A DNA stretch of 64,000 nt, taken from positions 4,318,700-4,382,699 of the forward strand of contig NZ_CP011382.1 in the NCBI RefSeq assembly GCF_000734895.2. Direction: 5' to 3'. Position 1 is the first letter of the stretch; every line of letters begins with the position of its first letter. The position numbers and the translations under genes are program-made. Of this stretch, positions 1 to 64,000 are shown piece by piece. The DNA comes from Calothrix sp. 336/3. GTDB lineage: Bacteria; Cyanobacteriota; Cyanobacteriia; Cyanobacteriales; Nostocaceae. The notes below the pieces were generated by a model, which saw only the letters and a list, made by a program, of their open reading frames with translations, was not told where the DNA came from and did no database searches.

Positions 1-861
1 AAAGAGGCGATCGCTGCGGGTAAGGTAGATTTAGTCCTAGATAGTAAGGATTACCAAAACCTCAAATTTGACCTTTCCCCAGACGGTAAAACTATCGTTG
101 TACAACGTGGTAATAAATCTAACCCCGGTGACTTTGGCTTGTGGATGCTACCCTCTGATACCAGCAATTCCCGTGAACCACAGAAACCCACACCTGTAAA
201 AAGTAAGCCCGGTGGTGATTTTATGATCACACCCGATAGCCAAGCTGTGGCAGTTGCCCAAGGTGAAGGAACCGCGATTTTAGCCTTACAAAAAGATGCC
301 GAAAAGCCCCTAGATTTTCTGCCTCAATTCGGCTTAGTGCAAGCTTTTACACGGGATGGCACTCAAGCAGCTATGGTCAAATTTAATACTGACTACACCC
401 GCGACTTATTCCTTGTTACTAACCAAGGGACGCAGAAACAACTACTTAAAACCACTGGTTCGATTTTAAGCTGTCAGTTTGATATTGCTTCTCCGACTCT
501 TTACTGTCTAGTCACCCAGCTATTACCAGGACAAACCTACCAAGAGCAACCCTATTTAGTGGCAATTGATACCAAGACAGCACAGCAAAAACCATTGATT
601 GTCCTCCCCGCAGAGCAACGTAATGTCCAAATGAACTTATCCCCCGACGGTTTGGGTTTACTATTTGATCAAGTGGTACCTCAAACATCACCTTCCCCCA
701 CACCCAACAGTCAAATTTTGACAACAGAAGATGGACAGGCGATCGCTAGTAGTAGTCTATGGTTAATGCCACTCACACCCATTGCAGATCCAGAAGCGGC
801 AGCAGATATTAAACCACAAAAACTACCCCTTGTGGGCTTCCATCCCCGGTGGTTGCCATAG
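1..861 (+). CDS. TolB/WD40-like beta-propeller protein, 3' part only
   Basis: The frame is open from base 1, so the gene begins before the window; only about 286 C-terminal residues are present. The visible protein contains propeller-style turns (LSPDGKT, FTRDGTQ, LSPDGLG), each followed by short beta-rich stretches, as in TolB-like or WD40-like repeats. The last part holds a Pro/Thr/Ser-rich insert (QTSPSPTPNSQ) and ends in FHPRWLP. No catalytic motif is visible. A periplasmic or membrane-anchored binding role is plausible for such proteins, but the N-terminus that would show a signal or lipobox is missing. A TTG at 139 is an unlikely start because the propeller pattern continues upstream of it. 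Function unknown. Confidence 0.7.
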   Translation, partial: KEAIAAGKVDLVLDSKDYQNLKFDLSPDGKTIVVQRGNKSNPGDFGLWMLPSDTSNSREPQKPTPVKSKPGGDFMITPDSQAVAVAQGEGTAILALQKDAEKPLDFLPQFGLVQAFTRDGTQAAMVKFNTDYTRDLFLVTNQGTQKQLLKTTGSILSCQFDIASPTLYCLVTQLLPGQTYQEQPYLVAIDTKTAQQKPLIVLPAEQRNVQMNLSPDGLGLLFDQVVPQTSPSPTPNSQILTTEDGQAIASSSLWLMPLTPIADPEAAADIKPQKLPLVGFHPRWLP

Positions 862-1085
862 GTTTTATCTAGATGTTCAGGATAGATGACAAATTTCCTT
901 ACACTATTTAAAATTTTGTATTTTACACTCCAAGTGCAGGCAAGCTATAACTTACAAAAGATTAATTATCTGCACTCAGGCAGAACCATACTTGCCTTCT
1001 GGGGTAGATTTTGATAAGACTGCATTGGTGAATTATGCGATCGCCACTTCTATTTTTTAACTTATAAGTTGGTGGGTGAAGAGTG

Positions 1086-2777
1086 ATGAATGAATCGGAC
1101 ACCCCAAATCATGGGGATTTAATGCAACCCCACAATTCGACTGATGCACCACAAAAGCAACAGGTGAGTTGTCCTTTTTACAATGTACTGCCCAGCGAGA
1201 AACGAATTACTTCTCAAATTCCTCTGTTGTCTCCAGCATCTCAGGAAAATCATCAAATACAGCAATTAGAGTCTTCTGTGGAATCCCCCCACTCAAATAT
1301 CGATATCCAGGAGAACTCAACAATTACTACTCTTGATGTCGAATCTTCCCCTGTTGTGGAGTTATTTCCAAAGGAAGCGCAACAACTAGAATCATCCCCC
1401 GTTGCTGAGTTATTTCCAAAGGAAGCGCAACAAATAGAATCATCCCCCGTTGCTGAGTTATTCCCAGAGAAACCACAACAAATAGAATCTTCCCCAATAT
1501 CGGAATTAACAGGGGAACAAACAACACAATCGGTACAACCACCTGATTGGATTGCTGAACCCGATATTGAGAAACAAAAGTTAATTGACACAGAATTTCA
1601 AAAACTGCTGGAATTAAACCAAGAATTGCAGTCTGCGAATAATAATTTATATACCCAGGTTGCCGAACTTACCTCAGCACTATCAGAATCAGAAAAAACA
1701 TTACAAAAACAAAAACAACGCACTAGTATTGCAGAATCCATACTCAACCAACAAACTCAAGAATTAACTGCTGCGCAAGAACAAATAACCTCTTTGTTCC
1801 AACAGTTGGAAACTGCTTTACAAACCGCCCAACACCAAGAAACATTAGCAGAAACCTATAAAGCTCAGTTAGAACTCAATCAACAACGTTTAGCCCAATT
1901 AGAGCGGGAATGTAGCCTATTACAAACCAAATATAGCGAACAATCCCATCAGTTAATGCAGTCAGAAAACTCTTGCCGAGAATTGCGTACACGTTTAATG
2001 CGGCAACAACGCCAAACTTTGCAATTTAAAGCAGCTTTAGAAAAGTGTTTGGAAACCTCTGTACCTGGGGAAGAGACTACAGATACGACATCAGCTTTTA
2101 GCGACAATATCCAGAAAAAAAGATATTCCCAACTCCACACTTCCCTCATCTCCCATGCTCAACCCATTAAACCCTGGTCAAAATCACTAGAGTTTAGTGA
2201 TGATGAGTTAGAAAACCCTTGGGATGAACCTATCATACCTGCAAATTCCCCAACATCAGCAACGACAGACTTGACAGAAATTGCGAAAAAATTTGTTCCT
2301 AACTCGGAAGTTAAAGAACCAGCATCTGCCAATGTTGATAGTCATACCAAACAACCAGAAAATTTGGGAGAACAACTAGAAAATGTGATTCAGATGTTTT
2401 TTGCTCATCAAAATACATCCATTCCATCCCAACCACCAACTCTCCATACTCCAGTAACTGACACCCAAGAATTTAACCAAGAAATAGTACCAATTTGGGA
2501 AACTTTTTCCACTCCTCTGCATGATGAAGAGGAAGAAGAAACCCTGATTACAACTACTATTAACGTGGAGACAAACCCTCCCCAGTCAACGGATTTCTGG
2601 CTGGAAGTTTCGCAGTTATCACAACCGGAAGCATCCACACCAGAGACTCAGCAGTCATTTGAGGTGGAAGAGACTGCCAACAATTCTCCCTCGCCACTGA
2701 TTTATCCGCAACGTCAATCCAGGGGACGTAAAACACTGGCAGCAGTAGAGTTACCGAATTTCCGCAAAAATGGGTAA
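1086..2777 (+). CDS. Coiled-coil protein with internal 16-residue repeats, function unknown
   Basis: A hydrophilic protein of 563 residues without signal peptide or membrane segment. Residues about 86-142 consist of three and a half copies of a 16-residue unit (consensus ESSPVAELFPKEAQQI). Residues about 160-320 are Gln/Glu/Leu-rich with heptad spacing, so a long coiled coil is likely. The C-terminal third is acidic and Ser/Thr/Pro-rich, then turns basic at the very end (RQSRGRKT...FRKNG). GTG at 1083 directly precedes the ATG at 1086; I chose the ATG. The stop lies 1 base from the convergent stop of the cyclase gene. A scaffold or cytoskeleton-like role would fit, but nothing in the sequence proves it. 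Confidence 0.75.
   Translation: MNESDTPNHGDLMQPHNSTDAPQKQQVSCPFYNVLPSEKRITSQIPLLSPASQENHQIQQLESSVESPHSNIDIQENSTITTLDVESSPVVELFPKEAQQLESSPVAELFPKEAQQIESSPVAELFPEKPQQIESSPISELTGEQTTQSVQPPDWIAEPDIEKQKLIDTEFQKLLELNQELQSANNNLYTQVAELTSALSESEKTLQKQKQRTSIAESILNQQTQELTAAQEQITSLFQQLETALQTAQHQETLAETYKAQLELNQQRLAQLERECSLLQTKYSEQSHQLMQSENSCRELRTRLMRQQRQTLQFKAALEKCLETSVPGEETTDTTSAFSDNIQKKRYSQLHTSLISHAQPIKPWSKSLEFSDDELENPWDEPIIPANSPTSATTDLTEIAKKFVPNSEVKEPASANVDSHTKQPENLGEQLENVIQMFFAHQNTSIPSQPPTLHTPVTDTQEFNQEIVPIWETFSTPLHDEEEEETLITTTINVETNPPQSTDFWLEVSQLSQPEASTPETQQSFEVEETANNSPSPLIYPQRQSRGRKTLAAVELPNFRKNG
1341..1511 (+). repeat. 48-bp in-frame tandem repeat, about 3.5 copies
   Basis: Successive 48-base units encode ESSPV(V/A)ELFPKEAQQ(L/I), then a copy with EKPQQ, then a decayed half copy ESSPISEL. 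Copies differ by a few bases only, so the array is likely to expand and contract by slippage or recombination. Confidence 0.85.
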
Positions 2778-2778
2778 T

Positions 2779-4866
2779 TTATCGACTATTAACTACAGGT
2801 TTGGATATTGGCACTTTTTTGAGTTGCTTGATTTCCAGATTTTGGGGTTTTCCCTTACCTGTAATCAGAGCATAGTTAATTGTCAGTAACTTTAACCAAA
2901 GTGCAGGGTTATGCTGTTCTAACCAGGGTTGTACTTTGGTAATAAAAGCTGGAAACCAACCGTTGAGTAGTGCCATTACCAGGGTATGACGGGTAAAATC
3001 TAGATAATTTCCTAGCCAACGCCATAAATCTTGAGTACCTGTGAGTTGCCAAATCCATAAAAGTAGGGCAGGGTTGTTTTTGGCTGCTTTCAGAGCTAGA
3101 CGATTAAAAGTCAACCAGTTAAATCTATCTTTAATAAAGTCATCGGCAATTTCCTGGGGTTCTCCTGCCAATAGTCCAAAAAAGTTGTTCAGCATGGCAT
3201 TGATACGCTCTGGGGCAAGAGTTTTGCCTGTGGGAACCATCATACCCTTAGAAAACATCCAGGTGACTGCTATATTGCTCTGGGAGGCACGAATTTGGTT
3301 GAGATGCTTAAATTGCAGTAAATCGTGTTTCAGGGCAGTGTCGAGCAATTGCGTCAGACGTTCTAGGTTCCTTACTAGGGAGCCAAAACCAGTGAATACT
3401 AGGGGTGACTGGAGAGAAGCCGCATCTCCAATGGCAACTAACCTGTCAACAGCGACGGTGCGATCGCTACTGCTGAAATGTCCAGGTATGTAACCAAAGG
3501 TGGCTTTCTTCCACACCAATTTATCCATATCGCAACGACGATACTCTGGCAAAATGGCGAAGAAGTCTTCATACATTTCCAGCAAAGAACCAGGATTTTC
3601 GGGGTGAACTTGGTGATAGTGGAACAGATAAAATGTCAACTCTTCATCCGCACCAGGAAATAATTCCCAAATTAATTGCCGCCCTCGTGAGATATCACCG
3701 TGACTGTTGAGAACATCTCCGTACTGAGAATCCCACACCCCTGGAGCAAAACCTTTCTCAATTACTGCCCCCACCGTAGGACAAACACTATCAAATGCGC
3801 GATCGCCATTCAATTGCCAAGCAATCGGAGAAGCTGTTCCCATGGCATCGACTAACAATCGTCCAGTAACTTGTGTTGTCTCACCAGTTTTGAGGTACTT
3901 GACAGATATTTTAATTTGTGTATGATAAATATCTGCCTGAATAAATTCTGTTTCGTCAAAAATGTCTCCGCCAGCATTTCGCAATTTTTGTCCACAGAGT
4001 TGCAGTAACTTCTCTGAATCTAAGCCTATATTGAGAACTGTTGGCGTATGTAAAACTGGAGCTTTCAGGTGGGGAGGATTATTACCATCAAAAAACTTAT
4101 TGAAGCCGTCTTGATACTCCCTAGCAATAATTGACTCCAGTTCTGCCGTCGTCAGTAACCCCAAATTTATCAAACTTTGGATTTCATCACGAGAAATGTT
4201 CCATTCCCGGTTCATTCGTCCAAAGGGCAATCGTTCCACCAACAGAACCTTATAGCCTAACTGTGCCATCACCGCAGCATGGATGACACCGAGGGCACCA
4301 CCAATATAAATCAGATCGTAGGTGGGAGGATTTTGGGTAATGCTTCCCGATTCTCCAGGGTGATTAAATAATACTTGCTTCGGTTTTTGCGGGTTTTTTA
4401 CCCCTTCACGCCAACGCTGTTCCCACCAGTACACTCGTTGTAGATCGTACTCTCCATTTGGTATTCTCTGAAAATATTTGACCGTGAGAGGATAATCGGC
4501 AGCAAGAGCGGTAAAAATAGATTGTTGTGATAAATCTATCTGGGGTGGAGCCGGATAACGATTGGGAAAGCGGTGTTTGATGGCAGTAGTCAAGCCTTGC
4601 AGAATTTGTTTCTCCTGGGGAAAGGGTTGATTTCCCCAACGAAAAACTTTTAAGTAGGTGCTACGCTGGACAGACCAAATAAATAGAGAAAGTTCGACTT
4701 CTTCCGGAATTACACCCAACTGCTGTGTATTTTTTCTCGTTCTCAGACGAAAACCATCCGGTGTCTGCACTTTTTCCCCATTTACCGGTGCAAACTCGGT
4801 TTGTAACCAGCGCAGAACACAATCTGTATCTGGAGTCGGAACCTCTAAATAAAGTATCTCTCGCAT
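2779..4866 (-). CDS. cruA: CruA-type lycopene cyclase family flavoprotein
   Basis: A 695-residue FAD-dependent oxidoreductase of the CruA/CruP family, which in cyanobacteria and green sulfur bacteria converts lycopene to cyclic carotenes at the membrane. The dinucleotide-binding fold starts around residue 190 with LIYIGGALGVIHAA and closes its second strand with VLLVER. The family signature REWNISR follows, and a later GDAASLQSP matches the second FAD contact region. The long N-terminal extension (YPLTVKYF..GEYDL..VYWWEQRW) fits my recollection of CruA better than the shorter CruP, but CruP cannot be excluded. The C-terminus is rich in Trp, Leu and Phe, suggesting membrane association. The start is the ATG at 4866, preceded by GAGGAG; TTG at 4884 and ATG at 4878 are in frame but lack such a site. 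Its stop faces the coiled-coil gene. Confidence 0.7.
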   Translation of the reverse strand: MREILYLEVPTPDTDCVLRWLQTEFAPVNGEKVQTPDGFRLRTRKNTQQLGVIPEEVELSLFIWSVQRSTYLKVFRWGNQPFPQEKQILQGLTTAIKHRFPNRYPAPPQIDLSQQSIFTALAADYPLTVKYFQRIPNGEYDLQRVYWWEQRWREGVKNPQKPKQVLFNHPGESGSITQNPPTYDLIYIGGALGVIHAAVMAQLGYKVLLVERLPFGRMNREWNISRDEIQSLINLGLLTTAELESIIAREYQDGFNKFFDGNNPPHLKAPVLHTPTVLNIGLDSEKLLQLCGQKLRNAGGDIFDETEFIQADIYHTQIKISVKYLKTGETTQVTGRLLVDAMGTASPIAWQLNGDRAFDSVCPTVGAVIEKGFAPGVWDSQYGDVLNSHGDISRGRQLIWELFPGADEELTFYLFHYHQVHPENPGSLLEMYEDFFAILPEYRRCDMDKLVWKKATFGYIPGHFSSSDRTVAVDRLVAIGDAASLQSPLVFTGFGSLVRNLERLTQLLDTALKHDLLQFKHLNQIRASQSNIAVTWMFSKGMMVPTGKTLAPERINAMLNNFFGLLAGEPQEIADDFIKDRFNWLTFNRLALKAAKNNPALLLWIWQLTGTQDLWRWLGNYLDFTRHTLVMALLNGWFPAFITKVQPWLEQHNPALWLKLLTINYALITGKGKPQNLEIKQLKKVPISKPVVNSR

Positions 4867-4870
4867 TTGT

Positions 4871-4876
4871 CTCCTC
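4871..4876 (-). promoter_or_regulatory. Shine-Dalgarno site deciding the cruA start
   Basis: GAGGAG on the minus strand ends 4 bases before the ATG at 4866. It selects that start over the in-frame ATG at 4878 and TTG at 4884. Confidence 0.6.
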
Positions 4877-5021
4877 ATCGGCAAATCTATGCATTAAGAC
4901 AGATTCAAAAAAAGCTCAGGTGCGCTAAACTTCGCCCTACAAGTTAAATAAGAAATCAATCAAGAAATATTAAGACTTTCTCTGATTAGTTGCTCATATT
5001 ATCGTTCTATAACCTCACACC

Positions 5022-5255
5022 ATGAATTATCCTATCCCAGACAGCCCTCAACAAATCTTTGAACTCAGACAAAATCACGTTGATGAAGAACTAGTTGCCG
5101 CAGCGATCGCCGGAGTGATTAAATATGTCCATGCCCAAGGGCAATCCCTGGACGAGTTGACAGCCCAATTACTTGCTGATGACAGTTTGCTTGACAAACA
5201 GCAACGACGTTGGTTGAGCCAATTAGTCGCCCAAGCTTGGGAAAGTTTTACATAG
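5022..5255 (+). CDS. Small conserved-type protein, function unknown
   Basis: A 77-residue acidic protein with no signal or membrane segment. The sequence alternates hydrophobic and charged residues and looks all-helical (EELVAAAIAGVIKYVHAQGQSLDEL, interrupted here for length). A HIP1 octamer lies inside the gene. It starts at an ATG 155 bases upstream of the cruA start on the other strand, so the two may share a divergent promoter region, and it ends 14 bases before the cimA stop. I do not recognise the family. Confidence 0.65.
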   Translation: MNYPIPDSPQQIFELRQNHVDEELVAAAIAGVIKYVHAQGQSLDELTAQLLADDSLLDKQQRRWLSQLVAQAWESFT

Positions 5256-5269
5256 TGAATGACAGGTGT

Positions 5270-6937
5270 TTAAATACCCGACTTGCGGGAAAAGTTGGGT
5301 ATGGGGGAGTAAACCTTCACGGTTGGTGATTGCTGCTGTAACATTAACCCATATTCCAGACCCTCTACGACAGCTTGGTAAGAGGCTGCCAGAATATTAG
5401 GTGATACCCCCACCGTCGTCCAACGTTGAAAACCATTGCCAGACTCAACTAATACACGGGTTTTTGCTGCCGTTCCCGTATGTCCATTCAGAATCCGCAC
5501 CTTATAATCGGTAAGTTCAAAGTTGGCAATTTGCGGATAAAAGTTTACCAAAGCCTTACGTAAAGCTGCATCCAGAGCTGCAACTGGACCGTTACCTTCC
5601 GCCGCTTCCAGGATATCCTGACCATTGACGGTAACTTTGACTGTAGCTAAAGCATTACTATCAGTTTCTCCTTGTACCAAGTCACAATGCACCTGGAAAC
5701 CTTTAATCGCAAAGAATAACTGACGACTGTTGAGAGCTTCCCGCATTAATAATTCAAAACTTGCCTCTGCCGCTTCAAATTGATAACCTTCTTGCTCTAA
5801 ATCCTTCATGCGAGCCAGAATTTGCCGAGTTGCAGGGTGATTTTTATCTAAATCTATACCAAATGTCCTAGCTTTAGCGATGACATTACTGACACCAGCT
5901 TGTTCAGAAATCACGATACGGCGATTATTACCAACCTGCTCTGGGGAAATATGCTCATAGGTGAGGGGGTTGCGTTCCACAGCCGAAACATGAATTCCTC
6001 CCTTGTGGGCAAAAGCCGATCGCCCGACAAAAGGCGCATGTTCATCAGGTGCTAAATTTACTACCTCACTGACAAATCTACTTGTATCAGCAATTTGGGC
6101 AAGCTTTTGTACGTCGATACATTCATATCCTAGCTTTAATTGCAGGTTAGGAATTAAAGAACAGAGGTTAGCATTACCACAGCGTTCTCCGTAGCCGTTG
6201 ATGGTTCCCTGTACCATTTTGGCTCCAGCTATCACAGCCGCGATCGCGTTTGCCACTGCCGTATCCGAATCATTATGAGTATGGATACCAATGTGAGGAA
6301 TAGTCATCCGTTGACTACCAACCACAGACAAATTCGCCCTCACATCCTCCACAATCTGTGATACCTCATGGGGTAGGCAACCACCGTTAGTATCACACAG
6401 AACTAACCACTCAGCCCCAGCCAACATCGCCGTTTCCAAAGTCATCAGGGCATATTCGGGATTATTCTTATAACCATCAAACCAGTGTTCCGCATCGTAA
6501 ATTACCTGCCTGCCCTGGGAACAAAGATATTCAATAGTGTCCCGGATCATAGCTAAATTTTCTGGTAAAGTAGTCTTGATTCCTTCTGTTACGTGTAAAT
6601 CCCAAGACTTACCAAAAATTGTCACCCAGCGCGTACCAGCAGCCAAAATTGCCTGTAACATAGATTCTTCCCTCGCCATTGTCTGAGGGCGACGAGTCGA
6701 ACAAAAAGCAACCACCTCTGCTTGTTCAAGAGGTTCTTCCTGTAACTGCCAAAAAAATTGTACATCTTTGGGATTAGCTCCGGGCCAGCCACCTTCAATG
6801 AAGGGAACTCCCAACTGATCTAACCGTCGAGCAATGCGGAGTTTATCCTCTGTAGAAACAGATAAACCCTCACGCTGAGTACCATCTCGAAGAGTAGTAT
6901 CGTATATCCAAACTTGTTGTGCAGAATTTGCAGTCAT
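5270..6937 (-). CDS. cimA: (R)-citramalate synthase
   Basis: A 555-residue member of the isopropylmalate/homocitrate synthase family, with the full length expected of CimA. It condenses pyruvate and acetyl-CoA to citramalate, the threonine-independent entry to isoleucine synthesis. The N-terminus carries the HMGL-like signature DTTLRDGTQREG; the metal-binding HTHNDSD and the GGIHVSA segment lie in the catalytic barrel. The C-terminal 150 residues form the LeuA-type dimer/allosteric domain. The start region WIYDTTLRDGTQ and the GGWPGANPKD motif separate CimA from LeuA. It is divergent from the ferredoxin gene, with about 68 bases between starts. Cytoplasmic. Confidence 0.9.
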   Translation of the reverse strand: MTANSAQQVWIYDTTLRDGTQREGLSVSTEDKLRIARRLDQLGVPFIEGGWPGANPKDVQFFWQLQEEPLEQAEVVAFCSTRRPQTMAREESMLQAILAAGTRWVTIFGKSWDLHVTEGIKTTLPENLAMIRDTIEYLCSQGRQVIYDAEHWFDGYKNNPEYALMTLETAMLAGAEWLVLCDTNGGCLPHEVSQIVEDVRANLSVVGSQRMTIPHIGIHTHNDSDTAVANAIAAVIAGAKMVQGTINGYGERCGNANLCSLIPNLQLKLGYECIDVQKLAQIADTSRFVSEVVNLAPDEHAPFVGRSAFAHKGGIHVSAVERNPLTYEHISPEQVGNNRRIVISEQAGVSNVIAKARTFGIDLDKNHPATRQILARMKDLEQEGYQFEAAEASFELLMREALNSRQLFFAIKGFQVHCDLVQGETDSNALATVKVTVNGQDILEAAEGNGPVAALDAALRKALVNFYPQIANFELTDYKVRILNGHTGTAAKTRVLVESGNGFQRWTTVGVSPNILAASYQAVVEGLEYGLMLQQQSPTVKVYSPIPNFSRKSGI

Positions 6938-7005
6938 AGGACTCAGTGTAGAGACAATGTTTGTAGCGATGTGTCAAGATACAACAAAAAACCAGTTTAT
7001 TGCCG

Positions 7006-7344
7006 ATGCCTAAAGTAGTAGCTCAAGGAAAAGTCATTGAGTGTCAACCCGGAGTCAACCTGCGGAAAATTTTGCTGCAAAATGGTATTGACCTCTACAA
7101 TAGCGGTGCTAAGGTAATAAACTGTCGGGGAATTGGCAGTTGTGGAACCTGTGCAGTGCAAATTGCAGGCGAAGTCTCCCAGGTAAACTGGCGTGATCAA
7201 GCGCGGCGTTCCCTTCCTCCCCATTCTCCTACAAAAGACTTACGTCTAGCCTGCCAAACTCAGGTTTTGGGTGATATAAGAGTTACAAAATATGATGGAT
7301 TTTGGGGACAAGGTTCTCAAATCCTTTGGACACCAGAAGGTTAA
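7006..7344 (+). CDS. 2Fe-2S ferredoxin-like protein
   Basis: A 112-residue plant-type [2Fe-2S] protein. The cluster ligands are visible as CRGIGSCGTC and, 40-odd residues later, LACQTQ: Cys-x5-Cys-x2-Cys plus one distal Cys, the chloroplast-type pattern with one extra spacing residue. It has no acidic surface as strong as PetF, so it is probably a specialised electron carrier, not the main photosynthetic ferredoxin. I took the ATG at 7006; a TTG at 7000 is in frame. Only 17 bases separate its stop from the next gene, suggesting co-transcription. It is divergent from cimA. Soluble; partner unknown. Confidence 0.8.
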   Translation: MPKVVAQGKVIECQPGVNLRKILLQNGIDLYNSGAKVINCRGIGSCGTCAVQIAGEVSQVNWRDQARRSLPPHSPTKDLRLACQTQVLGDIRVTKYDGFWGQGSQILWTPEG

Positions 7345-7345
7345 C

Positions 7346-7351
7346 AAGGAG
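7346..7351 (+). promoter_or_regulatory. Shine-Dalgarno site deciding the start at 7362
   Basis: AAGGAG ends 10 bases before the ATG at 7362. The in-frame TTG at 7302 overlaps the ferredoxin gene and has no such site. Confidence 0.55.
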
Positions 7352-7361
7352 CAATAAAATT

Positions 7362-7715
7362 ATGGGAAGATGGACACCATTAATTCTGATGGCTGGGGGT
7401 TTGGCAATTCTCTTGGGTACATTGCTGGGGATCAGCTTTCCCATGGGACAACAGAGCGCTCAAGCTCCCGCACAAAGAAATCAGGAGTCGAAGGTTCTCC
7501 CCGCTAACATTAATGTTAACAGTACAGCATCAGATAACGGTTCTAGCAATCGCAACCGTACCAGCGTAGCGCAAAACAACGCTCCGGAAGAGACTACCCC
7601 CGATGCAACTGATAGCACTACTACCGCTCAGGATACAACTCCTAGCCGTGGCGTTCCTACCAATGATACAACCGAAACTCCCACCAAAAACGAGCCAATT
7701 CGTGCTTTGTGGTAA
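7362..7715 (+). CDS. Membrane-anchored low-complexity protein, function unknown
   Basis: A 117-residue protein. Residues 1-25 form one hydrophobic segment (WTPLILMAGGLAILLGTLLG) that is either an anchor or an uncleaved signal. The rest is Thr/Asn/Gln/Pro-rich, has almost no hydrophobic clusters and is probably disordered and extracytoplasmic. An AAGGAG site supports the ATG at 7362. It follows the ferredoxin gene closely and is probably in the same operon. I do not recognise the family. Confidence 0.65.
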   Translation: MGRWTPLILMAGGLAILLGTLLGISFPMGQQSAQAPAQRNQESKVLPANINVNSTASDNGSSNRNRTSVAQNNAPEETTPDATDSTTTAQDTTPSRGVPTNDTTETPTKNEPIRALW

Positions 7716-8020
7716 CAGTTAGGTGGTGAGTAGTGACTGTCATATGCCAAGCTACTGACTCATTACTCATTCCCTGTTATTGGTTAGAAGTTATCAGTTT
7801 TAAGTTATGAGTAATAGTTAGGTGAGTTCTTCGGAACTAGAGATAACTGATGAAACATAGTAATGGCTAATGGTTGATTGCTGAATGCAAGATGCTATTA
7901 GCCATTAGCTATCAGCAATGATTCATGATTTGGAGAGTGATTTTCCTATGGTGAGATTTTCTTAATTATCTCTATTTCTTAACTTTTGCAGTGTGACTAA
8001 CAACTATTGACAAATAACTC
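7716..8020 (+). other. Intergenic region without a gene
   Basis: AT-rich spacer of 305 bases with degenerate direct and inverted words typical of cyanobacterial spacers. GGCTAATGG near 7864 is repeated in inverse as CCATTAGC near 7903, giving a weak hairpin. No ORF, RNA gene or convincing promoter was seen. Confidence 0.5.
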
Positions 8021-9937
8021 ATGACTAGGGACTGTTTGATTATTGGTGGTGGCATCATTGGTTTGGCGATCGCCGTGGAATTACAATCACGGGGGATGAA
8101 GGTGAGAGTAATTAGCCGTGATTCCCATAGTGCTGCTGCTTATGCTGCTGCGGGAATGCTGGCTCCGGATGCTGAGAATATCACCACGGGGGCGATGCAA
8201 GAATTATGTTGGCGATCGCGCGCGCTCTACCCAGAATGGACGGGAAAACTGGAGAGAATGACAGGTTTAAGTCCTGGATATTGGGCTTGTGGTATCCTGG
8301 CTCCCGTTTTTAATGCCCCTGCCCATCCTAACTCTGCCCACTGGCTAGATCAAGCTACCATTCACCAATATCAGCTGGGGTTAGGTGAGTCTGTTATCGG
8401 CGGTTACTGGTATCCGGAAGATGCTCAGGTAGATAATCGTGCCTTGGTAAAAGTTTTACTCGCTGCTGCCTACCATCTCGGTGTGGAAATCCAGGAAGGG
8501 GTAGAAGTTTTGGGGATTATGCAACAGGGAGGACAGGTTTCTGGAGTACAAACTGATACAGAAATTATCCGTGCTAATCACTATATTCTGGCGGCTGGAG
8601 CCTGGGTAAATCAAGTCTTTCCCCTACCTGTACGCCCCCGGAAAGGGCAAATGCTGAGTTTGCGAGTCCCCGACTCAGAAACAGAATTACTACCTCTGAC
8701 ACGAGTATTATTTGGTGAAGATATATACATTGTTCCGCGCCGCGATCGCCGAATTATTATCGGTGCAACTGTGGAAGATGTGGGCTTTATCCCTGATAAT
8801 ACTCCTGCTGGGTTAAATCAACTTCTCCAAGGGGCTATTCGTTTATACCCTCGCCTCAAAGATTATCCAATTACAGAAACCTGGTGGGGTTTTCGTCCCA
8901 CAACAACCGATGAATTGCCCATTTTGGGCACTAGTCCCTGTGAAAATCTTACCCTCGCCACAGGACACCATCGTAACGGTATTTTACTCGCACCCATTAC
9001 CGCCCAATTAATTGCCGATTTGATTTGTCAGCAACAAACCGATTCTTTACTCAACCACTTCCACTATTCTCGCTTCCATTCCCCCATGCTATCTTTTCCC
9101 TCCCCTGTAACAACTGCCCCCTCCCCAGTGAATTCTTCCCCAATTGCTGATACTCCCCTCACCATTGCCGGAAAAACCTTTAAATCTCGTCTGATGACGG
9201 GAACAGGAAAATATCGCAGCATCCAAGAAATGCAGCAAAGTGTCATTGCTAGCGGTTGTGAAATTGTCACCGTCGCAGTACGCAGAGTTCAAACCCACGC
9301 TCCAGGGCATGAAGGGTTAGCAGAGGCGTTAGACTGGTCAAAAATCTGGATGTTACCCAATACTGCTGGCTGCAAAACCGCAGAGGAAGCAGTGCGGGTG
9401 GCGCGACTAGGACGGGAAATGGCGAAATTATTAGGACAGGAAGATAATAACTTTATCAAACTAGAAGTTATTCCCGATGCTAAGTATCTCTTACCTGACC
9501 CGATTGGGACTCTACAGGCAGCAGAACAGTTAGTCAAGGAAGGTTTTGCCGTTTTACCCTATATCAATGCTGACCCCATACTGGCAAAGCACCTAGAAGC
9601 CGCAGGTTGTGCCACGGTGATGCCCCTAGCAGCCCCCATTGGTTCGGGACAGGGTTTAAAAACGGCTGCGAATATCCAGATAATTATTGAGAATGCCCAG
9701 GTTCCCGTGGTTGTGGATGCCGGTATTGGTTCCCCCTCAGAAGCCGCTCAAGCCATGGAAATGGGTGCCGATGCATTGTTAATTAATAGCGCGATCGCCC
9801 TTGCCGAAAATGCCCCCGCTATGGCATATGCCATGAATTTAGCCGCGATCGCTGGACGGACAGGTTATCTTGCTGGAAGAATGCCCACAAAGGATTATGC
9901 CAGTGCTTCTTCTCCTGTCACAGGAACTATTAATTAA
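8021..9937 (+). CDS. thiO-thiG: Bifunctional glycine oxidase ThiO / thiazole synthase ThiG
   Basis: A 638-residue fusion of two thiamine-thiazole enzymes. Residues 1-345 are a DAO-type FAD oxidase: [14 protein letters not shown] is the dinucleotide-binding loop, AAAGMLAP follows, and [11 protein letters not shown] is the C-terminal FAD contact. It oxidises glycine to the imine. After a Ser/Pro-rich linker (about 350-375), residues 376-638 are ThiG, starting at [20 protein letters not shown]. The Schiff-base lysine lies in FIKLEVIPD and the phosphate loop in [10 protein letters not shown]. Such fusions are known from heterocyst-forming cyanobacteria. No thiS gene is next door. A terminator follows at 9953. 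The ATG at 8021 is the only start ahead of the FAD loop. Confidence 0.93.
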
Positions 9938-9952
9938 AGGATAAAGAGAAGC

Positions 9953-9978
9953 AAAAGATAAATATTTGTATCTTTTTT
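9953..9978 (+). terminator. Rho-independent terminator after thiO-thiG
   Basis: AAAAGATA and TATCTTTT form a perfect 8-bp stem with an 8-base loop, followed by further T residues, 15 bases after the thiO-thiG stop. The stem is AT-rich, so strength is uncertain. Confidence 0.55.
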
Positions 9979-10090
9979 GTGTGTTTACTTTACCTTTCTC
10001 ATTCCTTTGTAACGATTTATCTCTGAAGGCAGGAGTCTATATGACTGTTTTGTAACATGAGAAAAATGTGCTGTGTGAAGGAATTAATTC

Positions 10091-10261
10091 ATGCCCTATA
10101 CAACTGATGAAGGCGGTCTTTTAAACAATTTTGCCCGTGAACCTAAGATATATCAATCAGAGCCCGCTACCGCCTCGCAGAAACGGAATCTGCTCATTGT
10201 CGCAGTAGTGGCTTGTGTTTTAGTTGGTGGTTTAATTGCAGTCGCCTTCTCTGTTTCCTAA
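10091..10261 (+). CDS. psb34: Photosystem II assembly protein Psb34 (Ssl1498 family)
   Basis: A 56-residue single-span membrane protein. The N-terminal half carries the family pattern TTDEGGLLNNFAREPKIY, then a charged QKR stretch, and the C-terminal half is one membrane helix (LLIVAVVACVLVGGLIAVAF) ending FSVS. This matches the Psb34 family, which binds the CP47 side of PSII assembly intermediates in thylakoids and resembles the stem of high-light-inducible proteins. A GAAGGA site lies about 8 bases before the ATG. A strong terminator follows at 10309, so the gene is probably monocistronic. Two TTTGTAAC words lie about 85 and 42 bases upstream; whether they regulate it is unknown. Confidence 0.85.
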   Translation: MPYTTDEGGLLNNFAREPKIYQSEPATASQKRNLLIVAVVACVLVGGLIAVAFSVS

Positions 10262-10308
10262 AAACTGTTAAATAATTATTTTCAAAAATCAACTTTGGTG
10301 AGATAACT

Positions 10309-10335
10309 GGTTCCGTGAATTGCGGAACCTTTTTT
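10309..10335 (+). terminator. Rho-independent terminator after psb34
   Basis: GGTTCCG and CGGAACC form a perfect 7-bp GC-rich stem with a 7-base loop, followed by six T residues, 47 bases after the psb34 stop. Confidence 0.85.
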
Positions 10336-10778
10336 ATGAAGCTGGGAAATTTTACTGCCTGACTAAAAGCAACAGCAATTCCATAAAAAATTAAATATTT
10401 TAATTGGTGATTGGGAGACTTTCAGATTTCACAGATGAGGATAACAATATTCCTTACTCCTACCCCGTATCCTCACTTTTTACTATTCCACCAATAAAAT
10501 TTTGACTGGTAAATTAACCTTACTCCTTACTCCTTCCTCCTTCCTTCTTACTCCTTCCTCCTTCCTCCTTACCCCTACATGTCTAAAAATTCTAATCTGC
10601 TGAAATTCTCACTTGATAAATTAGCAGTATAGATATTTACCTATTCTCCAGCTAGAAAACCATAATTCTCCATGGCATTCTATAGATATCTTGGAGACAG
10701 ATATCGTTGCAATTTAGTTTAGGATCTAGTAGAGAAACTTTGAGATAAATATTTTGCAGTTGCAAGGGGTTTACAGCT
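10336..10778 (+). other. Intergenic region between psb34 and the NifU-like gene
   Basis: No gene seen. It contains a pyrimidine tract (10518-10575) and AT-rich sequence leading to the nfu start. Confidence 0.5.
10518..10575 (+). repeat. Pyrimidine-rich simple repeat
   Basis: About 58 bases made almost only of TTACTCC, TTCCTCC and close variants. It is the low-complexity type that grows by slippage in cyanobacterial spacers. Confidence 0.7.
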
Positions 10779-11009
10779 ATGGAATTGACAATAGATAACG
10801 TGGAAACCGTTCTCGATGAAATGCGCCCTTACCTGATATCTGATGGTGGAAACGTGGAGCTAGTAGAAATTGATGGTCCAATTGTGAAGCTGCGTTTACA
10901 AGGCGCTTGTGGTTCCTGCCCCAGTTCTACCATGACTCTGAGAATGGGTATTGAGCGTCGTCTTAGAGAAATGATTCCAGAAATTGCCGAAGTTGAGCAA
11001 ATCATGTAG
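10779..11009 (+). CDS. nfu: NifU C-terminal-like iron-sulfur scaffold (Nfu)
   Basis: A 76-residue protein made of the NifU C-terminal domain alone. The cluster-binding motif GACGSCPSS (Cys-x2-Cys) lies in the middle, preceded by LRLQGAC and followed by [10 protein letters not shown], all typical of cyanobacterial and plastid Nfu proteins. Two monomers bridge one Fe-S cluster and hand it to target proteins such as photosystem I and ferredoxin. AAGGGG lies about 12 bases before the ATG. The gene stands alone between two long spacers. Cytoplasmic. Confidence 0.9.
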
Positions 11010-11303
11010 AAAACTACTTATCACAGTCAAGTCAGGGGGAAAGAATCAGGGTAAAAGGGTGTTGATACCTACTCCCTATTATCTTTCCCCTTTGCTCTTC
11101 CAGAAAAAATCTATTTTTTGTCAGAGGTTTCGTGATTAGAGAATAGGGAATAATGATTAAGGAATGGGGAATGGGAAATAAGGAATAGGCAATGAAGAAC
11201 GGGGAGGTCAGAATTCCGAGGTCAGATTGTTGCATCTCCATGTATCATCCCTTAAGACTTAACCTTTAACCCTTCCCTTTGCCCTTCTCTATATAAATTA
11301 TCT
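11010..11303 (+). other. Intergenic region with degenerate purine-rich repeats
   Basis: From about 11137 to 11210 the + strand repeats variants of GGGAATAA and GGAATGGG. No gene, RNA or clear promoter recognised; the antisense reading frame here has low-complexity Ser/Pro/Ile content and is not believed. Confidence 0.5.
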
Positions 11304-13538
11304 ATGTCTCATCCGCTTTACGTTGCTTTTGTTTGGCATCAGCACCAACCACTTTACAAATCCCCAGAAAATAGTATTTCCACCTCTGTTCAGCAAAATT
11401 ACCGTCTGCCTTGGGTAAGGTTGCATGGTGTCAAAGATTACTTAGATTTAGTCTTAATTTTAGAAAAGTATCCTAAGTTGCATCAAACTGTGAATCTAGT
11501 ACCCTCATTGATTTTGCAGTTAGAAGATTATGTTGCGGGTACAGCCTTTGACCCCTATTTAGAAGCAACTTTAACACCCTGTGAGCGTTTAACTAGCGAT
11601 CGCCGTCGTTTTATCATCCAGCATTTTTTTGATGCCAATCACCACACCCTGATTGACCCCCATCCCCGCTATGCTCAATTGTACTATCAGCGTCAGGAAC
11701 AAGGGATAGATTGGTGTTTAGCCAATTGGCAGGAACAGGACTATAGCGATTTACTAGCTTGGCATAATCTAGCTTGGATAGATCCTCTATTTTGGGATGA
11801 TAGGGAAATTGCTGCTTGGTTACATCAAGGGCGAGATTTTTCCTTGAGCGATCGCCAGCGTATTTACTCCAAACAACGGGAAATTATCAGCCGGATTTTG
11901 CCCCAACATCGGCAAATGCAAGCTAACGGGCAATTAGAAGTTACCACCACACCCTATACCCACCCAATTTTACCCTTACTTGCCAATACGGATGCAGGTC
12001 GGGTAGCTGTGCCCAATATGACTTTGCCAATCAGTAAATTTAGCTGGGCAGAAGACATTCCCCGCCACCTACAAAAAGCCTGGGATATTTATTTAGATAG
12101 GTTTGGCTGTACACCACGGGGACTATGGCCCTCAGAACAATCCGTCAGCCCGGAAATTCTCCCGTATATCAGCAAACAGGGTTTTCAGTGGATTATCTCC
12201 GATGAGGCGGTTTTGGGCTGGACATTAAAACATTTTTTCCATCGGGATGGAGCAGGTAACGTCCAAGAACCAGATTTACTCTATCGCCCCTACCGTCTAG
12301 AAACACCAACGGGAGATTTAGCCATCGTTTTCCGTGATCACCGCTTATCCGATTTAATTGGCTTTACCTACAGTTCCATGCCTCCCAAACAAGCAGCAGC
12401 CGATTTAGTGGGACACCTACAGGCGATCGCCAGAATGCAAAGAGAACGAGAACCCGAACAACCCTGGTTAGTTACCATTGCCTTAGATGGAGAAAACTGC
12501 TGGGAATTCTACCCCCAAGATGGTAAACCTTTCCTCGAAGCTTTATACGAAAGCCTCAGCCACGAAACCCACCTCAAACTAGTCACCGTTGCGGAATTCC
12601 TCGACCAATTCCCAGCCACTGCCAAAATTCCTAGCGCTCAGTTACACAGTGGTTCCTGGGTAGATGGTAGTTTTACCACCTGGATCGGCGACCCCGCAAA
12701 AAACCGTGCCTGGGACTACCTCACCGCCGCCAGACAAGTCTTAGCCAGCCATCCCGAAGCCACAGAAGAAAACAACCCCGCAGCCTGGGAAGCACTCTAT
12801 GCAGCCGAAGGCTCTGATTGGTTCTGGTGGTTTGGTGAGGGGCATTCCTCCAATCAAGATGAAATTTTTGACCAGTTGTTTCGAGAACACCTCTGTGGCA
12901 TCTACGAAGCCCTGAATGAACCCGTACCCCCCTATCTCCAACTATCCGTAGATGTTCATCAAACCCGCGCCGATCATCGTCCCCAAAGCTTTATCCATCC
13001 AGTGATTGATGGAAGAGGAGACGAGCAAGATTGGGATAAAGCTGGACGTATTGAAGTTGGCGGTGCTAGGGGAACAATGCACAACAGCAGCCCCATTCAG
13101 CGTTTATGGTACGGTGTCGATCACTTTAATTTCTACGTGCGGGTAGACTTTAAAACGGGAGTGCAGCCAGGAAAAGGTTTAGCACCAGAGTTAAATCTGC
13201 TGTGGTTTTATCCCAATCAAACTATGCACAACAGCCCCATTCCCGTCGCCGAAGTGCCTGACATGGCTCCGGTAAATTACTTATTCCATCACCATTTAGA
13301 AATTAACTTACTCACACAATCCATTCAGTTTCGAGAAGCCGCAGAACATTACCAATGGCTACCTCGCGCCAGTCGTGCCCAAGTTGCTGTAGATAAATGT
13401 TTGGAAGTCGCTATTCCCTGGGCAGATTTACAAGTGCCACCAGACTATCCCCTACGGCTAGTTCTCGTTCTCTCAGAGGAAGGACAATATTGTGACTATC
13501 TTCCGGAAAATACCTTGATAAATATCGAAGTTCCCTAA
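11304..13538 (+). CDS. Glycoside hydrolase family 57 protein
   Basis: A 744-residue GH57-type alpha-glucan enzyme. The N-terminus has the family motif VAFVWHQHQPLY, which supplies metal or substrate-binding histidines. GLWPSEQSVSPEIL contains the likely nucleophile Glu, and ALDGENCWEFYPQDG the likely acid/base Asp. These motifs appear in family order within the first 420 residues. The C-terminal 200 residues look like a beta-rich accessory domain (DGRGDEQDWDKAGRI...). Relatives act as alpha-amylase, amylopullulanase or branching enzyme; the exact reaction cannot be read here. It probably acts on glycogen in the cytoplasm, as no signal peptide is visible. The ATG at 11304 directly precedes the motif. 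Confidence 0.88.
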   Translation: MSHPLYVAFVWHQHQPLYKSPENSISTSVQQNYRLPWVRLHGVKDYLDLVLILEKYPKLHQTVNLVPSLILQLEDYVAGTAFDPYLEATLTPCERLTSDRRRFIIQHFFDANHHTLIDPHPRYAQLYYQRQEQGIDWCLANWQEQDYSDLLAWHNLAWIDPLFWDDREIAAWLHQGRDFSLSDRQRIYSKQREIISRILPQHRQMQANGQLEVTTTPYTHPILPLLANTDAGRVAVPNMTLPISKFSWAEDIPRHLQKAWDIYLDRFGCTPRGLWPSEQSVSPEILPYISKQGFQWIISDEAVLGWTLKHFFHRDGAGNVQEPDLLYRPYRLETPTGDLAIVFRDHRLSDLIGFTYSSMPPKQAAADLVGHLQAIARMQREREPEQPWLVTIALDGENCWEFYPQDGKPFLEALYESLSHETHLKLVTVAEFLDQFPATAKIPSAQLHSGSWVDGSFTTWIGDPAKNRAWDYLTAARQVLASHPEATEENNPAAWEALYAAEGSDWFWWFGEGHSSNQDEIFDQLFREHLCGIYEALNEPVPPYLQLSVDVHQTRADHRPQSFIHPVIDGRGDEQDWDKAGRIEVGGARGTMHNSSPIQRLWYGVDHFNFYVRVDFKTGVQPGKGLAPELNLLWFYPNQTMHNSPIPVAEVPDMAPVNYLFHHHLEINLLTQSIQFREAAEHYQWLPRASRAQVAVDKCLEVAIPWADLQVPPDYPLRLVLVLSEEGQYCDYLPENTLINIEVP

Positions 13539-13862
13539 GTCGCAATATTGGGGAGAGGGGATATTCTTCAGGTTCCTCCTTCCCATCTCCGTAAAAACCT
13601 CATCCGGAAAGATTTTCCATAAAGTTTTATCAATCAAAAATCAAAAAACGTTAGGATTTGACAAAGATTCGCCCTTAGCGCTAGCAGATTTATTTATTTC
13701 TGGCTAAATTAAAAACATTCTTGTATGACTTTCACAACTGGCACATATCCCAGGTTGATAGTGAGTATTTTCAGCTAACTACGAACTAGCAGTCTTTGAG
13801 ATATGAAACTTGTGTCAGTCCCAGGTTTGTTTTTGTTCCACCTCACATAGTCGTGTTGCCAG
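13539..13862 (+). other. Intergenic region without a gene
   Basis: A 324-base AT-rich spacer between the GH57 gene and the kinase gene. No convincing ORF, hairpin terminator or promoter was found. Confidence 0.45.
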
Positions 13863-14933
13863 ATGAATTCTTTTCCTCAAAACGTATCAAGCTTTCACGC
13901 GGATATTCTCCAGAATACTCAGTTGGGACAATTGTGTGGTCAAGGAAATTTATTCCGCGATCGCTACGAAATCATCCGTATCATCGGTAGAGGTGGTTTT
14001 GGTGTGACATTCCTTGCTAAAGACGCGGTTTTGCCTGGAAATCCTCTGTGCGTGATAAAACAGCTATGTCCGAAAACTACTAATCCGAAAAGCTGGGAAC
14101 GTGCCAGTAAACGTTTTGTACAAGAAGCAAAAATTCTTGGTCAGTTGGGAAGTCATTCTCAAATACCAATGCTACTTGACTATTTTGAAACCAATGGCGA
14201 CTTTTATTTAGTTCAAGAATATATTCGTGGCACAACCATTGCCAGGGAAGTACGCCGTCATGGCTATAAAAAAGAAGCTGATGTCAAGCAATTTCTCTGG
14301 GAGATTCTACCAGTTTTACAATATGTCCATAAGCATCACGTTATCCATCGTGACATCAAACCACAAAATCTCCTGCGTTGCGAAGATGATGGGCGTTTAG
14401 TACTCATCGATTTTGGTGCAGTCAAAGAAGAATTAATCAATATCTCTACAAATCAGCCAGAAAAAACAGCTAGTACCCATTTTGTCGGTACCATGGGTTT
14501 TGCTCCCCCAGAACAATTTTCCCTACGTCCAGTTTATGCCAGTGATATTTACGCCATTGGTGTCACCTGTTTGTATTTGCTCACAGGTAAAGCTCCCTTG
14601 GAATTTGAGCATCACCATGAAACTGGAGAAATACTCTGGCAAAAACATATAGAAGTCAGTGAGGCTTTCGCACCCGTGTTGAGCAAAATGCTGAGTATGT
14701 CCCTCAAGGATAGGTTTAAATCAGCAGAAGATGTTATGTGGGCTTTAGGTATGGAATCACACATACCCAGTCTGACAGACTGCCTTGCGACTCAGAGATT
14801 AGCTAGCAATCCAATTAATACTGAGTCCGATTATTTGTCCCCCGTTGCTCGCACAGCTAGCGCCATTCGGGAATGGAAAAGCAAATTAAAATCTAGAAAA
14901 AATTACAACCGATTAATTCATCCTCATTATTAG
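13863..14933 (+). CDS. Serine/threonine protein kinase
   Basis: A 356-residue Hanks-type kinase without membrane segment. The kinase core spans residues about 38-300: glycine loop IGRGGFGVTF, catalytic lysine in CVIKQL, Glu in the following helix (FVQEAKIL), catalytic loop HRDIKPQNLL, magnesium loop DFGAVKE and GFAPPEQF in place of APE. All key residues are present, so it should be active. The C-terminal 55 residues are basic (REWKSKLKSRKN) and have no known domain. It lies ahead of a second kinase carrying WD40 repeats, separated by 364 bases, so separate promoters are likely. Substrate unknown. Confidence 0.9.
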   Translation: MNSFPQNVSSFHADILQNTQLGQLCGQGNLFRDRYEIIRIIGRGGFGVTFLAKDAVLPGNPLCVIKQLCPKTTNPKSWERASKRFVQEAKILGQLGSHSQIPMLLDYFETNGDFYLVQEYIRGTTIAREVRRHGYKKEADVKQFLWEILPVLQYVHKHHVIHRDIKPQNLLRCEDDGRLVLIDFGAVKEELINISTNQPEKTASTHFVGTMGFAPPEQFSLRPVYASDIYAIGVTCLYLLTGKAPLEFEHHHETGEILWQKHIEVSEAFAPVLSKMLSMSLKDRFKSAEDVMWALGMESHIPSLTDCLATQRLASNPINTESDYLSPVARTASAIREWKSKLKSRKNYNRLIHPHY

Positions 14934-15297
14934 GTATCAAATTAACAGTTTTTGAATTCCAATTATCTCTAAGACAACTCATAAACATGGGATTCAAGAT
15001 ATTTTATTTATTAGCAAAGGCGATAAATAATACTTCTATTTTGTTGAGTTGATCACAATTAGTTATCCACATCTCAAACCAGGGAAAAGCGAGTCATCAG
15101 AAAGACAGAAACTTTTCTCTGGTCTTTTGTATAATAGGGAAATCTTCCTTTCCAGGAATTATCCAGGGCAAATTATATCGATATGGGTAATTGGTGAGCG
15201 GTAATTAGTAATCGCAACAACTAATCACCAAAATATTATTTACCCGAAAACCAAATGATATTGAGTATAAAATAATCACGCAGTCCCGCTTCTTTTG
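14934..15297 (+). other. Intergenic region with a possible promoter element
   Basis: A 364-base spacer. TATAAT at 15130-15135 is a perfect -10 box, but no good -35 box stands at the right distance. Near 15190-15235, TTGGTGA and ATTAGT are answered by an inverted ACTAATCACCAA. No gene seen. Confidence 0.4.
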
Positions 15298-17319
15298 ATG
15301 ATGATCTGCTGCCTAAATCCTGATTGCCCACACCCTTTAAATCCTGATGGTGAAAAAAATTGCCGAACTTGCAGTACTCCCCTCGTTCCCTTGCTGCGAA
15401 ATCGCTTCCGCGTGATTCAGGTACTTTCTGATGAGGGGGGATTTGGTAGAACTTATTTAGCTGAGGATATAGATAAGTTAAATGAGCGTTGTGTAATTAA
15501 ACAATTGGCACCCAAAGTCCAAGAAAATTGGGCAATGGCAAAGGCAATTGAATTATTCCACAAGGAAGCACAAAGATTGCAACAACTAGGAGAGCACCCG
15601 CAAATTCCTACTTTATTTGCCTATTTTGAGCAAGATAATTATCTATATTTAGTTCAGCAGTTTATTGATGGACATAATCTTTTAAAGGAATGGCAACAAA
15701 AAAAAAGGTATAGTTCCCGTGAAATCCAAGAAATCCTCTTAGATTTATTACCCGTTTTGAAGTTTATTCATGAAAGGGGTGTAATTCACCGCGATATTAA
15801 ACCTCAAAATATTATTCGCCGCAAAAGTGATGGGCGTTTATGCTTAATTGATTTTGGCTCTTCCAAACAATTGACAGCCAGAGTTCAATTTAAGATGGGT
15901 ACTTCTATCGGTTCCCATGGATATTCTCCCATTGAGCAAATTCGTGATGGCAAAGCCTATCCAGCAAGTGATTTATTTAGTTTGGGTGCAACTTGTTTTC
16001 ACCTGCTAACAGGCACTTCTCCTTTTCAGTTATGGACGGAACATGGCTATAGTTGGGTGAAAAATTGGCGCCAATTTTTGAAGAATCCGCCCAGTGATGA
16101 GATACTCTTTTTGCTAGATAAGCTCTTAAGAAAAGATATTCATCAGCGTTATCAATCTGCCGACCAAGTTTTAAAAGATTTAGCAAAAAAACGCCATCTC
16201 CCGTTAAAACAGAGCAATGTTGGAGAGATTCCTCCACCTACTCAATCCTCATCTGTTTCTAGAAAATATGCACTTCTTCGGAATTTTTTCTTAATTGGTT
16301 CGGCAATCTTATTATTAGTGCTGGGAGAATTTTTCTATCGTCAGTCTCAACAAATGGAGAGTTTTGTCTCTTCTAGTGTGAGTCGGGGCACAAAGCCAGG
16401 TGATATCCTGAATCAATCTCATAATCAGACGATTGGTAATTTTCAGTTAATGAGAACGTGGAAATTATCAGGAAAATCGATTTCTGCCATGGCTATTAGT
16501 CCTAATGGTCAGACGGTGATGAGCAATAGTGATGACAATATTAAACTTTGGAGTGTCGCCACAGGACAGGAAATCAGTGTTTTCAGTGGACATCGTAACC
16601 GAGTCAATGCTTTAGTTGTCAGTCCCGATGGTCAAGTTTTGGTCAGTGGTAGTACCGACAGAACAGTGAAGTTGTGGAATTTAGCCCGGGGTAGGGAAAT
16701 ACGGACTCTAGAAGGTCATTTAGACTCGATTACGACTTTGGCAATTAGTCCTGATGGCAAGATGATTGCCGATGGAAGTAACGATAAAACTGTGAGAATT
16801 TGGAATTTAGCTACAGGGGAGGTGATGCGGACTTTTATAGGACATTCTGCTGAAGTCTCATCAGTAGTTTTTAGTCCTAATAGTTTTTTGTTTGCCACTG
16901 CTAGTGCGGATAAAACCATTAAAATTTGGAATTTCGCCACCGGTAAACAAATTTATAATTTAGTTGGACATTCTGCTGGAGTTACATCCTTAGCAATTAG
17001 TCCTGATGGCAAAATATTAGCTAGTGGTAGCAGCGATCGCACAATTCGACTCTGGAATCTGGCAACTGGTAAACAAATTCGTTCCCTAAACACCTCTGCT
17101 GAAGTGAAGTCTATTAGCTTTAGCCCCCATGGGCAAATTCTCGCTAGTGGGGGGGATGATGCCAAAATTCAACTGTGGAATCCCACCAGTGGAGAAAAAC
17201 TATACACATTGGTAGGTCATTTAGGTACTGTTAACGCTGTAATCTTTAGTGAGGATGGTAAAACCCTGATCAGTGGTAGTCAAGACTCAACAATCAGGAT
17301 TTGGCAGGTAGTTAATTAA
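15298..17319 (+). CDS. Zinc-ribbon / Ser-Thr kinase / WD40 membrane protein
   Basis: A protein of about 673 residues in four parts. Residues 1-30 form a zinc ribbon (CCLNPDC..CRTCSTPL). Residues about 38-300 are a Hanks-type kinase with CVIKQL, HRDIKPQNII, DFGSSKQ and GYSPIEQ; the glycine loop reads LSDEGGFGRTY, so its first glycine is replaced, which relatives of this cyanobacterial type may tolerate. One membrane span follows at about 330-348 (FFLIGSAILLLVLGEFFY). The last 280 residues carry seven WD40 repeats, a full propeller, presumably outside the cytoplasm or in the lumen. ATG codons at 15298 and 15301 are adjacent; TTG at 15295 is also in frame. No clear ribosome site. It probably senses a ligand with the propeller and signals inside. 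Confidence 0.9.
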   Translation: MMICCLNPDCPHPLNPDGEKNCRTCSTPLVPLLRNRFRVIQVLSDEGGFGRTYLAEDIDKLNERCVIKQLAPKVQENWAMAKAIELFHKEAQRLQQLGEHPQIPTLFAYFEQDNYLYLVQQFIDGHNLLKEWQQKKRYSSREIQEILLDLLPVLKFIHERGVIHRDIKPQNIIRRKSDGRLCLIDFGSSKQLTARVQFKMGTSIGSHGYSPIEQIRDGKAYPASDLFSLGATCFHLLTGTSPFQLWTEHGYSWVKNWRQFLKNPPSDEILFLLDKLLRKDIHQRYQSADQVLKDLAKKRHLPLKQSNVGEIPPPTQSSSVSRKYALLRNFFLIGSAILLLVLGEFFYRQSQQMESFVSSSVSRGTKPGDILNQSHNQTIGNFQLMRTWKLSGKSISAMAISPNGQTVMSNSDDNIKLWSVATGQEISVFSGHRNRVNALVVSPDGQVLVSGSTDRTVKLWNLARGREIRTLEGHLDSITTLAISPDGKMIADGSNDKTVRIWNLATGEVMRTFIGHSAEVSSVVFSPNSFLFATASADKTIKIWNFATGKQIYNLVGHSAGVTSLAISPDGKILASGSSDRTIRLWNLATGKQIRSLNTSAEVKSISFSPHGQILASGGDDAKIQLWNPTSGEKLYTLVGHLGTVNAVIFSEDGKTLISGSQDSTIRIWQVVN

Positions 17320-17714
17320 TTTTGATTTTTTTGTCATGACAAACAAATGTTAAAAAAATACCGGAGATTCTGGAAAATTACTGTTCAAATGAGTAGATGT
17401 TTCTATGAACTATGGAAAAAATCTGCTGCCACCTGACCCACTGTATCTAATTACACTTACTAGGGATGCACTAGACCTCTTGCAAAACATAGATTTTTGT
17501 CAGATAGAGAAAGAGACAAAGTTCAAATCTCCAGGTTTTACGGTTCCTTTCTCCTGACTTCTGCAAGCAGTCTCAGACGTTTCTAAACTTTGGAAACAGT
17601 CTATTACCAGGATTTTTGCAAAAAATCCGAAAAGTCAAGACCAAAATTTGTATCACTGCATAACAGTTGGGCATTTGCGTAGTCTGCAATACCTGTAAAA
17701 AGGATTGAGAAACA
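17320..17714 (+). other. Intergenic region carrying a 101-bp inverted-repeat element
   Basis: A 395-base spacer between the kinase-WD40 gene and the WD40 gene. It holds the element at 17473-17573; no other feature was seen. Confidence 0.5.
17473..17573 (-). mobile_element. 101-bp MITE-like element, copy 1
   Basis: The ends AGACCTCTTGCA and TGCAAGCAGTCT are imperfect inverted repeats (10 of 12). A second 101-base copy in the opposite orientation lies at 55978-56078. The two share their ends and the words TTGCAGAAGTC and TTGAACTTTG, but differ in the middle. There is no coding capacity, so this is a non-autonomous element or a dispersed hairpin. Confidence 0.6.
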
Positions 17715-18746
17715 ATGAAAGTATTAACGGGTGCGGTAATTGCGATTTTGGGATTTGGGGGGATGTGGTATTGGCAATCACCTCCAGCAGTTACGAGTGT
17801 ATCTTCTGGGAAATCTCAATTAGTTGCAACTAAACCGTGGCAAAATTATCAAGCGGCTCACACACTCAAAGGACACACAGACTCAGTGTGGGCGATCGCT
17901 ATCAGTCCCGATGGTCAAACGATTGCTTCTGTGAGTGGCGATCACACAGTTAAACTATGGAATGTGGGGACAGGAAAGCTGATTCGCACTTTCACAGGTC
18001 ATACACAGTCAATTAATGCTGTGGCAATTAGTCCCAATGGTCGAATTTTAGCCTCAGCCAGTGCGGATAATACGGTGAAGTTGTGGGATGTCGCCACGGG
18101 GAAAGAAATACGTACCTTAGAAGGACATATTGCTTCTGTTCAATCCGTTGCTTTTGCTCAGGATGGAGCTACCCTCGCAAGTGGAAGTTGGGATCAGAGG
18201 ATGAAACTCTGGAACGTAGAAACAGGAAAAGAAATCCGCACCCTCAAGGGAGATTGTCAAATTGTGGATGCGATCGCCATTAGTCCCGATGGTAAAACCC
18301 TAGCAAGTACGAATCATTTTGAGAATGAAGTCCAATTATGGAGCTTGGTAACAGGGACAAAAACTCAAACCCTCAAAGGACATGAAAACGTAATTCATGA
18401 TGTCATCTTTAGTCCCGACGGTAAAAGTATTGCCACTGCTAGCTCAGATAAAACAGTTAAAATTTGGAATGCAGAAACTGCCAAAGAGATTCGCACCCTT
18501 GTGGGACATCATAATCGAGTTTGGTCATTAGCTTTTAGCCCAGATAGCCAAAACTTAGTCACAGGTAGCTGGGATAAAACAATTAAAATTTGGAATCTAG
18601 AAAATGGGAAAGAAATGCATACTCTCAAAGGACATACTAACCGTGTCTGGTCTGTAGCTTTTAGCCCGGATGGTAAGACAATTGCTAGTAGTAGTTTTGA
18701 CCAAAGTATTAAAATTTGGCAAGCTGCTCCCCCAACCAAAAGTTAA
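17715..18746 (+). CDS. Membrane-anchored WD40 repeat protein
   Basis: A 343-residue protein. Residues 1-20 form a hydrophobic anchor or signal (VLTGAVIAILGFGGMWYW). From about residue 50 to the end there are seven WD40 repeats, each with the pattern SPDGKTIAS...D.T(V/I)K(L/I)W and closing GH dipeptides; repeat four lacks part of the pattern (NHFENEVQLW). Seven blades make a complete propeller that should bind a protein or peptide. The repeats closely resemble those of the preceding kinase, so one may derive from the other by duplication. No enzymatic domain. AGGA lies 11 bases ahead of the ATG. Confidence 0.88.
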   Translation: MKVLTGAVIAILGFGGMWYWQSPPAVTSVSSGKSQLVATKPWQNYQAAHTLKGHTDSVWAIAISPDGQTIASVSGDHTVKLWNVGTGKLIRTFTGHTQSINAVAISPNGRILASASADNTVKLWDVATGKEIRTLEGHIASVQSVAFAQDGATLASGSWDQRMKLWNVETGKEIRTLKGDCQIVDAIAISPDGKTLASTNHFENEVQLWSLVTGTKTQTLKGHENVIHDVIFSPDGKSIATASSDKTVKIWNAETAKEIRTLVGHHNRVWSLAFSPDSQNLVTGSWDKTIKIWNLENGKEMHTLKGHTNRVWSVAFSPDGKTIASSSFDQSIKIWQAAPPTKS

Positions 18747-18908
18747 TTTCATCTTGGCAATTAGGTAGGTAATTAAGCGTCAATAAATTGAAGTTTGTAG
18801 TCAGGTATTTATCCCTTGCAAACTAATAATTTAGCAATAAATTGCTCACTACTAACCTAATTTTATTCTGCTCTCTTTCCTAATCTATATTTTTCATGAA
18901 TCCAATAT

Positions 18909-19931
18909 CTATTGGATGTCGTCAGTTGACTTAATTAAATGCATTCCAGCTTCGGCAAATCTATTAAAAGCTGTATCTGCGGCTGTGGTAAAGTCTACAA
19001 CACCAGGAACTACAACCGGAGAAGTGCAATCTTCTAATAGGTAAACTTTTTGAGCTAATTGACTATCTATCTGCTGAATTTCCGTTAATAAATCATCAAT
19101 AGTCCAGGCAACACAGTGACTTTTTGCTTGCCCTGCAATAATTATTTTGTCATAAGTCAATAATTGTTGAATTAATCTCTGATTCTTGCCAGCAATGGCT
19201 TGGTTATCAAATCCTATTAAAACCTCAGGACGAAGAACAGAATAGTTTTCTGTTAAGGAATTATCGCCTTTAATTTCAATTTGGGCTTGACTACTGCGAG
19301 CGATAGAATGGAAAAATATTGCTTCTTCTACCGCAGAGACTAAAGCATGACCAATTCCTCCTAACATGGAGTGATAAGGCCAAATGGTCAGAGGATATTT
19401 ACCCTCTTGAGAAAGTTGTTTGACATAGTGATAGGCGTGCTTTTCTAGTAATTCATAGTCACCATGGGTGATACTATCTGCCACTGCGGGATTAACCTTC
19501 CAAGTACCATTTTCTATATCTGCGGGAGTAATATTTGTTGCCGCCGGAATTGGATGTTCCCCCGCAACATTTACCCAAAACAACGGATGGAAAATTTGCA
19601 TGGTTGTGTGGGTATCCATGGTGGGAATAATCTGAGTAATTATCCCCAAATTTTTATAGATAAATTCACAAATTCTGATATTATCTTCGATGGCTCCCTT
19701 GCCTGATTTGCCACCGACAAATAACTCAAAATCAGGAAGACAAAAAGTATTTTGTACATCTATTAATAATAAACAGATGCGAGTTTTATCAGTGGATGCG
19801 GGTAAAATTTGATGCTGCTTTGCCCACTCACTGGCATCCGTAGCACGTTGTTGATAAGGTACACGCCAAACTTCTCCGACTTTTGCGGAGTTAAAGTGAG
19901 GAGGAAGAGGTGTAATTTTTTGACTAGTCAT
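18909..19931 (-). CDS. Isochorismatase/nicotinamidase-like cysteine hydrolase
   Basis: A hydrolase of about 340 residues in the isochorismatase superfamily. The catalytic Asp lies in [11 protein letters not shown] and the catalytic Cys in [27 protein letters not shown] lies between. The protein is longer than the usual 180-220 residues because of inserts after MDTHTT and around [14 protein letters not shown]. These proteins cleave amides or vinyl ethers such as nicotinamide or isochorismate; the substrate here is unknown. I took the ATG at 19931 ([10 protein letters not shown]); the frame stays open to an ATG at 20009, whose extra 26 residues look non-conserved. Cytoplasmic, single gene. Confidence 0.82.
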
Positions 19932-20038
19932 AATATAGCGATCGCGAATATTTTGATACAACTTATACCATTTCACTTTATTGGTATCATGATTTTTGTG
20001 AAATGGCATGAGTCCTATTGATATTTAATTTTGCCTAG

Positions 20039-20245
20039 CTACTTCCTCGGATTTACAAATAACTTGAGCAAATCTGTAATTGCCGGAAACGCGATCGCGA
20101 TCGCTAAAGCAATTGTCAGAGTAATCGCTGCGGGAGTTCCTCCAGTTTCTACCAACGGTTTGATGTCGATTGGGGTGATGGGTGATGATTCGGTGGTTGT
20201 GGGGAAATTTTGGTTTTGTTGTTGTGATGTCTGTTGTAGTGCCAT
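20039..20245 (-). CDS. Small single-span membrane protein, function unknown
   Basis: A 68-residue protein. The first 35 residues are Gln/Thr/Pro-rich and polar; residues 40-60 form one membrane helix (AAITLTIALAIAIAFPAI), followed by a short basic tail (LLKLFVNPRK). AAGGAG lies 11 bases before the ATG on the minus strand, and two HIP1 octamers lie in the helix-coding part. The amino-acid pattern looks real, whereas the two other frames overlapping here read as low-complexity shadows. It precedes the isochorismatase-like gene on the same strand by about 107 bases. Family not recognised. Confidence 0.55.
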   Translation of the reverse strand: MALQQTSQQQNQNFPTTTESSPITPIDIKPLVETGGTPAAITLTIALAIAIAFPAITDLLKLFVNPRK

Positions 20246-20594
20246 AATTGTTGTCGCTCCTTGTTGGGGTTAATAGTGCGAGTAACGCTGATGACACCAT
20301 CATGACTTGATACCCAATACTTATAGGTAGACAGAAGTAGGTAAGATAATTGTTTAAAGTTTGTAGGCAAAAGTAGGGTAATGTTGTTTTTGTAGGGTAA
20401 TGTAATATACTCACCTGGAGTATTATTCTTTTAAGCTTGTCATTGCGAGCGTAACGAAGTGGAGCGTGGCAATCTCATCAACTCGTTAGTGTTGAAGACT
20501 GTGGGATTGCTGAGTCGAAAGCGACACGCTACGCGGTAAGCGAAGCTACGCAATGACAAAACTATTATTTTTTAAGATATGAAACAATGTCTCA
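20246..20594 (+). other. Intergenic region carrying a 123-bp inverted-repeat element
   Basis: Divergent spacer between the small membrane protein and the HTH-ATPase gene. Apart from the element at 20437-20559 it is AT-rich and holds repeated GTAGG words (20330-20400). Confidence 0.45.
20437..20559 (+). mobile_element. 123-bp MITE-like element with perfect 11-bp terminal repeats
   Basis: TTGTCATTGCG at the left end is answered by a perfect CGCAATGACAA at the right end. The interior (GAGCGTAACGAAGTGGAGCG..., ...CGCTACGCGGTAAGCG) is GC-richer than its surroundings and can fold on itself. This matches a repeat type widely dispersed in cyanobacterial genomes. It has no ORF and sits 35 bases ahead of the HTH-ATPase gene. 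Confidence 0.65.
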
Positions 20595-21665
20595 ATGAAT
20601 TCAAAAGAAGCGCTGGATTTTATAAATACGCTTTTGGTAGAAAAATCTCAAGTTGTTTTAAATGACTTGGAAACAAAAATATTTGTCGGTTGCTGGGAAG
20701 GAAAAGAATATAAAGATATTGCAGCAAATACTTCTTTTACCGAGCAGTATTTACGTTCTATCGGCTCGCAACTTTTCAAAAAAATAAAAGATGAATTAGG
20801 GATAAAAGTTAGTAAAAAAAATTTTATAAGTCCCATCGAGTATAAATATCAGCAATTAAAGAATTCTCCGAATACATTAAGTAATATAAATATTACCGAA
20901 CCGCAGCCGCAATCTAATTTACAACCATCAAACTCGCATTCATTACCTGTAAACAACGGAAATTTTAACCCATTTCAGCCAACGAGCGGACGAATTAGAG
21001 AATCGCAATTTTTCTTTGCGAGAAATCATGATATTCAAGAGATATTCGATATTTTGAACAGTGGTAGTAGTATTGTTTTAATTGGGGAAGAGGGAATTGG
21101 TAAATCTTCTCTATTGGCAGCGATTTGTCGAGAAGCAAATAGTTATTTCATTTCCCAACGTCAGGCAGTTTTTATCGATTTGAATGATGTTGACAGCGAG
21201 GAAGAATTTTATAGCACTCTGTGCCATGAAATCGGGATAGAAGATTGTGTGGGGCAGATGTTAACTCGAAATTTACGAAAATATAAAATCTTATTAGCTT
21301 TAGATAATGTTGGTAAAATGGTATGTGATGGATTTACTCGCAATTTGCGCGATAAATTACGCAGTTGGGCAGAAGGAGGTGAACCATTAAAATTGGTTTT
21401 GGCAGCCCATGAATCTTTAAATGATTTATTCAATGATAACGAAGGAAGAACCTCTCCCCTTGCAGGTGTTTGTATGCCCAAACAGATATTACCGTGGGAT
21501 GAAAGTGAGATGCGGGAGTTTATTCAAGAAAAATTAAACTTAACCAGGGTTGCATTTAGCGAGGAGGAAATTGTGGGGATAATTAATTCCACGAGAGGAC
21601 ATCCGAGACAGTTGATGCAATTATGCGATCGCCTTTATCGAGAGAAGATGAATTTTTCGTCCTAG
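20595..21665 (+). CDS. HTH-ATPase with vMAP-type N-terminus (STAND-like)
   Basis: A 356-residue protein. Residues about 15-75 look like the HTH domain found at the N-terminus of cyanobacterial vWA-MoxR-associated signalling proteins (LNDLETKIF..EGKEYKDIA). A Ser/Asn/Pro-rich linker follows. Residues 138-350 are a P-loop ATPase: entry motif FFARNHDIQEIF, Walker A GEEGIGKSS, Walker B ILLALDN, and the downstream motif RGHPRQLMQLCDRLY. This layout recalls STAND-type switch ATPases, but no repeat sensor or effector is attached. The next gene, 154 bases downstream on the same strand, is a second ATPase, so the two may act together. No signal or membrane segment. Confidence 0.78.
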   Translation: MNSKEALDFINTLLVEKSQVVLNDLETKIFVGCWEGKEYKDIAANTSFTEQYLRSIGSQLFKKIKDELGIKVSKKNFISPIEYKYQQLKNSPNTLSNINITEPQPQSNLQPSNSHSLPVNNGNFNPFQPTSGRIRESQFFFARNHDIQEIFDILNSGSSIVLIGEEGIGKSSLLAAICREANSYFISQRQAVFIDLNDVDSEEEFYSTLCHEIGIEDCVGQMLTRNLRKYKILLALDNVGKMVCDGFTRNLRDKLRSWAEGGEPLKLVLAAHESLNDLFNDNEGRTSPLAGVCMPKQILPWDESEMREFIQEKLNLTRVAFSEEEIVGIINSTRGHPRQLMQLCDRLYREKMNFSS

Positions 21666-21712
21666 TAAAGTCGAGAAGAACCCCACCCCAATTCTCGCAA
21701 AAGCTCGAATTT

Positions 21713-21736
21713 CCCCTCCCCGATTTCGGGGAGGGG
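21713..21736 (+). repeat. G/C-run hairpin in the spacer between the two ATPase genes
   Basis: CCCCTCCCC, a 6-base loop and GGGGAGGGG form a perfect 9-bp stem; a further AGGGGAGGGG follows. No T run follows, so it is more likely a dispersed cyanobacterial hairpin repeat than a terminator. It could still attenuate or stabilise the transcript between the two ATPase genes. Confidence 0.6.
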
Positions 21737-21819
21737 ACTAAGGGGAGGGGTAAAAATCCATGCAGCCCACGAATAATTAAAATTAAGCCCTTTCCGCAAC
21801 AGAAAACGAAGCCAATGCC

Positions 21820-24582
21820 ATGAGCAAAACACCTGTACCGCGATTAGATTTAGCACCAAAGCTGGAGCGTCCACTGTCGCTGTTGAATCCCCTTGATTAT
21901 TTGCGGTTGTTGTATTGGGTGTTTTATTTTCCCCAGGCTTTGCGGTGGTATGTGGAGAATTTTGCCAAAGAAGAAGTCCGGTTGGAAAAGAGGAATGGGG
22001 TAAATTTATGGGTTTGGTTGCGGGAAAATCCCATTCAACGCAATCTATGGTTTCAAGGTTTATTACTTACTCTTGTTGCACCCGTAATTATTGCTGCCAT
22101 ATTTCAACAAATTGGTTTTCATGTTGATTGGTTTGGCGTGGCTTTAGGCGTGGCTTTAGGCGTGGCTTTTGGCGTGGCTTTAGGCGTGGCAGGAGGCGTG
22201 GCTTTTGGCGTGGCAGGAGGCGTGGCTTTTGGCGTGGCAGGAGGCGTGGCTTTTGGCGTGGCTTTTGGCGTGGCAGTCGGCGTGGCAGGACGCGTGGCAG
22301 GACGCGTGGCAGGAGGCGCGGCTTTTAGCGTGGCTTTAGGCGTGGCAGTCGGCGTGACTTTAGGCGTGACTTTAGGCGTGACTTTAGGCGTGGCTTTTGG
22401 CGTGGCAGGAGGCGTGGCAGGAGGCATGGCAGGAGTCGTGGCTTTAGGCGTGGCAGTCGGCGTGGCAGTCGGTGTGGCTTTTGGCGTGGCAGGAGGCGTG
22501 GCAGTCGGCGTGGTTATTCTGCGCCTGGAAAGCTGGTTTTTTGGGATATTTACAAATTTTCGATCGAGCCAAAATCCAAATTCACTATCCCGTATTACCC
22601 CGATTCCCCTACCTTCTCTGTCTCGGCATATAAATACATGGTTGCAAGAAGATTTAGAAATTGGTTTATACAATATCAATCAACTACTTGCCCATACTTT
22701 GCAATTTATTCCCGTCGTCAAAGTAGTTAATCGACAACTTGCCAGAACACCACTGGAACAAATTATTTGGTATACCTCTAAATTTGCTGAAAACCCTTTT
22801 GATTGGAAATTAATCTATGTTGCATCTGCTTCGTTAAATGCCAATATCCGGCAAGAGTTTATTAAAAAATTCTTCGATTTCCCGTTCTTTTTTTTTCTAC
22901 GCAGTTTAAACAATAGACTTTTACATCAAATTAATACTGATATTCGCCTCGACACTCCACCCCACGCGACAGCAGCAGGATTCTGGTATCTCCACGAAAA
23001 ACAACCGATCGCAGCAATACAAGCCTTTGCAGTAGTCCGATCGCTCCCCTATGGTGAGGAAATGTATACCCTCGCTTATACCCTAGCAATATCCCAGCGA
23101 ACCAAAGATTTGAGCGCGATCGCCAATATCAACACCGAAACCCGAAATTTCCCCTTACCCGATACTCCCTTACTTCGTCCCGATACCTGGCAAGCAATAA
23201 ACTCCCTCGATCGTGTTGTTGCTGATGCCAAAGTTATCCAAAACAGCACTTCCCGCGCTTCCCGTGCTTTTGCCCTCAACCGTGCAATTGGCGAACTCCT
23301 ACAAATCATCGATAATCCCACAACTATCCCAGAAGCGGAACGGGGTTTAATTGTCGATATTGCCAAGAATTGGAAAAGTATCCTCGAAAAACAAGCGCTG
23401 GAAGTGGGACAGGTGGAAATCACCAAACCCGTGACCAATCCCTACATTGTCGGCGACCCGGTTGAGGGAGAATTATTTGTGGGACGGGATGATATTATGC
23501 GGCAACTCGAAGAATTGTGGCTGATGGGAACCAATATGCAATCTGTGGTTCTCTACGGACATCGACGCATGGGAAAAACTTCGATTTTGCGGAATTTATC
23601 CCCCCGATTGGGTGCAGGGGTAAAGGTTGCCTACGTTAACTTGCTGGGTGTGGGTGGTGCTTCCCAGGAAGGTGAGGTTTTGATGGCAATTAGCGATGCC
23701 ATTTCCCACATCATGGACATCGAACCACCCAAGGACGAAGATTTATTAAATTTACCCGAACCTACTTTCAACCGCTACTTACAAAAAATCATCCAAAAAA
23801 TTATTAACGAAGATAGTTCTCCAGCACGGGGATTGATTATTGCTCTGGATGAATTTGAAATCATCGAAGAATTAATCAGTGCAGGAAAAATCCCCCAAAG
23901 TTTCATGGGATATCTTCGCAGTTTAGTACAGATGAGTCCCAAAATTGGATTTATCTTGGCTGGTTTGCATACCCTGGAAGAAATGACCGCAGATTATTTC
24001 CAACCTTTATATGCCAGCTTTACCCCACCCATTAAAGTTAGTTTTATGGAATCTGGTGATGCTGACGTAATTTTAACCAATCCTGGTATCGATGATTTTC
24101 CCCTCGACTATACCCCCGCAGCGCGCGATCGCGTTTATCACTACACCTACGGACAACCGTTTTTGTTGCAATTAGTCGGGTTTCAGTTGGTGCGAAACTA
24201 TAACGATAGGGTTTTTCGCATGGGACAAAAGCTCGATCCCCTCTTTACCCTGGATGATGTGGAAGCAGTAATCAACGACTCGGCATTTTTCCAAGGAGGT
24301 AGTTTTTATTTTGAAGGTGTGTGGAATCAAGCTAGGGAAGGAGACGCGGGACAGCAGGATTTTTTACAACAGGACATACTACAAGCTCTTGCTCCCCATC
24401 AAGAGGGTTTGGATTTGGATAGTTTGGTTGGGAATTTGGAATTTGATAGAGAAACCACCGAAGCAGCTTTGAAAACTTTGGTTCGTCACGATGTTGTGGT
24501 GGAAAAACACGGTAAATGGTTAATTGTCGTCGAGCTATTCCGACTGTGGGTACTAGGACTTAGATATCAACAGAAAATGTGA
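21820..24582 (+). CDS. Membrane AAA-like ATPase with 32 tandem GVAx tetrapeptides
   Basis: A 920-residue protein. Residues 1-75 are a polar N-terminal region (LSLLNPLDYLRLLYWVFYFP). A hydrophobic stretch follows at about 75-100, then residues 106-233 are 32 tandem tetrapeptides of the form Gly-Val-Ala-x (x mostly Leu, Phe, Val or Gly), which should form glycine-zipper membrane helices. Residues 240-560 are helical and without a recognised domain. Residues about 561-790 are an AAA-like ATPase: NPYIVGDPV..LFVGRD entry, Walker A YGHRRMGKTS, Walker B GLIIALDEFE. The last 70 residues look like a winged helix (ILQALAPHQEGLDLDSL...). Probably a membrane-tethered switch protein paired with the preceding ATPase. 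Function unknown; family members occur in filamentous cyanobacteria. Confidence 0.82.
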   Translation: MSKTPVPRLDLAPKLERPLSLLNPLDYLRLLYWVFYFPQALRWYVENFAKEEVRLEKRNGVNLWVWLRENPIQRNLWFQGLLLTLVAPVIIAAIFQQIGFHVDWFGVALGVALGVAFGVALGVAGGVAFGVAGGVAFGVAGGVAFGVAFGVAVGVAGRVAGRVAGGAAFSVALGVAVGVTLGVTLGVTLGVAFGVAGGVAGGMAGVVALGVAVGVAVGVAFGVAGGVAVGVVILRLESWFFGIFTNFRSSQNPNSLSRITPIPLPSLSRHINTWLQEDLEIGLYNINQLLAHTLQFIPVVKVVNRQLARTPLEQIIWYTSKFAENPFDWKLIYVASASLNANIRQEFIKKFFDFPFFFFLRSLNNRLLHQINTDIRLDTPPHATAAGFWYLHEKQPIAAIQAFAVVRSLPYGEEMYTLAYTLAISQRTKDLSAIANINTETRNFPLPDTPLLRPDTWQAINSLDRVVADAKVIQNSTSRASRAFALNRAIGELLQIIDNPTTIPEAERGLIVDIAKNWKSILEKQALEVGQVEITKPVTNPYIVGDPVEGELFVGRDDIMRQLEELWLMGTNMQSVVLYGHRRMGKTSILRNLSPRLGAGVKVAYVNLLGVGGASQEGEVLMAISDAISHIMDIEPPKDEDLLNLPEPTFNRYLQKIIQKIINEDSSPARGLIIALDEFEIIEELISAGKIPQSFMGYLRSLVQMSPKIGFILAGLHTLEEMTADYFQPLYASFTPPIKVSFMESGDADVILTNPGIDDFPLDYTPAARDRVYHYTYGQPFLLQLVGFQLVRNYNDRVFRMGQKLDPLFTLDDVEAVINDSAFFQGGSFYFEGVWNQAREGDAGQQDFLQQDILQALAPHQEGLDLDSLVGNLEFDRETTEAALKTLVRHDVVVEKHGKWLIVVELFRLWVLGLRYQQKM
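22135..22518 (+). repeat. 12-bp tandem repeat array, 32 units, coding for GVAx
   Basis: Each 12-base unit is GGCGTGGC plus one of TTTA, TTTT, AGGA or AGTC, with few exceptions (RVAG, GAAF, SVAL, GVTL, GMAG, VVAL). The high identity at silent positions shows recent expansion, and some units occur in longer blocks such as alternating GVAF-GVAG. Confidence 0.95.
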
Positions 24583-24679
24583 ATATGATTTTGAGGAAAA
24601 CCATCTCTGTAGAAATTCGGTGTTTTCTACCAGAAAAAAATCATGCGTTTAATCCACGGGAATGTCAAACTGGATATAA

Positions 24680-25105
24680 GGAAAGAGTAGGCGCAGGTGG
24701 TTGCAGATTCAAACACTGGGGATTTGGAATACCCGATACTTGGTGTGGAATCTGAGGAAAGTCCGGGCTCCCGAAAGACCAGACTTGCTGGATAACGTCC
24801 AGTGCGCGTGAGCGTGAGGATAGTGCCACAGAAAGATACCGCCTTTTTTCAGTTTACTGAAGAGGGTAAGGGTGCAAAGGTGCGGTAAGAGCGCACCAGC
24901 AACATCGAGAGGTGTTGGCTCGGTAAACCCCGGTTGGGTGCAAGGTAAAGGAACGACGGTTGGTCTTTTACCGGTTCCGCAAAAGAGAGCCGCTAGAGGC
25001 AACTGGTAACAGTTGTCCCAGATAGATAACCGCCCTTTTGTGAAGATGTTGATATAACATTTTTACAGATGAACAGAACCCGGCTTATGTCCGACTCTTT
25101 CCTCA
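24680..25105 (+). ncRNA. rnpB: RNase P RNA (M1 RNA)
   Basis: Catalytic RNA that removes 5' leaders from tRNA precursors. The 5' end GGAAAGAGTAGGCG pairs with ACTCTTTCC at the 3' end (P1). The universally conserved GAGGAAAGTCCGGGCTCCC lies at 24754-24772. GTGCCACAGAAA, GGTAAGGGTGCAAAGGTG, GGTAAGAGCGCACCAGC, GGTAAACCCCGG, AGATAGATAACCGCC and ACAGAACCCGGCTTA follow in the cyanobacterial order. The ends are inferred from P1 pairing and may be off by a few bases. Unlike rnpB of some Nostocales, I see no heptanucleotide repeat array inside. A reading frame on the opposite strand is a shadow. Confidence 0.95.
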
Positions 25106-25116
25106 TTTAGTTTTGT

Positions 25117-25207
25117 AGGACTTACGCAAAAGTACAGTTTGTAGAGGCAATGTATGAACTGCACCTAGGTGAAAATTAGGGTTTCTGATATTGTTTGCGT
25201 AAATCCT
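25117..25207 (+). mobile_element. 91-bp MITE-like element with AGGACTTACGCAAA ends
   Basis: AGGACTTACGCAAA at the left and TTTGCGTAAATCCT at the right are inverted repeats matching at 13 of 14 positions. There is no ORF. Elements with related ends lie at 34511-34551 and 36821-36963. Confidence 0.6.
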
Positions 25208-25298
25208 GATTTGTAGCTCAAGCAATTAACTATATTAATTAGATTAATTAGTTGGAAAATCTGCAAATCTTTCTCATAAATCCATTGACTCATGACCA

Positions 25299-26018
25299 AT
25301 GACCATCGCCTACCCCCGTCGTCAACGTCAGCTAGAAAGTTTAGTCAAAAAGTTTGGTTTAGGGGCAGATGCACCGATTCAGTGGCAGCTGCTAGATCTA
25401 GCTTTAACTCATCCCACTGTCTCTGAGTCTGCTAATTATGAACAGTTAGAGTTTGTGGGGGATGCGGTGGTGCGATTAGTAGCGGCAATTGTGCTGTGGG
25501 AAAATTATCCTGATTGCCCCGTGGGGGATTTTGCGGCAATTCGTTCGGTATTAGTTAGCGATCGCATTCTTGCCCAACTTGCCCGTTCCTACGGTTTAGA
25601 ACTATATCTATTAGTGGCGGGTAGTGCGACGGCAGATCGAGTTGGTCAACAGTCCCGTTTGGCTGATGCTTTTGAAGCTGTACTGGGCGCTCTCTATCTT
25701 AGTACCAATAATTTAGAACTAATTCGTTCTTGGTTAGACCCCCACTTTAAACAATTGGCAGCAGAAATTCGTCTCGATCCAGCCAGACTTAATTACAAAG
25801 CCGCTCTTCAAGAATGGACACAAGCGAATTTTAAGGTTTTACCGGAATATCGAGTTGTGGAAACCAATCAACCCCAACATAACCAAGAACGTTTTATTGC
25901 TCAAGTTTGGCTCCATGGACGACAATTGGGCGAAGGTAAGGGACGCTCTATCAAAGCCGCAGAGCAAGCAGCCGCAAAAGTGGCTTTTCTATCCTTAAAT
26001 TCTCAGGATAAACACTGA
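25299..26018 (+). CDS. rnc: Ribonuclease III
   Basis: A 239-residue double-strand-specific endoribonuclease for rRNA and mRNA processing. Residues 1-155 form the RNase III domain with the signature YEQLEFVGDAVV (catalytic Glu and Asp) and the second acidic pair in LADAFEAVLGAL. Residues about 165-236 are the double-stranded RNA-binding domain ending in GKGRSIKAAEQAAAKVAF. Length and layout are standard. The start is the ATG at 25299; an ATG 9 bases earlier is out of frame. It follows rnpB on the same strand, so two RNA-processing genes are neighbours. Confidence 0.93.
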   Translation: MTIAYPRRQRQLESLVKKFGLGADAPIQWQLLDLALTHPTVSESANYEQLEFVGDAVVRLVAAIVLWENYPDCPVGDFAAIRSVLVSDRILAQLARSYGLELYLLVAGSATADRVGQQSRLADAFEAVLGALYLSTNNLELIRSWLDPHFKQLAAEIRLDPARLNYKAALQEWTQANFKVLPEYRVVETNQPQHNQERFIAQVWLHGRQLGEGKGRSIKAAEQAAAKVAFLSLNSQDKH

Positions 26019-26119
26019 ATTAGTCTGCATATCATAGTTCCAAGTCTAGAGTTTCTCACAATTGACGAAGCGATCGCCAGATATCAACCATTGACTATGG
26101 ACTATATAATTTATGACTC

Positions 26120-27124
26120 ATGACTCAAATTCAAGTGGCGATCGCGGGTGTGGGGCGCTGGGGCGTACATTTACTGCGTAACTTCCTGGAACATCCTCAG
26201 GTGGAAGTAATGGCGGTTATTGACCCGAAAATGGAACGTTTGGAGAATATCAAGCGTTTATATCAACTCAGTGATAGGGTACTGTTAACGACGGATTGGC
26301 AAGCCATTCGAGGTATAAAAAATTTAGGTGCAGTAGTGATTGCTACTCCTGCGGCTAGCCACTATGGTTTAATTACTGATGCTATAAATTGGGGATACCA
26401 TGTGTTGGCGGAAAAACCCCTCACCCTCAATCCTCAAGAATGCGAGGAACTTTGTCTACTGGCAGAGCAGCAAAAATTACAATTAATGGTTGACCATACT
26501 TACCTGTTTCACCCAGGGATTACCCAAGGGCAAGCTGTCCTGGCACAGAAATATATTGGTGATTTACGCTATGGTTATGCCACCCGTACCCATCTCGCTC
26601 CCGTGCGTCAAGATGTGGATGCCCTGTGGGATTTAGCAATTCATGATATTGCCATCTTTAATACTTGGCTCGGAGAATCTCCAGTGAAAGTACGCGCGAC
26701 GGGGCAAAGCTGGTTACAACCGGGATTAGCGGATGTCGTTTGGGTGACGCTTACCTATCCGGGTGGATTGCAAACCCAAATTCACCTCAGTTGGTTGAAT
26801 ACGGATAAACAGCGCCGATTGGTAGTAGTTGGCAGTAAAGGTAGTTTAATTTTTGACGAAATGTCACCCCAGGCACCATTAACGGTACTTCATGGTGAAT
26901 TTGAGCAGCAGGATGGCTATTTTATACCAGTAAATCAAAGTCAGGAAGTATTGGAAATAGAAGGGGCAGAGCCTTTAAAACAGATGTGCGATCGCTTTGT
27001 TCAAAGTGTTATTAATAACAAACCGGTAGAAATATCTTCTGGCAGAGTCGGAACAGAGCTTGTGAAAATCCTAGCTGCACTGACACAATCCCTAGAAGGG
27101 GGAGGAATAGAAGTCGAAGTGTAG
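26120..27124 (+). CDS. Gfo/Idh/MocA-family oxidoreductase
   Basis: A 334-residue NAD(P)-dependent dehydrogenase. The Rossmann fold begins at once with VAIAGVGRWGVHLLRNF, and the family motif AEKPLT follows at about residue 95. A conserved HDIAIFNTWL segment lies in the C-terminal substrate domain, where a His often acts in catalysis. Family members oxidise or reduce sugars, inositols or biliverdin; the substrate cannot be told. This is not a clear BvdR match. The ATG at 26120 gives the proper fold start; an overlapping ATG at 26113 is out of frame. It may be transcribed with rnc, about 100 bases upstream. Confidence 0.85.
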   Translation: MTQIQVAIAGVGRWGVHLLRNFLEHPQVEVMAVIDPKMERLENIKRLYQLSDRVLLTTDWQAIRGIKNLGAVVIATPAASHYGLITDAINWGYHVLAEKPLTLNPQECEELCLLAEQQKLQLMVDHTYLFHPGITQGQAVLAQKYIGDLRYGYATRTHLAPVRQDVDALWDLAIHDIAIFNTWLGESPVKVRATGQSWLQPGLADVVWVTLTYPGGLQTQIHLSWLNTDKQRRLVVVGSKGSLIFDEMSPQAPLTVLHGEFEQQDGYFIPVNQSQEVLEIEGAEPLKQMCDRFVQSVINNKPVEISSGRVGTELVKILAALTQSLEGGGIEVEV

Positions 27125-27258
27125 CACAGACAGGGGCTAGGGTGTTTCTTCTCACTGTTTTCCCTTACCCCTGTTACTCAGATTTTGGCAACAAAAACGC
27201 AGGATTAAAGTTATGATACTTCTAATTAAACCAGCATTTGATTGCTGAGGTGGCAGTC

Positions 27259-29274
27259 ATGACTGTTAAAAATTCTCAACCAAATTTAGATAGGTTTTTG
27301 GTTTGTGGATTAGGCAGTTTAGGGCAACATTGTGTGGCAGCTTTAGGTGAGTTTGGTGTGGTTGTGAATGCGATTGATTTGCAACTTCCATCCCGTTGGT
27401 TGCTACCGCACACAGAAAATTTGATTACTAGTTTACTATTAGGAGATTTGCGTCAACCAGGTATTTTGGAAGCGGCAGAAATTAGGCGTTGTCGCGCAAT
27501 TTTATTGGTGACAAATGATGAGACTGTGAATGTGATAGGTGCTTTTGCTGCCCGCAGATTAAATAGTCAAGTCAGAATTTTGATGCGTTCAACTAAGCAT
27601 AATTTAAATGAATTGTTGAAAAGGCAGTTAGGGAATTTTGCCGCCTTTGAAGCTAATCAATTGCCCGCCCACGCCATCGCCTTGGCAGCCCTGGGAGAGG
27701 AAAAATTGGGTTTTTTCCAAATAGATGGACAAATGTTGCAAGTTGTCAAGTATTCTCTTCCAGAAAATCATAATTGGTGTGGGCAACCTATCTATCAGCG
27801 TCAAAGTCATCATCGTTTAGTTTTGTGTCATTTCAAGCATGACAAAACCGTGAATGAAGCAAATTTTTACGGATGGGAAGAGGAGGCGATCGCCACACCG
27901 GGAGATGTGATTATTCGTTTAGAAATAGCAAACACTAGAAATCATAGTGGGAGCCAAGAGTCTTTCTGGGAGGGGATAAAGGAGTTTTGGCTACGTATCA
28001 AACCATTGCTCAAATTGGCGAATTTGCGTCACTGGTGTGTGCGGTTGTGGCGATCAACGGCAGAGCGCCCCATTCATCGAGTCATAATTGTTGCTGGTGT
28101 CACAGTTTTCTGTCTCCTGATTCTGGGTACTTTATTAATGAGCATTACCCATCCGGAATTTACCTGGGAAGCTGCTTTTTATAACACTATAATTTTTTTG
28201 TTAGGGGGTTTTGGCGATCAAATTGGTGGTTGGCAAGCGAAATTTCCCCAACCTTGGTGGTTGAATTTATTCGGTTTATCTTTGACGATTGTGGGGACAA
28301 TTTTTGTCGGTATTTTGTACGCTACCCTGACAGATATGATTCTCAGTTCCCGCTTTGAGTTTACAAAACGACAACGTTTACCGAAACAGGGACATATTGT
28401 ATTAGTGGGATTGGATAGTTTAGGTAAAAGTGTGGCTGATGTGATGACTAGTTGGAAGCAACCAATGGTGGGAGTCATCAATTCTCGGCAACAGGAACCC
28501 CTACATCTTCCCCAATTACCTATAGTCTGTGGTGACTGGTTGCATAGTTTAAATAAGGTACGTTTACCCAAGGCTTTAAGTTTGGTTGCAGCAACGGAAG
28601 ATGAGATTACTAACTTAGAAATTGCCTTAATGGCGCGTTATTTGAATCCTACAATTAATTTGGTAATTCAGACCGATGACCCAGCTTTTAGTGGCAACTT
28701 AGCAGAGATTTTGCCAGAAGTAAAGGTGATGTGTGTGAATGCACTAGCTGCGGAAGTTTTTGCTGGAGCAGCATTTGGAGAGAATATCCTGAGTTTATTT
28801 CGACTGGGCACACAAACTATTTTAGTTACGGAATATGCCATTGAAATCAACGATACTCTTAATAACTTGATGTTATCCGAAGTTGCCTATGGCTATGGAG
28901 TTGTGCCGATTTTATATCAAAAACAACAGCAAAATGCTAAATTTTTTCCACCCTTAGAAATCAAGTTAGGAATTGGCGATCGCCTAGTCATACTGGCAAC
29001 TATTCATGGTTTACAACGCATCGAAAAAGCAGAAATTGCTTCTCGCCTATGGACTATTGAGGTAGAATCAGTCGCAAGTCATGCTGCAATGTTTGAGTCG
29101 AGGGGAGCGATCGCCAGAATTACAGGTTGTGAATTGCAGTTTGCTGGAGAGTTTCTGGAAGATTTACCAGGAGTTTTCCCTTTGTTGATATATAAACAAC
29201 AAGCACAGCATTTAATTAGAGAACTCAGAGTAATGGGAATATCTGCAAGGTTAGTCAGGAAAGTTACATCATGA
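27259..29274 (+). CDS. Two-RCK (TrkA-N) potassium channel-like membrane protein
   Basis: A protein of about 671 residues. Residues about 8-135 form one TrkA-N nucleotide-binding domain (FLVCGLGSLGQHCVAAL). A central membrane part has two spans (VIIVAGVTVFCLLILGTLLM and LFGLSLTIVGTIFVGILYAT) flanking a pore-like loop NTIIFLLGGFGDQIGG. A second TrkA-N domain follows (HIVLVGLDSLGKSVADV). The loop has GFGD where potassium channels carry GYGD, so potassium selectivity is likely but not certain. The layout resembles Castor/Pollux-like and other RCK-gated channels. Start: ATG at 27259; TTG at 27238 is in frame. Its stop lies 9 bases from the stop of the convergent ABC gene. Confidence 0.75.
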   Translation: MTVKNSQPNLDRFLVCGLGSLGQHCVAALGEFGVVVNAIDLQLPSRWLLPHTENLITSLLLGDLRQPGILEAAEIRRCRAILLVTNDETVNVIGAFAARRLNSQVRILMRSTKHNLNELLKRQLGNFAAFEANQLPAHAIALAALGEEKLGFFQIDGQMLQVVKYSLPENHNWCGQPIYQRQSHHRLVLCHFKHDKTVNEANFYGWEEEAIATPGDVIIRLEIANTRNHSGSQESFWEGIKEFWLRIKPLLKLANLRHWCVRLWRSTAERPIHRVIIVAGVTVFCLLILGTLLMSITHPEFTWEAAFYNTIIFLLGGFGDQIGGWQAKFPQPWWLNLFGLSLTIVGTIFVGILYATLTDMILSSRFEFTKRQRLPKQGHIVLVGLDSLGKSVADVMTSWKQPMVGVINSRQQEPLHLPQLPIVCGDWLHSLNKVRLPKALSLVAATEDEITNLEIALMARYLNPTINLVIQTDDPAFSGNLAEILPEVKVMCVNALAAEVFAGAAFGENILSLFRLGTQTILVTEYAIEINDTLNNLMLSEVAYGYGVVPILYQKQQQNAKFFPPLEIKLGIGDRLVILATIHGLQRIEKAEIASRLWTIEVESVASHAAMFESRGAIARITGCELQFAGEFLEDLPGVFPLLIYKQQAQHLIRELRVMGISARLVRKVTS

Positions 29275-29283
29275 AACCTTATC

Positions 29284-30930
29284 CTACTGCTTTGCCAACA
29301 GAGGTGCAGCACTTAGCAGAGTCTGAGTATAGGAATGTTGGGGATGGGCAAAGATTTTTTGGGTTTCGCCAATTTCCACAATTTTACCGCCATGCATCAC
29401 CGCAATGCGATCGCACAAAAATCTGGCTAACCATAAATCATGGGTAATAAACAAATAGGTGAGTTCAAACTCGTCTTTCAACTCCAGCATTAAGTCTAAT
29501 ACCTGGGATTGCACACTGGCATCCAGCATACTGACAGGTTCGTCGGCAATAATTAATTTGGGGCGAGTAATTAATGCTCTGGCGATCGCCACCCGTTGTT
29601 GTTGTCCCCCGGATAGGTCAGAGGGGTAACGCTGATAATATAATTCTGCGGGTTTTAATCCCACCCGTTCGAGCATAGCTAAAACCTGTGTTTTTGCCTC
29701 CTGGGGCGTTGCCATCCCGTGAATGAGGAGGGGGTCAGCGATACTCTGTCCGACGGTCATAGCAGGATTTAAACAGGCATGGGGGTCTTGAAATACCATC
29801 TGCATCTGTCGGCGTTGCTGACGCATTTCCTGACGAGATAAACTGGTTAACTCTGTTCCCAGAAATTCCACATGACCATCGGTAGGGCGAATTAACTGTA
29901 AAATTGTCCGCGAGAGGGTGCTTTTTCCACAACCAGATTCACCAACTAAACCGAGAATTTCCCCAGGATAGAGTTCTAAGTTAATTCCATCCACTGCTTT
30001 GATGGTTTGATTTTGCCCTTTAAATAACCTTTCCAGAAAGTTCGCTTCAATGGTGTAGTGTTGCTTCAGTTCCGTGATTTTTAAAATCGGGGTTTGGGAA
30101 TTGATAGCAGGTAATTCTGTTTCTGTGTCTTCTGTAATCGCTTGAATATGTAAAGCTGCCTTTAGGAGCGATCGCGTATATTCATGCTGGGGATTGTGAA
30201 ATACAGAATTGGTGTCTCCCATTTCCACCATTTTGCCCTTATACATCACCCCGATGCGATCGCAGTATTCCGCCACCATAGCTAAATCATGGGAAATTAA
30301 CAGAAGTGCCATGTTATCTTCGGCACAGAGTCGTGTTAGTTCCTGTAATATCTGCGCGGAAACCGTCACATCTAAACTAGTAGTCGGTTCATCAGCAACA
30401 ATCATCTTAGGATTGAGGAGTAATGCGAGGGCGATCGCTACCCGTTGTCGCATCCCACCGCTAAATTCATGGGGGTATTGATTCCAACGACTGGCAGGAA
30501 TTTTTACCTTTTCCAAGGTGGCGATCGCCTTTTCCTTCGCTGCTTTGGTGGATAATTCTGGAGCATGGGCTTTCAGTGTCTCTAAACAATGATTACCAAT
30601 AGTCATCAAAGGGTCAAGACGTGTCATCGGATCTTGAAACACCAGTGCGACGACTTCACCCCGAAATTTCCGCATTTCTGGGGGAGCTAAATCTAATACT
30701 GACTGCCCCTGAAAAATTACTTTCCCTTCTGTCCGAGAACCCCCAGGTAGCAAGCGCATAATTGCCCGTCCCAGGGTCGATTTACCACACCCGGACTCCC
30801 CCACAAGACCCATTCTTTCTCCCTGTTGCAGAGCAAAGGAGACATCATCTACAGCCCAGCCTTCTGCTTCGGTATCACGTTGGGGATAGGCTACCCGGAG
30901 ATTTTCAATAGAAAATAAAGATTCACTCAT
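29284..30930 (-). CDS. Double ABC ATPase of the oligopeptide/nickel transporter type
   Basis: A 548-residue protein of two fused ABC ATPase domains. Each half has Walker A GESGCGKST, a signature (FSGGMRQR in the first, LSGGQQQR in the second), Walker B IVADEPTTSLD or IIADEPVSMLD, and switch histidines (SHDL, THDL). This is the layout of YejF, GsiA or fused DppD-DppF, which power import of peptides, glutathione or similar solutes. No permease or binding-protein gene is next to it here, so partners must lie elsewhere. The halves are clearly diverged, and all catalytic residues are present. Start at the ATG at 30930. Confidence 0.9.
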   Translation of the reverse strand: MSESLFSIENLRVAYPQRDTEAEGWAVDDVSFALQQGERMGLVGESGCGKSTLGRAIMRLLPGGSRTEGKVIFQGQSVLDLAPPEMRKFRGEVVALVFQDPMTRLDPLMTIGNHCLETLKAHAPELSTKAAKEKAIATLEKVKIPASRWNQYPHEFSGGMRQRVAIALALLLNPKMIVADEPTTSLDVTVSAQILQELTRLCAEDNMALLLISHDLAMVAEYCDRIGVMYKGKMVEMGDTNSVFHNPQHEYTRSLLKAALHIQAITEDTETELPAINSQTPILKITELKQHYTIEANFLERLFKGQNQTIKAVDGINLELYPGEILGLVGESGCGKSTLSRTILQLIRPTDGHVEFLGTELTSLSRQEMRQQRRQMQMVFQDPHACLNPAMTVGQSIADPLLIHGMATPQEAKTQVLAMLERVGLKPAELYYQRYPSDLSGGQQQRVAIARALITRPKLIIADEPVSMLDASVQSQVLDLMLELKDEFELTYLFITHDLWLARFLCDRIAVMHGGKIVEIGETQKIFAHPQHSYTQTLLSAAPLLAKQ

Positions 30931-31091
30931 GGGGAAATTTTACTACTAGCTGTATTTATAAAAATCAAATTCTAGCTAATTTAGCAGATTCTCCTTGATT
31001 TCTGTAAGCAAAACTTACCTTCAGGCTGAAAAGTACTTTTCTCAAGTAGAGTCACTACCTGCTAGTAAAGTGTCAAGAAAAAAATCACGGC

Positions 31092-31121
31092 TTGACTTGT
31101 GACTGATTCTACCCCTATAGT
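31092..31121 (+). promoter_or_regulatory. Candidate sigma-70-type promoter
   Basis: TTGACT at 31092-31097 and TATAGT at 31116-31121 stand 18 bases apart. The first downstream start is the small membrane protein at 31250, then the dienelactone hydrolase-like gene. Confidence 0.4.
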
Positions 31122-31249
31122 CCAAAGACGAGGAGCAATTTCTGCCCTTTCCATGTGTTTTTAACTACGCATCGTCCCTAAAATCACCAGGCGATCGCCA
31201 ACTTAATTCCCAATCACATTCATTAATTCTGTCCCACTACTTCAAAATT

Positions 31250-31375
31250 ATGGGTCAATCATCAACTCCAATCATCGATATTCTTGGTAGCTGGCAAGAT
31301 TGGGTAACTGTTTTTGCTTATTTGGGTTTAACAGTATTCGTGATTTGGGGTATTCTGAGTAAATCTGGAAAATAG
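31250..31375 (+). CDS. Small single-span membrane protein (41 residues), function unknown
   Basis: A polar start (MGQSSTPIIDILGSW) is followed by one membrane helix with aromatic flanks (VTVFAYLGLTVFVIWGIL) and the basic tail SKSGK. Its size and shape resemble small subunits of thylakoid complexes, but I cannot match it to a named one. No clear ribosome site is visible. A plausible promoter lies 130 bases upstream, and the next gene starts 87 bases downstream on the same strand. Confidence 0.5.
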   Translation: MGQSSTPIIDILGSWQDWVTVFAYLGLTVFVIWGILSKSGK

Positions 31376-31462
31376 GCTTGCTTGCTCATTCAGAAGGCTG
31401 GTGATTGTGCAGATACAGTGACTAGCAAAGCCAATAAACAAGATACGGGGATTTCTTTGGCA

Positions 31463-32263
31463 ATGATAAAACATTTATTACCTAGTTTAGTTACTCCGGC
31501 AATTGTGGTCATGGCATCTATTCCAGCATTTGCCGCCATTCAAACGAAAACCATTGAGTATAAACATGGTAATACCATATTACAAGGTTACTTAGCCTAC
31601 GATAATGCAATTAAAGGCAAGCGTCCCGGTGTATTAGTAGTGCATGAGTGGAATGGGTTGCAAAGCTACGCGAAAAAGCGCGCTGAACAGTTAGCGAAAT
31701 TGGGATACGTCGCATTCGCTGTGGATATGTATGGTAAGGGTATCCGTCCCCAGAATCCAGAAGAGTCAGGAAAACAAGCAACTATTTACCGCAAAGATCG
31801 CAAATTGATGCGCGATCGCGTCACTGCTGGGTTACAAGTTTTACAAAAAAATCCCCTAACTGATGTCAAACGAGTTGCCGCCATTGGTTACTGCTTTGGA
31901 GGGGGTACGGTTCTGGAACTCGCTCGCAGTGGTGCAAATATTGCCGGGGTGGTGAGCTTCCACGGTAACTTGGATACACCTAACCCCAAGGATGCCAGCA
32001 ATATCAAAGCCAAGGTACTAGTATTACATGGTGCGAATGATACCTACGTACCCCAGGAGCAGGTTCAAGGGTTTGAAAAGGAAATGAAAGATGCCAAAGT
32101 TGATTGGCAGTTAATTTCCTACGGTAATACAGTACATAGTTTTACCAATCCCGAAGCCGGAAATGACCCATCAAAGGGTGTTGCTTTTAACCAATCCTCA
32201 GACAAGCGTTCTTGGCAAGCAATGAAGCAGTTCTTTGCAGAGATATTTCAATTGGGTAAATAA
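31463..32263 (+). CDS. Secreted dienelactone hydrolase-family protein
   Basis: A 266-residue alpha/beta hydrolase. Residues 1-24 look like a signal peptide (LLPSLVTPAIVVMASIPAFAA), so it acts in the periplasm or lumen. The nucleophile is Cys in GYCFGGG, as in dienelactone hydrolases; the acid is probably Asp in HGANDTYVP and the base His in TVHSF. HEWNG supplies the Glu that activates Cys in this family. The natural substrate is unknown; many cyanobacteria carry this type. The frame stays open to a TTG at 31382, but the signal peptide begins at the ATG at 31463. Confidence 0.85.
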   Translation: MIKHLLPSLVTPAIVVMASIPAFAAIQTKTIEYKHGNTILQGYLAYDNAIKGKRPGVLVVHEWNGLQSYAKKRAEQLAKLGYVAFAVDMYGKGIRPQNPEESGKQATIYRKDRKLMRDRVTAGLQVLQKNPLTDVKRVAAIGYCFGGGTVLELARSGANIAGVVSFHGNLDTPNPKDASNIKAKVLVLHGANDTYVPQEQVQGFEKEMKDAKVDWQLISYGNTVHSFTNPEAGNDPSKGVAFNQSSDKRSWQAMKQFFAEIFQLGK

Positions 32264-32541
32264 CCTGAGTTCGGGTTAAGCAGGTTGAGGTAAAATTCAG
32301 TCCAATTGACGATATCCGGGAAAACTTTTGATATTGTGACTAAATCATCTTTAAATGCTTAATTTAACTCCATTTCTTCGGCTGATAGACGGAAACTTTC
32401 GGGTTAATCATATAGTTACTCTGCTTCAGTCTTTGGTGGAGACAGTATTTGCATTTTTATAGGACAGCGCTTCAAGATAGTTTATGAGGTTTTGTCCTGC
32501 CCCAAGTGCTGTGTTAATTACTGCTGGGTTATGATTTACAT

Positions 32542-32823
32542 ATGAAGTTCGAGTGGGATGAGTCAAAAGCCGATGCCAACCTAAAAAAGCATAGTGTCAG
32601 CTTTGAAGAAGCTAAAACCGTCTTTGATAACCCAATGGCAGTTATCTTTGATGATGAAGTCCATTCTATAGATGAGCAAAGAGAAATTATTATTGGTCAC
32701 TCTCAGAAAAATCGGTTGCTTTTAGTTTCTTTCACAGAGCGTTCCAACTCCATCCGTATCATCAGTGCCCGTTTAGTTACTCGCAGGGAACGTGAAGACT
32801 ATGAACAAAATGCCTTTCAATGA
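32542..32823 (+). CDS. brnT: BrnT-family toxin
   Basis: A 93-residue RelE-fold toxin of the BrnT family, which in known systems cuts RNA and stops translation. The family start FEWDESKADANLKKHSVSFEEA is visible (split here: FEWDESKADANL, KKHSVSFEEA), followed by DNPMAVIFDD, QREIIIG and the end motif IRIISARLVTRRERE. These match BrnT positions for the basic catalytic surface. The gene overlaps the antitoxin gene by 14 to 32 bases depending on the start used there, so the two are one operon and are translationally coupled. Confidence 0.88.
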   Translation: MKFEWDESKADANLKKHSVSFEEAKTVFDNPMAVIFDDEVHSIDEQREIIIGHSQKNRLLLVSFTERSNSIRIISARLVTRREREDYEQNAFQ

Positions 32824-33268
32824 ATCTCCAAATCTCGATGATGATATGTCACCTGAGTACCACTTTGACTATCAGCAGGCAAAACCCAATCGTTTTGCTA
32901 CTCGGAGTAGCAACAAAATGACTGTTGTTGTATTGGATGAGGATGTTGCTGAGGTTTTTACCACGCCAGAATCTGTTAATAAGGCACTGAAGGCATTGAT
33001 TGAAGTTGTGCCGCGAATATCATTAGAAGCAGATGATTCGCAAGCTACGAGTAAATTTAAAAAACTATCTGAGCAACCTCAAAAATCATACAGTATTGAA
33101 GAGATTCGGAAGCAATATCCTCGCGCGTATGAATCTTGGAACGCGGAGGAGGATGAAGAACTAAGGTTGCAATATAACCAACAAGCATCGATTGACGAGA
33201 TAGCAACAGAGTTCCAAAGACAGCCTAGCGCAGTTAAATCCCGACTTAAGAAACTAGGTTTGCTATAG
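32801..33268 (+). CDS. BrnT-associated antitoxin fused to a SANT/Myb-like HTH domain
   Basis: About 155 residues. The first part (SPEYHFDYQQAKPNRFA, then TVVVLDEDVAEVFTTPESVN and KALKALIEV) is the short antitoxin that pairs with BrnT-like toxins in cyanobacteria. Residues about 95-155 form a second domain, ESWNAEEDEELRLQY...SIDEIATEFQRQPSAVKSRL, with the pattern of the bacterial SANT/Myb-like helix-turn-helix found at the end of helicases and other proteins. The extra domain could bind DNA for autoregulation. Starts possible: GTG 32792, ATG 32801, ATG 32810; I chose 32801. A terminator follows at 33339. Confidence 0.72.
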   Translation: MNKMPFNESPNLDDDMSPEYHFDYQQAKPNRFATRSSNKMTVVVLDEDVAEVFTTPESVNKALKALIEVVPRISLEADDSQATSKFKKLSEQPQKSYSIEEIRKQYPRAYESWNAEEDEELRLQYNQQASIDEIATEFQRQPSAVKSRLKKLGLL

Positions 33269-33338
33269 GTGTATTTGTATACAGCTTGTGAAGACATGGC
33301 ATAACAACCCTAATGCAAAAGACGGAGTTGAAATGGTG

Positions 33339-33358
33339 CCCCTTTTAGGGGATTTTTT
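33339..33358 (+). terminator. Rho-independent terminator after the toxin-antitoxin pair
   Basis: CCCC, the loop TTTTA and GGGG form a short GC stem, followed after one A by six T residues, 71 bases past the antitoxin stop. Confidence 0.65.
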
Positions 33359-33430
33359 ATTACGAACTCAGATTAAATAGGAGAAGGGAAAAGGATTATC
33401 AAACAAACCTGTTCCCAAACTTCCCCATTT

Positions 33431-34024
33431 CTAACCTTTTTTCCCAGAATTACCGTGATTCCTGGGGTCATTTTGACTACCAGTAGGTGCCACGGGGGTG
33501 GAAAATTCTGATACTGCTCCCTTGGTTTCTGCGTAGGGTAGGGTTTTACCTGTAACTAATGCATCCAGATTGCTTGCCATAATGGTACGAGGTTGTTCTC
33601 CAATGGTTTCGGCGATCGCCTCCCCATCTTGACCTAAAAACACAAAATGGGGAATTCCATCAACTCGATATCGCAACATCTCTGGCAACCATTTGGTATT
33701 ATCCACATTCAACATCACGAAGTTTGCCCGATCTGCATACTGAGTTTCTAAAGCGGCAATATCTGGAGCCATTTTTTGGCAGACAGTACACCAATTAGCA
33801 TAGAATTCTACTAGGGAGGGTTTACCATTGGTCAAGGCAATTTCTAAGGGTGTAGACCTTTCATCTAAATCTGTTAAAGATACAGAATTTGTTTGAGTTC
33901 TCAGTCCCACAACTAAGGTGACACTCAAAGCCACACCTACCAACACAATTAAGAAATTCCGTAAACGCTTGCCCACATTCGATTCTGTTTGATTTTGTGT
34001 CTTCACAGATGTATCTGTAGCCAT
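33431..34024 (-). CDS. txlA: Thioredoxin-like thylakoid protein TxlA (HCF164-like)
   Basis: A 197-residue membrane-anchored thioredoxin. One span lies at about 23-44 (FLIVLVGVALSVTLVVGL), followed by the thioredoxin fold with active site ANWCTVCQKM and the cis-proline region GIPHFVF. In plants the homologue HCF164 brings reducing power into the thylakoid lumen for cytochrome b6f assembly, working with CcdA; TxlA is the cyanobacterial name. The C-terminal 40 residues are Pro/Asn/Gly-rich and unstructured. Both redox cysteines are present. It stands divergent from the NIL-ferredoxin gene, with 77 bases between starts. Confidence 0.88.
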   Translation of the reverse strand: MATDTSVKTQNQTESNVGKRLRNFLIVLVGVALSVTLVVGLRTQTNSVSLTDLDERSTPLEIALTNGKPSLVEFYANWCTVCQKMAPDIAALETQYADRANFVMLNVDNTKWLPEMLRYRVDGIPHFVFLGQDGEAIAETIGEQPRTIMASNLDALVTGKTLPYAETKGAVSEFSTPVAPTGSQNDPRNHGNSGKKG

Positions 34025-34101
34025 AGAAGATTTATTAAAAGTTATTAAGCATTTGCTTCTTTAGTGTATCGTTTTCTTTTCTCTAGTTTTGGGGATAATT
34101 T

Positions 34102-34506
34102 GTGAAAAAACGAGTCACCCTAACTTTTCCGAAACGTGCTGTCCAAATGCCAGTCACCTACAGACTAGCAAAAGATTTTAACGTGGCTGCAAATATTATC
34201 CGCGCTCAAGTTGCTCCCAATCAAATCGGGAAATTGGTGGTGGAACTCTCCGGAGATATTGATCAGTTAGATGCAGCTATTGAGTGGATGCGATCGATGA
34301 ATATTCATGTCTCCTTATCCCTGGGAGAAATCATGATTGATGAGAATCTTTGTGTTGATTGTGGTTTATGTACGGGTGTCTGTCCCACGGAAGCGCTGAC
34401 TTTACACCCAGAAAACTTTAAACTCATGTTTACGCGATCGCGCTGTATTGTCTGTGAGCAATGCATACCTACTTGCCCAGTACAAGCAATCTCCACAAAT
34501 CTTTAA
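34102..34506 (+). CDS. NIL-domain ferredoxin with two 4Fe-4S sites
   Basis: A 134-residue protein. Residues 1-75 form a NIL-type ACT-like domain (RVTLTFPKRAVQMPVTYRL, QIGKLVVELSGD). The rest holds two 4Fe-4S motifs, CVDCGLCTGVCPTEAL and CIVCEQCIPTCPVQAI. NIL domains also end MetN methionine importers and may bind a sulfur amino acid; in archaea and bacteria, NIL-ferredoxins are linked to sulfur transfer for homocysteine synthesis. That link is inference here. The start is a GTG at 34102. It is convergent with the DUF3616 gene; a hairpin lies between. Confidence 0.85.
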   Translation: MKKRVTLTFPKRAVQMPVTYRLAKDFNVAANIIRAQVAPNQIGKLVVELSGDIDQLDAAIEWMRSMNIHVSLSLGEIMIDENLCVDCGLCTGVCPTEALTLHPENFKLMFTRSRCIVCEQCIPTCPVQAISTNL

Positions 34507-34510
34507 ATAG

Positions 34511-34551
34511 CAGGACTTACACAAACACCATTAATAAGTGCGTAAGTCCTG
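34511..34551 (+). repeat. Hairpin repeat related to the AGGACTTACGCAAA elements
   Basis: CAGGACTTAC and GTAAGTCCTG form a perfect 10-bp stem with a 21-base interior. The ends match those of the elements at 25117 and 36821. It lies between two convergent genes and may double as a bidirectional terminator, although it lacks a long T run. Confidence 0.55.
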
Positions 34552-34557
34552 AACAGC

Positions 34558-35613
34558 TTAAATCGACTGTAAGGGAAAAATATCTGCTACTAATCCCCCG
34601 TTATCCAAAAATCTTGACTTAGCCGGAGAATCATACACCACCAGCAGCGAAGGTGTACCAGTTAATTGGTGACACAATGTCATACCCTCGGCATGATCAT
34701 CCCTGAATCCATAGGGAATATCTTGAACGAATTTTGGCTCATGCATGACATCATCTGCCAAATTTAACACATCTGCAAGACGATAAATCTGTACTGGACC
34801 ATCTAAATCCATAGTTGGTCCCCCTAAAATTAATAAATCTCCTCCATCCCGACACAAATCCCGAATTCCTAAACCATTTAGCCACAGGAAATATTTTTTA
34901 TACTTAGTATTTGCTTCGGTAAGGGATTTTAATGTCATCACTCCCGGACTAGTAAGCTCTAACTCAATCTCTAATAAAATTGCCCAACCTCGTAAGACTG
35001 GACCTCGCAAACCGAGAAAAACTTTATTCTTAAAAACGGCAATTCCTTCAATATCTAAACCGTTATCCTTGCTTGGTATTTTCCCTTGGATAAAGGGTTG
35101 TAAATGTGGGTCATTTTCCAAGCAATCCATTAATAAATTACCATCTGCTGTCACCTCTAATTTCGCTGCACTTTTTGACTCAGGGGAATTTTGAGATAAT
35201 TCTCCATTCACTAGGGGGATTCTAGCTAAAATATACCGATTTGCCTCAGTTGCAATTGTTGCCAGTCGTTTGATATTGCTAGAACCTGACTTGTCTAATT
35301 TTGATTTTTTCCGTTTCCAACTATGGGAACCCATAAACCAAAGATAGCCATCATTAATATCAATTCCCTCAATATCAATTTCTTCTGTGACTGGTGCTGG
35401 TAAGTCGATAAAATCAGCAATATTAAATTGTTGATGCTCCCCAAAGTTATTACCATCAATTAAAGATAATCTCTCGATTTGCGTTGACTCATCTGACGCT
35501 AACCAGAGGTGTGTGCTATCTGCAAAAAATACTGCCGAGAGATTTTCACTATGCTTTTGAAAATTGTCATTAAATAACAAGTTGATTTGTTGCAGCAAAG
35601 ATTTATTTGTCAT
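34558..35613 (-). CDS. DUF3616 family protein
   Basis: A 351-residue soluble protein with beta-propeller-like repeats. It carries the DUF3616 features: LSAVFF...LWLASDE near the start, the phrase DIEGIDINDGYLWFMGSHSWKRKKSK, and DGLDIEGIAVFKNKVFLGLRGPV (both quoted only in part elsewhere). Asp/Glu-rich IEGI motifs repeat at propeller turns. The function of the family is unknown; an esterase- or phytase-like propeller is possible. The gene ends 51 bases from the NIL-ferredoxin stop (convergent), and its start lies about 220 bases from that of the CHAD gene (divergent). Confidence 0.78.
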   Translation of the reverse strand: MTNKSLLQQINLLFNDNFQKHSENLSAVFFADSTHLWLASDESTQIERLSLIDGNNFGEHQQFNIADFIDLPAPVTEEIDIEGIDINDGYLWFMGSHSWKRKKSKLDKSGSSNIKRLATIATEANRYILARIPLVNGELSQNSPESKSAAKLEVTADGNLLMDCLENDPHLQPFIQGKIPSKDNGLDIEGIAVFKNKVFLGLRGPVLRGWAILLEIELELTSPGVMTLKSLTEANTKYKKYFLWLNGLGIRDLCRDGGDLLILGGPTMDLDGPVQIYRLADVLNLADDVMHEPKFVQDIPYGFRDDHAEGMTLCHQLTGTPSLLVVYDSPAKSRFLDNGGLVADIFPLQSI

Positions 35614-35835
35614 TATTACTTATCTCACTCACACTAATTTTGTTTGAAACAACAATTCTTTAGATAATTATCTATGTGGAAAATACTTGTATCCTTTCTA
35701 ACCTAGAGGCAGGTAAAGATTTAATAATATTAACAAATCATCTTAAATTACACTGGATTTACTGTTAAAAACTGATGTTATGATGCAGTTATATCTATGA
35801 TTTCATAAAGCAACTTTAAAGCGTATTATTTTTTT

Positions 35836-36804
35836 ATGACCCTAGCAACAGAAACTCAGGTAAATACTTTTGGTAACTATGCCCATTTGGCAATTCAGCA
35901 ACATTATCACAAAGCATTAAAATGGGAAAAAGCTGTTAAAAAGGATAAAGATCCAGAAGCGTTGCATCAAATGCGAGTCGGAATGCGTCGCTTACGGACA
36001 GCAATTAGCCGCTTTGCCATAGCTATTAGCTTACCAAAAAATGTTAGCGATCGCAGTATTGGTAAAATTGCCCGTCGTTTAGGTAATCTCCGTGATTTAG
36101 ATGTACTTAAAGAAGCAGTTGAAAATGAATATCGACCAAAGTTACCTAAAAAAGAGCAACAATACTTAGACCAAGCACTGAATATTTTAGAACATCAAAG
36201 AGTCGAAGTCTTAGCTGATGTCCGTAAATTATTCAAAGAGTCCCATTATCAGTCATTTAAAACTAATTTAGAAATTTGGTTACAAGAACCCCGATATCAA
36301 CCCTGCGCTTCCTTACCCATCCAAGAAGTCTTAGCTGATTTATTGCTTCCAGAATTGAGTCAATTTTTCCTGCATCCTGCTTGGTTAATTGCCACAGAGA
36401 TTCATCATGAGCATGTGCAGATATTACCAGATTTATCTGGTGCAAAAATTGAACAGGAGCTAGATAGTCACGAAGAAATGCTCCATGATTTACGTAAACA
36501 AGCTAAACGTTTACGCTATCAAATGGAACTATTTCATAGTTTATATAATTCTCACTATGCAGACTGTCTTGCGGAAGTAAAAGTCATTCAAGAGATTCTT
36601 GGTTCCCTGCAAGATACTACCGTCTTAACCGGATGGTTGACAACTGTGATAAAGTCTCCTCTCCCCTCTCACCTACCAACTTTAGCTGAGATAATCAAGG
36701 ACAATCGTCATCAGCTTTGGCAACAATGGCAACCATTACAAGATAAGTATTTGCAGGCAAATAGGAGAAGAGATTTTCATCAGACAATCCTAAATATCGG
36801 ATAA
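35836..36804 (+). CDS. CHAD domain protein
   Basis: A 322-residue helical CHAD protein. The family is rich in conserved His, Arg and Lys that bind phosphate chains; visible signatures are ALHQMRVGMRRLRTAI, the second half HDLRKQAKRLRYQMELF, and LGSLQDTTVL. CHAD domains bind polyphosphate and often sit with polyphosphate enzymes, but no such gene is next door. There is no CYTH domain fused to it. The start is the ATG at 35836 after an AT-rich leader. Cytoplasmic, perhaps on polyphosphate granules. Confidence 0.9.
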   Translation: MTLATETQVNTFGNYAHLAIQQHYHKALKWEKAVKKDKDPEALHQMRVGMRRLRTAISRFAIAISLPKNVSDRSIGKIARRLGNLRDLDVLKEAVENEYRPKLPKKEQQYLDQALNILEHQRVEVLADVRKLFKESHYQSFKTNLEIWLQEPRYQPCASLPIQEVLADLLLPELSQFFLHPAWLIATEIHHEHVQILPDLSGAKIEQELDSHEEMLHDLRKQAKRLRYQMELFHSLYNSHYADCLAEVKVIQEILGSLQDTTVLTGWLTTVIKSPLPSHLPTLAEIIKDNRHQLWQQWQPLQDKYLQANRRRDFHQTILNIG

Positions 36805-36820
36805 TAAAGATGATTTTTGC

Positions 36821-36963
36821 AGGACTGACATAACAATTTTAGGGTGTTCAATACTGGAATAAAATTAACACACAATCCTCAATGATTTTTGTGGTGTGAT
36901 TAACCAAGTATTAGCTATGGAATTTGGTATTTATCCCTACCTAAATTTGTCTGTGTAAGTCCT
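36821..36963 (+). mobile_element. 143-bp element with AGGACT ends
   Basis: AGGACTGACATAACAA at the left and TTTGTCTGTGTAAGTCCT at the right are imperfect inverted repeats with ends like those at 25117 and 34511. There is no ORF. It fills most of the spacer between the CHAD gene and the convergent FHA-ABC gene. Confidence 0.5.
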
Positions 36964-36990
36964 CCATCACTTCATCATGATTTACGCAAA

Positions 36991-39438
36991 TTATTTAAAT
37001 ACATCCTTCCGCTTTTGTAGCCATAGGGTGACTCCCAGGGCAATTATGATATGCAATAATAGAATTCCCCAGTTGAGTTGCAAATTATTCCAGCTAGGGC
37101 TAAACATTGCACTTTCGGAAATTAATTGCTTCGCATTTTTGGCGGTTTTTGCCGTCTCTGGAATGATACTATTTACATCTGCTAAAATACCATAACCACC
37201 CACTGACCACCGACTTAACATTAACCAAGAAATTATTTCCCCTACCTCTAATTTATCTTTGATTTTATCCATTTCAAATAAAACACCAGCAAAGATAATT
37301 TGTGGAAGTAATAACAGAGGTAATGCACTATTTGCTTGGGTACTATTTTTCACACTTGCTGACACCATTAACCCCAAGCTAATGGAAGCCATAATTGTGA
37401 GAAATGTTGTAATAAAAACTCCTAAAGACCAAGGTATATTGATACAACTTTCGGGAGAAGCACAAGAAATGGCAATGCTATTTGCCGGAGATTGAAAACC
37501 TAAAATAATCACCAAGGAAATGAGTAAGCTCTGAATAGCTGCCAATCCTCCTAAAGTCAATACCTTAGAACCTAGATAGGCAAATAAACCTAAATTAACT
37601 AATCTTTCTCGTAAATAAACAGCAGATTCCTTGACAATTTCCTGTAAGGAACTGGCAAATCCTACCCACAGAGATGCACAGGTAAATACAAACAATACTT
37701 TTCTTGCTAGGGAAGCATTATCTATATCTGCCAGACCTGACCAGGGAGTTTTGCCCTGAATTGCCAGTAAAATTAAACCTATACCCACAGGTGCTGTCAA
37801 CAAGGATAAACCTAAGTAAACCTGATCTCGTTGAATTAACTTGATGTAGCGTTGAGTCAGGATTGATAACTGTTGAAATAGAGAACGTTTAACTTTTTGG
37901 GGAGCAGTTGGTTGCTCGGCTTTTACCTCTATTAAACGGTCAGATATATACTCTTTATAGTAGGGTGATTGACCAAATCTAGTTGCTTCTTGCTCAACGG
38001 ATGTGGGTGTTTCTAACTTAATATAAATATCAGCAAAATCTCCACTATTGATTTGAAAAAATCTAGTAGCATCATTGGGAGGACCAAAGTAGCAAAGATT
38101 GCCACCCCTACCGAGAAAAACTAGGCGATCGCACAAAGTAATATTCGTGGTTGCGTGTGTCACCAAAATTACCGTCCGTCCGTCATCTGCAAGTCTTCGC
38201 AGTAGTTGCATCATTTTCTTATCCAATCCTGGATCTAAGCCAGAAGTCGGTTCATCTAAGAAAAATAACTTGGGATCTGCTAATAATTCCACCCCAATAC
38301 TTACCCGCTTTAATTGCCCACCACTGAGGTTTTTGACTAGGGTATCTTGCCGTTCGGATAATTCTACTTTTTCTAGGGTTTCCTCAACGATTTTGTTGAC
38401 ATCAATATCCGGAGGTAATCTTAATTTTGCTGCATAATAAAGAACCTCCCTTACCCGCAAATTTGTATGGACAATATCATGCTGGGGTACATATCCAATT
38501 AAAGTCCGATAAATATTAAAATTACTTCTTAAATTATCACCATTTAAATAAACAGTCCCACTATTACTTGGCTCAATCCCTAGGAGCGCTTTCAGTAAAG
38601 TCGATTTTCCTGCTCCACTTCCACCCACCAAAGCCACAAATTGACCAGGTTCAATTGCCAAGGAAATATTATTTAATAATGTAATTTGTTGTTTATTTTT
38701 ATTCTTAACAAATCGGAGAATATCAATCGCATCTAAGCGGATATTATCACCTTGATCAAATAAAACTAATTCATCACCTTGCAGCACAAAAGTGTAGGGA
38801 CCAATTTGCACAATTGCACCAGGTTCTAGGACTATAGAATTAGTCACCTTTTGCCGATTGACAAACACTCCATTGGTGCTTTTGTCTGTAAGAACGTATT
38901 TCCCCTTATCATTTCTGTCAATGATGGCGTGGCAACGGGAAACTGTGGGAGCATCTAGCTCTAAATTCGCCTCAGCACCCCTTCCTAGCATCACAGAGCG
39001 ATTTTTTAAACTTAGCGATCGCTGCTTCGGAATAGTCGGATTTTTACTAGCATTTGGATCGAAATAAGTTAATGTCACCCAGTTCCGAGGATTTTGCCCA
39101 ATTTTAATCTCATCATGGTCTTGTAATCTATATCCCTCCTTCGGTGTGACTAAAGTATTGTTGATAAACAAACGATTACTACTGGGTATTTGTCCATTGC
39201 CGTCATAAACATAATAATCATTGCCTATTTTGCGAAAACAAGCTTGACAACGACTCACTACCACCCAATCTTCTGGAACTTTCAACCCTTCCGGAGCCGC
39301 TTGTTGGGGATCTCTTCCTAATACGTGCCAAGGACATTTGAGTTCAAAAGTAAGAGTCATCCCTTGATTATTGAGAACTATTTGAGGATGATTTCCCAGA
39401 ACACCAACAATCGTTGTACTTACAGAATTGTTATTCAT
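36991..39438 (-). CDS. ABC transporter (ABCG type) with two FHA domains
   Basis: An 815-residue protein. Residues about 35-115 resemble a degenerate FHA domain and 145-215 a canonical one (VMLGRGAEANLELDAPTVSRCHAI). An ABC ATPase follows at about 235-455: Walker A GGSGAGKST, signature LSGGQLKRVSIG, Walker B LFFLDEPTSGLDP and switch His in VTHAT. The C-terminal 300 residues are an ABC-2 permease with about six spans. FHA domains bind phosphothreonine, so transport is probably gated by a Ser/Thr kinase, perhaps one of those in this window (inference). The transported substance is unknown. The start is the ATG at 39438. Confidence 0.9.
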   Translation of the reverse strand: MNNNSVSTTIVGVLGNHPQIVLNNQGMTLTFELKCPWHVLGRDPQQAAPEGLKVPEDWVVVSRCQACFRKIGNDYYVYDGNGQIPSSNRLFINNTLVTPKEGYRLQDHDEIKIGQNPRNWVTLTYFDPNASKNPTIPKQRSLSLKNRSVMLGRGAEANLELDAPTVSRCHAIIDRNDKGKYVLTDKSTNGVFVNRQKVTNSIVLEPGAIVQIGPYTFVLQGDELVLFDQGDNIRLDAIDILRFVKNKNKQQITLLNNISLAIEPGQFVALVGGSGAGKSTLLKALLGIEPSNSGTVYLNGDNLRSNFNIYRTLIGYVPQHDIVHTNLRVREVLYYAAKLRLPPDIDVNKIVEETLEKVELSERQDTLVKNLSGGQLKRVSIGVELLADPKLFFLDEPTSGLDPGLDKKMMQLLRRLADDGRTVILVTHATTNITLCDRLVFLGRGGNLCYFGPPNDATRFFQINSGDFADIYIKLETPTSVEQEATRFGQSPYYKEYISDRLIEVKAEQPTAPQKVKRSLFQQLSILTQRYIKLIQRDQVYLGLSLLTAPVGIGLILLAIQGKTPWSGLADIDNASLARKVLFVFTCASLWVGFASSLQEIVKESAVYLRERLVNLGLFAYLGSKVLTLGGLAAIQSLLISLVIILGFQSPANSIAISCASPESCINIPWSLGVFITTFLTIMASISLGLMVSASVKNSTQANSALPLLLLPQIIFAGVLFEMDKIKDKLEVGEIISWLMLSRWSVGGYGILADVNSIIPETAKTAKNAKQLISESAMFSPSWNNLQLNWGILLLHIIIALGVTLWLQKRKDVFK

Positions 39439-40523
39439 TTATATCCATATTTCCTAGTAAATGATTAACTTTTCTCCTACAGAAGTCAAAGTATTTTGCT
39501 TCAGAGCTTCTGCGTCCATAAATATTTATTACAAAGTTAATTATCAAGCAACCCTAACCCTATCTCCCAGCATATCAGATTGCCATTATTTCATGCAAAA
39601 GGTAAACATTATATTTCTCTGAAAAAGGAAAAAGCATGCACTCAAGTATGTTTTAAGCTACAAAAATTAACCCAGGTAGTACCACTTATCACTTGCCCTA
39701 TCTCCACACCCACAAGAAACCATATCCAAAAATAATCTTTGATGAGAAAAATTAAATCGAGCATTTTAGGCAGTCAAGCTATCTGCTGAATCCTGAAGTT
39801 AAAAAGATTCTTCAACTGCATTCCTAGACAGCCGTAGAAGCAGGGAAGTTAACGCTAATAGCACCTTTTTGCTTGATTTTTGCTTGATTTTTTAGATAGT
39901 CACCATCTAGGAAATGAATCGGAGGCAACATATAAATTACCAAATACTTAATCTCTATTTAACCTCAAGACAGTTCTAGCTGAAATACTGCCTACCTGAA
40001 ACAAGCTGGATGATTATTTTCCAAAGATTATCATATTGCTAGTAATTGACATGAATCTCAATTGAGATGGCAAAAGATGGCAGTTTTCTGAATTTACCCA
40101 GGCAAATAACTATGCTATAAGCTGATTTATTAGTATGTTGTTTATATGTTCTAATTGCAATACCTTATAACATTATTTTACAAAATGTTATGCCGAGCAA
40201 TATCCATGAATAAAAAGTAATAAAAGAAAACTCCTGTATCTCCAAAATGTTGAGTATTCTATTATTTAGTAGCAGATATTTTTTTCAGAGAATAAATATT
40301 TATATTCCCATCAATTTGGAAATAAATATAAATTTTCCTGAGATTCTATGTTTTTTGCCTTACATAAAAAAGTATGAAGCCATGTTACGAGGTGTAAGAC
40401 AAAATTTTCAATTAGATGAATAATGCCAATTAGAGGTTAACAATGTTTAATTTTTGATAATTAATAAATTTTCTCCTGTAAGAAAAGCTAGAATTGCCGA
40501 AGCAAGATTAAAGTGATACAAGT
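39439..40523 (+). other. Long gene-free region (about 1.1 kb)
   Basis: AT-rich, without a believable ORF on either strand. It has a TGCTTGATTTT direct repeat near 39869-39893 and an inverted repeat ATAACATT/AATGTTAT at 40167-40191. It lies upstream of the lipoprotein gene and of the FHA-ABC gene (divergent). It could hold promoters or an RNA gene I cannot recognise. Confidence 0.45.
40167..40191 (+). repeat. 8-bp inverted repeat
   Basis: ATAACATT and AATGTTAT are perfect inverted copies separated by 9 bases. It may be an operator or hairpin; no T run follows. Confidence 0.4.
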
Positions 40524-41336
40524 ATGAGCAAACAAAATCGGATAGATTCTCTCACTTTCGCGTCTTTGCTAATAGTTTTCGGCACTCTATTTACTTTGTC
40601 TAGCTGTACAACTACTGATACCAAAACTAGTCCCACAACTACTGCGGAACCAACAGCTACTCAAACAAAATCTGAGACACAATCTGAAACTGGCAATAAC
40701 CCCATTAATGCCTTCCTAGGCAATTCTGACCGTCAGGGAACTGACCCGTTGGAGCTCATGCAGAACTCCCAGGTAAAAAGTGAACTGAAATTAACCGATG
40801 ACCAGATAGCGAAACTCAAACAGATAGATACGAATTTTCGCCAGAAAGTCAAGGAAAAAGCTTCCGGAATTAAACCCGAAAGTGCCACTGAAGAACAAAT
40901 CAAATCGGTCAGAAGTGACATTGAAAAGCTGAATCAAGAAACTCGTGTGGAGGTTGGCAAGACACTCAATGCTGACCAAGTTAAACGGGCAAGACAGATT
41001 TTTTTACAGCTTTATGGTTGGGGAATTTTGACCAAGGACGACTTTAGTCAAGATTTAAAGCTGACAGCAGATCAAACTGCTAAGTTGAATAAACTCAGCG
41101 ATGACACTGTACAGAAGATGAAAGATAACTGGGTTGCACCAAAAAGTGATGCTTCCCCGACTGAGAAGAACCAAACCTTGGCAAATAACACCAAGAAGAT
41201 GGAGCAAATTCTCAAAGATAGTAATCAGGAGGCAGAATCTTACTTAACTGATGAGCAGAAAAAAACCCTAGAGTCTCTCAAAGGTGCAAAATTTCAGTTA
41301 GATCCCAAATCCTTACCATCCCCAGCATCTCAATAA
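40524..41336 (+). CDS. Lipoprotein with Spy/CpxP-like LTxxQ motifs
   Basis: A 270-residue protein. A signal segment (FASLLIVFGTLFTLSSC) ends in the lipobox LSSC with Cys at about residue 28, so it is a lipoprotein. A Thr/Ser/Glu-rich linker follows to about residue 70. Three LT-x2-Q type motifs (LKLTDDQIAKL, LKLTADQTAKL, YLTDEQKKTL) sit in long helices, as in the periplasmic chaperones Spy and CpxP. A chaperone or metal-stress role is possible but unproven. The next gene, 74 bases downstream, is a radical SAM enzyme on the same strand, so they may be co-transcribed. Confidence 0.75.
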   Translation: MSKQNRIDSLTFASLLIVFGTLFTLSSCTTTDTKTSPTTTAEPTATQTKSETQSETGNNPINAFLGNSDRQGTDPLELMQNSQVKSELKLTDDQIAKLKQIDTNFRQKVKEKASGIKPESATEEQIKSVRSDIEKLNQETRVEVGKTLNADQVKRARQIFLQLYGWGILTKDDFSQDLKLTADQTAKLNKLSDDTVQKMKDNWVAPKSDASPTEKNQTLANNTKKMEQILKDSNQEAESYLTDEQKKTLESLKGAKFQLDPKSLPSPASQ

Positions 41337-41410
41337 TTCACAAGGTGGTAAAAGTTCTGGGTAAGATTTCCCCTGACTTTAAATAATTCCTGAGCATTGA
41401 GGAGAAATAG

Positions 41411-42442
41411 ATGCAGGCTTTCGATCGGGAAGAACTGATAGATATCAGGCGATTAACAAAGTCGGAGCTAATTCGACTAATACAGGCAGAAGGTGAATTA
41501 CAGGAACAATTGTTTCGGCAAGCTCGGCAAGCTCGGCATGAAAGTGGTGCGGATCAAGTACTACTCAGAGGAGTCATTGAGATTTCTAATTTCTGTCAGA
41601 AAAATTGCGACTACTGTGCAATGCGAGTTGTCAATAAGAATCTTGACAGATATAGATTACAGCCAGAAGAAATTTTGGCGATCGCTGCCGAAATCAAAAA
41701 AACAAATACAATATCAACTATTTTTCTGCAAGCTGGGCAAGATCCTCAATGTGATGCTATTTTGGCGGAAGTCATCCCAGAAATTAAACGGCAATACAAT
41801 TTAAATGTTCTTCTGTGTTTAGGGGAAAGACCAAGGGATGTCTATTTCAAATTTGCCGAATTAGGCGCAGATTCCTACATCCTCAAGTTTGAAACATCAG
41901 ACCCCCAACTATATCAAGAAATTGCCCACACCCCCCTACTTCGTCGCCTCCAATGTATTCGTTGGTTACAAGAAGCTGGATTCAAAGTGGGTACAGGGAA
42001 TATAGTCGGTTTACCCCATCAAACCCTAGAAACCCTTGCCGATGATATCTTGCTTGCCCTTGATATTCAACCTGATTTCGTCAGTTCTTCCCCCTTCATT
42101 CCTAATCAGAATACACCCCTAGAAAATATCGGGTACGGTAATCTGAACTGGACTTTAAATACCATGGCAATCTATCGTATTGCCTTACCATCAGCCCTAA
42201 TCCCCACCGTTAGTGCCCTCGAAAAAATTCAGACAGGTGGGCAACTAATGGGGTTAAATGCTGGAGCCAACGTTCTCACTATCAACTTTACACCCCAAAC
42301 TGCCCGCGAAAAATACGTCATATATTCAGAGCAACGCTTTGTTGTCAGCTTAGAACATGCTCGCAAAGCCATAAATCGCGCAGGGTTGCAAATACGAACA
42401 CCAGCCTCAGCAGAAAAGTTACATTATTCCATCATCCCGTAA
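41411..42442 (+). CDS. HydE/BioB-like radical SAM enzyme
   Basis: A 343-residue radical SAM protein. The cluster motif is CQKNCDYC (Cys-x3-Cys-x2-Cys) at about residue 59-66, in the HydE-like setting LLRGVIEISNFC...DYCAMR..NKNLDRYRL. LQAGQDP and GNIVGLPHQT are further matches to the BioB/HydE/PylB group. HydE builds the [FeFe]-hydrogenase H-cluster together with HydF and HydG, but no hyd gene is visible here, so the role is unknown. All three cluster cysteines are present. It is preceded by the lipoprotein gene and followed 173 bases later by a membrane methyltransferase. Start: ATG at 41411 after GAGGAG. Confidence 0.82.
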   Translation: MQAFDREELIDIRRLTKSELIRLIQAEGELQEQLFRQARQARHESGADQVLLRGVIEISNFCQKNCDYCAMRVVNKNLDRYRLQPEEILAIAAEIKKTNTISTIFLQAGQDPQCDAILAEVIPEIKRQYNLNVLLCLGERPRDVYFKFAELGADSYILKFETSDPQLYQEIAHTPLLRRLQCIRWLQEAGFKVGTGNIVGLPHQTLETLADDILLALDIQPDFVSSSPFIPNQNTPLENIGYGNLNWTLNTMAIYRIALPSALIPTVSALEKIQTGGQLMGLNAGANVLTINFTPQTAREKYVIYSEQRFVVSLEHARKAINRAGLQIRTPASAEKLHYSIIP

Positions 42443-42615
42443 CAATAATACCAAAGCACAATATCTCTCAGTAACTATTGTCAAGCGGGCATCTTTGCCC
42501 GTCTGAAATCTTTTGTCTTTTTTCCTACCCTTTACCTATTTTCCCAATCAATACATATACCCATAACTGAGAAAGTTCTGAACCAGTCAATTAAACAGCT
42601 AATTAATTTTCTGCT

Positions 42616-43725
42616 ATGACCAGAATTCTTCGGACACGTAAAACAGCCAATAACACAACATTTTGGGCTATTTTACTAATTCTTACTGCCTTAATTGGCA
42701 TCCTATTCTACAATACTCCATGGGGTTATCAGTGGCGCGGCAAATCCGGACAATGGATAGAAGTCAGTTCTAAAGCTTCCCTCGTTCATGTTGGTAGCCA
42801 TGATTCCTTTGCTTCATCCCAAGAAGGTATTCGTGCTGGCAGATTTGTCTTAGATTTCCTCGAAACTAAAAACCAACAGTCTGGAAAAGAAGCAATTAAA
42901 ATTTACAACAAGCTTATCCCCATTGAAAATTATGGAGGAGAATACACAGCCCTCCAGTGGTTTTGTCAGTATCTTCTCGCCACAGATAATCAAAAAAAAC
43001 AATTTTTATCTGATAAATACGCCGCCAATTTTTACGAATTCTTTGCAGAAAATGATTTCGCTCGCTTAAAAGAATATCTCAAACGCAAATACAAATTTGA
43101 AACCTATCCCGACCAAGGTACAACTGCTGGAGAAAATCGTAAAGCCTTTCTAGAAGATAATATTCTCTTTAATAATCCTAGAAGGGAAGAATGGGAGAAG
43201 ACCAGCAAGATTATCAGTGCCATCAAAATTCAACCCGGACAACATATTGCAGATGTTGGTAGTGGTCCTGGATACTATACCTTGAAGTTTTCCCAATTAG
43301 TTGGAGACAAAGGTTATGTTTATGCAATTGATACAGTGAAAGAGCATTTAGAACAACTACAAAAAACCAGTAAAAAATTTGGGATTAAAAATATTGAAAC
43401 TATTCAAACTACTGGGACAACTATTGGCGTAAAAGCCAATAAAGTAGATGTCGTATTTCTTTGTTCTCTGTACCACAACCTTTATGCTTTTTCACGGGAA
43501 GAAGAAATCGCCAGCTTTGTTGGTAGCATTAAAAGCGCCATCAAAAAAGGTGGCAGACTAATTGTAGTTGATAATGCTTTAGTTAACGACTCCGAACTTC
43601 CATACCATGGTCCCTATATTGCCAAGGAATTAATTATCGCTCAAATGAAATATTATGGTTTTCAATTTGAGAAAGATTACGCTTTTATTCCCCAACGCTA
43701 TCTTCTCATCTTCAAAAAAGTCTAA
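42616..43725 (+). CDS. Membrane-anchored class I SAM methyltransferase
   Basis: A 369-residue protein. Residues 18-35 form one membrane anchor (FWAILLILTALIGILFY). The middle region (about 45-195) has no known domain. The C-terminal 170 residues are a Rossmann methyltransferase: motif I IADVGSGPGYYTLKF, post-I YAIDTVKEHLEQL, and motif IV-like VVFLCSLYHNL, followed by GGRLIVVDNA. The substrate is unknown; the SAM site looks intact. A SAM enzyme after a radical SAM enzyme suggests a shared pathway (inference). It ends 211 bases before an EamA transporter gene. Confidence 0.82.
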   Translation: MTRILRTRKTANNTTFWAILLILTALIGILFYNTPWGYQWRGKSGQWIEVSSKASLVHVGSHDSFASSQEGIRAGRFVLDFLETKNQQSGKEAIKIYNKLIPIENYGGEYTALQWFCQYLLATDNQKKQFLSDKYAANFYEFFAENDFARLKEYLKRKYKFETYPDQGTTAGENRKAFLEDNILFNNPRREEWEKTSKIISAIKIQPGQHIADVGSGPGYYTLKFSQLVGDKGYVYAIDTVKEHLEQLQKTSKKFGIKNIETIQTTGTTIGVKANKVDVVFLCSLYHNLYAFSREEEIASFVGSIKSAIKKGGRLIVVDNALVNDSELPYHGPYIAKELIIAQMKYYGFQFEKDYAFIPQRYLLIFKKV

Positions 43726-43936
43726 CTCATCCATTTCCTGTGAGTAAGATTCATAAGGATAGGAACAAGACTTACTTCCTAGGGAGAAACTAAATTTCTC
43801 CCTGCATTAATCTACAAATTATCAAAAACTGGATTTTTTTATCTCAAAATTAACTTCATAAAATTATCTTTTTTGTTGCATCCAACTCTTCACAGATAAT
43901 AATTATGTTTCCCACAATAAACAATCAGAATTAAAT

Positions 43937-44815
43937 ATGGATGCGAAAGTAATTGGTATCACAGCAGCCTTAGCATCATCTGCTTCCTGGGCAATTGGCT
44001 CGATTCTGTTTAAGAGATTAGGCGAATCTATTTCACCCCTAGCTATGACCTTAGCAAAGGGCAGTGTGAGTGTTATTCTCCTCGGTTTAACTTTATCTAT
44101 TACTGGTTACTCTGGTGTCAATCGAGAATCCTTAGTACTCCTAATTATTAGTGGCTTATTGGGTATTAGTCTCGGAGATACTTTCTTTTTTGAAGCCTTA
44201 CAAAATTTAGGTCCCCATGCATTAGTAATTCTATTGATGCTAGGAGAAGTGATAACTGCGATGCTGGCAGTGATTTTCCTCGGAGAAATGCCCACACCCA
44301 CAGTTTGGCTGGGAATTTTCCTAGTCATTTTGGGAGTAGCAATAGTGATATTTCCTAAGCTCTCAGGAGAACAGCAAGCATCTAGTACTAGGGGAATTAT
44401 TTTTGGTTTGCTGTCCGTACTCTGTATGTCAGTCTCAATTATTTTTGCGAAACAAGGTTTATCATCCCTTTCAACTATTCAGGCAACATTTATTCGTATG
44501 GCTGCGGGAACGGCAGGAATGTTATGCTTCGGAACTTTAACCAACCGTTTGGGAAGTTGGGCTGTCCCTTTTAAAGATAGAAATATTATTTATTTATTTA
44601 TTATTTCTGTTTCGATTGTCACCTTTGGGGGCTTTTGGTTGTCCCTAGTGGCAATCAAGTATGTGAATGTTGCTGTTGCTAATACTCTGAATTCTATTGA
44701 ACCCTTATTTGTCATGCCTTTAGCTGCAATTTTTCTGAAGGAAAAGTTTTCCACTCAAGCTTTATGGGGGACAATTGTCACAACTTTTGGCATAGTGCTG
44801 ATTTGTACTCAATAG
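43937..44815 (+). CDS. EamA/DMT-family transporter
   Basis: A 292-residue membrane protein with ten predicted spans in two EamA halves (about 5-140 and 150-290). The halves show typical patterns ASSASWAIGSILFKR, LLGISLGDTFFFEAL, and LNSIEPLFVMPLAAIFLKEKF. Such proteins move metabolites, often outward; the cargo cannot be told. It lies between a methyltransferase and a radical SAM gene, so it might export a product of their pathway (inference). No signal peptide; inner membrane. Confidence 0.87.
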   Translation: MDAKVIGITAALASSASWAIGSILFKRLGESISPLAMTLAKGSVSVILLGLTLSITGYSGVNRESLVLLIISGLLGISLGDTFFFEALQNLGPHALVILLMLGEVITAMLAVIFLGEMPTPTVWLGIFLVILGVAIVIFPKLSGEQQASSTRGIIFGLLSVLCMSVSIIFAKQGLSSLSTIQATFIRMAAGTAGMLCFGTLTNRLGSWAVPFKDRNIIYLFIISVSIVTFGGFWLSLVAIKYVNVAVANTLNSIEPLFVMPLAAIFLKEKFSTQALWGTIVTTFGIVLICTQ

Positions 44816-45278
44816 TTAATATCTGATTGCCAAAGACTGCATTCTCTCTATTGAATAGATAATACTAAATGTATTGATAGTTGAAATATTTACTAGCATT
44901 AATATCTTACTAATAGACCATACTTAAATATAAACTTTTATGGAAAAATACTGATTTTTTTATCTGATTATGTTACTGTGACGGTACAAGTAATTTAATT
45001 CATGCAAAATTGATTTTCTCTGAGATTATTGTTTTTCAAATATATAGAAATCACACCTTATCTATACTGAAATTAGGGGCTTGACTGAAGATAGGCTGTG
45101 ATATGTGCCTTTGAGAGCAATGTACTCCCAGAAAGAAGAACTGAACGGTAAAGATTATCCCAAATATCAGGTTTTTCCATGGTGCAAATTAACCATAGGG
45201 CATCCTTTTTTAGCCTGAATTGCAAAGTGTTGCATATTTCCCTTATCCCCACATGAAATAATTTAAGGAATTAAGAGA
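44816..45278 (+). other. Intergenic region upstream of the HemW-like gene
   Basis: A 463-base spacer without an ORF. The last 200 bases are less AT-rich than the rest. AAGGAA lies 13 bases before the next ATG. No riboswitch class was recognised. Confidence 0.4.
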
Positions 45279-46715
45279 ATGATTCAAATTGCCGATCGCC
45301 AGACTGTATTCATGGAAAGGGCACGCAGCAGAGTTGCGGATTTCCAACGTCTGCAAGCCGCAGGGCTAATCTGCAAAGATGGAGACTTTTTTCCGTCAGT
45401 GCATTACCCACCGATTACGATGTATCAACCCATCACCCAAGAGGAATTATTTGCAGGCTATTCTGTTCCAGAAGACGGGTTGTTAGATATCTATGCACAT
45501 ATTCCTTTTTGTCGCCAACGCTGTATATTTTGTCACTATCCCGTACAGTTAGGTGAGCGCAGTGCTGAGAAAGACCAGTATCTCGATGCACTGGAAAAAG
45601 AAATGGATATTTACATGAATGTCCTGGGATTGCAGCAAATTAAAGCACGCTCAGTTCTAGTCGGTGGTGGAACACCTTCCTACCTTGCCTTAGATCAAAT
45701 TGATCGCTTCTTAAATTCCTTTGTGCAGCGTGTTGACTTGTCAGCCTGTCGGCAATTTAACTATGACGTAGATCCTGTAACCTTAATTGGTGCTGAAGGA
45801 ACAGAGCGTCTACGCTTAATGAAATCCTACGGTGTCAATCGTTTGACAATTGGAGTTCAATCCTTAAATCCCAGCACTCTCAAACTGATGAACCGTCATC
45901 ATGGTGTGGAAGAGGCTTTAGCATCAATTGAGAATGCTAAGTCCATGGGATACCAGGTGAATATTGAGTTTATTTTTGGCTATCCAGGGCAAACTTTAGA
46001 AAACTGGATTGAGGTGATTGAACAAGCGGTGAAACTAGATGTGGATGAAATCCAACTTTATCGCCTCAAAATCGAAGCATACGGTGATTTCCAAGGACCG
46101 ATTAAGCGAATGACGGAAAGACAACCGGATGAATTGCCGACGGTGGAAGAAACTTTGATGATGAAACAATTGGCGATCGAGATTCTCAATGAAAATGGCT
46201 ATCACGAGAATCTACGTCGGGTATTTACCAAGGAGCGTAAGCAATATTCCCACTATGCCCATAACCAATGTTGTATGTTATACGACCAAGTAGGATTTGG
46301 GTTGACAGCTTTTAGTAGTTTGCGCGATCGCTTTGCCTTAAACACCCAAGACTTTGATGAATACTACTCCAAAATCGCTGAAGGTAAACTACCCCTGAAT
46401 CGAGGTATTCTCAGAACTCCAGAAGAGCAAATGCGCTGGGCTATAGTTCTACCCCTCAAAAATCGTACTGTCCGCAAGGCAAACTACGAAAAACAGACGG
46501 GAGTCTCTTTAAATAAAGTTTTCCGTAACAAGATTGAGAAGCTCAAAGCTTTTGGCTTAATTACAGAAGATGAGAAAGAAATTGGTGTGACAAAATTAGG
46601 AGCATTTTTTGCTGATGAGGTTGCCCAGCAATTCCATCATCCAGATTATATGCCATATCCACGGGATGCCTATAACCATGGCTTACTATATCCCTATGAT
46701 GATTGTGAACCGTAA
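45279..46715 (+). CDS. HemN/HemW-like radical SAM protein
   Basis: A 478-residue radical SAM protein of the HemN/HemW superfamily. The cluster motif IPFCRQRCIFCHY supplies Cys-x3-Cys-x2-Cys but lacks the fourth Cys of true HemN (Cys-x-Cys). It is therefore more like HemW or heme-degrading ChuW/HutW types than coproporphyrinogen dehydrogenase. VGGGTPSYL and GVQSLNPSTLKLMNRHH, with IFGYPGQT, follow in the family order. The C-terminal 100 residues match the HemN C-terminal region. It is about 100 residues longer than HemW. Substrate unknown. A terminator lies downstream at 46861. Confidence 0.8.
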   Translation: MIQIADRQTVFMERARSRVADFQRLQAAGLICKDGDFFPSVHYPPITMYQPITQEELFAGYSVPEDGLLDIYAHIPFCRQRCIFCHYPVQLGERSAEKDQYLDALEKEMDIYMNVLGLQQIKARSVLVGGGTPSYLALDQIDRFLNSFVQRVDLSACRQFNYDVDPVTLIGAEGTERLRLMKSYGVNRLTIGVQSLNPSTLKLMNRHHGVEEALASIENAKSMGYQVNIEFIFGYPGQTLENWIEVIEQAVKLDVDEIQLYRLKIEAYGDFQGPIKRMTERQPDELPTVEETLMMKQLAIEILNENGYHENLRRVFTKERKQYSHYAHNQCCMLYDQVGFGLTAFSSLRDRFALNTQDFDEYYSKIAEGKLPLNRGILRTPEEQMRWAIVLPLKNRTVRKANYEKQTGVSLNKVFRNKIEKLKAFGLITEDEKEIGVTKLGAFFADEVAQQFHHPDYMPYPRDAYNHGLLYPYDDCEP

Positions 46716-46860
46716 AATATGAAACTTGGTATGGGGAACAGTAGAGGCTAGGAAGTATCTCTTGATGCACTTTCCCAATGTATGAGATTGTACTTGCACA
46801 AGCTTTGACAAGTTGTGTTTGTAACCTCACAATCAATTGCCATCTTTACTTGAAAAGACT

Positions 46861-46906
46861 TACCTACCTCCAGATGATGAATGGAGATAGGTATTTCTTT
46901 CTTTAT
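46861..46906 (+). terminator. Hairpin terminator after the HemW-like gene
   Basis: TACCTACCTCCA and TGGAGATAGGTA form a 12-bp stem with one mismatched pair and a 9-base loop, followed by the T-rich TTTCTTTCTTTA. It lies 146 bases past the stop. Confidence 0.6.
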
Positions 46907-47381
46907 AGGACTCAAAATTTCTGGGACTTAGAAATTTCATCATAAATCAGTTAATTCACTGATGTTCGATTCGGTAGGTGTATGTATCAACTTACTCCAA
47001 TGACCATTTACCCTGTGGAGATAAAATCCAGTCACAGCAATACTTCTATCGCGAAATGGATTCTTGTCTCTGGAAGTAAATATATTGCACTCAGGATATT
47101 TTTAGTGGTATAATCGCAGTGGAAGTACTTAGATTCATTCTAAATTTTTTCAATATAGCTTCCTTACCTTTCTGTTCACTTGGACTATCCCTAGCAAGCC
47201 ACAAACTCTTCTAGGATAGGTTTATTGAACATCGTAAACTAGATTACGCCCTAATCTAAAGTATTTATAAACACTGTAGCCTGCAAACTATCAAGCTGCA
47301 CAAGTCTAAGTAAGAAAATTTTTATTAGGTTTGCGACTATTTCTTAAATACTCAAAAACCAGTATCTGAAATATTCAGGCA

Positions 47382-47402
47382 ACTATTAAATTTTTAAATA
47401 GT
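47382..47402 (+). repeat. Palindrome ahead of fasciclin gene 1
   Basis: ACTATTAAATTTTTAAATAGT is a near-perfect palindrome 30 bases before the start codon. It is identical in front of gene 2, which suggests an operator or mRNA hairpin kept after duplication. Confidence 0.5.
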
Positions 47403-47431
47403 ACATAGAACTAATTTGGTGTCGATGTCCT

Positions 47432-48016
47432 ATGAAAAAGCAATTCTTTCAAACTTTGAAAAATCTCCAGCCTTGGCAAAAGCTAGCTTTTGTTGTGGGT
47501 TTCACTGGTATTGTTATGATGAGTGCGTCTCCCGTCTTGGCGAGATACCGTCTAGCTTATCGTCTATTTCAGCCCTATGCTGGTGCTAGTGTTCCCTATC
47601 GAGGAACTGATAATTTGATTGATGCTCTTTCCAAAGAGAAAAAATTTAGCAATCTTGTTTACGAATTGAAAGAAGCAGGGTTGCTTGAGAAACTCAAACA
47701 GGAAAAAGATTTTACTATTTTCGCTCCCACGGATGCTGCTTTTAATGCCTTATCCCGTGAGACATTCAACCGTTACAGACAACCAGAGAACCGCAGTAGA
47801 ATTCTGAATTACCATATTGTGGTTGGGAATGTGACTGAAGATGATATGAATAAGGGTGGTAAAACTACTTCTGAGGGTAGTGCTGTCAAAATCCAAGTTA
47901 ATCCAGCAGATGAATCAGTAAAAATTAATGGAGCGAACACGAAGTATCCCTCTATACAAACAAAGAATGGTGTAATTATTGAGGTTGATCAAGTCCTTAC
48001 ACCACCTGGTTTTTAA
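47432..48016 (+). CDS. Secreted fasciclin (FAS1) domain protein, copy 1
   Basis: A 194-residue exported protein. A basic start (MKKQFFQTLKNLQPWQK) precedes a hydrophobic stretch ending in SASPVLA, a typical signal peptide. Residues about 62-193 are one FAS1 domain with the H1-like FTIFAPTDAAFNAL, then RILNYHIVVGNVT, and the final GVIIEVDQVLTPPGF. FAS1 domains mediate adhesion and matrix binding. The neighbour downstream is a close paralogue (about 85% identical by eye). No clear Shine-Dalgarno; the start codon is fixed by the signal peptide. Confidence 0.9.
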   Translation: MKKQFFQTLKNLQPWQKLAFVVGFTGIVMMSASPVLARYRLAYRLFQPYAGASVPYRGTDNLIDALSKEKKFSNLVYELKEAGLLEKLKQEKDFTIFAPTDAAFNALSRETFNRYRQPENRSRILNYHIVVGNVTEDDMNKGGKTTSEGSAVKIQVNPADESVKINGANTKYPSIQTKNGVIIEVDQVLTPPGF

Positions 48017-48040
48017 CTCAATCTATCCCAATTTCACTCC

Positions 48041-48080
48041 GGGAATTAATCACCAGAGATTTTCCTTTTCGGTGATTCCC
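48041..48080 (+). terminator. Hairpin after fasciclin gene 1
   Basis: GGGAATTAATCACC and GGTGATTCCC pair over 10 bp with a 4-base bulge and a 16-base loop. No long T run follows. The corresponding sequence after gene 2 has decayed pairing. Confidence 0.4.
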
Positions 48081-48359
48081 GTACTAACTGTTACATACCT
48101 TTGTTTTTACCCTAACTATCCCTAGTAAACAGAAAACTGTTCTAGGATACGCTTATTAAACAACATAGACCAGTTTTGCCCTAGTCTAAGTATTAATAAA
48201 AGCTGTAGCCTGCAAACTTCCAAACTCCACAAATCTAGATAAGCAAATTTTTATTAGGTTTGTGACTATCTCTTGAGTACTCAAAAACAGTATCTGAAAT
48301 ATTTAGGCAACTATTAAATTTTTAAATAGTAGATATAACTAATTTGGTGTCGATTTCCC
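48081..48359 (+). other. Spacer between the fasciclin copies
   Basis: From about 48116 it repeats the upstream region of gene 1, with scattered substitutions and small indels. No ORF. Confidence 0.6.
48310..48330 (+). repeat. Palindrome ahead of fasciclin gene 2
   Basis: Identical 21-base palindrome to that at 47382, also 29 bases before the start codon. Confidence 0.5.
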
Positions 48360-48950
48360 ATGAAAAAGCAATTCTTTCAAACTTTGAAAAATCTTCAGCC
48401 TTGGCACAAGTTTGCTTTGGTTGCAGGTTTTACTGGTGTCATGATGATGACTGCCTCCCCTGTTTTGGCGAGATACCGTCCAGCTTATCGTCTGTTTCAG
48501 CCCTATGCCGGTGCTAATACTGTAAACTATCGAAAGGAGAGTTTGCCTAGCACAATAGATGCTCTTTCCAGAGAGAAAAAATTTAGCAATCTTGTTTACG
48601 AATTAAAAGAAGCAGGGTTGCTTGAGACTCTGAAACAGGAAAAAGATGTTACTATTTTCGCACCCACGGATGCTGCCTTTAATGCTTTATCCCGTGAGAC
48701 ATTCAACCGTTACAGACAAACAGAGAACCGCAGTAGAATTTTAAAGTACCATATTGTGGTTGGTAAGGTGACTGAAGAGGATATGAATAAGGGTGGTAAA
48801 ACTACCTTTGAGGGTAGTGCGGTCAAAATTCAAGTGAATCCAGATGAATCGGTGAAAATTAATGGAGCGAACACGAAGAGCCCTTCTATAGAAACCAAGA
48901 ATGGTGTAATTATTGAAATTGATAGAGTCCTTACACCACCTGGTTTTTAA
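48360..48950 (+). CDS. Secreted fasciclin (FAS1) domain protein, copy 2
   Basis: A 196-residue paralogue of the preceding protein, with the same signal peptide plan ending in TASPVLA and one FAS1 domain. The main differences are a short changed linker after the signal (ANTVNYRKESLPSTIDAL) and a one-residue loss near NPDESV. Both copies keep all FAS1 core motifs and have intact frames, so both are probably functional. Same strand, 343 bases apart. Confidence 0.9.
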   Translation: MKKQFFQTLKNLQPWHKFALVAGFTGVMMMTASPVLARYRPAYRLFQPYAGANTVNYRKESLPSTIDALSREKKFSNLVYELKEAGLLETLKQEKDVTIFAPTDAAFNALSRETFNRYRQTENRSRILKYHIVVGKVTEEDMNKGGKTTFEGSAVKIQVNPDESVKINGANTKSPSIETKNGVIIEIDRVLTPPGF

Positions 48951-49107
48951 CTCATCTATCCCAATGTCATTAGGGGAATTAACCGCCAGAGATTTTCCTC
49001 TTTGATGATTCCCGTACTAACTTTTCTATACCTTAAGCAAATGATTTTCTATTTTCATTGCTTTAATTTTGTCCAGCACGGAAACTAAAATTTAGTTTGG
49101 AATAATG

Positions 49108-49137
49108 AATAGGCGTGTATGATACACGTCTATTTTA
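49108..49137 (+). terminator. Terminator-like hairpin after the fasciclin pair
   Basis: AATAGGCGTGTAT and ATACACGTCTATT pair over 13 positions with one G-T pair, followed by TTATTT. It is symmetric enough to act in both directions. Confidence 0.5.
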
Positions 49138-49291
49138 TTTGTGTTGGGAGGTACAGAAATATCTGATTTCTTTTCAAGTAAAGAGTTTAGTCTCACAGAG
49201 TCACAGGAGCGATGATTCTGTGGTGATACCATTTCACGAAAAATCTGATACAGATGTAAATCCTGAAAGCTTTGCTGCATCTAAGTTTTTT

Positions 49292-49326
49292 AATTGCGAA
49301 TTGCGAATTGCGAATTGCGAATTGTG
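49292..49326 (+). repeat. Short tandem repeat, five heptamers
   Basis: Four copies of AATTGCG and one AATTGTG in tandem. Heptanucleotide repeats of this kind (STRR) are typical of heterocyst-forming cyanobacteria. Confidence 0.8.
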
Positions 49327-49415
49327 AATTGGTATGATATGGCATTTTGGTGATATTTTCTACTGTGACTGCGAGATAATCTCAACCAGACTGTGGAAGT
49401 AGAAATAACTATAGA

Positions 49416-49874
49416 CTAATTTCTTTGCATTCGTAGCTGTGCATTATAAATTTGCCTTCTGAGATTTTCATTGTTTTGAACTTCTCTAGTTATTTGATTG
49501 AATTTTTCAGAAGATAGTCCATTGTCTTTCACTATTTGTTGATAGTTATTACAGAATTCAATGGCAACCTTTTTCGCCTCTCTAGGTAAACTATTAAGAC
49601 TATTCGCATCATCACAACTAATATTTGGTAATTCGCCTCTACCAATTATTTTCTTGATTTTACCCATAGCTTCCTGTCGCTTGGGCTCCATCGTTAATGT
49701 TGCTCTAGCGTAGGCATTAATATCATTAGCAGTGAATGAAGGAGAATTTTGAGCAACTGCTGGTGAGATAAAAAATAAACAGCTAGCAGTCAAACTAGCA
49801 ACACTGATGGCAGCAAAATAGGATGATTGACTGACTCGACTAATTAGGCGATGTAAATATAAATAATTTCTCAT
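49416..49874 (-). CDS. Exported DUF4168-like protein
   Basis: A 152-residue protein. A signal peptide spans about residues 1-41 (FAAISVASLTASCLFFISPAVAQ). The mature part is helical and resembles DUF4168: FTANDINAYARATLTMEPKR near its start and LSSEKFNQITREVQNNENL near its end. A Cys pair (ISCDDAN, EFCNNY) may form a disulfide. DUF4168 proteins are periplasmic and of unknown function. The gene stands alone between long spacers. Confidence 0.75.
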   Translation of the reverse strand: MRNYLYLHRLISRVSQSSYFAAISVASLTASCLFFISPAVAQNSPSFTANDINAYARATLTMEPKRQEAMGKIKKIIGRGELPNISCDDANSLNSLPREAKKVAIEFCNNYQQIVKDNGLSSEKFNQITREVQNNENLRRQIYNAQLRMQRN

Positions 49875-50085
49875 CTGTTAATTATCTGTGTGAGAAACAA
49901 GGACAATTGGTAACTCTGTTAATCACATTGAGTTATTTTATAAGTCAGATGTTCCAGAAAAACAAAGTCTTTACAAAAACAGTTCTAAATTATGATGACT
50001 ATCAGATTATATACATTTGTCTAAGAGAGGGCATTCAGGTAGCTTTGCTCTGTGAGTGCAAATAGATTCTACTTGGTAAGTAACT

Positions 50086-51075
50086 TTAACGCCAAGAACA
50101 AACTTGACAAAGTTCAATGATTTTAGTTTGTAGTGTGGGTAATTCTGTAGCACCTTGTTTGAGGCTCACTTCTAATTCTAGTAATAGGGGTAAGCACTGG
50201 ATTAATTGCTGCACGGATAGAGATTTTATCTCTTGCTGCAAAAAATATATGCGTTTGGGGTTGCCGATTTCTGCTGCTTGGGCGATCGCCTGGGAATTTC
50301 GCTCACCGCTTTCCATCATCATTTTCACCCATAACCAAGTACGGAACTGACCGATGAGAGTAGCGACAATCTTGATACCTGGTTCACAGGCAGTAATTAA
50401 CTCCGTCAAAATACTTAATGCTTTAGCTGTATCCCCAGTTCTAATGGCTGCTGCTAATTGTAAACTATTGTGTTGGCTATTCCTAATCAACAGGGCAACT
50501 CTATCCACATCTAGGGGTTGCTGATTTCCCCCAGCATATAACTGTAATTTTGCCAGTTCGTTATCTAAGAGGCGAGTATCGTTACCTACAGCCTCAGCTA
50601 AGAGTTCCACCGCATTAGCAGTTAATTTTAAGTTAATACTCTGTGCTGCTTGCTGTACTGCTTGGGTAATGAGTTCTATTTTCCAGGGAGGAATCACAGG
50701 GAATTCTCGATATTCCTGAGCATGTTGCTTGAGAAGCTTAGTTGATTTCAATCGCTCATCGGGCTTATTGCGACTAGTAAGCAGCAAGCAGGATGTTGCG
50801 GGAATTACGGAGAGGGTACGGTTGAGTTCAGATAGGATGTTTTCTGAGCAACTTTGACACAATGTCGTATTTACCAACCATACCAAACGCCCACCAGCTC
50901 CAAAAGGCGGTGTCATTGCCTGATTTAAGCCATCAATAACGGCATCAGCTTGTTCGGGAGGATGGATACTGTAATTAAAACTTATCCATAGAGGATCGAG
51001 AAGGCGATCGCGCAATCCTGCCACGGCTTTCTCTATGGCAAATTCATCCTCACCCCAGTAAACATAAATTGGCAT
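50086..51075 (-). CDS. holA: DNA polymerase III subunit delta
   Basis: A 329-residue clamp-loader subunit that opens the sliding clamp during replication. The start MPIYVYWGEDEFAIEKAV matches the cyanobacterial HolA N-terminus; the AAA-like region includes ATSCLLLTSRNKPDERLKS, and the central GNDTRLLDNELAKLQLYAG is the hallmark of the delta family. The C-terminal collar region (FRTWLWVKMM...) follows. No Walker A is expected, and none is seen. It is divergent from the response regulator gene, with 131 bases between starts. Confidence 0.9.
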   Translation of the reverse strand: MPIYVYWGEDEFAIEKAVAGLRDRLLDPLWISFNYSIHPPEQADAVIDGLNQAMTPPFGAGGRLVWLVNTTLCQSCSENILSELNRTLSVIPATSCLLLTSRNKPDERLKSTKLLKQHAQEYREFPVIPPWKIELITQAVQQAAQSINLKLTANAVELLAEAVGNDTRLLDNELAKLQLYAGGNQQPLDVDRVALLIRNSQHNSLQLAAAIRTGDTAKALSILTELITACEPGIKIVATLIGQFRTWLWVKMMMESGERNSQAIAQAAEIGNPKRIYFLQQEIKSLSVQQLIQCLPLLLELEVSLKQGATELPTLQTKIIELCQVCSWR

Positions 51076-51206
51076 AGAAATTATTCAGGGGAAAGGAAAA
51101 GTTTTTTGGATAAAGACTAGCTTCGTGTTCATTATCCCCTATCATCCATTCCCCAATGACCAATTTTCGCTACATTGGATAAAGGTAAAGTCAAAGGAAT
51201 TTCTAG

Positions 51207-51902
51207 ATGTCGGCACAATTGTTACTGGTAGATGATGAACCGGGATTGCGGGAAGCTGTCAAAGATTATTTACAAGAGAGCGGTTTCAGCGTTCAAGTTG
51301 CCAGTAACGCCCGTGAAGGGTGGGATATAATGCAACAAAATATACCGGATTTAGTGATTTCTGATGTCATGATGCCCCAGGTTGATGGGTATCAGTTTCT
51401 GAAACAACTCCGAGCAGATCCGCGTTTTCAAACCTTACCTGTCGTATTCTTAACGGCAAAAGGTATGACTAGCGATCGCATTCAGGGTTATCAAGCTGGA
51501 GTCGATGCTTATTTACCCAAACCTTTCGATCCAGATGAGTTAGTGGCAATTGTCGAAAACCTCCTAACTCGTCGCCACAGCAAAACGGCAAACTCCCATG
51601 AAGAAGGAGAAACTCCAGATATTGCCGAATTGGCAAACCAAATCGCCCAGATTAAGGCATTATTAACTCAGAGAAGCGCGATCGCCCAGTCTCCAGCACC
51701 TTTCTCTATTGATTTAACCCCCAGGGAGCAAAGTGTTCTCAACTTAGTCGCAGAAGGTTTAATGAATAAAGAAATTGCCCGTCGCTTGGATACTAGCGTC
51801 CGCAACGTCGAAAAATACGTCAGTCGTCTGTTTAGCAAAACTGGTACAAATAGCCGCACAGAACTTGTACGCTTTGCCCTAGAGCATGGTTTGGCTAAAT
51901 AA
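51207..51902 (+). CDS. rre1: NarL-type response regulator, Rre1/Ycf29-like
   Basis: A 231-residue response regulator. The receiver domain spans 1-118: acidic pair in LLVDDEP, phospho-acceptor Asp in LVISDVMMP, Thr in VFLTAKG and Lys in PKPFDPDELV. A linker (TRRHSKTANSHEEGE) leads to a LuxR/NarL HTH at about 165-228 (LTPREQSVLNLVAEGLMNKEIA). The receiver and its KPFDPDEL end match the Ycf29/Rre1 family of plastids and cyanobacteria, which works with the kinase Hik2 in stress responses. No kinase gene is next to it, as usual for Rre1. Confidence 0.82.
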   Translation: MSAQLLLVDDEPGLREAVKDYLQESGFSVQVASNAREGWDIMQQNIPDLVISDVMMPQVDGYQFLKQLRADPRFQTLPVVFLTAKGMTSDRIQGYQAGVDAYLPKPFDPDELVAIVENLLTRRHSKTANSHEEGETPDIAELANQIAQIKALLTQRSAIAQSPAPFSIDLTPREQSVLNLVAEGLMNKEIARRLDTSVRNVEKYVSRLFSKTGTNSRTELVRFALEHGLAK

Positions 51903-52454
51903 CAATACAGTTTTGTATAAGGTAGATGCTGAAATTTTGCACAAATTTCCCTTGATGATCAAACACGGTGATTAATGTCTCGCTAAAAGTCATGAAGTCA
52001 TGACATAGGATTCCCAGGGAAACATCAAATTATTCCGTATCCTGTTCTCATTCCTAGCTCAATCTTCATTTTCCTGAGAAGTGAGAGTGGCGATCGCACT
52101 CAGTCATCATCATGCAAAAACTATCGGCGACAACACATCTATATAAAATCTTAATCAAGAAAATCGCGATTGTAGTTCCAACAATGAGTGGGAAATTCCA
52201 TCTTTGTTAAACCCATACCCTGCTAATCAGCAAGGTTAAACGGCATTAGTAGGCACCCAATTGATGTCCGTAGTGCAAAGGGTGAGAACTACTCTAGACG
52301 CGGTATGAGCGCCTTTGTGGAGGGTAGAACCAGTTTATCAATCTGAGGTCAGGGATGACTGCCGACTCAATGTGGTGATAGTCAGCATAGAGGCAAAAAA
52401 TTTACCACTGCCCAATTATCAGGATTTGCAACTACTGAAATGAGAAATATCCAA
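51903..52454 (+). other. Intergenic region with a possible structured RNA
   Basis: A 552-base spacer between Rre1 and a small protein on the other strand. From about 52199 to 52420 the base composition is more balanced and hairpins cluster (see the candidate RNA). Confidence 0.45.
52245..52420 (+). ncRNA. Candidate structured RNA, unknown class
   Basis: CTACTCT (52289) pairs with AGGGTAG (52321-52327), with CGC and GCG pairing inside. GTCA and TGAC (52348-52359) close a small loop. GTGGT near 52372 is answered by ACCAC near 52409. Neither strand is coding. It matches no RNA class I can name, and the strand and ends are uncertain. Confidence 0.25.
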
Positions 52455-52736
52455 TTATTGGACACTATCAGTGGAGTTACGCAAACGCATTATTTGACGA
52501 CGCATTTGAGGAGAAGCTTTCAGCTCAGATAATTCATGAACTTTAATTGCTTGGTGCAGCATTTCCAAAAATTCGTCAGAACCTTGAGCCAGAGCATCCA
52601 ATAATACATCTAAAAGTTGATCGCGATCGCTCAAGAGGCTTTTTTCTTCAATCAGTCGAAACTTGAGATTGATTTCGCATTCGTAAACACCAACTTCAAT
52701 GTTATTTACTTGCAGTGGCAGTGCTTTGGAATTCAT
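52455..52736 (-). CDS. Small protein of unknown function
   Basis: A 93-residue acidic protein without signal or membrane segment. It starts with a beta-rich part (LPLQVNNIEVGVYECEINL) and continues with helices (DRDQLLDVLLDALAQGSDEFLEML, split here by eye) and a basic end (MRRQIMRLRN). Codon use and a HIP1 octamer inside fit a native gene. The start is the ATG at 52736. I do not recognise the family. Confidence 0.65.
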   Translation of the reverse strand: MNSKALPLQVNNIEVGVYECEINLKFRLIEEKSLLSDRDQLLDVLLDALAQGSDEFLEMLHQAIKVHELSELKASPQMRRQIMRLRNSTDSVQ

Positions 52737-53645
52737 ACGTTTTCAGAGTCCTTGTACTAGGTGTTAATCAGGGTCAGGAGCGAAATCTCTAGGGAAAATT
52801 TTGGCACATTTTTTTGAAATCCAAAGTGCTGAACTAGGTCAGCTTTATTTTTAACTTACTCATCTACTTTTCATCCTGCATCTCCTGTGTTAATGAGGTA
52901 ACGCAAATTGCTCTTGACTGAATATAAGGGCTGATGTCGAACTAAGCCATAACTATTATTCAGTTTTTAAGATTCTATACAATAAAGTTTTTGTAAGAAC
53001 TTATGCGAGCTTTTTAAAGGTTTTTACATCAACTTTATCTCCACGTCAATAATTGTTTGAGTTTTTACTGAGTTTTTAGTACTTATACGTAAGTAAAAAC
53101 GCTGAATAGGCAATAAATAATAAAAGCTAGACGTTGTTTGCTAAAAAATCAGTATATTTACTAAATGTATGTTTTTTGCCTATGTAATTGCAGGACAATT
53201 TTATAAGCAAAATTATCAAAGCGACAATTTCTCTGTAAAATGAATAACCTATATCCGGTAAAAAATTTTTTTTTGAGGCAAATTTACCCCTGAGCAGGAT
53301 GTAGTCATTGTGCTTCTCTTGCTAAAAATTTGCAAAACCTGAAAATCAAATTGTCATGACATCAGCCTTGTTCCCCAGACAAATCCCCCGAGGGAAAAGA
53401 AAAATCATGTTGCACAAGTGAAAGACATAATTTATTTTTGCAATTCCTCAAGCAGATTTTTTTTGCAAAACCCTTACCCTTTTTTAAGCTCTGGCTATAG
53501 GCTGCCATTTTATCGGTAGAGGGTACTGCTATTGGTGAACTTTGTTCCAGGCAATTGCCCCAATAATTGAGAAATGTCACGTCTGTGGGAGGATTCCGTC
53601 TACAATAATTGTCAGTGTGAATCACCCAACTCTGACAACCCTTCT
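52737..53645 (+). other. Gene-free region upstream of ndhM
   Basis: About 900 AT-rich bases between divergent genes. TGTCATGACA at about 53351-53360 is a perfect 10-base palindrome. A minus-strand frame at 53362-53625 has a random-looking composition and is not believed. Nothing else was seen. Confidence 0.45.
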
Positions 53646-54005
53646 ATGGACAATACAACATTACTTAAGTCCACAACCCGCCATATCCGTATTTTCGCAG
53701 CGGAAATAGACAAAGATGGCGAATTGGTGCCCAACAATCAAGTCTTGACCTTGGACATTGACCCAGACAACGAATTTAACTGGAATGAAGATGCTTTACA
53801 AAGTGTTTATCGGAAATTCGATGAACTAGTAGAAGCTTCCAGTGGGGTAGATTTGACAGATTACAACCTGCGGCGGATTGGTTCTGATTTAGAGCATTAT
53901 GTGCGATCGCTCCTGCAAAAAGGCGAAATCAGCTATAACCTCTTATCCCGTGTCAATAATTACAGTATGGGACTGCCCCGCATTGGTACAGAAGCTAATT
54001 CCTAG
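53646..54005 (+). CDS. ndhM: NAD(P)H-quinone oxidoreductase subunit M
   Basis: A 119-residue subunit of the photosynthetic NDH-1 complex, at the interface between the membrane and hydrophilic arms. It matches NdhM throughout: [43 protein letters not shown] and [10 protein letters not shown]. The conserved part begins just after the ATG at 53646; the frame stays open to a GTG at 53574, but those 24 residues have no counterpart in the family. NDH-1 drives cyclic electron flow and respiration in thylakoids. The phytase-like gene follows 50 bases later on the same strand. Confidence 0.93.
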
Positions 54006-54055
54006 GAACCCAGACTTGACGCTTAACTAGCTCATAATTTCCCCTGCCCAGCAAC

Positions 54056-55408
54056 ATGAAATTTTTGGCTGCTAGAATCATTCTTACGCTTGCTATCCCC
54101 TGCTTGTTATTTTCCCCCTCCCTAGCTGCCGAAACCGTCCAACTCCTAGGACGTGCCATTTTACCAGCAGATACCTTTGCCCCAGGGGCAACATCGGGTC
54201 AATTAAAAAAAACTAACCGTACCACACCCTTTAGGCATTCCCAACCAGTACAGGGATTTTCATCGGTAATTCCTGGACCGAAGGTAGGTACGTATTTGGT
54301 CGTTTCCGATAACGGTTTTGGAGCTAAGGCAAATTCCCCAGATTATGTACTGCGTATTTATGCGGTAGAGCCAGACTTTACTACAGGTCGTGTTTTTCCT
54401 GTCAATTTGCAAACAGGTGAGCGTCTGAGCAGTTTCAATCGTCAAAGCTTTCTGGAACTCAATGACAAAAAAGGTTTGGTAAAATTTCCCCTCATTGCCG
54501 AACAAGCTGTTTACCCCACAAGCAATATTCCTGTAAGTGACAAAATTCAAAGTCAGCGATTACTTACTGGTGGTGATTTTGATATTGAATCCTTCCGTCG
54601 TGACAGTGATGGTACGTACTGGCTAGGGGATGAATTTGGTCCCTACCTACTGCATATCGGTAGTCAGGGTGAACTACTCGACTCGCCAATTTCTTTGCCT
54701 AACTTGGGGAAAATTGGCGGGTTAAATTTGATAAAATCTCCCGATCATCCAGATTTTGCTTCCCTTTCTAGCCAGGAAGAGAGACTGCAAGCAGCTAACC
54801 TGAGGGGTTCCAGTGGCTTTGAAGGATTAGCTATTAACCCTAGGGGGGATAAACTCTATGCGATGCTAGAAGGAGTAATTAAGGGGGATTCCCTACCGCG
54901 ACGACTCTTAATTCATGAGTTTGATTTAGCCAGTAAAAAATACACAGGCAAAGTTTTCTCCTATCGCTTAGAATCTTCGCACCATGCGATTGGTGAGTTA
55001 ACTGCGATTAACGATCATGAATTCATTGTGATTGAGCGAGACAATCGCCAAGGCGATCGCCGTCAACCTGGTTTTGCCAATCCTGCACAATTCAAGCGAC
55101 TTTATCTGATTAATCTCCAAAAAACCGATCATCAGGGATTTGTGGAGAAAAAACTTTTAGTAGATTTGTTAAAAATTGCTGACCCCCAGGGAATCGCGGG
55201 CAAAGATGCTTATCATGGTATCTTCACATTTCCCTTTGTCACCATTGAAAATGTTTTACCCCTAGATGCCAAAACACTATTAGTGATTAATGATAATAAT
55301 TACGCTGATAGCCAAGGGCGATCGCCAAAACAGTCAGATAACACAGAGTTTATCCTACTCCGCCTAGGGCAGTCGTTAAATTTAGACCCATCCCTATATG
55401 TCAGGTAA
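54056..55408 (+). CDS. Exported phytase-like/esterase-like propeller protein
   Basis: A 450-residue exported protein. Residues 1-25 are a signal peptide (IILTLAIPCLLFSPSLAA). The rest matches the family labelled esterase-like activity of phytase: FSSVIPGP..YLVVSDNGFG, GGDFDIESFRRDSDGTYW, LGDEFGPYL and GSSGFEGLAINPRGDKLYAM. Acidic residues repeat at propeller turns (DNG, DIES, DEFG, EGLA, NDNNYAD). It probably acts on phosphate esters outside the cytoplasm, but activity is unproven. ndhM lies just upstream and could share a transcript. Confidence 0.83.
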   Translation: MKFLAARIILTLAIPCLLFSPSLAAETVQLLGRAILPADTFAPGATSGQLKKTNRTTPFRHSQPVQGFSSVIPGPKVGTYLVVSDNGFGAKANSPDYVLRIYAVEPDFTTGRVFPVNLQTGERLSSFNRQSFLELNDKKGLVKFPLIAEQAVYPTSNIPVSDKIQSQRLLTGGDFDIESFRRDSDGTYWLGDEFGPYLLHIGSQGELLDSPISLPNLGKIGGLNLIKSPDHPDFASLSSQEERLQAANLRGSSGFEGLAINPRGDKLYAMLEGVIKGDSLPRRLLIHEFDLASKKYTGKVFSYRLESSHHAIGELTAINDHEFIVIERDNRQGDRRQPGFANPAQFKRLYLINLQKTDHQGFVEKKLLVDLLKIADPQGIAGKDAYHGIFTFPFVTIENVLPLDAKTLLVINDNNYADSQGRSPKQSDNTEFILLRLGQSLNLDPSLYVR

Positions 55409-55674
55409 AATCCCTGAATGCTCAGGAAATATTGGGGGAAAGGAAGACTTGCAAGTTTGCTTCTGGATTTTCCCACGATTGCCAGAATTCATGTTTAGGA
55501 ATGCTCTACCCCATCTTCTGATTAAATATGTTAAATTTCCGATCTGAATCGGGCTAGGGAGTAATAAACTGAAAATCTCAGAATTATCTTTTCATCTTCA
55601 GGATGCCACAGCCAACTAGTACTACTTTGTGTCAGTTGAGATTTCATTGCCCAGGGTTACAAAAACTTCATAGG

Positions 55675-55950
55675 ATGAGCTTTGTCACTATTGTTTATCC
55701 TGGCTGTGTTGACAGCATTATGGACTCATTCAACACAAACACCATGTTGAAGACCTTCCGGACACAGGTTAACAAAGTTTTTAGATATGATGATTTTTGG
55801 CATACTCCCCTAGGCAGAATCAGAAAATTGATGCAAAATTTATCCGTAAACTGGCATCATCAACAAGTAGTTAACGGGAAAACCCTATTTCCAGTTGTTT
55901 ACAATTCAGGAGATAATTTTGTCAGATGGGAACTTAGTATTGCTTACTAG
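55675..55950 (+). CDS. Doubtful small protein, function unknown
   Basis: About 91 residues from the ATG at 55675; ATGs at 55603 and 55720 are in frame. The C-terminal half (VFRYDDFWHTPLGRIRKLM, VVNGKTLFPVVYNSGDNF) reads like real protein, with aromatic and charged residues mixed, but I know no family. The N-terminal part looks random. The 101-bp element begins 27 bases after its stop. It may be a real small gene or a chance frame. Confidence 0.35.
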   Translation: MSFVTIVYPGCVDSIMDSFNTNTMLKTFRTQVNKVFRYDDFWHTPLGRIRKLMQNLSVNWHHQQVVNGKTLFPVVYNSGDNFVRWELSIAY

Positions 55951-55977
55951 CTAGCTGCGGATATATCAATACTCAAT

Positions 55978-56078
55978 AGAATTCTTGCAGAAGTCGTGAA
56001 AAGGGGTGTTTCAATCTTGAACTTTGAACTCTTGAGCATTCCCTACCATCAACCAAAATCTATTTTTGCAAGAGGTCT
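55978..56078 (+). mobile_element. 101-bp MITE-like element, copy 2
   Basis: Left end AGAATTCTTGCA and right end TGCAAGAGGTCT are imperfect inverted repeats (10 of 12). It is the same length as, and inverted relative to, the copy at 17473-17573. It ends 78 bases before the phosphatase start codon, so it may carry part of that promoter. Confidence 0.6.
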
Positions 56079-56155
56079 AATCTATAAAATTGGCGGTAAC
56101 GGTTGCCGCTACTATTCACTTAAAAAAATTGCCAACACTGATCGGTGGGAAAATT

Positions 56156-58474
56156 ATGGAAAATGATGCGGCAATACTCGACTGCCCTAATGAACTCTGT
56201 CAAGCTCCCAATAACCTTACCGACAAGTATTGCAAGCAATGTGGCACATTTTTACCGAAACGTTTTCTCTGGGTTGCGGGAGAAGTCAAATATTTAGGTA
56301 AACCCGGAGAAATTATCGGCGATCGCTATTTAATTATCAAAGACTCAATATTATTTGATACGAAGCCGGGAACCGTTCCCAATGCACCAGAACCATCAAA
56401 TATTCAGGCAATTCGCCCTTATCTCCGGTTGATTCCCTACCGACTAAACGCGCCTCAAGTGTATGGAATTTTACCAATAAGTCAGGGTAATAGTACTCAA
56501 GAAATTTTACTTTTAGAAAAACCTCCCCTAGTGGTCAATAGTAATTCCCAACTAGAGGTGAGTCTATGTCCCAGTCTCGATAAAGCTTGGAGCCAAGCCA
56601 CATCGCTGCGCCAGTTAAATTGGTTATGGCAAATAGCCCAGTTATGGCAACCCCTAGCAACGGAAGGAGTCGCCTCAACTCTCTTAAATTGGCAGCTACT
56701 ACGGACAGAAGGCTCCTTAGTCAAGTTACTAGAACTACAAGCAGATAGACAGCCCGGTTTGACATTAAAGGATTTAGGAGCATTTTGGCTACAATTACAG
56801 GCAAATAGCCAACCCGCGATCGCCGAATTTTTACTCCAGGTGTGTAACTTACTTCAAGAAGGCAAAATACACGCCGCCGAACAGTTAGTGAGTGTGTTAG
56901 ACCAGGGTTTAGCAGAACTGGGCAGGGGTAAGGGTGAAAATGGCAAATCCCCCACATCCACCGCGATCGCCATTGCGACCAAAAGTGATACAGGTCCCAG
57001 TCGTCAGCGCAATGAAGATGCCTGTTATCCCCCCAGTGGTTCCCACGTCACTAAACCCCCCGAAAATTCTGCCCTGGCGATCGTCTGTGATGGTATTGGC
57101 GGTCACGAAGGAGGTAACGTCGCCTCAAATTTAGCCATTGAGACTATTCAGCAGCAAATACAACAACTGACTCAAGTCCCCTCCGACCATATCAACCCGA
57201 CAACCTTCCTAGAAGACTTACAGCGAGCCGCCGCCAGCGCTAACGACAAAATCAGTCAACGCAACGACAGCGAAAGCCGACAAGGACGACAACGCATGGG
57301 AACAACCCTAGTCATGGCTTTACCCGTTGCCCACGAAATGTATATTGCCCATGTCGGTGATAGTCGAGCTTACTGGATTACCCGTCAAGGCTGTTATCAA
57401 GTCACCTTAGATGATGATGTGGCTTCGCGGGAAGTTCGTCTGGGCTATGCCATCTATCGTGATGCCGTTCTCCAAGGCTCCTCAGGCTCCCTTGTTCAAG
57501 CTTTAGGTATGGGTTCGAGTAATTCTCTCCATCCCACCGCCGAGCGCTATATCTTAGACGAAGACAGCATATTTTTACTCTGCTCCGATGGCTTAAGTGA
57601 TTTTGACCGGGTAGAGCAACACTGGGAAACAGAAATCCTGCCGATTTTGGCTGGGGATACCGATGTGGTAACGGCTACAGACAAGTTGGTGGAAATTGCT
57701 AATACCCAAAATGGGCATGATAACGTCACCATTGCCCTGATGTATTATCAAATTCGCTTTCAAGAGCCAGAAACACCAATCAAAGTCGGTTCTGTAGAGC
57801 CGTTAGTCATTCCCGAAGTCAAGTATGAAGTTAATACAGCCTTACCCCAACAAGCTCCTGCTGTCACCACCCAAAGAACACAAGTAGTCCCAGATACGAT
57901 TACAAAACGGCGATCGCCAGTTCCCCTACAGCTAGTGGTTCTTGCCTTTCTCTTCGTTGCCGGAGCCACAATCGGGATTATTTGGCGAATTTATAACCAG
58001 CAAAACTCGAATAATAATAATCCTCCCCCCACTCCCACCTTACCTGGTGTCTCCTCTGACCCGACTTCTACTATTTCCGCTTCTCCCCTAGCCACCAATA
58101 ATGGTTCTGCTTTGCCAACTCGCATCCCCCTGAAACCAGGAGTTATCATCACCACTACTGATTTAGGTATTGGATTTCAAAGAGTCCAAAGTCTTGAATC
58201 TCTCCCTCAGAAGAGTCTTCCTGAAATACCCATTCCTACTGGCAGTAAATTACAAGTAATTAACCCCCCAGCCAAAGATGCTCGACCAGAAGAGGAAGAT
58301 ATGGTGCAGTTGAAGGTCTGTAGTATTCCTCCATCCTCACCAACATCATTACTTCGCAAGGGAGATATTGGTTGGGTAAGCTTTGCCCAAATTAAGAAAA
58401 AAATTGCTGTTGAATCCTCCCCTCCTGGTGGACAGACTCCAGAGAAACCAGACCCATGCTTGGGAAATGGTTGA
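56156..58474 (+). CDS. Zinc-ribbon PP2C-type Ser/Thr phosphatase, membrane-anchored
   Basis: A 772-residue protein. Residues about 9-32 form a zinc ribbon (CPNELCQAP...YCKQCGTFLP). Residues 33-275 are an unnamed region that includes GEIIGDRYLI, reminiscent of a kinase start but without kinase motifs. Residues about 285-535 are a PP2C phosphatase: TKSDTGPSRQRNEDA, VCDGIGGHEGGN, MGTTLVMAL, HVGDSRAYW, LCSDGLSDF and GHDNVTIAL give all metal-binding acids. One span lies at about 600-620 (LQLVVLAFLFVAGATIGIIW), then a Pro/Thr-rich C-terminus with a possible SH3-like end. The start is the ATG at 56156; the frame stays open further up. A CHAT-FHA gene follows. Confidence 0.9.
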   Translation: MENDAAILDCPNELCQAPNNLTDKYCKQCGTFLPKRFLWVAGEVKYLGKPGEIIGDRYLIIKDSILFDTKPGTVPNAPEPSNIQAIRPYLRLIPYRLNAPQVYGILPISQGNSTQEILLLEKPPLVVNSNSQLEVSLCPSLDKAWSQATSLRQLNWLWQIAQLWQPLATEGVASTLLNWQLLRTEGSLVKLLELQADRQPGLTLKDLGAFWLQLQANSQPAIAEFLLQVCNLLQEGKIHAAEQLVSVLDQGLAELGRGKGENGKSPTSTAIAIATKSDTGPSRQRNEDACYPPSGSHVTKPPENSALAIVCDGIGGHEGGNVASNLAIETIQQQIQQLTQVPSDHINPTTFLEDLQRAAASANDKISQRNDSESRQGRQRMGTTLVMALPVAHEMYIAHVGDSRAYWITRQGCYQVTLDDDVASREVRLGYAIYRDAVLQGSSGSLVQALGMGSSNSLHPTAERYILDEDSIFLLCSDGLSDFDRVEQHWETEILPILAGDTDVVTATDKLVEIANTQNGHDNVTIALMYYQIRFQEPETPIKVGSVEPLVIPEVKYEVNTALPQQAPAVTTQRTQVVPDTITKRRSPVPLQLVVLAFLFVAGATIGIIWRIYNQQNSNNNNPPPTPTLPGVSSDPTSTISASPLATNNGSALPTRIPLKPGVIITTTDLGIGFQRVQSLESLPQKSLPEIPIPTGSKLQVINPPAKDARPEEEDMVQLKVCSIPPSSPTSLLRKGDIGWVSFAQIKKKIAVESSPPGGQTPEKPDPCLGNG

Positions 58475-58624
58475 ATAGTCAGAATCAGGGTACAAAACTC
58501 GATAGACTAATAACAGCCTATAATTTTACAGGTGATTAAATACAAAATAATTTTGGTATAACTGTTTGCCAGAAAAAATTGTTATTTTAAATAATTTGAA
58601 TTTACGCATTAGATTAACGAATCC

Positions 58625-60193
58625 ATGCCATCCCTGAACCTGGCGATCGCCCGTCTCGAAAATACAGGCACTCATAGTTTCGCCATTTGGGTGGTGAATG
58701 CTCCCTATCCCAGTGGTTATGTACTGCGTGACTGTGTATGGTCAAATGAACTCTCCCAAGTGTGGCAAGATTGGCGACAGTTTTTTGCCCCGAATATGGA
58801 TATTGCTCCAGGAATTACCCTGGCACCATCTGATCCAACTCCCATGCTGGAAGTTCCTTCCCCATCCTTTGGGCAAGTCAGTCGCGGTAGTCGTTTAATG
58901 CAACTCCTGGGTATTAATCTCTGGCGTTGGGTCTTTGATGGCAATATTCTCAATAGTGTGGAACGCAGTCAAGGTATGGCAATGGGACAGCATACCCGTT
59001 TGCATCTGCGCTTAGAAATTCGTGACCCCAGTCTTACCGCTTTACCCTGGGAAATTATGCAACGGGAAGCTGGACAGCCAGCAATTTCCCTCGGACAAAA
59101 TTTCCTATTCAGTCGTACTACCTGCGAAGTTGAACCCCTACCCTATTTACGAGCAGATCCAGCCTTAAATATTCTCTTGGTATTGGGAGAAGACAACAAG
59201 CTGCAATTAGACCAAGAAGCAAAAATCCTGGAACAAACCCTAGCTAATGGAAATTCCCTAGGTAATTTTGTCCCTGGTTATGCTCCTTGTTTAGTTCATA
59301 CTTTGGTACAACCCACTACCCAGGAACTAATTCAAGCTCTGGAAACTAAAGCCTATAATGTCCTATTTTATGCTGGTCATGGGGAACCAGGACCCGATGG
59401 TGGTTTTCTGCGTCTGTCTCCCCAAACCAAGCTGAATGGTATGGAATTAGCCCATGTTTTGACCCAAAATGGTGTCAAACTAGCCGTATTTAATGCCTGT
59501 TGGTTAGCTCAACCCGCAACGGTGAATGGACAAGTCATCCCTTCTAGTAGCTTGGCTGAAGTCTTAATTCGTCATGGAGTTCCTGCGGTTTTGGGAATGC
59601 GTGACGAAATTGGAGACGAGGAAAGTCTGACCTTTATTCATAGCTTTGCCCAAAGTTTGCGATCGCGCAAAACAATCGATGCTGCTGTGGCGGAAGCCAG
59701 ACAACAATTACTGACTGTTTACCGCTTTAATCAACCAGCTTGGACATTACCCGTCCTTTACTTGCATCCCCAATTTGAAGGTGAACTCATCCGTAGCTAT
59801 GATGAGGGAGTAACGGAATTACCACCAGATACTACTATCCCTAACGTGGCATCTCTATTGCCCGTCGCCCGCTTAAAATCGCCGGAAGTCACCTACACCT
59901 TACAAATCGGAGTCACCCGCATCGGTCGTACTGTTGATAATGATATTGTCATTCCGGAACCCTCTGTTTCCAAACATCATGCCGAAATCCTTTGTCGCAA
60001 TACCTTCACCGGAGCAACTCCTGTGCGAAACTATTACCTCAACGAGATGTCAACCTACGGCACCACATGGATTCTTGGGACTAATGGCTGGCAACAAATC
60101 CATCGCCAGGAAGTGTTTTTAGAGCCAGGAATGCAGATAAAGTTTGGTAGTAGTCGAAGCCAACCCTGGGAATTTGTTCTGGAAGAGGCTTGA
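58625..60193 (+). CDS. CHAT peptidase-like domain fused to an FHA domain
   Basis: A 522-residue protein. Residues about 70-390 are a caspase-like CHAT domain: the likely catalytic His is in LFYAGHGEPGPDGG and the Cys in AVFNACWLAQ, with GVPAVLGMRDEIGDEE and FAQSLRSRKTIDAAVAEAR following as in other CHAT proteins. Residues about 420-515 are an FHA domain (LQIGVTRIGRTVDNDIVIPE, PSVSKHHAEI). The FHA part should bind phosphothreonine, so the protease may be recruited or freed by phosphorylation; the phosphatase gene 150 bases upstream fits that (inference). No membrane segment. Confidence 0.87.
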   Translation: MPSLNLAIARLENTGTHSFAIWVVNAPYPSGYVLRDCVWSNELSQVWQDWRQFFAPNMDIAPGITLAPSDPTPMLEVPSPSFGQVSRGSRLMQLLGINLWRWVFDGNILNSVERSQGMAMGQHTRLHLRLEIRDPSLTALPWEIMQREAGQPAISLGQNFLFSRTTCEVEPLPYLRADPALNILLVLGEDNKLQLDQEAKILEQTLANGNSLGNFVPGYAPCLVHTLVQPTTQELIQALETKAYNVLFYAGHGEPGPDGGFLRLSPQTKLNGMELAHVLTQNGVKLAVFNACWLAQPATVNGQVIPSSSLAEVLIRHGVPAVLGMRDEIGDEESLTFIHSFAQSLRSRKTIDAAVAEARQQLLTVYRFNQPAWTLPVLYLHPQFEGELIRSYDEGVTELPPDTTIPNVASLLPVARLKSPEVTYTLQIGVTRIGRTVDNDIVIPEPSVSKHHAEILCRNTFTGATPVRNYYLNEMSTYGTTWILGTNGWQQIHRQEVFLEPGMQIKFGSSRSQPWEFVLEEA

Positions 60194-60410
60194 AATTTAC
60201 CCTAGTTAAAGCGATAACTAAAATAATTTACTCCTGAAACTTCCTGTTTCATAGCCGAGAAGTGAGAGATTATTTGTAATACAAAATTATAGACAATCGA
60301 GTCAATAGAAAAATCCAATTCTGATTTGCGGAAACGGGGTGAAGCAAGGTGTAGCTCTGAATACAGCCAAAGAAACCAAATAAACAAATACAAATTATCG
60401 GGAGGCGAAA
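60194..60410 (+). other. Spacer between the CHAT-FHA gene and the acidic protein gene
   Basis: A 217-base AT-rich spacer without ORF. It may carry a promoter for the next gene; no box is convincing. Confidence 0.35.
60401..60405 (+). promoter_or_regulatory. Strong Shine-Dalgarno site of the acidic protein gene
   Basis: GGAGG ends 5 bases before the ATG at 60411. It is one of the strongest sites in the window and implies high translation. Confidence 0.6.
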
Positions 60411-61031
60411 ATGGCTAATCAAGTAAATGGTATGCAAGTAAATGACATCGACATCGAATTTCTCGAAGCACTATTGCAACCAGAGGATGCAGCCTATCCT
60501 TGGAATACCTCCGATCCAGTTAATGAAGAGTATTTCCTCCAAGTTGAAGCTGATTCTTGTCTCCAAGATGTCCTAGAAGAAGAAGCTACCGAACGATCGC
60601 TGCTTTTCTTTAATCAGCTAGATAACCTCTGGTCATCGTATTACAATGATACTACAGAAGTATCTCTTGTCAATCAGGTTCAAGAAAATTTACAAACCAT
60701 GTTGGCAGCAGCAGTACCCCAAGAGTGGTTACAGGCGATCGCTCATAAAGCCGTCAATATCTTTAAATCTCAGCAATCCTTCAGCGAGCAGTTAGTGGAA
60801 TGCGTACAATCTGTATTGCCAATGTGGGAAAGTGATGATTTATCTGTGTTTGCTCGTCCCCTTGCCTACGCAATGCGTAGCAGTGATTCCCAAAGTAATG
60901 TCGAATCCTTGCTAAATAACGTTAAGGAAACCGAGTGGACAAAACTTTCCGAAATTGAACAAGCAAGAGTCAGTATGGCGATCGCCTACTATACCCTCAG
61001 ACAGCTAAACAATTCTGCAACTGAAAAGTAA
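60411..61031 (+). CDS. Acidic helical protein of unknown function
   Basis: A 206-residue acidic protein, rich in Glu, Gln and Leu, mostly helical, without signal or membrane segment. The first 50 residues are very acidic (DIDIEFLEALLQPEDAAYPW); the rest holds regular helices (LLFFNQLDNLW, WLQAIAHKAVNIF, FARPLAYAMR). A strong GGAGG site precedes the ATG. It follows PP2C and CHAT-FHA on the same strand, so it could be their adaptor or target (inference). I do not recognise the family. Confidence 0.75.
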   Translation: MANQVNGMQVNDIDIEFLEALLQPEDAAYPWNTSDPVNEEYFLQVEADSCLQDVLEEEATERSLLFFNQLDNLWSSYYNDTTEVSLVNQVQENLQTMLAAAVPQEWLQAIAHKAVNIFKSQQSFSEQLVECVQSVLPMWESDDLSVFARPLAYAMRSSDSQSNVESLLNNVKETEWTKLSEIEQARVSMAIAYYTLRQLNNSATEK

Positions 61032-61367
61032 CGACTTCGCCTCTGTTATAAAGTATTGTCAGATGATTTGTCGGCGAGATTGCTTTCCTGTCAACAGACA
61101 TATCAAAGCCGGAAACAATCTATCTTTAGTTACGAGAATGCCAGTTTCACCTTCTAATGTATTTGATGCAGCAAATAGCACCATCTACCAAAAGGAAGAA
61201 AAGTCCTCAGATTTGATTAATCCAGTGACTTGTAGGCAAAGTTTTTATCTATATACCATGTCCAATTTCCACCCTGACAGAAAAAATTGCTAATGGCTAA
61301 TTGTTAACCAATGATTATCAATCAGCTATTAGTAATCTCAAATCTTCAACGATCGCCTGCAAAAGTT
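61032..61367 (+). other. Convergent spacer without a gene
   Basis: A 336-base spacer between the acidic protein gene and the FHA-PrsW gene. The short + strand frame at 61063-61293 has unusual Cys/Arg/Ser content and no ribosome site; I do not call it. Degenerate words such as GCTAATGGCTAATTG occur near 61290. Confidence 0.45.
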
Positions 61368-62738
61368 TTATTTCGGACCTAGAAAACGAGTGGCGAAATT
61401 TTGCGATCGCGTGGGTGAAAGTGCCCTAGCTTTCAATATCGCTGCCATCAGGAAAGCATAGGACAAAACTCCAACAATCACCAATAACAGACCATTCAAC
61501 AGAGAGCCGGTGGCGTTCCAAAGAGCATGAAGCCCAGATGATGTCAAGTAGCCAACCAGTAGAATTTGCCAACTTTTACTAGGTTTGAGAACTGCCAATC
61601 CGATAAAGTATCCCAAATAGCCACTGTACGCCATATGTCCAGCGACAGAGCCAAGAATTCTCGGTATCAGCAATTGCAAACCAACTAATTGACCGCTATT
61701 CACCCCCGCCTGTTGAGCAACTGTTTGTGTAATTTGGGGTACATACTGACCTAGGGTTTCCAACAGGGTAAAACCCACTGCGGAAGCCGTACCCAAAAGA
61801 ATCCCATCCAAAGGTTCCCACACACCAATTTTTTCTCGCCATGGTGTCGGCAGGTTTTTACCAATGGCATAGGCAATAATCACCGGGAGTGCTTTCAGCA
61901 ATTCTTCCATGAGTCCTGCTCCAAAGAACATCCGAATCAACATTTCTGTGAAACTGATAGATTCTTGGTTAGAAGGTAAGCTTCCCGGTAACAGATTACG
62001 GAAAACGTAGATGAATAAGTCCAGTACAGGACTCAACAAAATTAAACTTGTAGCAACAACTGACCCAAACAACACCCACCAAGGTTTGGCTTTCCCACAC
62101 AATTGGTAGATAAAGTAATAAGCAGCAAAGGCGATATAGGTAGCTACTATTACTTGATTGGCTTGGGGTCTGCCAACGGTAGCAAACATTAATACTACAA
62201 AGACTACAGTCAGAATACCAGGAATCAGATAAGCCTTACGGGTTAAATCTTTACCCGTGGAGATAATTGGAAATAGCTGTGTAAAACTTACGGAGTCTGG
62301 TAGGTTTGGTGACTGATAATTAGCCCCAGGCAAAGCTGAACCCACGGGAGGGTTGAGGACAGTTGCTTGGTGATTAACTTCGTACTCAAAGAGAAATTCT
62401 GGACCGTCTGCACCCAAAGAAATGCGATCGCCTGCGACTAACTCCTGACAACTTTGTAACCTTTGTCCATTTAAATATGTGCCATTTGCGCTATTTAAAT
62501 CACAAATCACCCAACTGGATTCACTTTCGACTATCCCTGATATGGGACGAACTACCGCATGACGACGAGAGACCATCCGATACATCATGGGGTCTAAGAC
62601 AACTTGACAGCTGGGGTCACGTCCAATTACTACTTCTTTACTGGAGAACAGCGTATGACGGGAATCCCCGTGAAATGCCGTTCCATTACCAGACACTAGC
62701 CGCAAATAGGCATTCTGTCTTTTGTTATTGCCGGTCAT
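61368..62738 (-). CDS. FHA domain fused to a PrsW-type intramembrane protease
   Basis: A 456-residue protein. Residues about 10-120 are an FHA domain (VVIGRDPSCQVVLD, VSRRHAVV, SANGTYLNGQ). From about residue 165 it is a membrane protein with eight or so spans. The PrsW family motifs are visible in order: EELLKALPV (Glu pair), GFTLLETLGQ, and HMAYSGYLGYFIG. PrsW proteases cut anti-sigma factors in membranes. Here the FHA domain would couple cleavage to Thr phosphorylation (inference). The Glu and His expected for metal binding are present. It is convergent with the acidic-protein gene. Confidence 0.82.
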   Translation of the reverse strand: MTGNNKRQNAYLRLVSGNGTAFHGDSRHTLFSSKEVVIGRDPSCQVVLDPMMYRMVSRRHAVVRPISGIVESESSWVICDLNSANGTYLNGQRLQSCQELVAGDRISLGADGPEFLFEYEVNHQATVLNPPVGSALPGANYQSPNLPDSVSFTQLFPIISTGKDLTRKAYLIPGILTVVFVVLMFATVGRPQANQVIVATYIAFAAYYFIYQLCGKAKPWWVLFGSVVATSLILLSPVLDLFIYVFRNLLPGSLPSNQESISFTEMLIRMFFGAGLMEELLKALPVIIAYAIGKNLPTPWREKIGVWEPLDGILLGTASAVGFTLLETLGQYVPQITQTVAQQAGVNSGQLVGLQLLIPRILGSVAGHMAYSGYLGYFIGLAVLKPSKSWQILLVGYLTSSGLHALWNATGSLLNGLLLVIVGVLSYAFLMAAILKARALSPTRSQNFATRFLGPK

Positions 62739-62915
62739 CGAGTTGCAGGGTATTGCTAAACGATTGCTGAAATGTATCTGGCAGTAGGACTAAAACCCTA
62801 GCCATATCCACAACAGGATTGCTAAATACAATATAGCTTCACTGCTTCCCAAGAGATGATAAAATTACCAAAATCAAAGGGATGAAAGCTAAACTGTAAG
62901 CTCTATAAGCTTCTG

Positions 62916-63377
62916 TTAATCATGGGAACTGAGATTAAATTCGGCGATCGCCCTAGGAAAATTCCGATTTTCATGTCCGGAGCGACTTAATTTAATTAAA
63001 GCAAAACGTTGCAGGGGGGAAAGTTGCTGCCATTGGGTACTGCTGATAGTGACTCCGAATTCACCTGCTTGAGTTTGAACGGTTTCTGGTATGTTATGGG
63101 CATCCATCCAAGGTGGTTTGGGGTCAATTGCCAATTCTCCCACAGCTTTACCTGTACGCTGTAAAATCAAATCTTGGATATGTTGGCGATAAATAAGTAC
63201 TTCTCTATCCGTGGTACAGGGTAATTCTACAAGTTGCTCCCGCTCTGTCTGAGTTAGTTGGTTCCAGTCTGAGAGTTTCAGCTTAATTCCACAGGTATCT
63301 AGATGACAGCGCACCTGCATAGGAATGCATCGTAGGGAGTCAATAAAATCTGCTTCAAATTGAAAAAATTCTGCCAT
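62916..63377 (-). CDS. narM: Nitrate reductase-associated protein NarM
   Basis: A 153-residue soluble protein. The start MAEFFQFEADFIDSLRCIPM and the phrases HLDTCGIKLKLSDWNQL, LPCTTDREV, VQTQAGEFGVTIS and ALIKLSRSGHENRNF match the NarM family, which is required for active nitrate reductase in cyanobacteria, probably in molybdenum cofactor insertion. The family start is the ATG at 63377; the frame runs 11 residues further to 63410. No narB gene is visible within the window, so it is unlinked here. Cytoplasmic. Confidence 0.85.
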   Translation of the reverse strand: MAEFFQFEADFIDSLRCIPMQVRCHLDTCGIKLKLSDWNQLTQTEREQLVELPCTTDREVLIYRQHIQDLILQRTGKAVGELAIDPKPPWMDAHNIPETVQTQAGEFGVTISSTQWQQLSPLQRFALIKLSRSGHENRNFPRAIAEFNLSSHD

Positions 63378-63459
63378 AGTTGAAAAACTATCACAGCCAA
63401 GGGTGAACATTTATATGTTTGGATATATTGTCCCATTATTGGCTGTTTTGTTACCGAAA

Positions 63460-63915
63460 TTAATGGTATTTTGCCCCATTATTACGAATAATTAGATAAC
63501 TAATAGAAAGTGCCAAAACTGCAATCCCTAAGCCAATAATATCTATACCTGTAACTTTTTCCAAATCCAGAATAATAATTTTCCGAGCAACGGCAATTAG
63601 AGAAGTGACAATAACTAGTTCTACCTGAAGGACGTGTTTTTTCAAGTAACCAGTAATATTTTCCAGGATTTCCAGGGCAATTAAAATATTTAAGAATAAG
63701 CCAAATATTTTGAATAGGGTTTTATTAAAAGAGCCGTAGGGAGTAGTAAATAATTCACGGAACAGAAACACACATAAATCTGCGATCGCCACAAAAATTA
63801 CTATCAACATTAAGACAGCAAGAACTTTAGAGACTACCACCTCAATATTTTCAATGAGGTGCATAAAATTCTCGTCTTTACCGGTTTCTCTGAATTGTTT
63901 AAATAGTCTCCGCAT
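63460..63915 (-). CDS. PsiE-like membrane protein
   Basis: A 151-residue membrane protein with about four spans: VLAVLMLIVIFVAIADLCVFLF, FKIFGLFLNILIALEIL, LQVELVIVTSLIAVARKII and IIGLGIAVLALSISYLII, each split from the next by short polar loops. The pattern matches the PsiE family (phosphate-starvation-inducible in E. coli), whose molecular role is unknown. The start is taken at the ATG at 63915 (MRRLFKQFRET); a GTG at 63963 is in frame. It is on the same strand as narM, upstream of it by 83 bases. Confidence 0.75.
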   Translation of the reverse strand: MRRLFKQFRETGKDENFMHLIENIEVVVSKVLAVLMLIVIFVAIADLCVFLFRELFTTPYGSFNKTLFKIFGLFLNILIALEILENITGYLKKHVLQVELVIVTSLIAVARKIIILDLEKVTGIDIIGLGIAVLALSISYLIIRNNGAKYH

Positions 63916-64000
63916 CCCTTGCCTCAATGTATAGCCTAAAAAGTAAATACTGAAGACCAGCACAGACCAATTTTCAGAGTAAACTCTGGGCTGTAATGGT

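What the first reader, a model, noticed from the sequence alone, without database searches (positions are those of the whole stretch)
22135..22518. 32 tandem GVAx tetrapeptides from a 12-bp DNA repeat
The 12-base units are nearly identical at the DNA level, including silent positions, and encode a strict G-V-A-x periodicity of 128 residues. Gly every four residues favours packed membrane helices (glycine zipper), so the array could be a membrane pore or oligomerisation zone whose length changes by slippage. A repeat of this size inside an ATPase is a candidate contingency (phase or length variable) locus; every unit is 12 bases, so the frame is kept whatever the copy number.
Basis: partly seen in the sequence, partly recalled or inferred. 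Interest (0 to 1): 0.62.

Follow-up and report, generated by a model that had tools for sequence, protein, structure and literature searches.

The report
Repeat-built membrane domain in immune-like ATPase
A cyanobacterial protein appears to span the membrane with a chain of near-identical four-residue units whose number differs widely between related species, and its gene sits beside a second ATPase gene of the kind found in predicted bacterial self-defence systems.

Summary
The array is real: 32 in-frame 12-bp units at 22135-22518, residues 106-233 of a 920-aa protein; 'strict GVAx' is overstated (22 of 32 units read GVA). It precedes an ATPase domain. It is hydrophobic (2 charged residues in 128) and modelled, at low confidence, as five helices. 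Relatives occur across cyanobacteria and in a few Chloroflexota and Methanothrix records; in the same place they carry arrays of about 5-36 units, decayed arrays or non-repeat hydrophobic sequence. Among 57 array-bearing pairs at least 85% identical elsewhere, this region differs by a median of 28 residues, against 1 for the rest. A second STAND-like ATPase gene lies upstream in 73 of 77 loci, downstream in 0 of 76; its N-terminus varies among TIR, trypsin, caspase, CHAT and unnamed domains, as in predicted prokaryotic conflict systems. The unit's silent sites (GGC-GTG-GCG) change more slowly than silent sites outside. Best reading: a repeat-built, length-variable membrane domain of a two-gene NLR-like module. 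A pore, a defence role and variation within one culture are not shown.

The parts
20595..21665 (+). partner gene: 356-aa AAA/STAND-like ATPase with an unnamed N-terminal domain (HTH-like by eye); first gene of the two-gene module
   Evidence: AAA_22 E 2.9e-11 and nSTAND1 E 8.7e-7; homologue upstream of the family gene in 73 of 77 loci
21820..24582 (+). 920-aa membrane ATPase gene that carries the array
   Evidence: ORF; homologues of the same layout
21820..22026 (+). conserved N-terminal segment (residues 1-69)
   Evidence: many invariant columns in 53 sequences; model helices 24-36, 39-48, 60-69
22030..22110 (+). first predicted transmembrane helix (residues 71-97)
   Evidence: helix 71-97 in the model; hydropathy windows from residue 75
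22135..22518 (+). the array: 32 units of 12 bp encoding (G-V-A-x)n, residues 106-233
22519..23469 (+). conserved helical middle region, begins LRLESW (residues 234-550)
   Evidence: alignments A1, A2, A4; model helices
23476..23946 (+). AAA+/STAND-type ATPase domain (residues 553-709)
   Evidence: ATPase_2 E 3.6e-6, below its gathering score; Foldseek best hit 2qen E 9.7e-8, then archaeal ORC2
23557..23583 (+). Walker A, GHRRMGKTS (residues 580-588)
   Evidence: all residues invariant or at least 90% conserved in 53 sequences
23845..23859 (+). Walker B, LDEFE (residues 676-680)
   Evidence: D677 E678 F679 E680 invariant in 53 sequences
24364..24519 (+). C-terminal winged-HTH-like segment (residues 849-900)
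   Evidence: weak GntR/IclR/HTH_Cmi2_C matches only, E 0.12-0.25

Best explanation
The array is the membrane domain of a STAND/ORC-type ATPase that works with the ATPase encoded just upstream. Shown: it is an in-frame array of 12-bp units; it is hydrophobic; orthologues carry arrays of other lengths, decayed arrays, or ordinary hydrophobic sequence in the same place; the upstream partner gene is nearly always present and its N-terminal domain is exchanged as in predicted prokaryotic conflict systems. Inferred: 32 units form about five membrane helices packed through their small residues; the partner or a cell stress triggers ATP-dependent assembly of the C-terminal ATPases; assembly rearranges or opens the membrane part and damages or signals through the membrane, in the manner of plant NLR resistosomes. 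Units are gained and lost by slippage or unequal recombination in steps of four residues, so frame is kept while helix number or length changes. Preferential amplification of units that match their neighbours would keep the unit's DNA consensus, silent sites included, constant over long times.
For: Hydropathy: 77% of 19-residue windows starting inside the array pass 1.6 on the Kyte-Doolittle scale, none of those starting at residues 1-70 or from 251 on; 2 charged residues in 128. Model: helices 71-97, 104-129, 131-155, 161-184, 189-209, 214-234. A non-repeat orthologue is also modelled with several long helices in that place, at low confidence. Length: 57 array-array pairs at or above 85% identity, median difference 28 residues in this region against 1 elsewhere; 48 of 57 differ by 8 or more, 22 of 57 by 40 or more (pairs not independent). 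Partner: upstream in 73 of 77 loci, downstream in 0 of 76; coding ends overlap in 24 of the 73, and 5 of the 73 lie more than 450 bases away. Partner N-termini: CHAT 5, TIR 4, trypsin 4, caspase 1 of 55 scanned. The window partner's N-terminal domain also heads a NACHT protein and two AAA_35 proteins in the same genome. Fold: archaeal STAND-like ATPase 2qen and ORC2 lead the hits; the NRC4 resistosome ranks third but superposes poorly. Family specificity: the exact three-unit DNA was found in 16 of 148 genomes of the order, own included; the one locus examined in each lies in this ATPase family (three sub-clades, by eye), in the GVA frame.
Against: pLDDT is 32-60 over residues 111-240, so helix number and topology are not established. 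No experiment links this pair to defence or cell death; PADLOC matches are weak and cover only the ATPase parts (best 1.7e-5 and, for the partner, 6.8e-7). The window's own partner has no recognised effector enzyme. A passive anchor would explain the hydrophobicity as well as a pore would. Regions of 31-43 residues (L144, L180, and L077 in a 3-contig assembly) leave room for one or two helices in the array, hard to square with a fixed channel.
Confidence: 0.55

Rival explanations
1. Passive membrane filler. The array only anchors the ATPase to the membrane; any hydrophobic stretch above a minimum length will do, and copy number drifts without functional effect.
For: The region runs from 31 to 193 residues among 76 of 77 rows, 314 in one; array and non-array forms interchange about 10-11 times on a quick tree (crude label); array and non-array forms are joined at 83-85% identity (L120/L136, L110/L058).
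Against: Most versions are long (median 132 residues in 70 array proteins, 153 in 23 others), more than an anchor needs. Silent sites are conserved, which plain drift does not predict.
Confidence: 0.3
2. Contingency locus. Slippage changes the unit number within a population and so tunes or switches the protein.
For: Length differs between close species; discrete unit variants in mosaic order suggest repeated duplication; one orthologue has a frame switch inside the array.
Against: Whole-unit changes keep frame, so no on/off switch follows from copy number. Units within the window's array vary at positions 9-12, which should lower slippage. The closest array-bearing pairs compared are different species; no within-species data were available.
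Confidence: 0.15
3. Selection on the nucleic acid. The repeat DNA or RNA has a role of its own (for example in translation rate or recombination), which keeps GGC-GTG-GCG constant; the protein is secondary.
For: Dominant codons change 5, 2 and 8 times on the tree for Gly, Val, Ala against means of 13.9, 13.0, 13.4 at conserved columns outside. GGC dominates in 39 of 46 arrays against 18% use outside. The choice is place-specific (GGC/GTG at places 1/2, mostly GGA/GTA at place 4), so it is not simple GC bias.
Against: Some arrays use other codons (GGT-GTA-GCA in L066, GGA-GTT-GCC in L161). In the 16 loci examined the array is in one frame and one protein family. Homology-dependent amplification could give the same constancy without selection. 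Among close pairs there is no clear excess for Gly and Ala.
Confidence: 0.1
4. Assembly artefact. The length differences come from repeats collapsed in short-read assemblies.
For: Arrays of several hundred bases of 12-bp units are hard to assemble from short reads; many genomes are drafts or bins.
Against: Three relatives at 90-91% identity in assemblies of 6-10 contigs (L082, L084, L087) measure 71, 135 and 143 residues, and L077 in a 3-contig assembly 39. Three paralogues in the window's own 4-contig genome differ too (32 units, 11 units, and an array in two blocks).
Confidence: 0.05

Closest known systems
EAD/STAND conflict systems of multicellular prokaryotes (Kaur et al. 2020, PMC7159879; 2021, PMC8195603)
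   Same: A STAND-type NTPase core; an N-terminus exchanged among adaptor, TIR, trypsin and caspase domains; an N-terminal domain shared by several systems of a genome.
   Different: Here the second gene is a constant membrane ATPase whose membrane domain is often a simple-repeat array. I did not see this pair in section 7 of PMC8195603 or in the passages read of both papers; their source tables were not available. Whether either protein falls in the Npun2340/2341 (MNS-clade) family named there was not tested (one search found only that paper).
nSTAND2 two-gene system (PMC8195603, passages of section 15)
   Same: Two adjacent genes, each with a STAND-type NTPase.
   Different: There one NTPase is described as eroded and fused mostly to GT4 or HEPN effectors. 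Here NTP-binding motifs are kept in both proteins, and GT4/HEPN are not among the 25 families listed for the partners.
EACC1 membrane-associated two-gene system (PMC7159879, passage of section 33)
   Same: Two genes; a membrane segment with a patch of small residues, often glycine.
   Different: In the passage seen: one conserved TM segment and a constant caspase domain; no array and no paired ATPases.
Plant NLR resistosome (NRC4, 9cc9)
   Same: STAND-type ATPase with an N-terminal membrane-active part (recalled); third Foldseek hit, E 2.8e-7.
   Different: 13% identity, poor overall superposition (rmsd 26.9, TM-score 0.27-0.29). Resistosomes insert an N-terminal domain on activation (recalled), whereas this protein looks permanently membrane-embedded.
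Archaeal STAND-like ATPase 2qen (ATPase_2 type)
   Same: Best fold match of the ATPase part, TM-score 0.71 by target.
   Different: 350-residue chain; no counterpart of the membrane array.
Glycine-zipper membrane proteins
   Same: Gly every fourth residue, hydrophobic between.
   Different: Zippers are short motifs (recalled); here about 128 residues are built of the motif and are a DNA tandem repeat.

Membership tests
STAND/ORC-type AAA+ ATPase | Walker A and Walker B motifs | tested here: met
   GHRRMGKTS and DEFE, invariant or at least 90% conserved in 53 sequences
STAND/ORC-type AAA+ ATPase | fold like archaeal STAND/ORC ATPases | tested here: met
   2qen, ORC2 and 2fna among the first five Foldseek hits
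STAND/ORC-type AAA+ ATPase | C-terminal winged helix | tested here: inconclusive
   only weak HTH-family matches, E 0.12-0.25; helices and a strand pair in the model there
STAND/ORC-type AAA+ ATPase | hhGRExE-like motif before Walker A (motif recalled) | tested here: met
   FVGRDD in the window, FVGREDI in the consensus
STAND/ORC-type AAA+ ATPase | curated Pfam family score | tested here: not met
   membrane protein: ATPase_2 27.4 bits against 33.2, AAA_16 25.6 against 32.6. The partner passes for AAA_22 and nSTAND1. So it works like a STAND ATPase; no curated family claims it
Prokaryotic EAD/STAND conflict system | effector or adaptor domains displaced in an otherwise constant context | tested here: met
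   TIR 4, trypsin 4, CHAT 5, caspase 1 of 55 partners scanned, beside a constant second gene
Prokaryotic EAD/STAND conflict system | N-terminal domain shared with other NTPase genes of the genome | tested here: met
   window partner residues 1-91 match five loci, itself included: two array modules, a NACHT protein and two AAA_35 proteins. Identity with a published EAD not tested
Prokaryotic EAD/STAND conflict system | protection against phage or induced cell death | not testable with these tools
   needs experiments; PADLOC matches weak
nSTAND2 two-gene system | one of the two NTPases with eroded NTP-binding motifs | tested here: not met
   window: GHRRMGKTS/LDEFE and GEEGIGKSS/LDNVG; motifs conserved in 53 membrane proteins; G169 and D237 invariant, K170 at least 90% in 55 partners
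Glycine-zipper membrane oligomer | repeated GxxxG in a hydrophobic helix | tested here: met
   sequence; helices in the model at low confidence
Glycine-zipper membrane oligomer | oligomerisation through the glycine face | not testable with these tools
   only single-chain prediction available
Contingency (length-variable) locus | copy number differs between close relatives | tested here: met
   48 of 57 pairs at or above 85% identity differ by 8 or more residues
Contingency (length-variable) locus | copy number changes within a clonal population with a phenotype | not testable with these tools
   no strains of one species, no reads

The most novel reading that the evidence does not exclude
A bacterial NLR-like immune module whose membrane effector is written as a DNA tandem repeat. 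Gain and loss of 12-bp units changes the number of membrane helices in steps without breaking the frame, giving a fast-evolving, length-tunable pore. The repeat DNA is itself held constant, silent sites included, because only matching units are amplified. It would be the membrane counterpart of retroelement-driven sensor diversification in the same class of systems.
Probability: 0.2. Interest if true: 0.82.

Novelty: new variant of a known kind. Interest (0 to 1): 0.6.

Why it matters
Membrane domains with several helices are normally non-repetitive at DNA level (general knowledge). Here orthologues carry, in the same place, either ordinary hydrophobic sequence or a simple tetrapeptide array, so evolution has exchanged the two several times. 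That makes it testable how little sequence information a membrane domain needs, and whether array length tunes activity. The genetic context ties it to bacterial relatives of NLR immunity. The slow change of silent sites offers a test of how tandem arrays keep their consensus.

Tried and rejected
Single-gene ATPase with an odd insertion: rejected, since the array has a fixed place and a near-constant upstream partner. GC-biased conversion as cause of the silent-site conservation: not sufficient, since place 4 mostly has A-ending codons for Gly (GGA 143 of 199), Val (GTA 110 of 206), Leu, Ile and Arg, though Phe leans to TTC (232 of 405). Genome-wide mobile repeat: rejected; in the own genome the forward-strand matches all fall in three genes of this family, and the three minus-strand near-matches lie opposite another ORF; in each of the 16 genomes with the exact pattern the one locus examined is in this family too (further loci of those genomes were not examined). 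Named solved relative by sequence: none (one chance hit at E 0.78). Plasmid-borne copies: none in the plasmid collection at E 1e-60. The 186-codon antisense ORF over the array (22119-22679) is taken as a by-product of the repeat, untested. Papers: searches with the array strings, tetrapeptide repeat/glycine zipper/cyanobacteria, EAD/STAND/conflict systems, 12-bp intragenic repeats, STAND/transmembrane effector and low-complexity membrane repeats gave listings in which I saw neither this array nor this gene pair. Only open-access full text is searched, and only three papers were opened.

Rows dropped before counts. Left out: two full-length array members missed by my motif search (L101, L147; seen) and seven with short, split or unrecognised reading frames (L152, L156, L173, L174, L175, L178, L179); also L054, L057, L060 (same records as named loci) and L059. 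Ten of 62 further loci gave no full-length protein; 93 unique proteins remained of 131. The partner count uses another set: 82 loci, of which 77 had at least 1.4 kb upstream and 76 at least 1.4 kb downstream. For the family scan of partners I gave 55 of 69 upstream ORFs found, leaving out 14, mostly short or without a P-loop. The array/none label is crude: L144, a true short array, counts as 'none', and some weak arrays count as 'array'. Pairs are not independent. The tree was a quick one with long branches, the window's among them. Result against my reading: among the 55 pairs at or above 75% identity the same-codon rate is not higher in the array for Gly (0.66 against 0.73) and equal for Ala (0.75 against 0.74); only Val is higher (0.84 against 0.71). 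The excess appears at larger distances.
Full report
OBSERVATION. The window holds 32 tandem 12-bp units at 22135-22518, in frame in an ORF of 920 codons (21820-24582), as residues 106-233. Positions 1-8 of the unit (GGCGTGGC) agree in 29-32 of 32 units; the tail varies among a few forms. 22 of 32 units read GVA exactly. Place-specific codons (GTG at place 2, GTC at place 4; GGC at place 1, GGA at place 4) show that units multiplied as DNA.

ANATOMY. The protein has a conserved N-terminal segment, a first predicted membrane helix (residues 71-97), the array, a conserved helical middle region starting LRLESW, and a C-terminal AAA+ domain with Walker A GHRRMGKTS and Walker B LDEFE. Pfam matches to ATPase_2 (E 3.6e-6) and AAA_16 (E 2e-5) are below the curated cut-offs. 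Foldseek puts the archaeal STAND-like ATPase 2qen first (E 9.7e-8, TM-score 0.71 by target), archaeal ORC2 next, and the plant NRC4 resistosome third, the last with poor superposition (rmsd 26.9).

MEMBRANE NATURE. 77% of 19-residue windows starting inside the array pass a Kyte-Doolittle mean of 1.6; none do among those starting at residues 1-70 or from 251 on. AlphaFold2 with 53 sequences models the array as helices 104-129, 131-155, 161-184, 189-209 and 214-234, but at pLDDT 32-60 over residues 111-240, so helix count and packing are not established. In a non-repeat orthologue (L165) the same region is also modelled as several long helices, mostly at pLDDT below 50. Five array helices after the first helix would put N- and C-termini on one side; this is inference.

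RELATIVES. 126 of 192 genomes drawn from the family hold a match to the post-array part at E 1e-40 or better. A named scan kept 80 loci of 131; 76 have cyanobacterial titles, two are Methanothrix bins (L153, L162) and two Chloroflexota (L167, L174). In 46 of 77 compared loci there are 8 or more exact GVA units; others have decayed arrays or ordinary hydrophobic sequence, for example L149, L160, L165, L170. The largest count of G-V-x-type units was 36, the smallest clear array 5. The array/none label needs 11 changes on a quick tree of 77 rows, at least 10 by its starred branches (crude label, see Tried and rejected). The window's genome has two more array-bearing paralogues, at G000:C1:2774628 and 5865319. 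An exact three-unit DNA pattern occurs in 16 of 148 genomes of the order, own included; the one locus examined in each of the 16 lies in this ATPase family and in the GVA frame.

LENGTH VARIATION. Among 93 unique full-length proteins, 57 array-array pairs are at least 85% identical after the array. Their middle region differs by a median of 28 residues (0 in 3 pairs, 8 or more in 48, 40 or more in 22); the post-array part differs by a median of 1 (8 or more in 9, 40 or more in 1). Only four none-none pairs exist (median difference 3), too few for a contrast. Examples: L104/L124, 91% identical, 135 against 82 residues; L132/L145, 92%, 116 against 67. Draft assemblies may collapse repeats, but L082, L084 and L087, in assemblies of 6-10 contigs, also differ: 71, 135, 143; L077, in a 3-contig assembly, has 39. 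Variation within a species or culture could not be tested.

PARTNER GENE. The gene at 20595-21665 encodes a 356-aa ATPase (AAA_22 E 2.9e-11, nSTAND1 E 8.7e-7). A homologue of its ATPase part lies upstream in 73 of 77 eligible loci and downstream in 0 of 76; coding ends overlap in 24 of the 73, and in 5 of the 73 the match lies more than 450 bases away. Of 55 partners scanned, AAA_22 matches 54 and nSTAND1 52; N-terminal CHAT matches 5, TIR_2 4, Trypsin_2 4, caspase 1. Most other N-termini are not named by Pfam; some look HTH-like by eye. The window partner's N-terminal 91 residues also match, in the same genome, a NACHT protein (NACHT E 5.2e-16) and two AAA_35 proteins, one with a GGDEF domain. 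Repeated displacement of effectors in a preserved context is given as a mark of conflict systems in PMC7159879 (passages read); PMC8195603 (section 7 read whole, other passages by search) describes STAND systems with exchanged EAD, TIR, caspase and trypsin N-termini. PMC10907252 (passages read) describes retroelements that diversify sensors of such systems.

SILENT SITES. In 46 arrays the dominant codons are GGC (39), GTG (43) and GCG (34), against mean use outside the array of 18%, 28% and 15%. On the tree, dominant codons of 51 array rows need 5 (Gly), 2 (Val) and 8 (Ala) changes. Conserved Gly, Val and Ala columns outside need means of 13.9 (15 columns), 13.0 (12) and 13.4 (17); 0, 0 and 2 columns are as low. 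A consensus over many units is smoother than a single codon, which favours the array somewhat; but drift to the usual codons would give GGT or GGA, not GGC. Between distant pairs (below 60% identity) the same codon is used in 48-64% of array comparisons against 31-33% outside; among pairs at or above 75% identity there is no excess for Gly and Ala. Place 4 mostly has A-ending codons, Phe excepted, so GC bias alone fails. I favour homology-dependent amplification of matching units; selection on the nucleic acid is not excluded.

MECHANISM. Shown: an in-frame repeat, hydrophobic, in a fixed place before a STAND/ORC-type ATPase, replaceable by non-repeat hydrophobic sequence, variable in length between species, beside a second STAND-like ATPase with exchanged N-termini. 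Inferred: a membrane domain of several helices gated by ATPase assembly with the partner, acting on the membrane in a defence or suicide response. The main rival is a passive anchor whose length drifts.

NOVELTY. The parts are known kinds: STAND ATPases, conflict-type two-gene modules, in-frame tandem repeats. A membrane domain built of a simple tandem repeat in such a module was not seen in the open-access searches made. I file it as a new variant of a known kind.

Noticed in passing
L248:1247-3691 (- strand; another contig of the same genome): A NACHT protein (814 aa; NACHT E 5.2e-16) sharing the partner's N-terminal domain carries its own tandem array, 6 bp x 46.5 copies at L248:1587-1865, inside its ORF, encoding an Ala-x dipeptide tract: a second short-unit array in a STAND protein of this genome.
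   Followed up: partly
L156: In Hyella patelloides the reading frame switches inside the array; the downstream part continues in another frame. Decay, assembly error or off-state cannot be told apart.
   Followed up: partly
L173: In a Microcoleus vaginatus bin the N-terminal segment and the ATPase share a 594-codon frame in which no array motif was found.
   Followed up: no
L153, L162: Two Methanothrix (archaeal) bins carry the same two-gene pair, L162 with a caspase-type partner N-terminus; transfer or mis-binning not resolved.
   Followed up: no
window 22119-22679 (-): The opposite strand of the array is open for 186 codons and reads as a Thr-Pro-rich repeat; taken as a by-product.
   Followed up: no
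window 1341-1495: 48-bp tandem repeat, 3.2 copies, 89% matches; the unit is a multiple of three, frame not checked.
   Followed up: no
window 10518-10576 and 49292-49331: Heptanucleotide tandem repeats (8.4 and 5.7 copies), a repeat type common in cyanobacterial genomes (recalled).
   Followed up: no
window 13863-18746: Three successive genes: a protein kinase, a protein kinase with WD40 repeats, and a WD40-repeat protein.
   Followed up: partly
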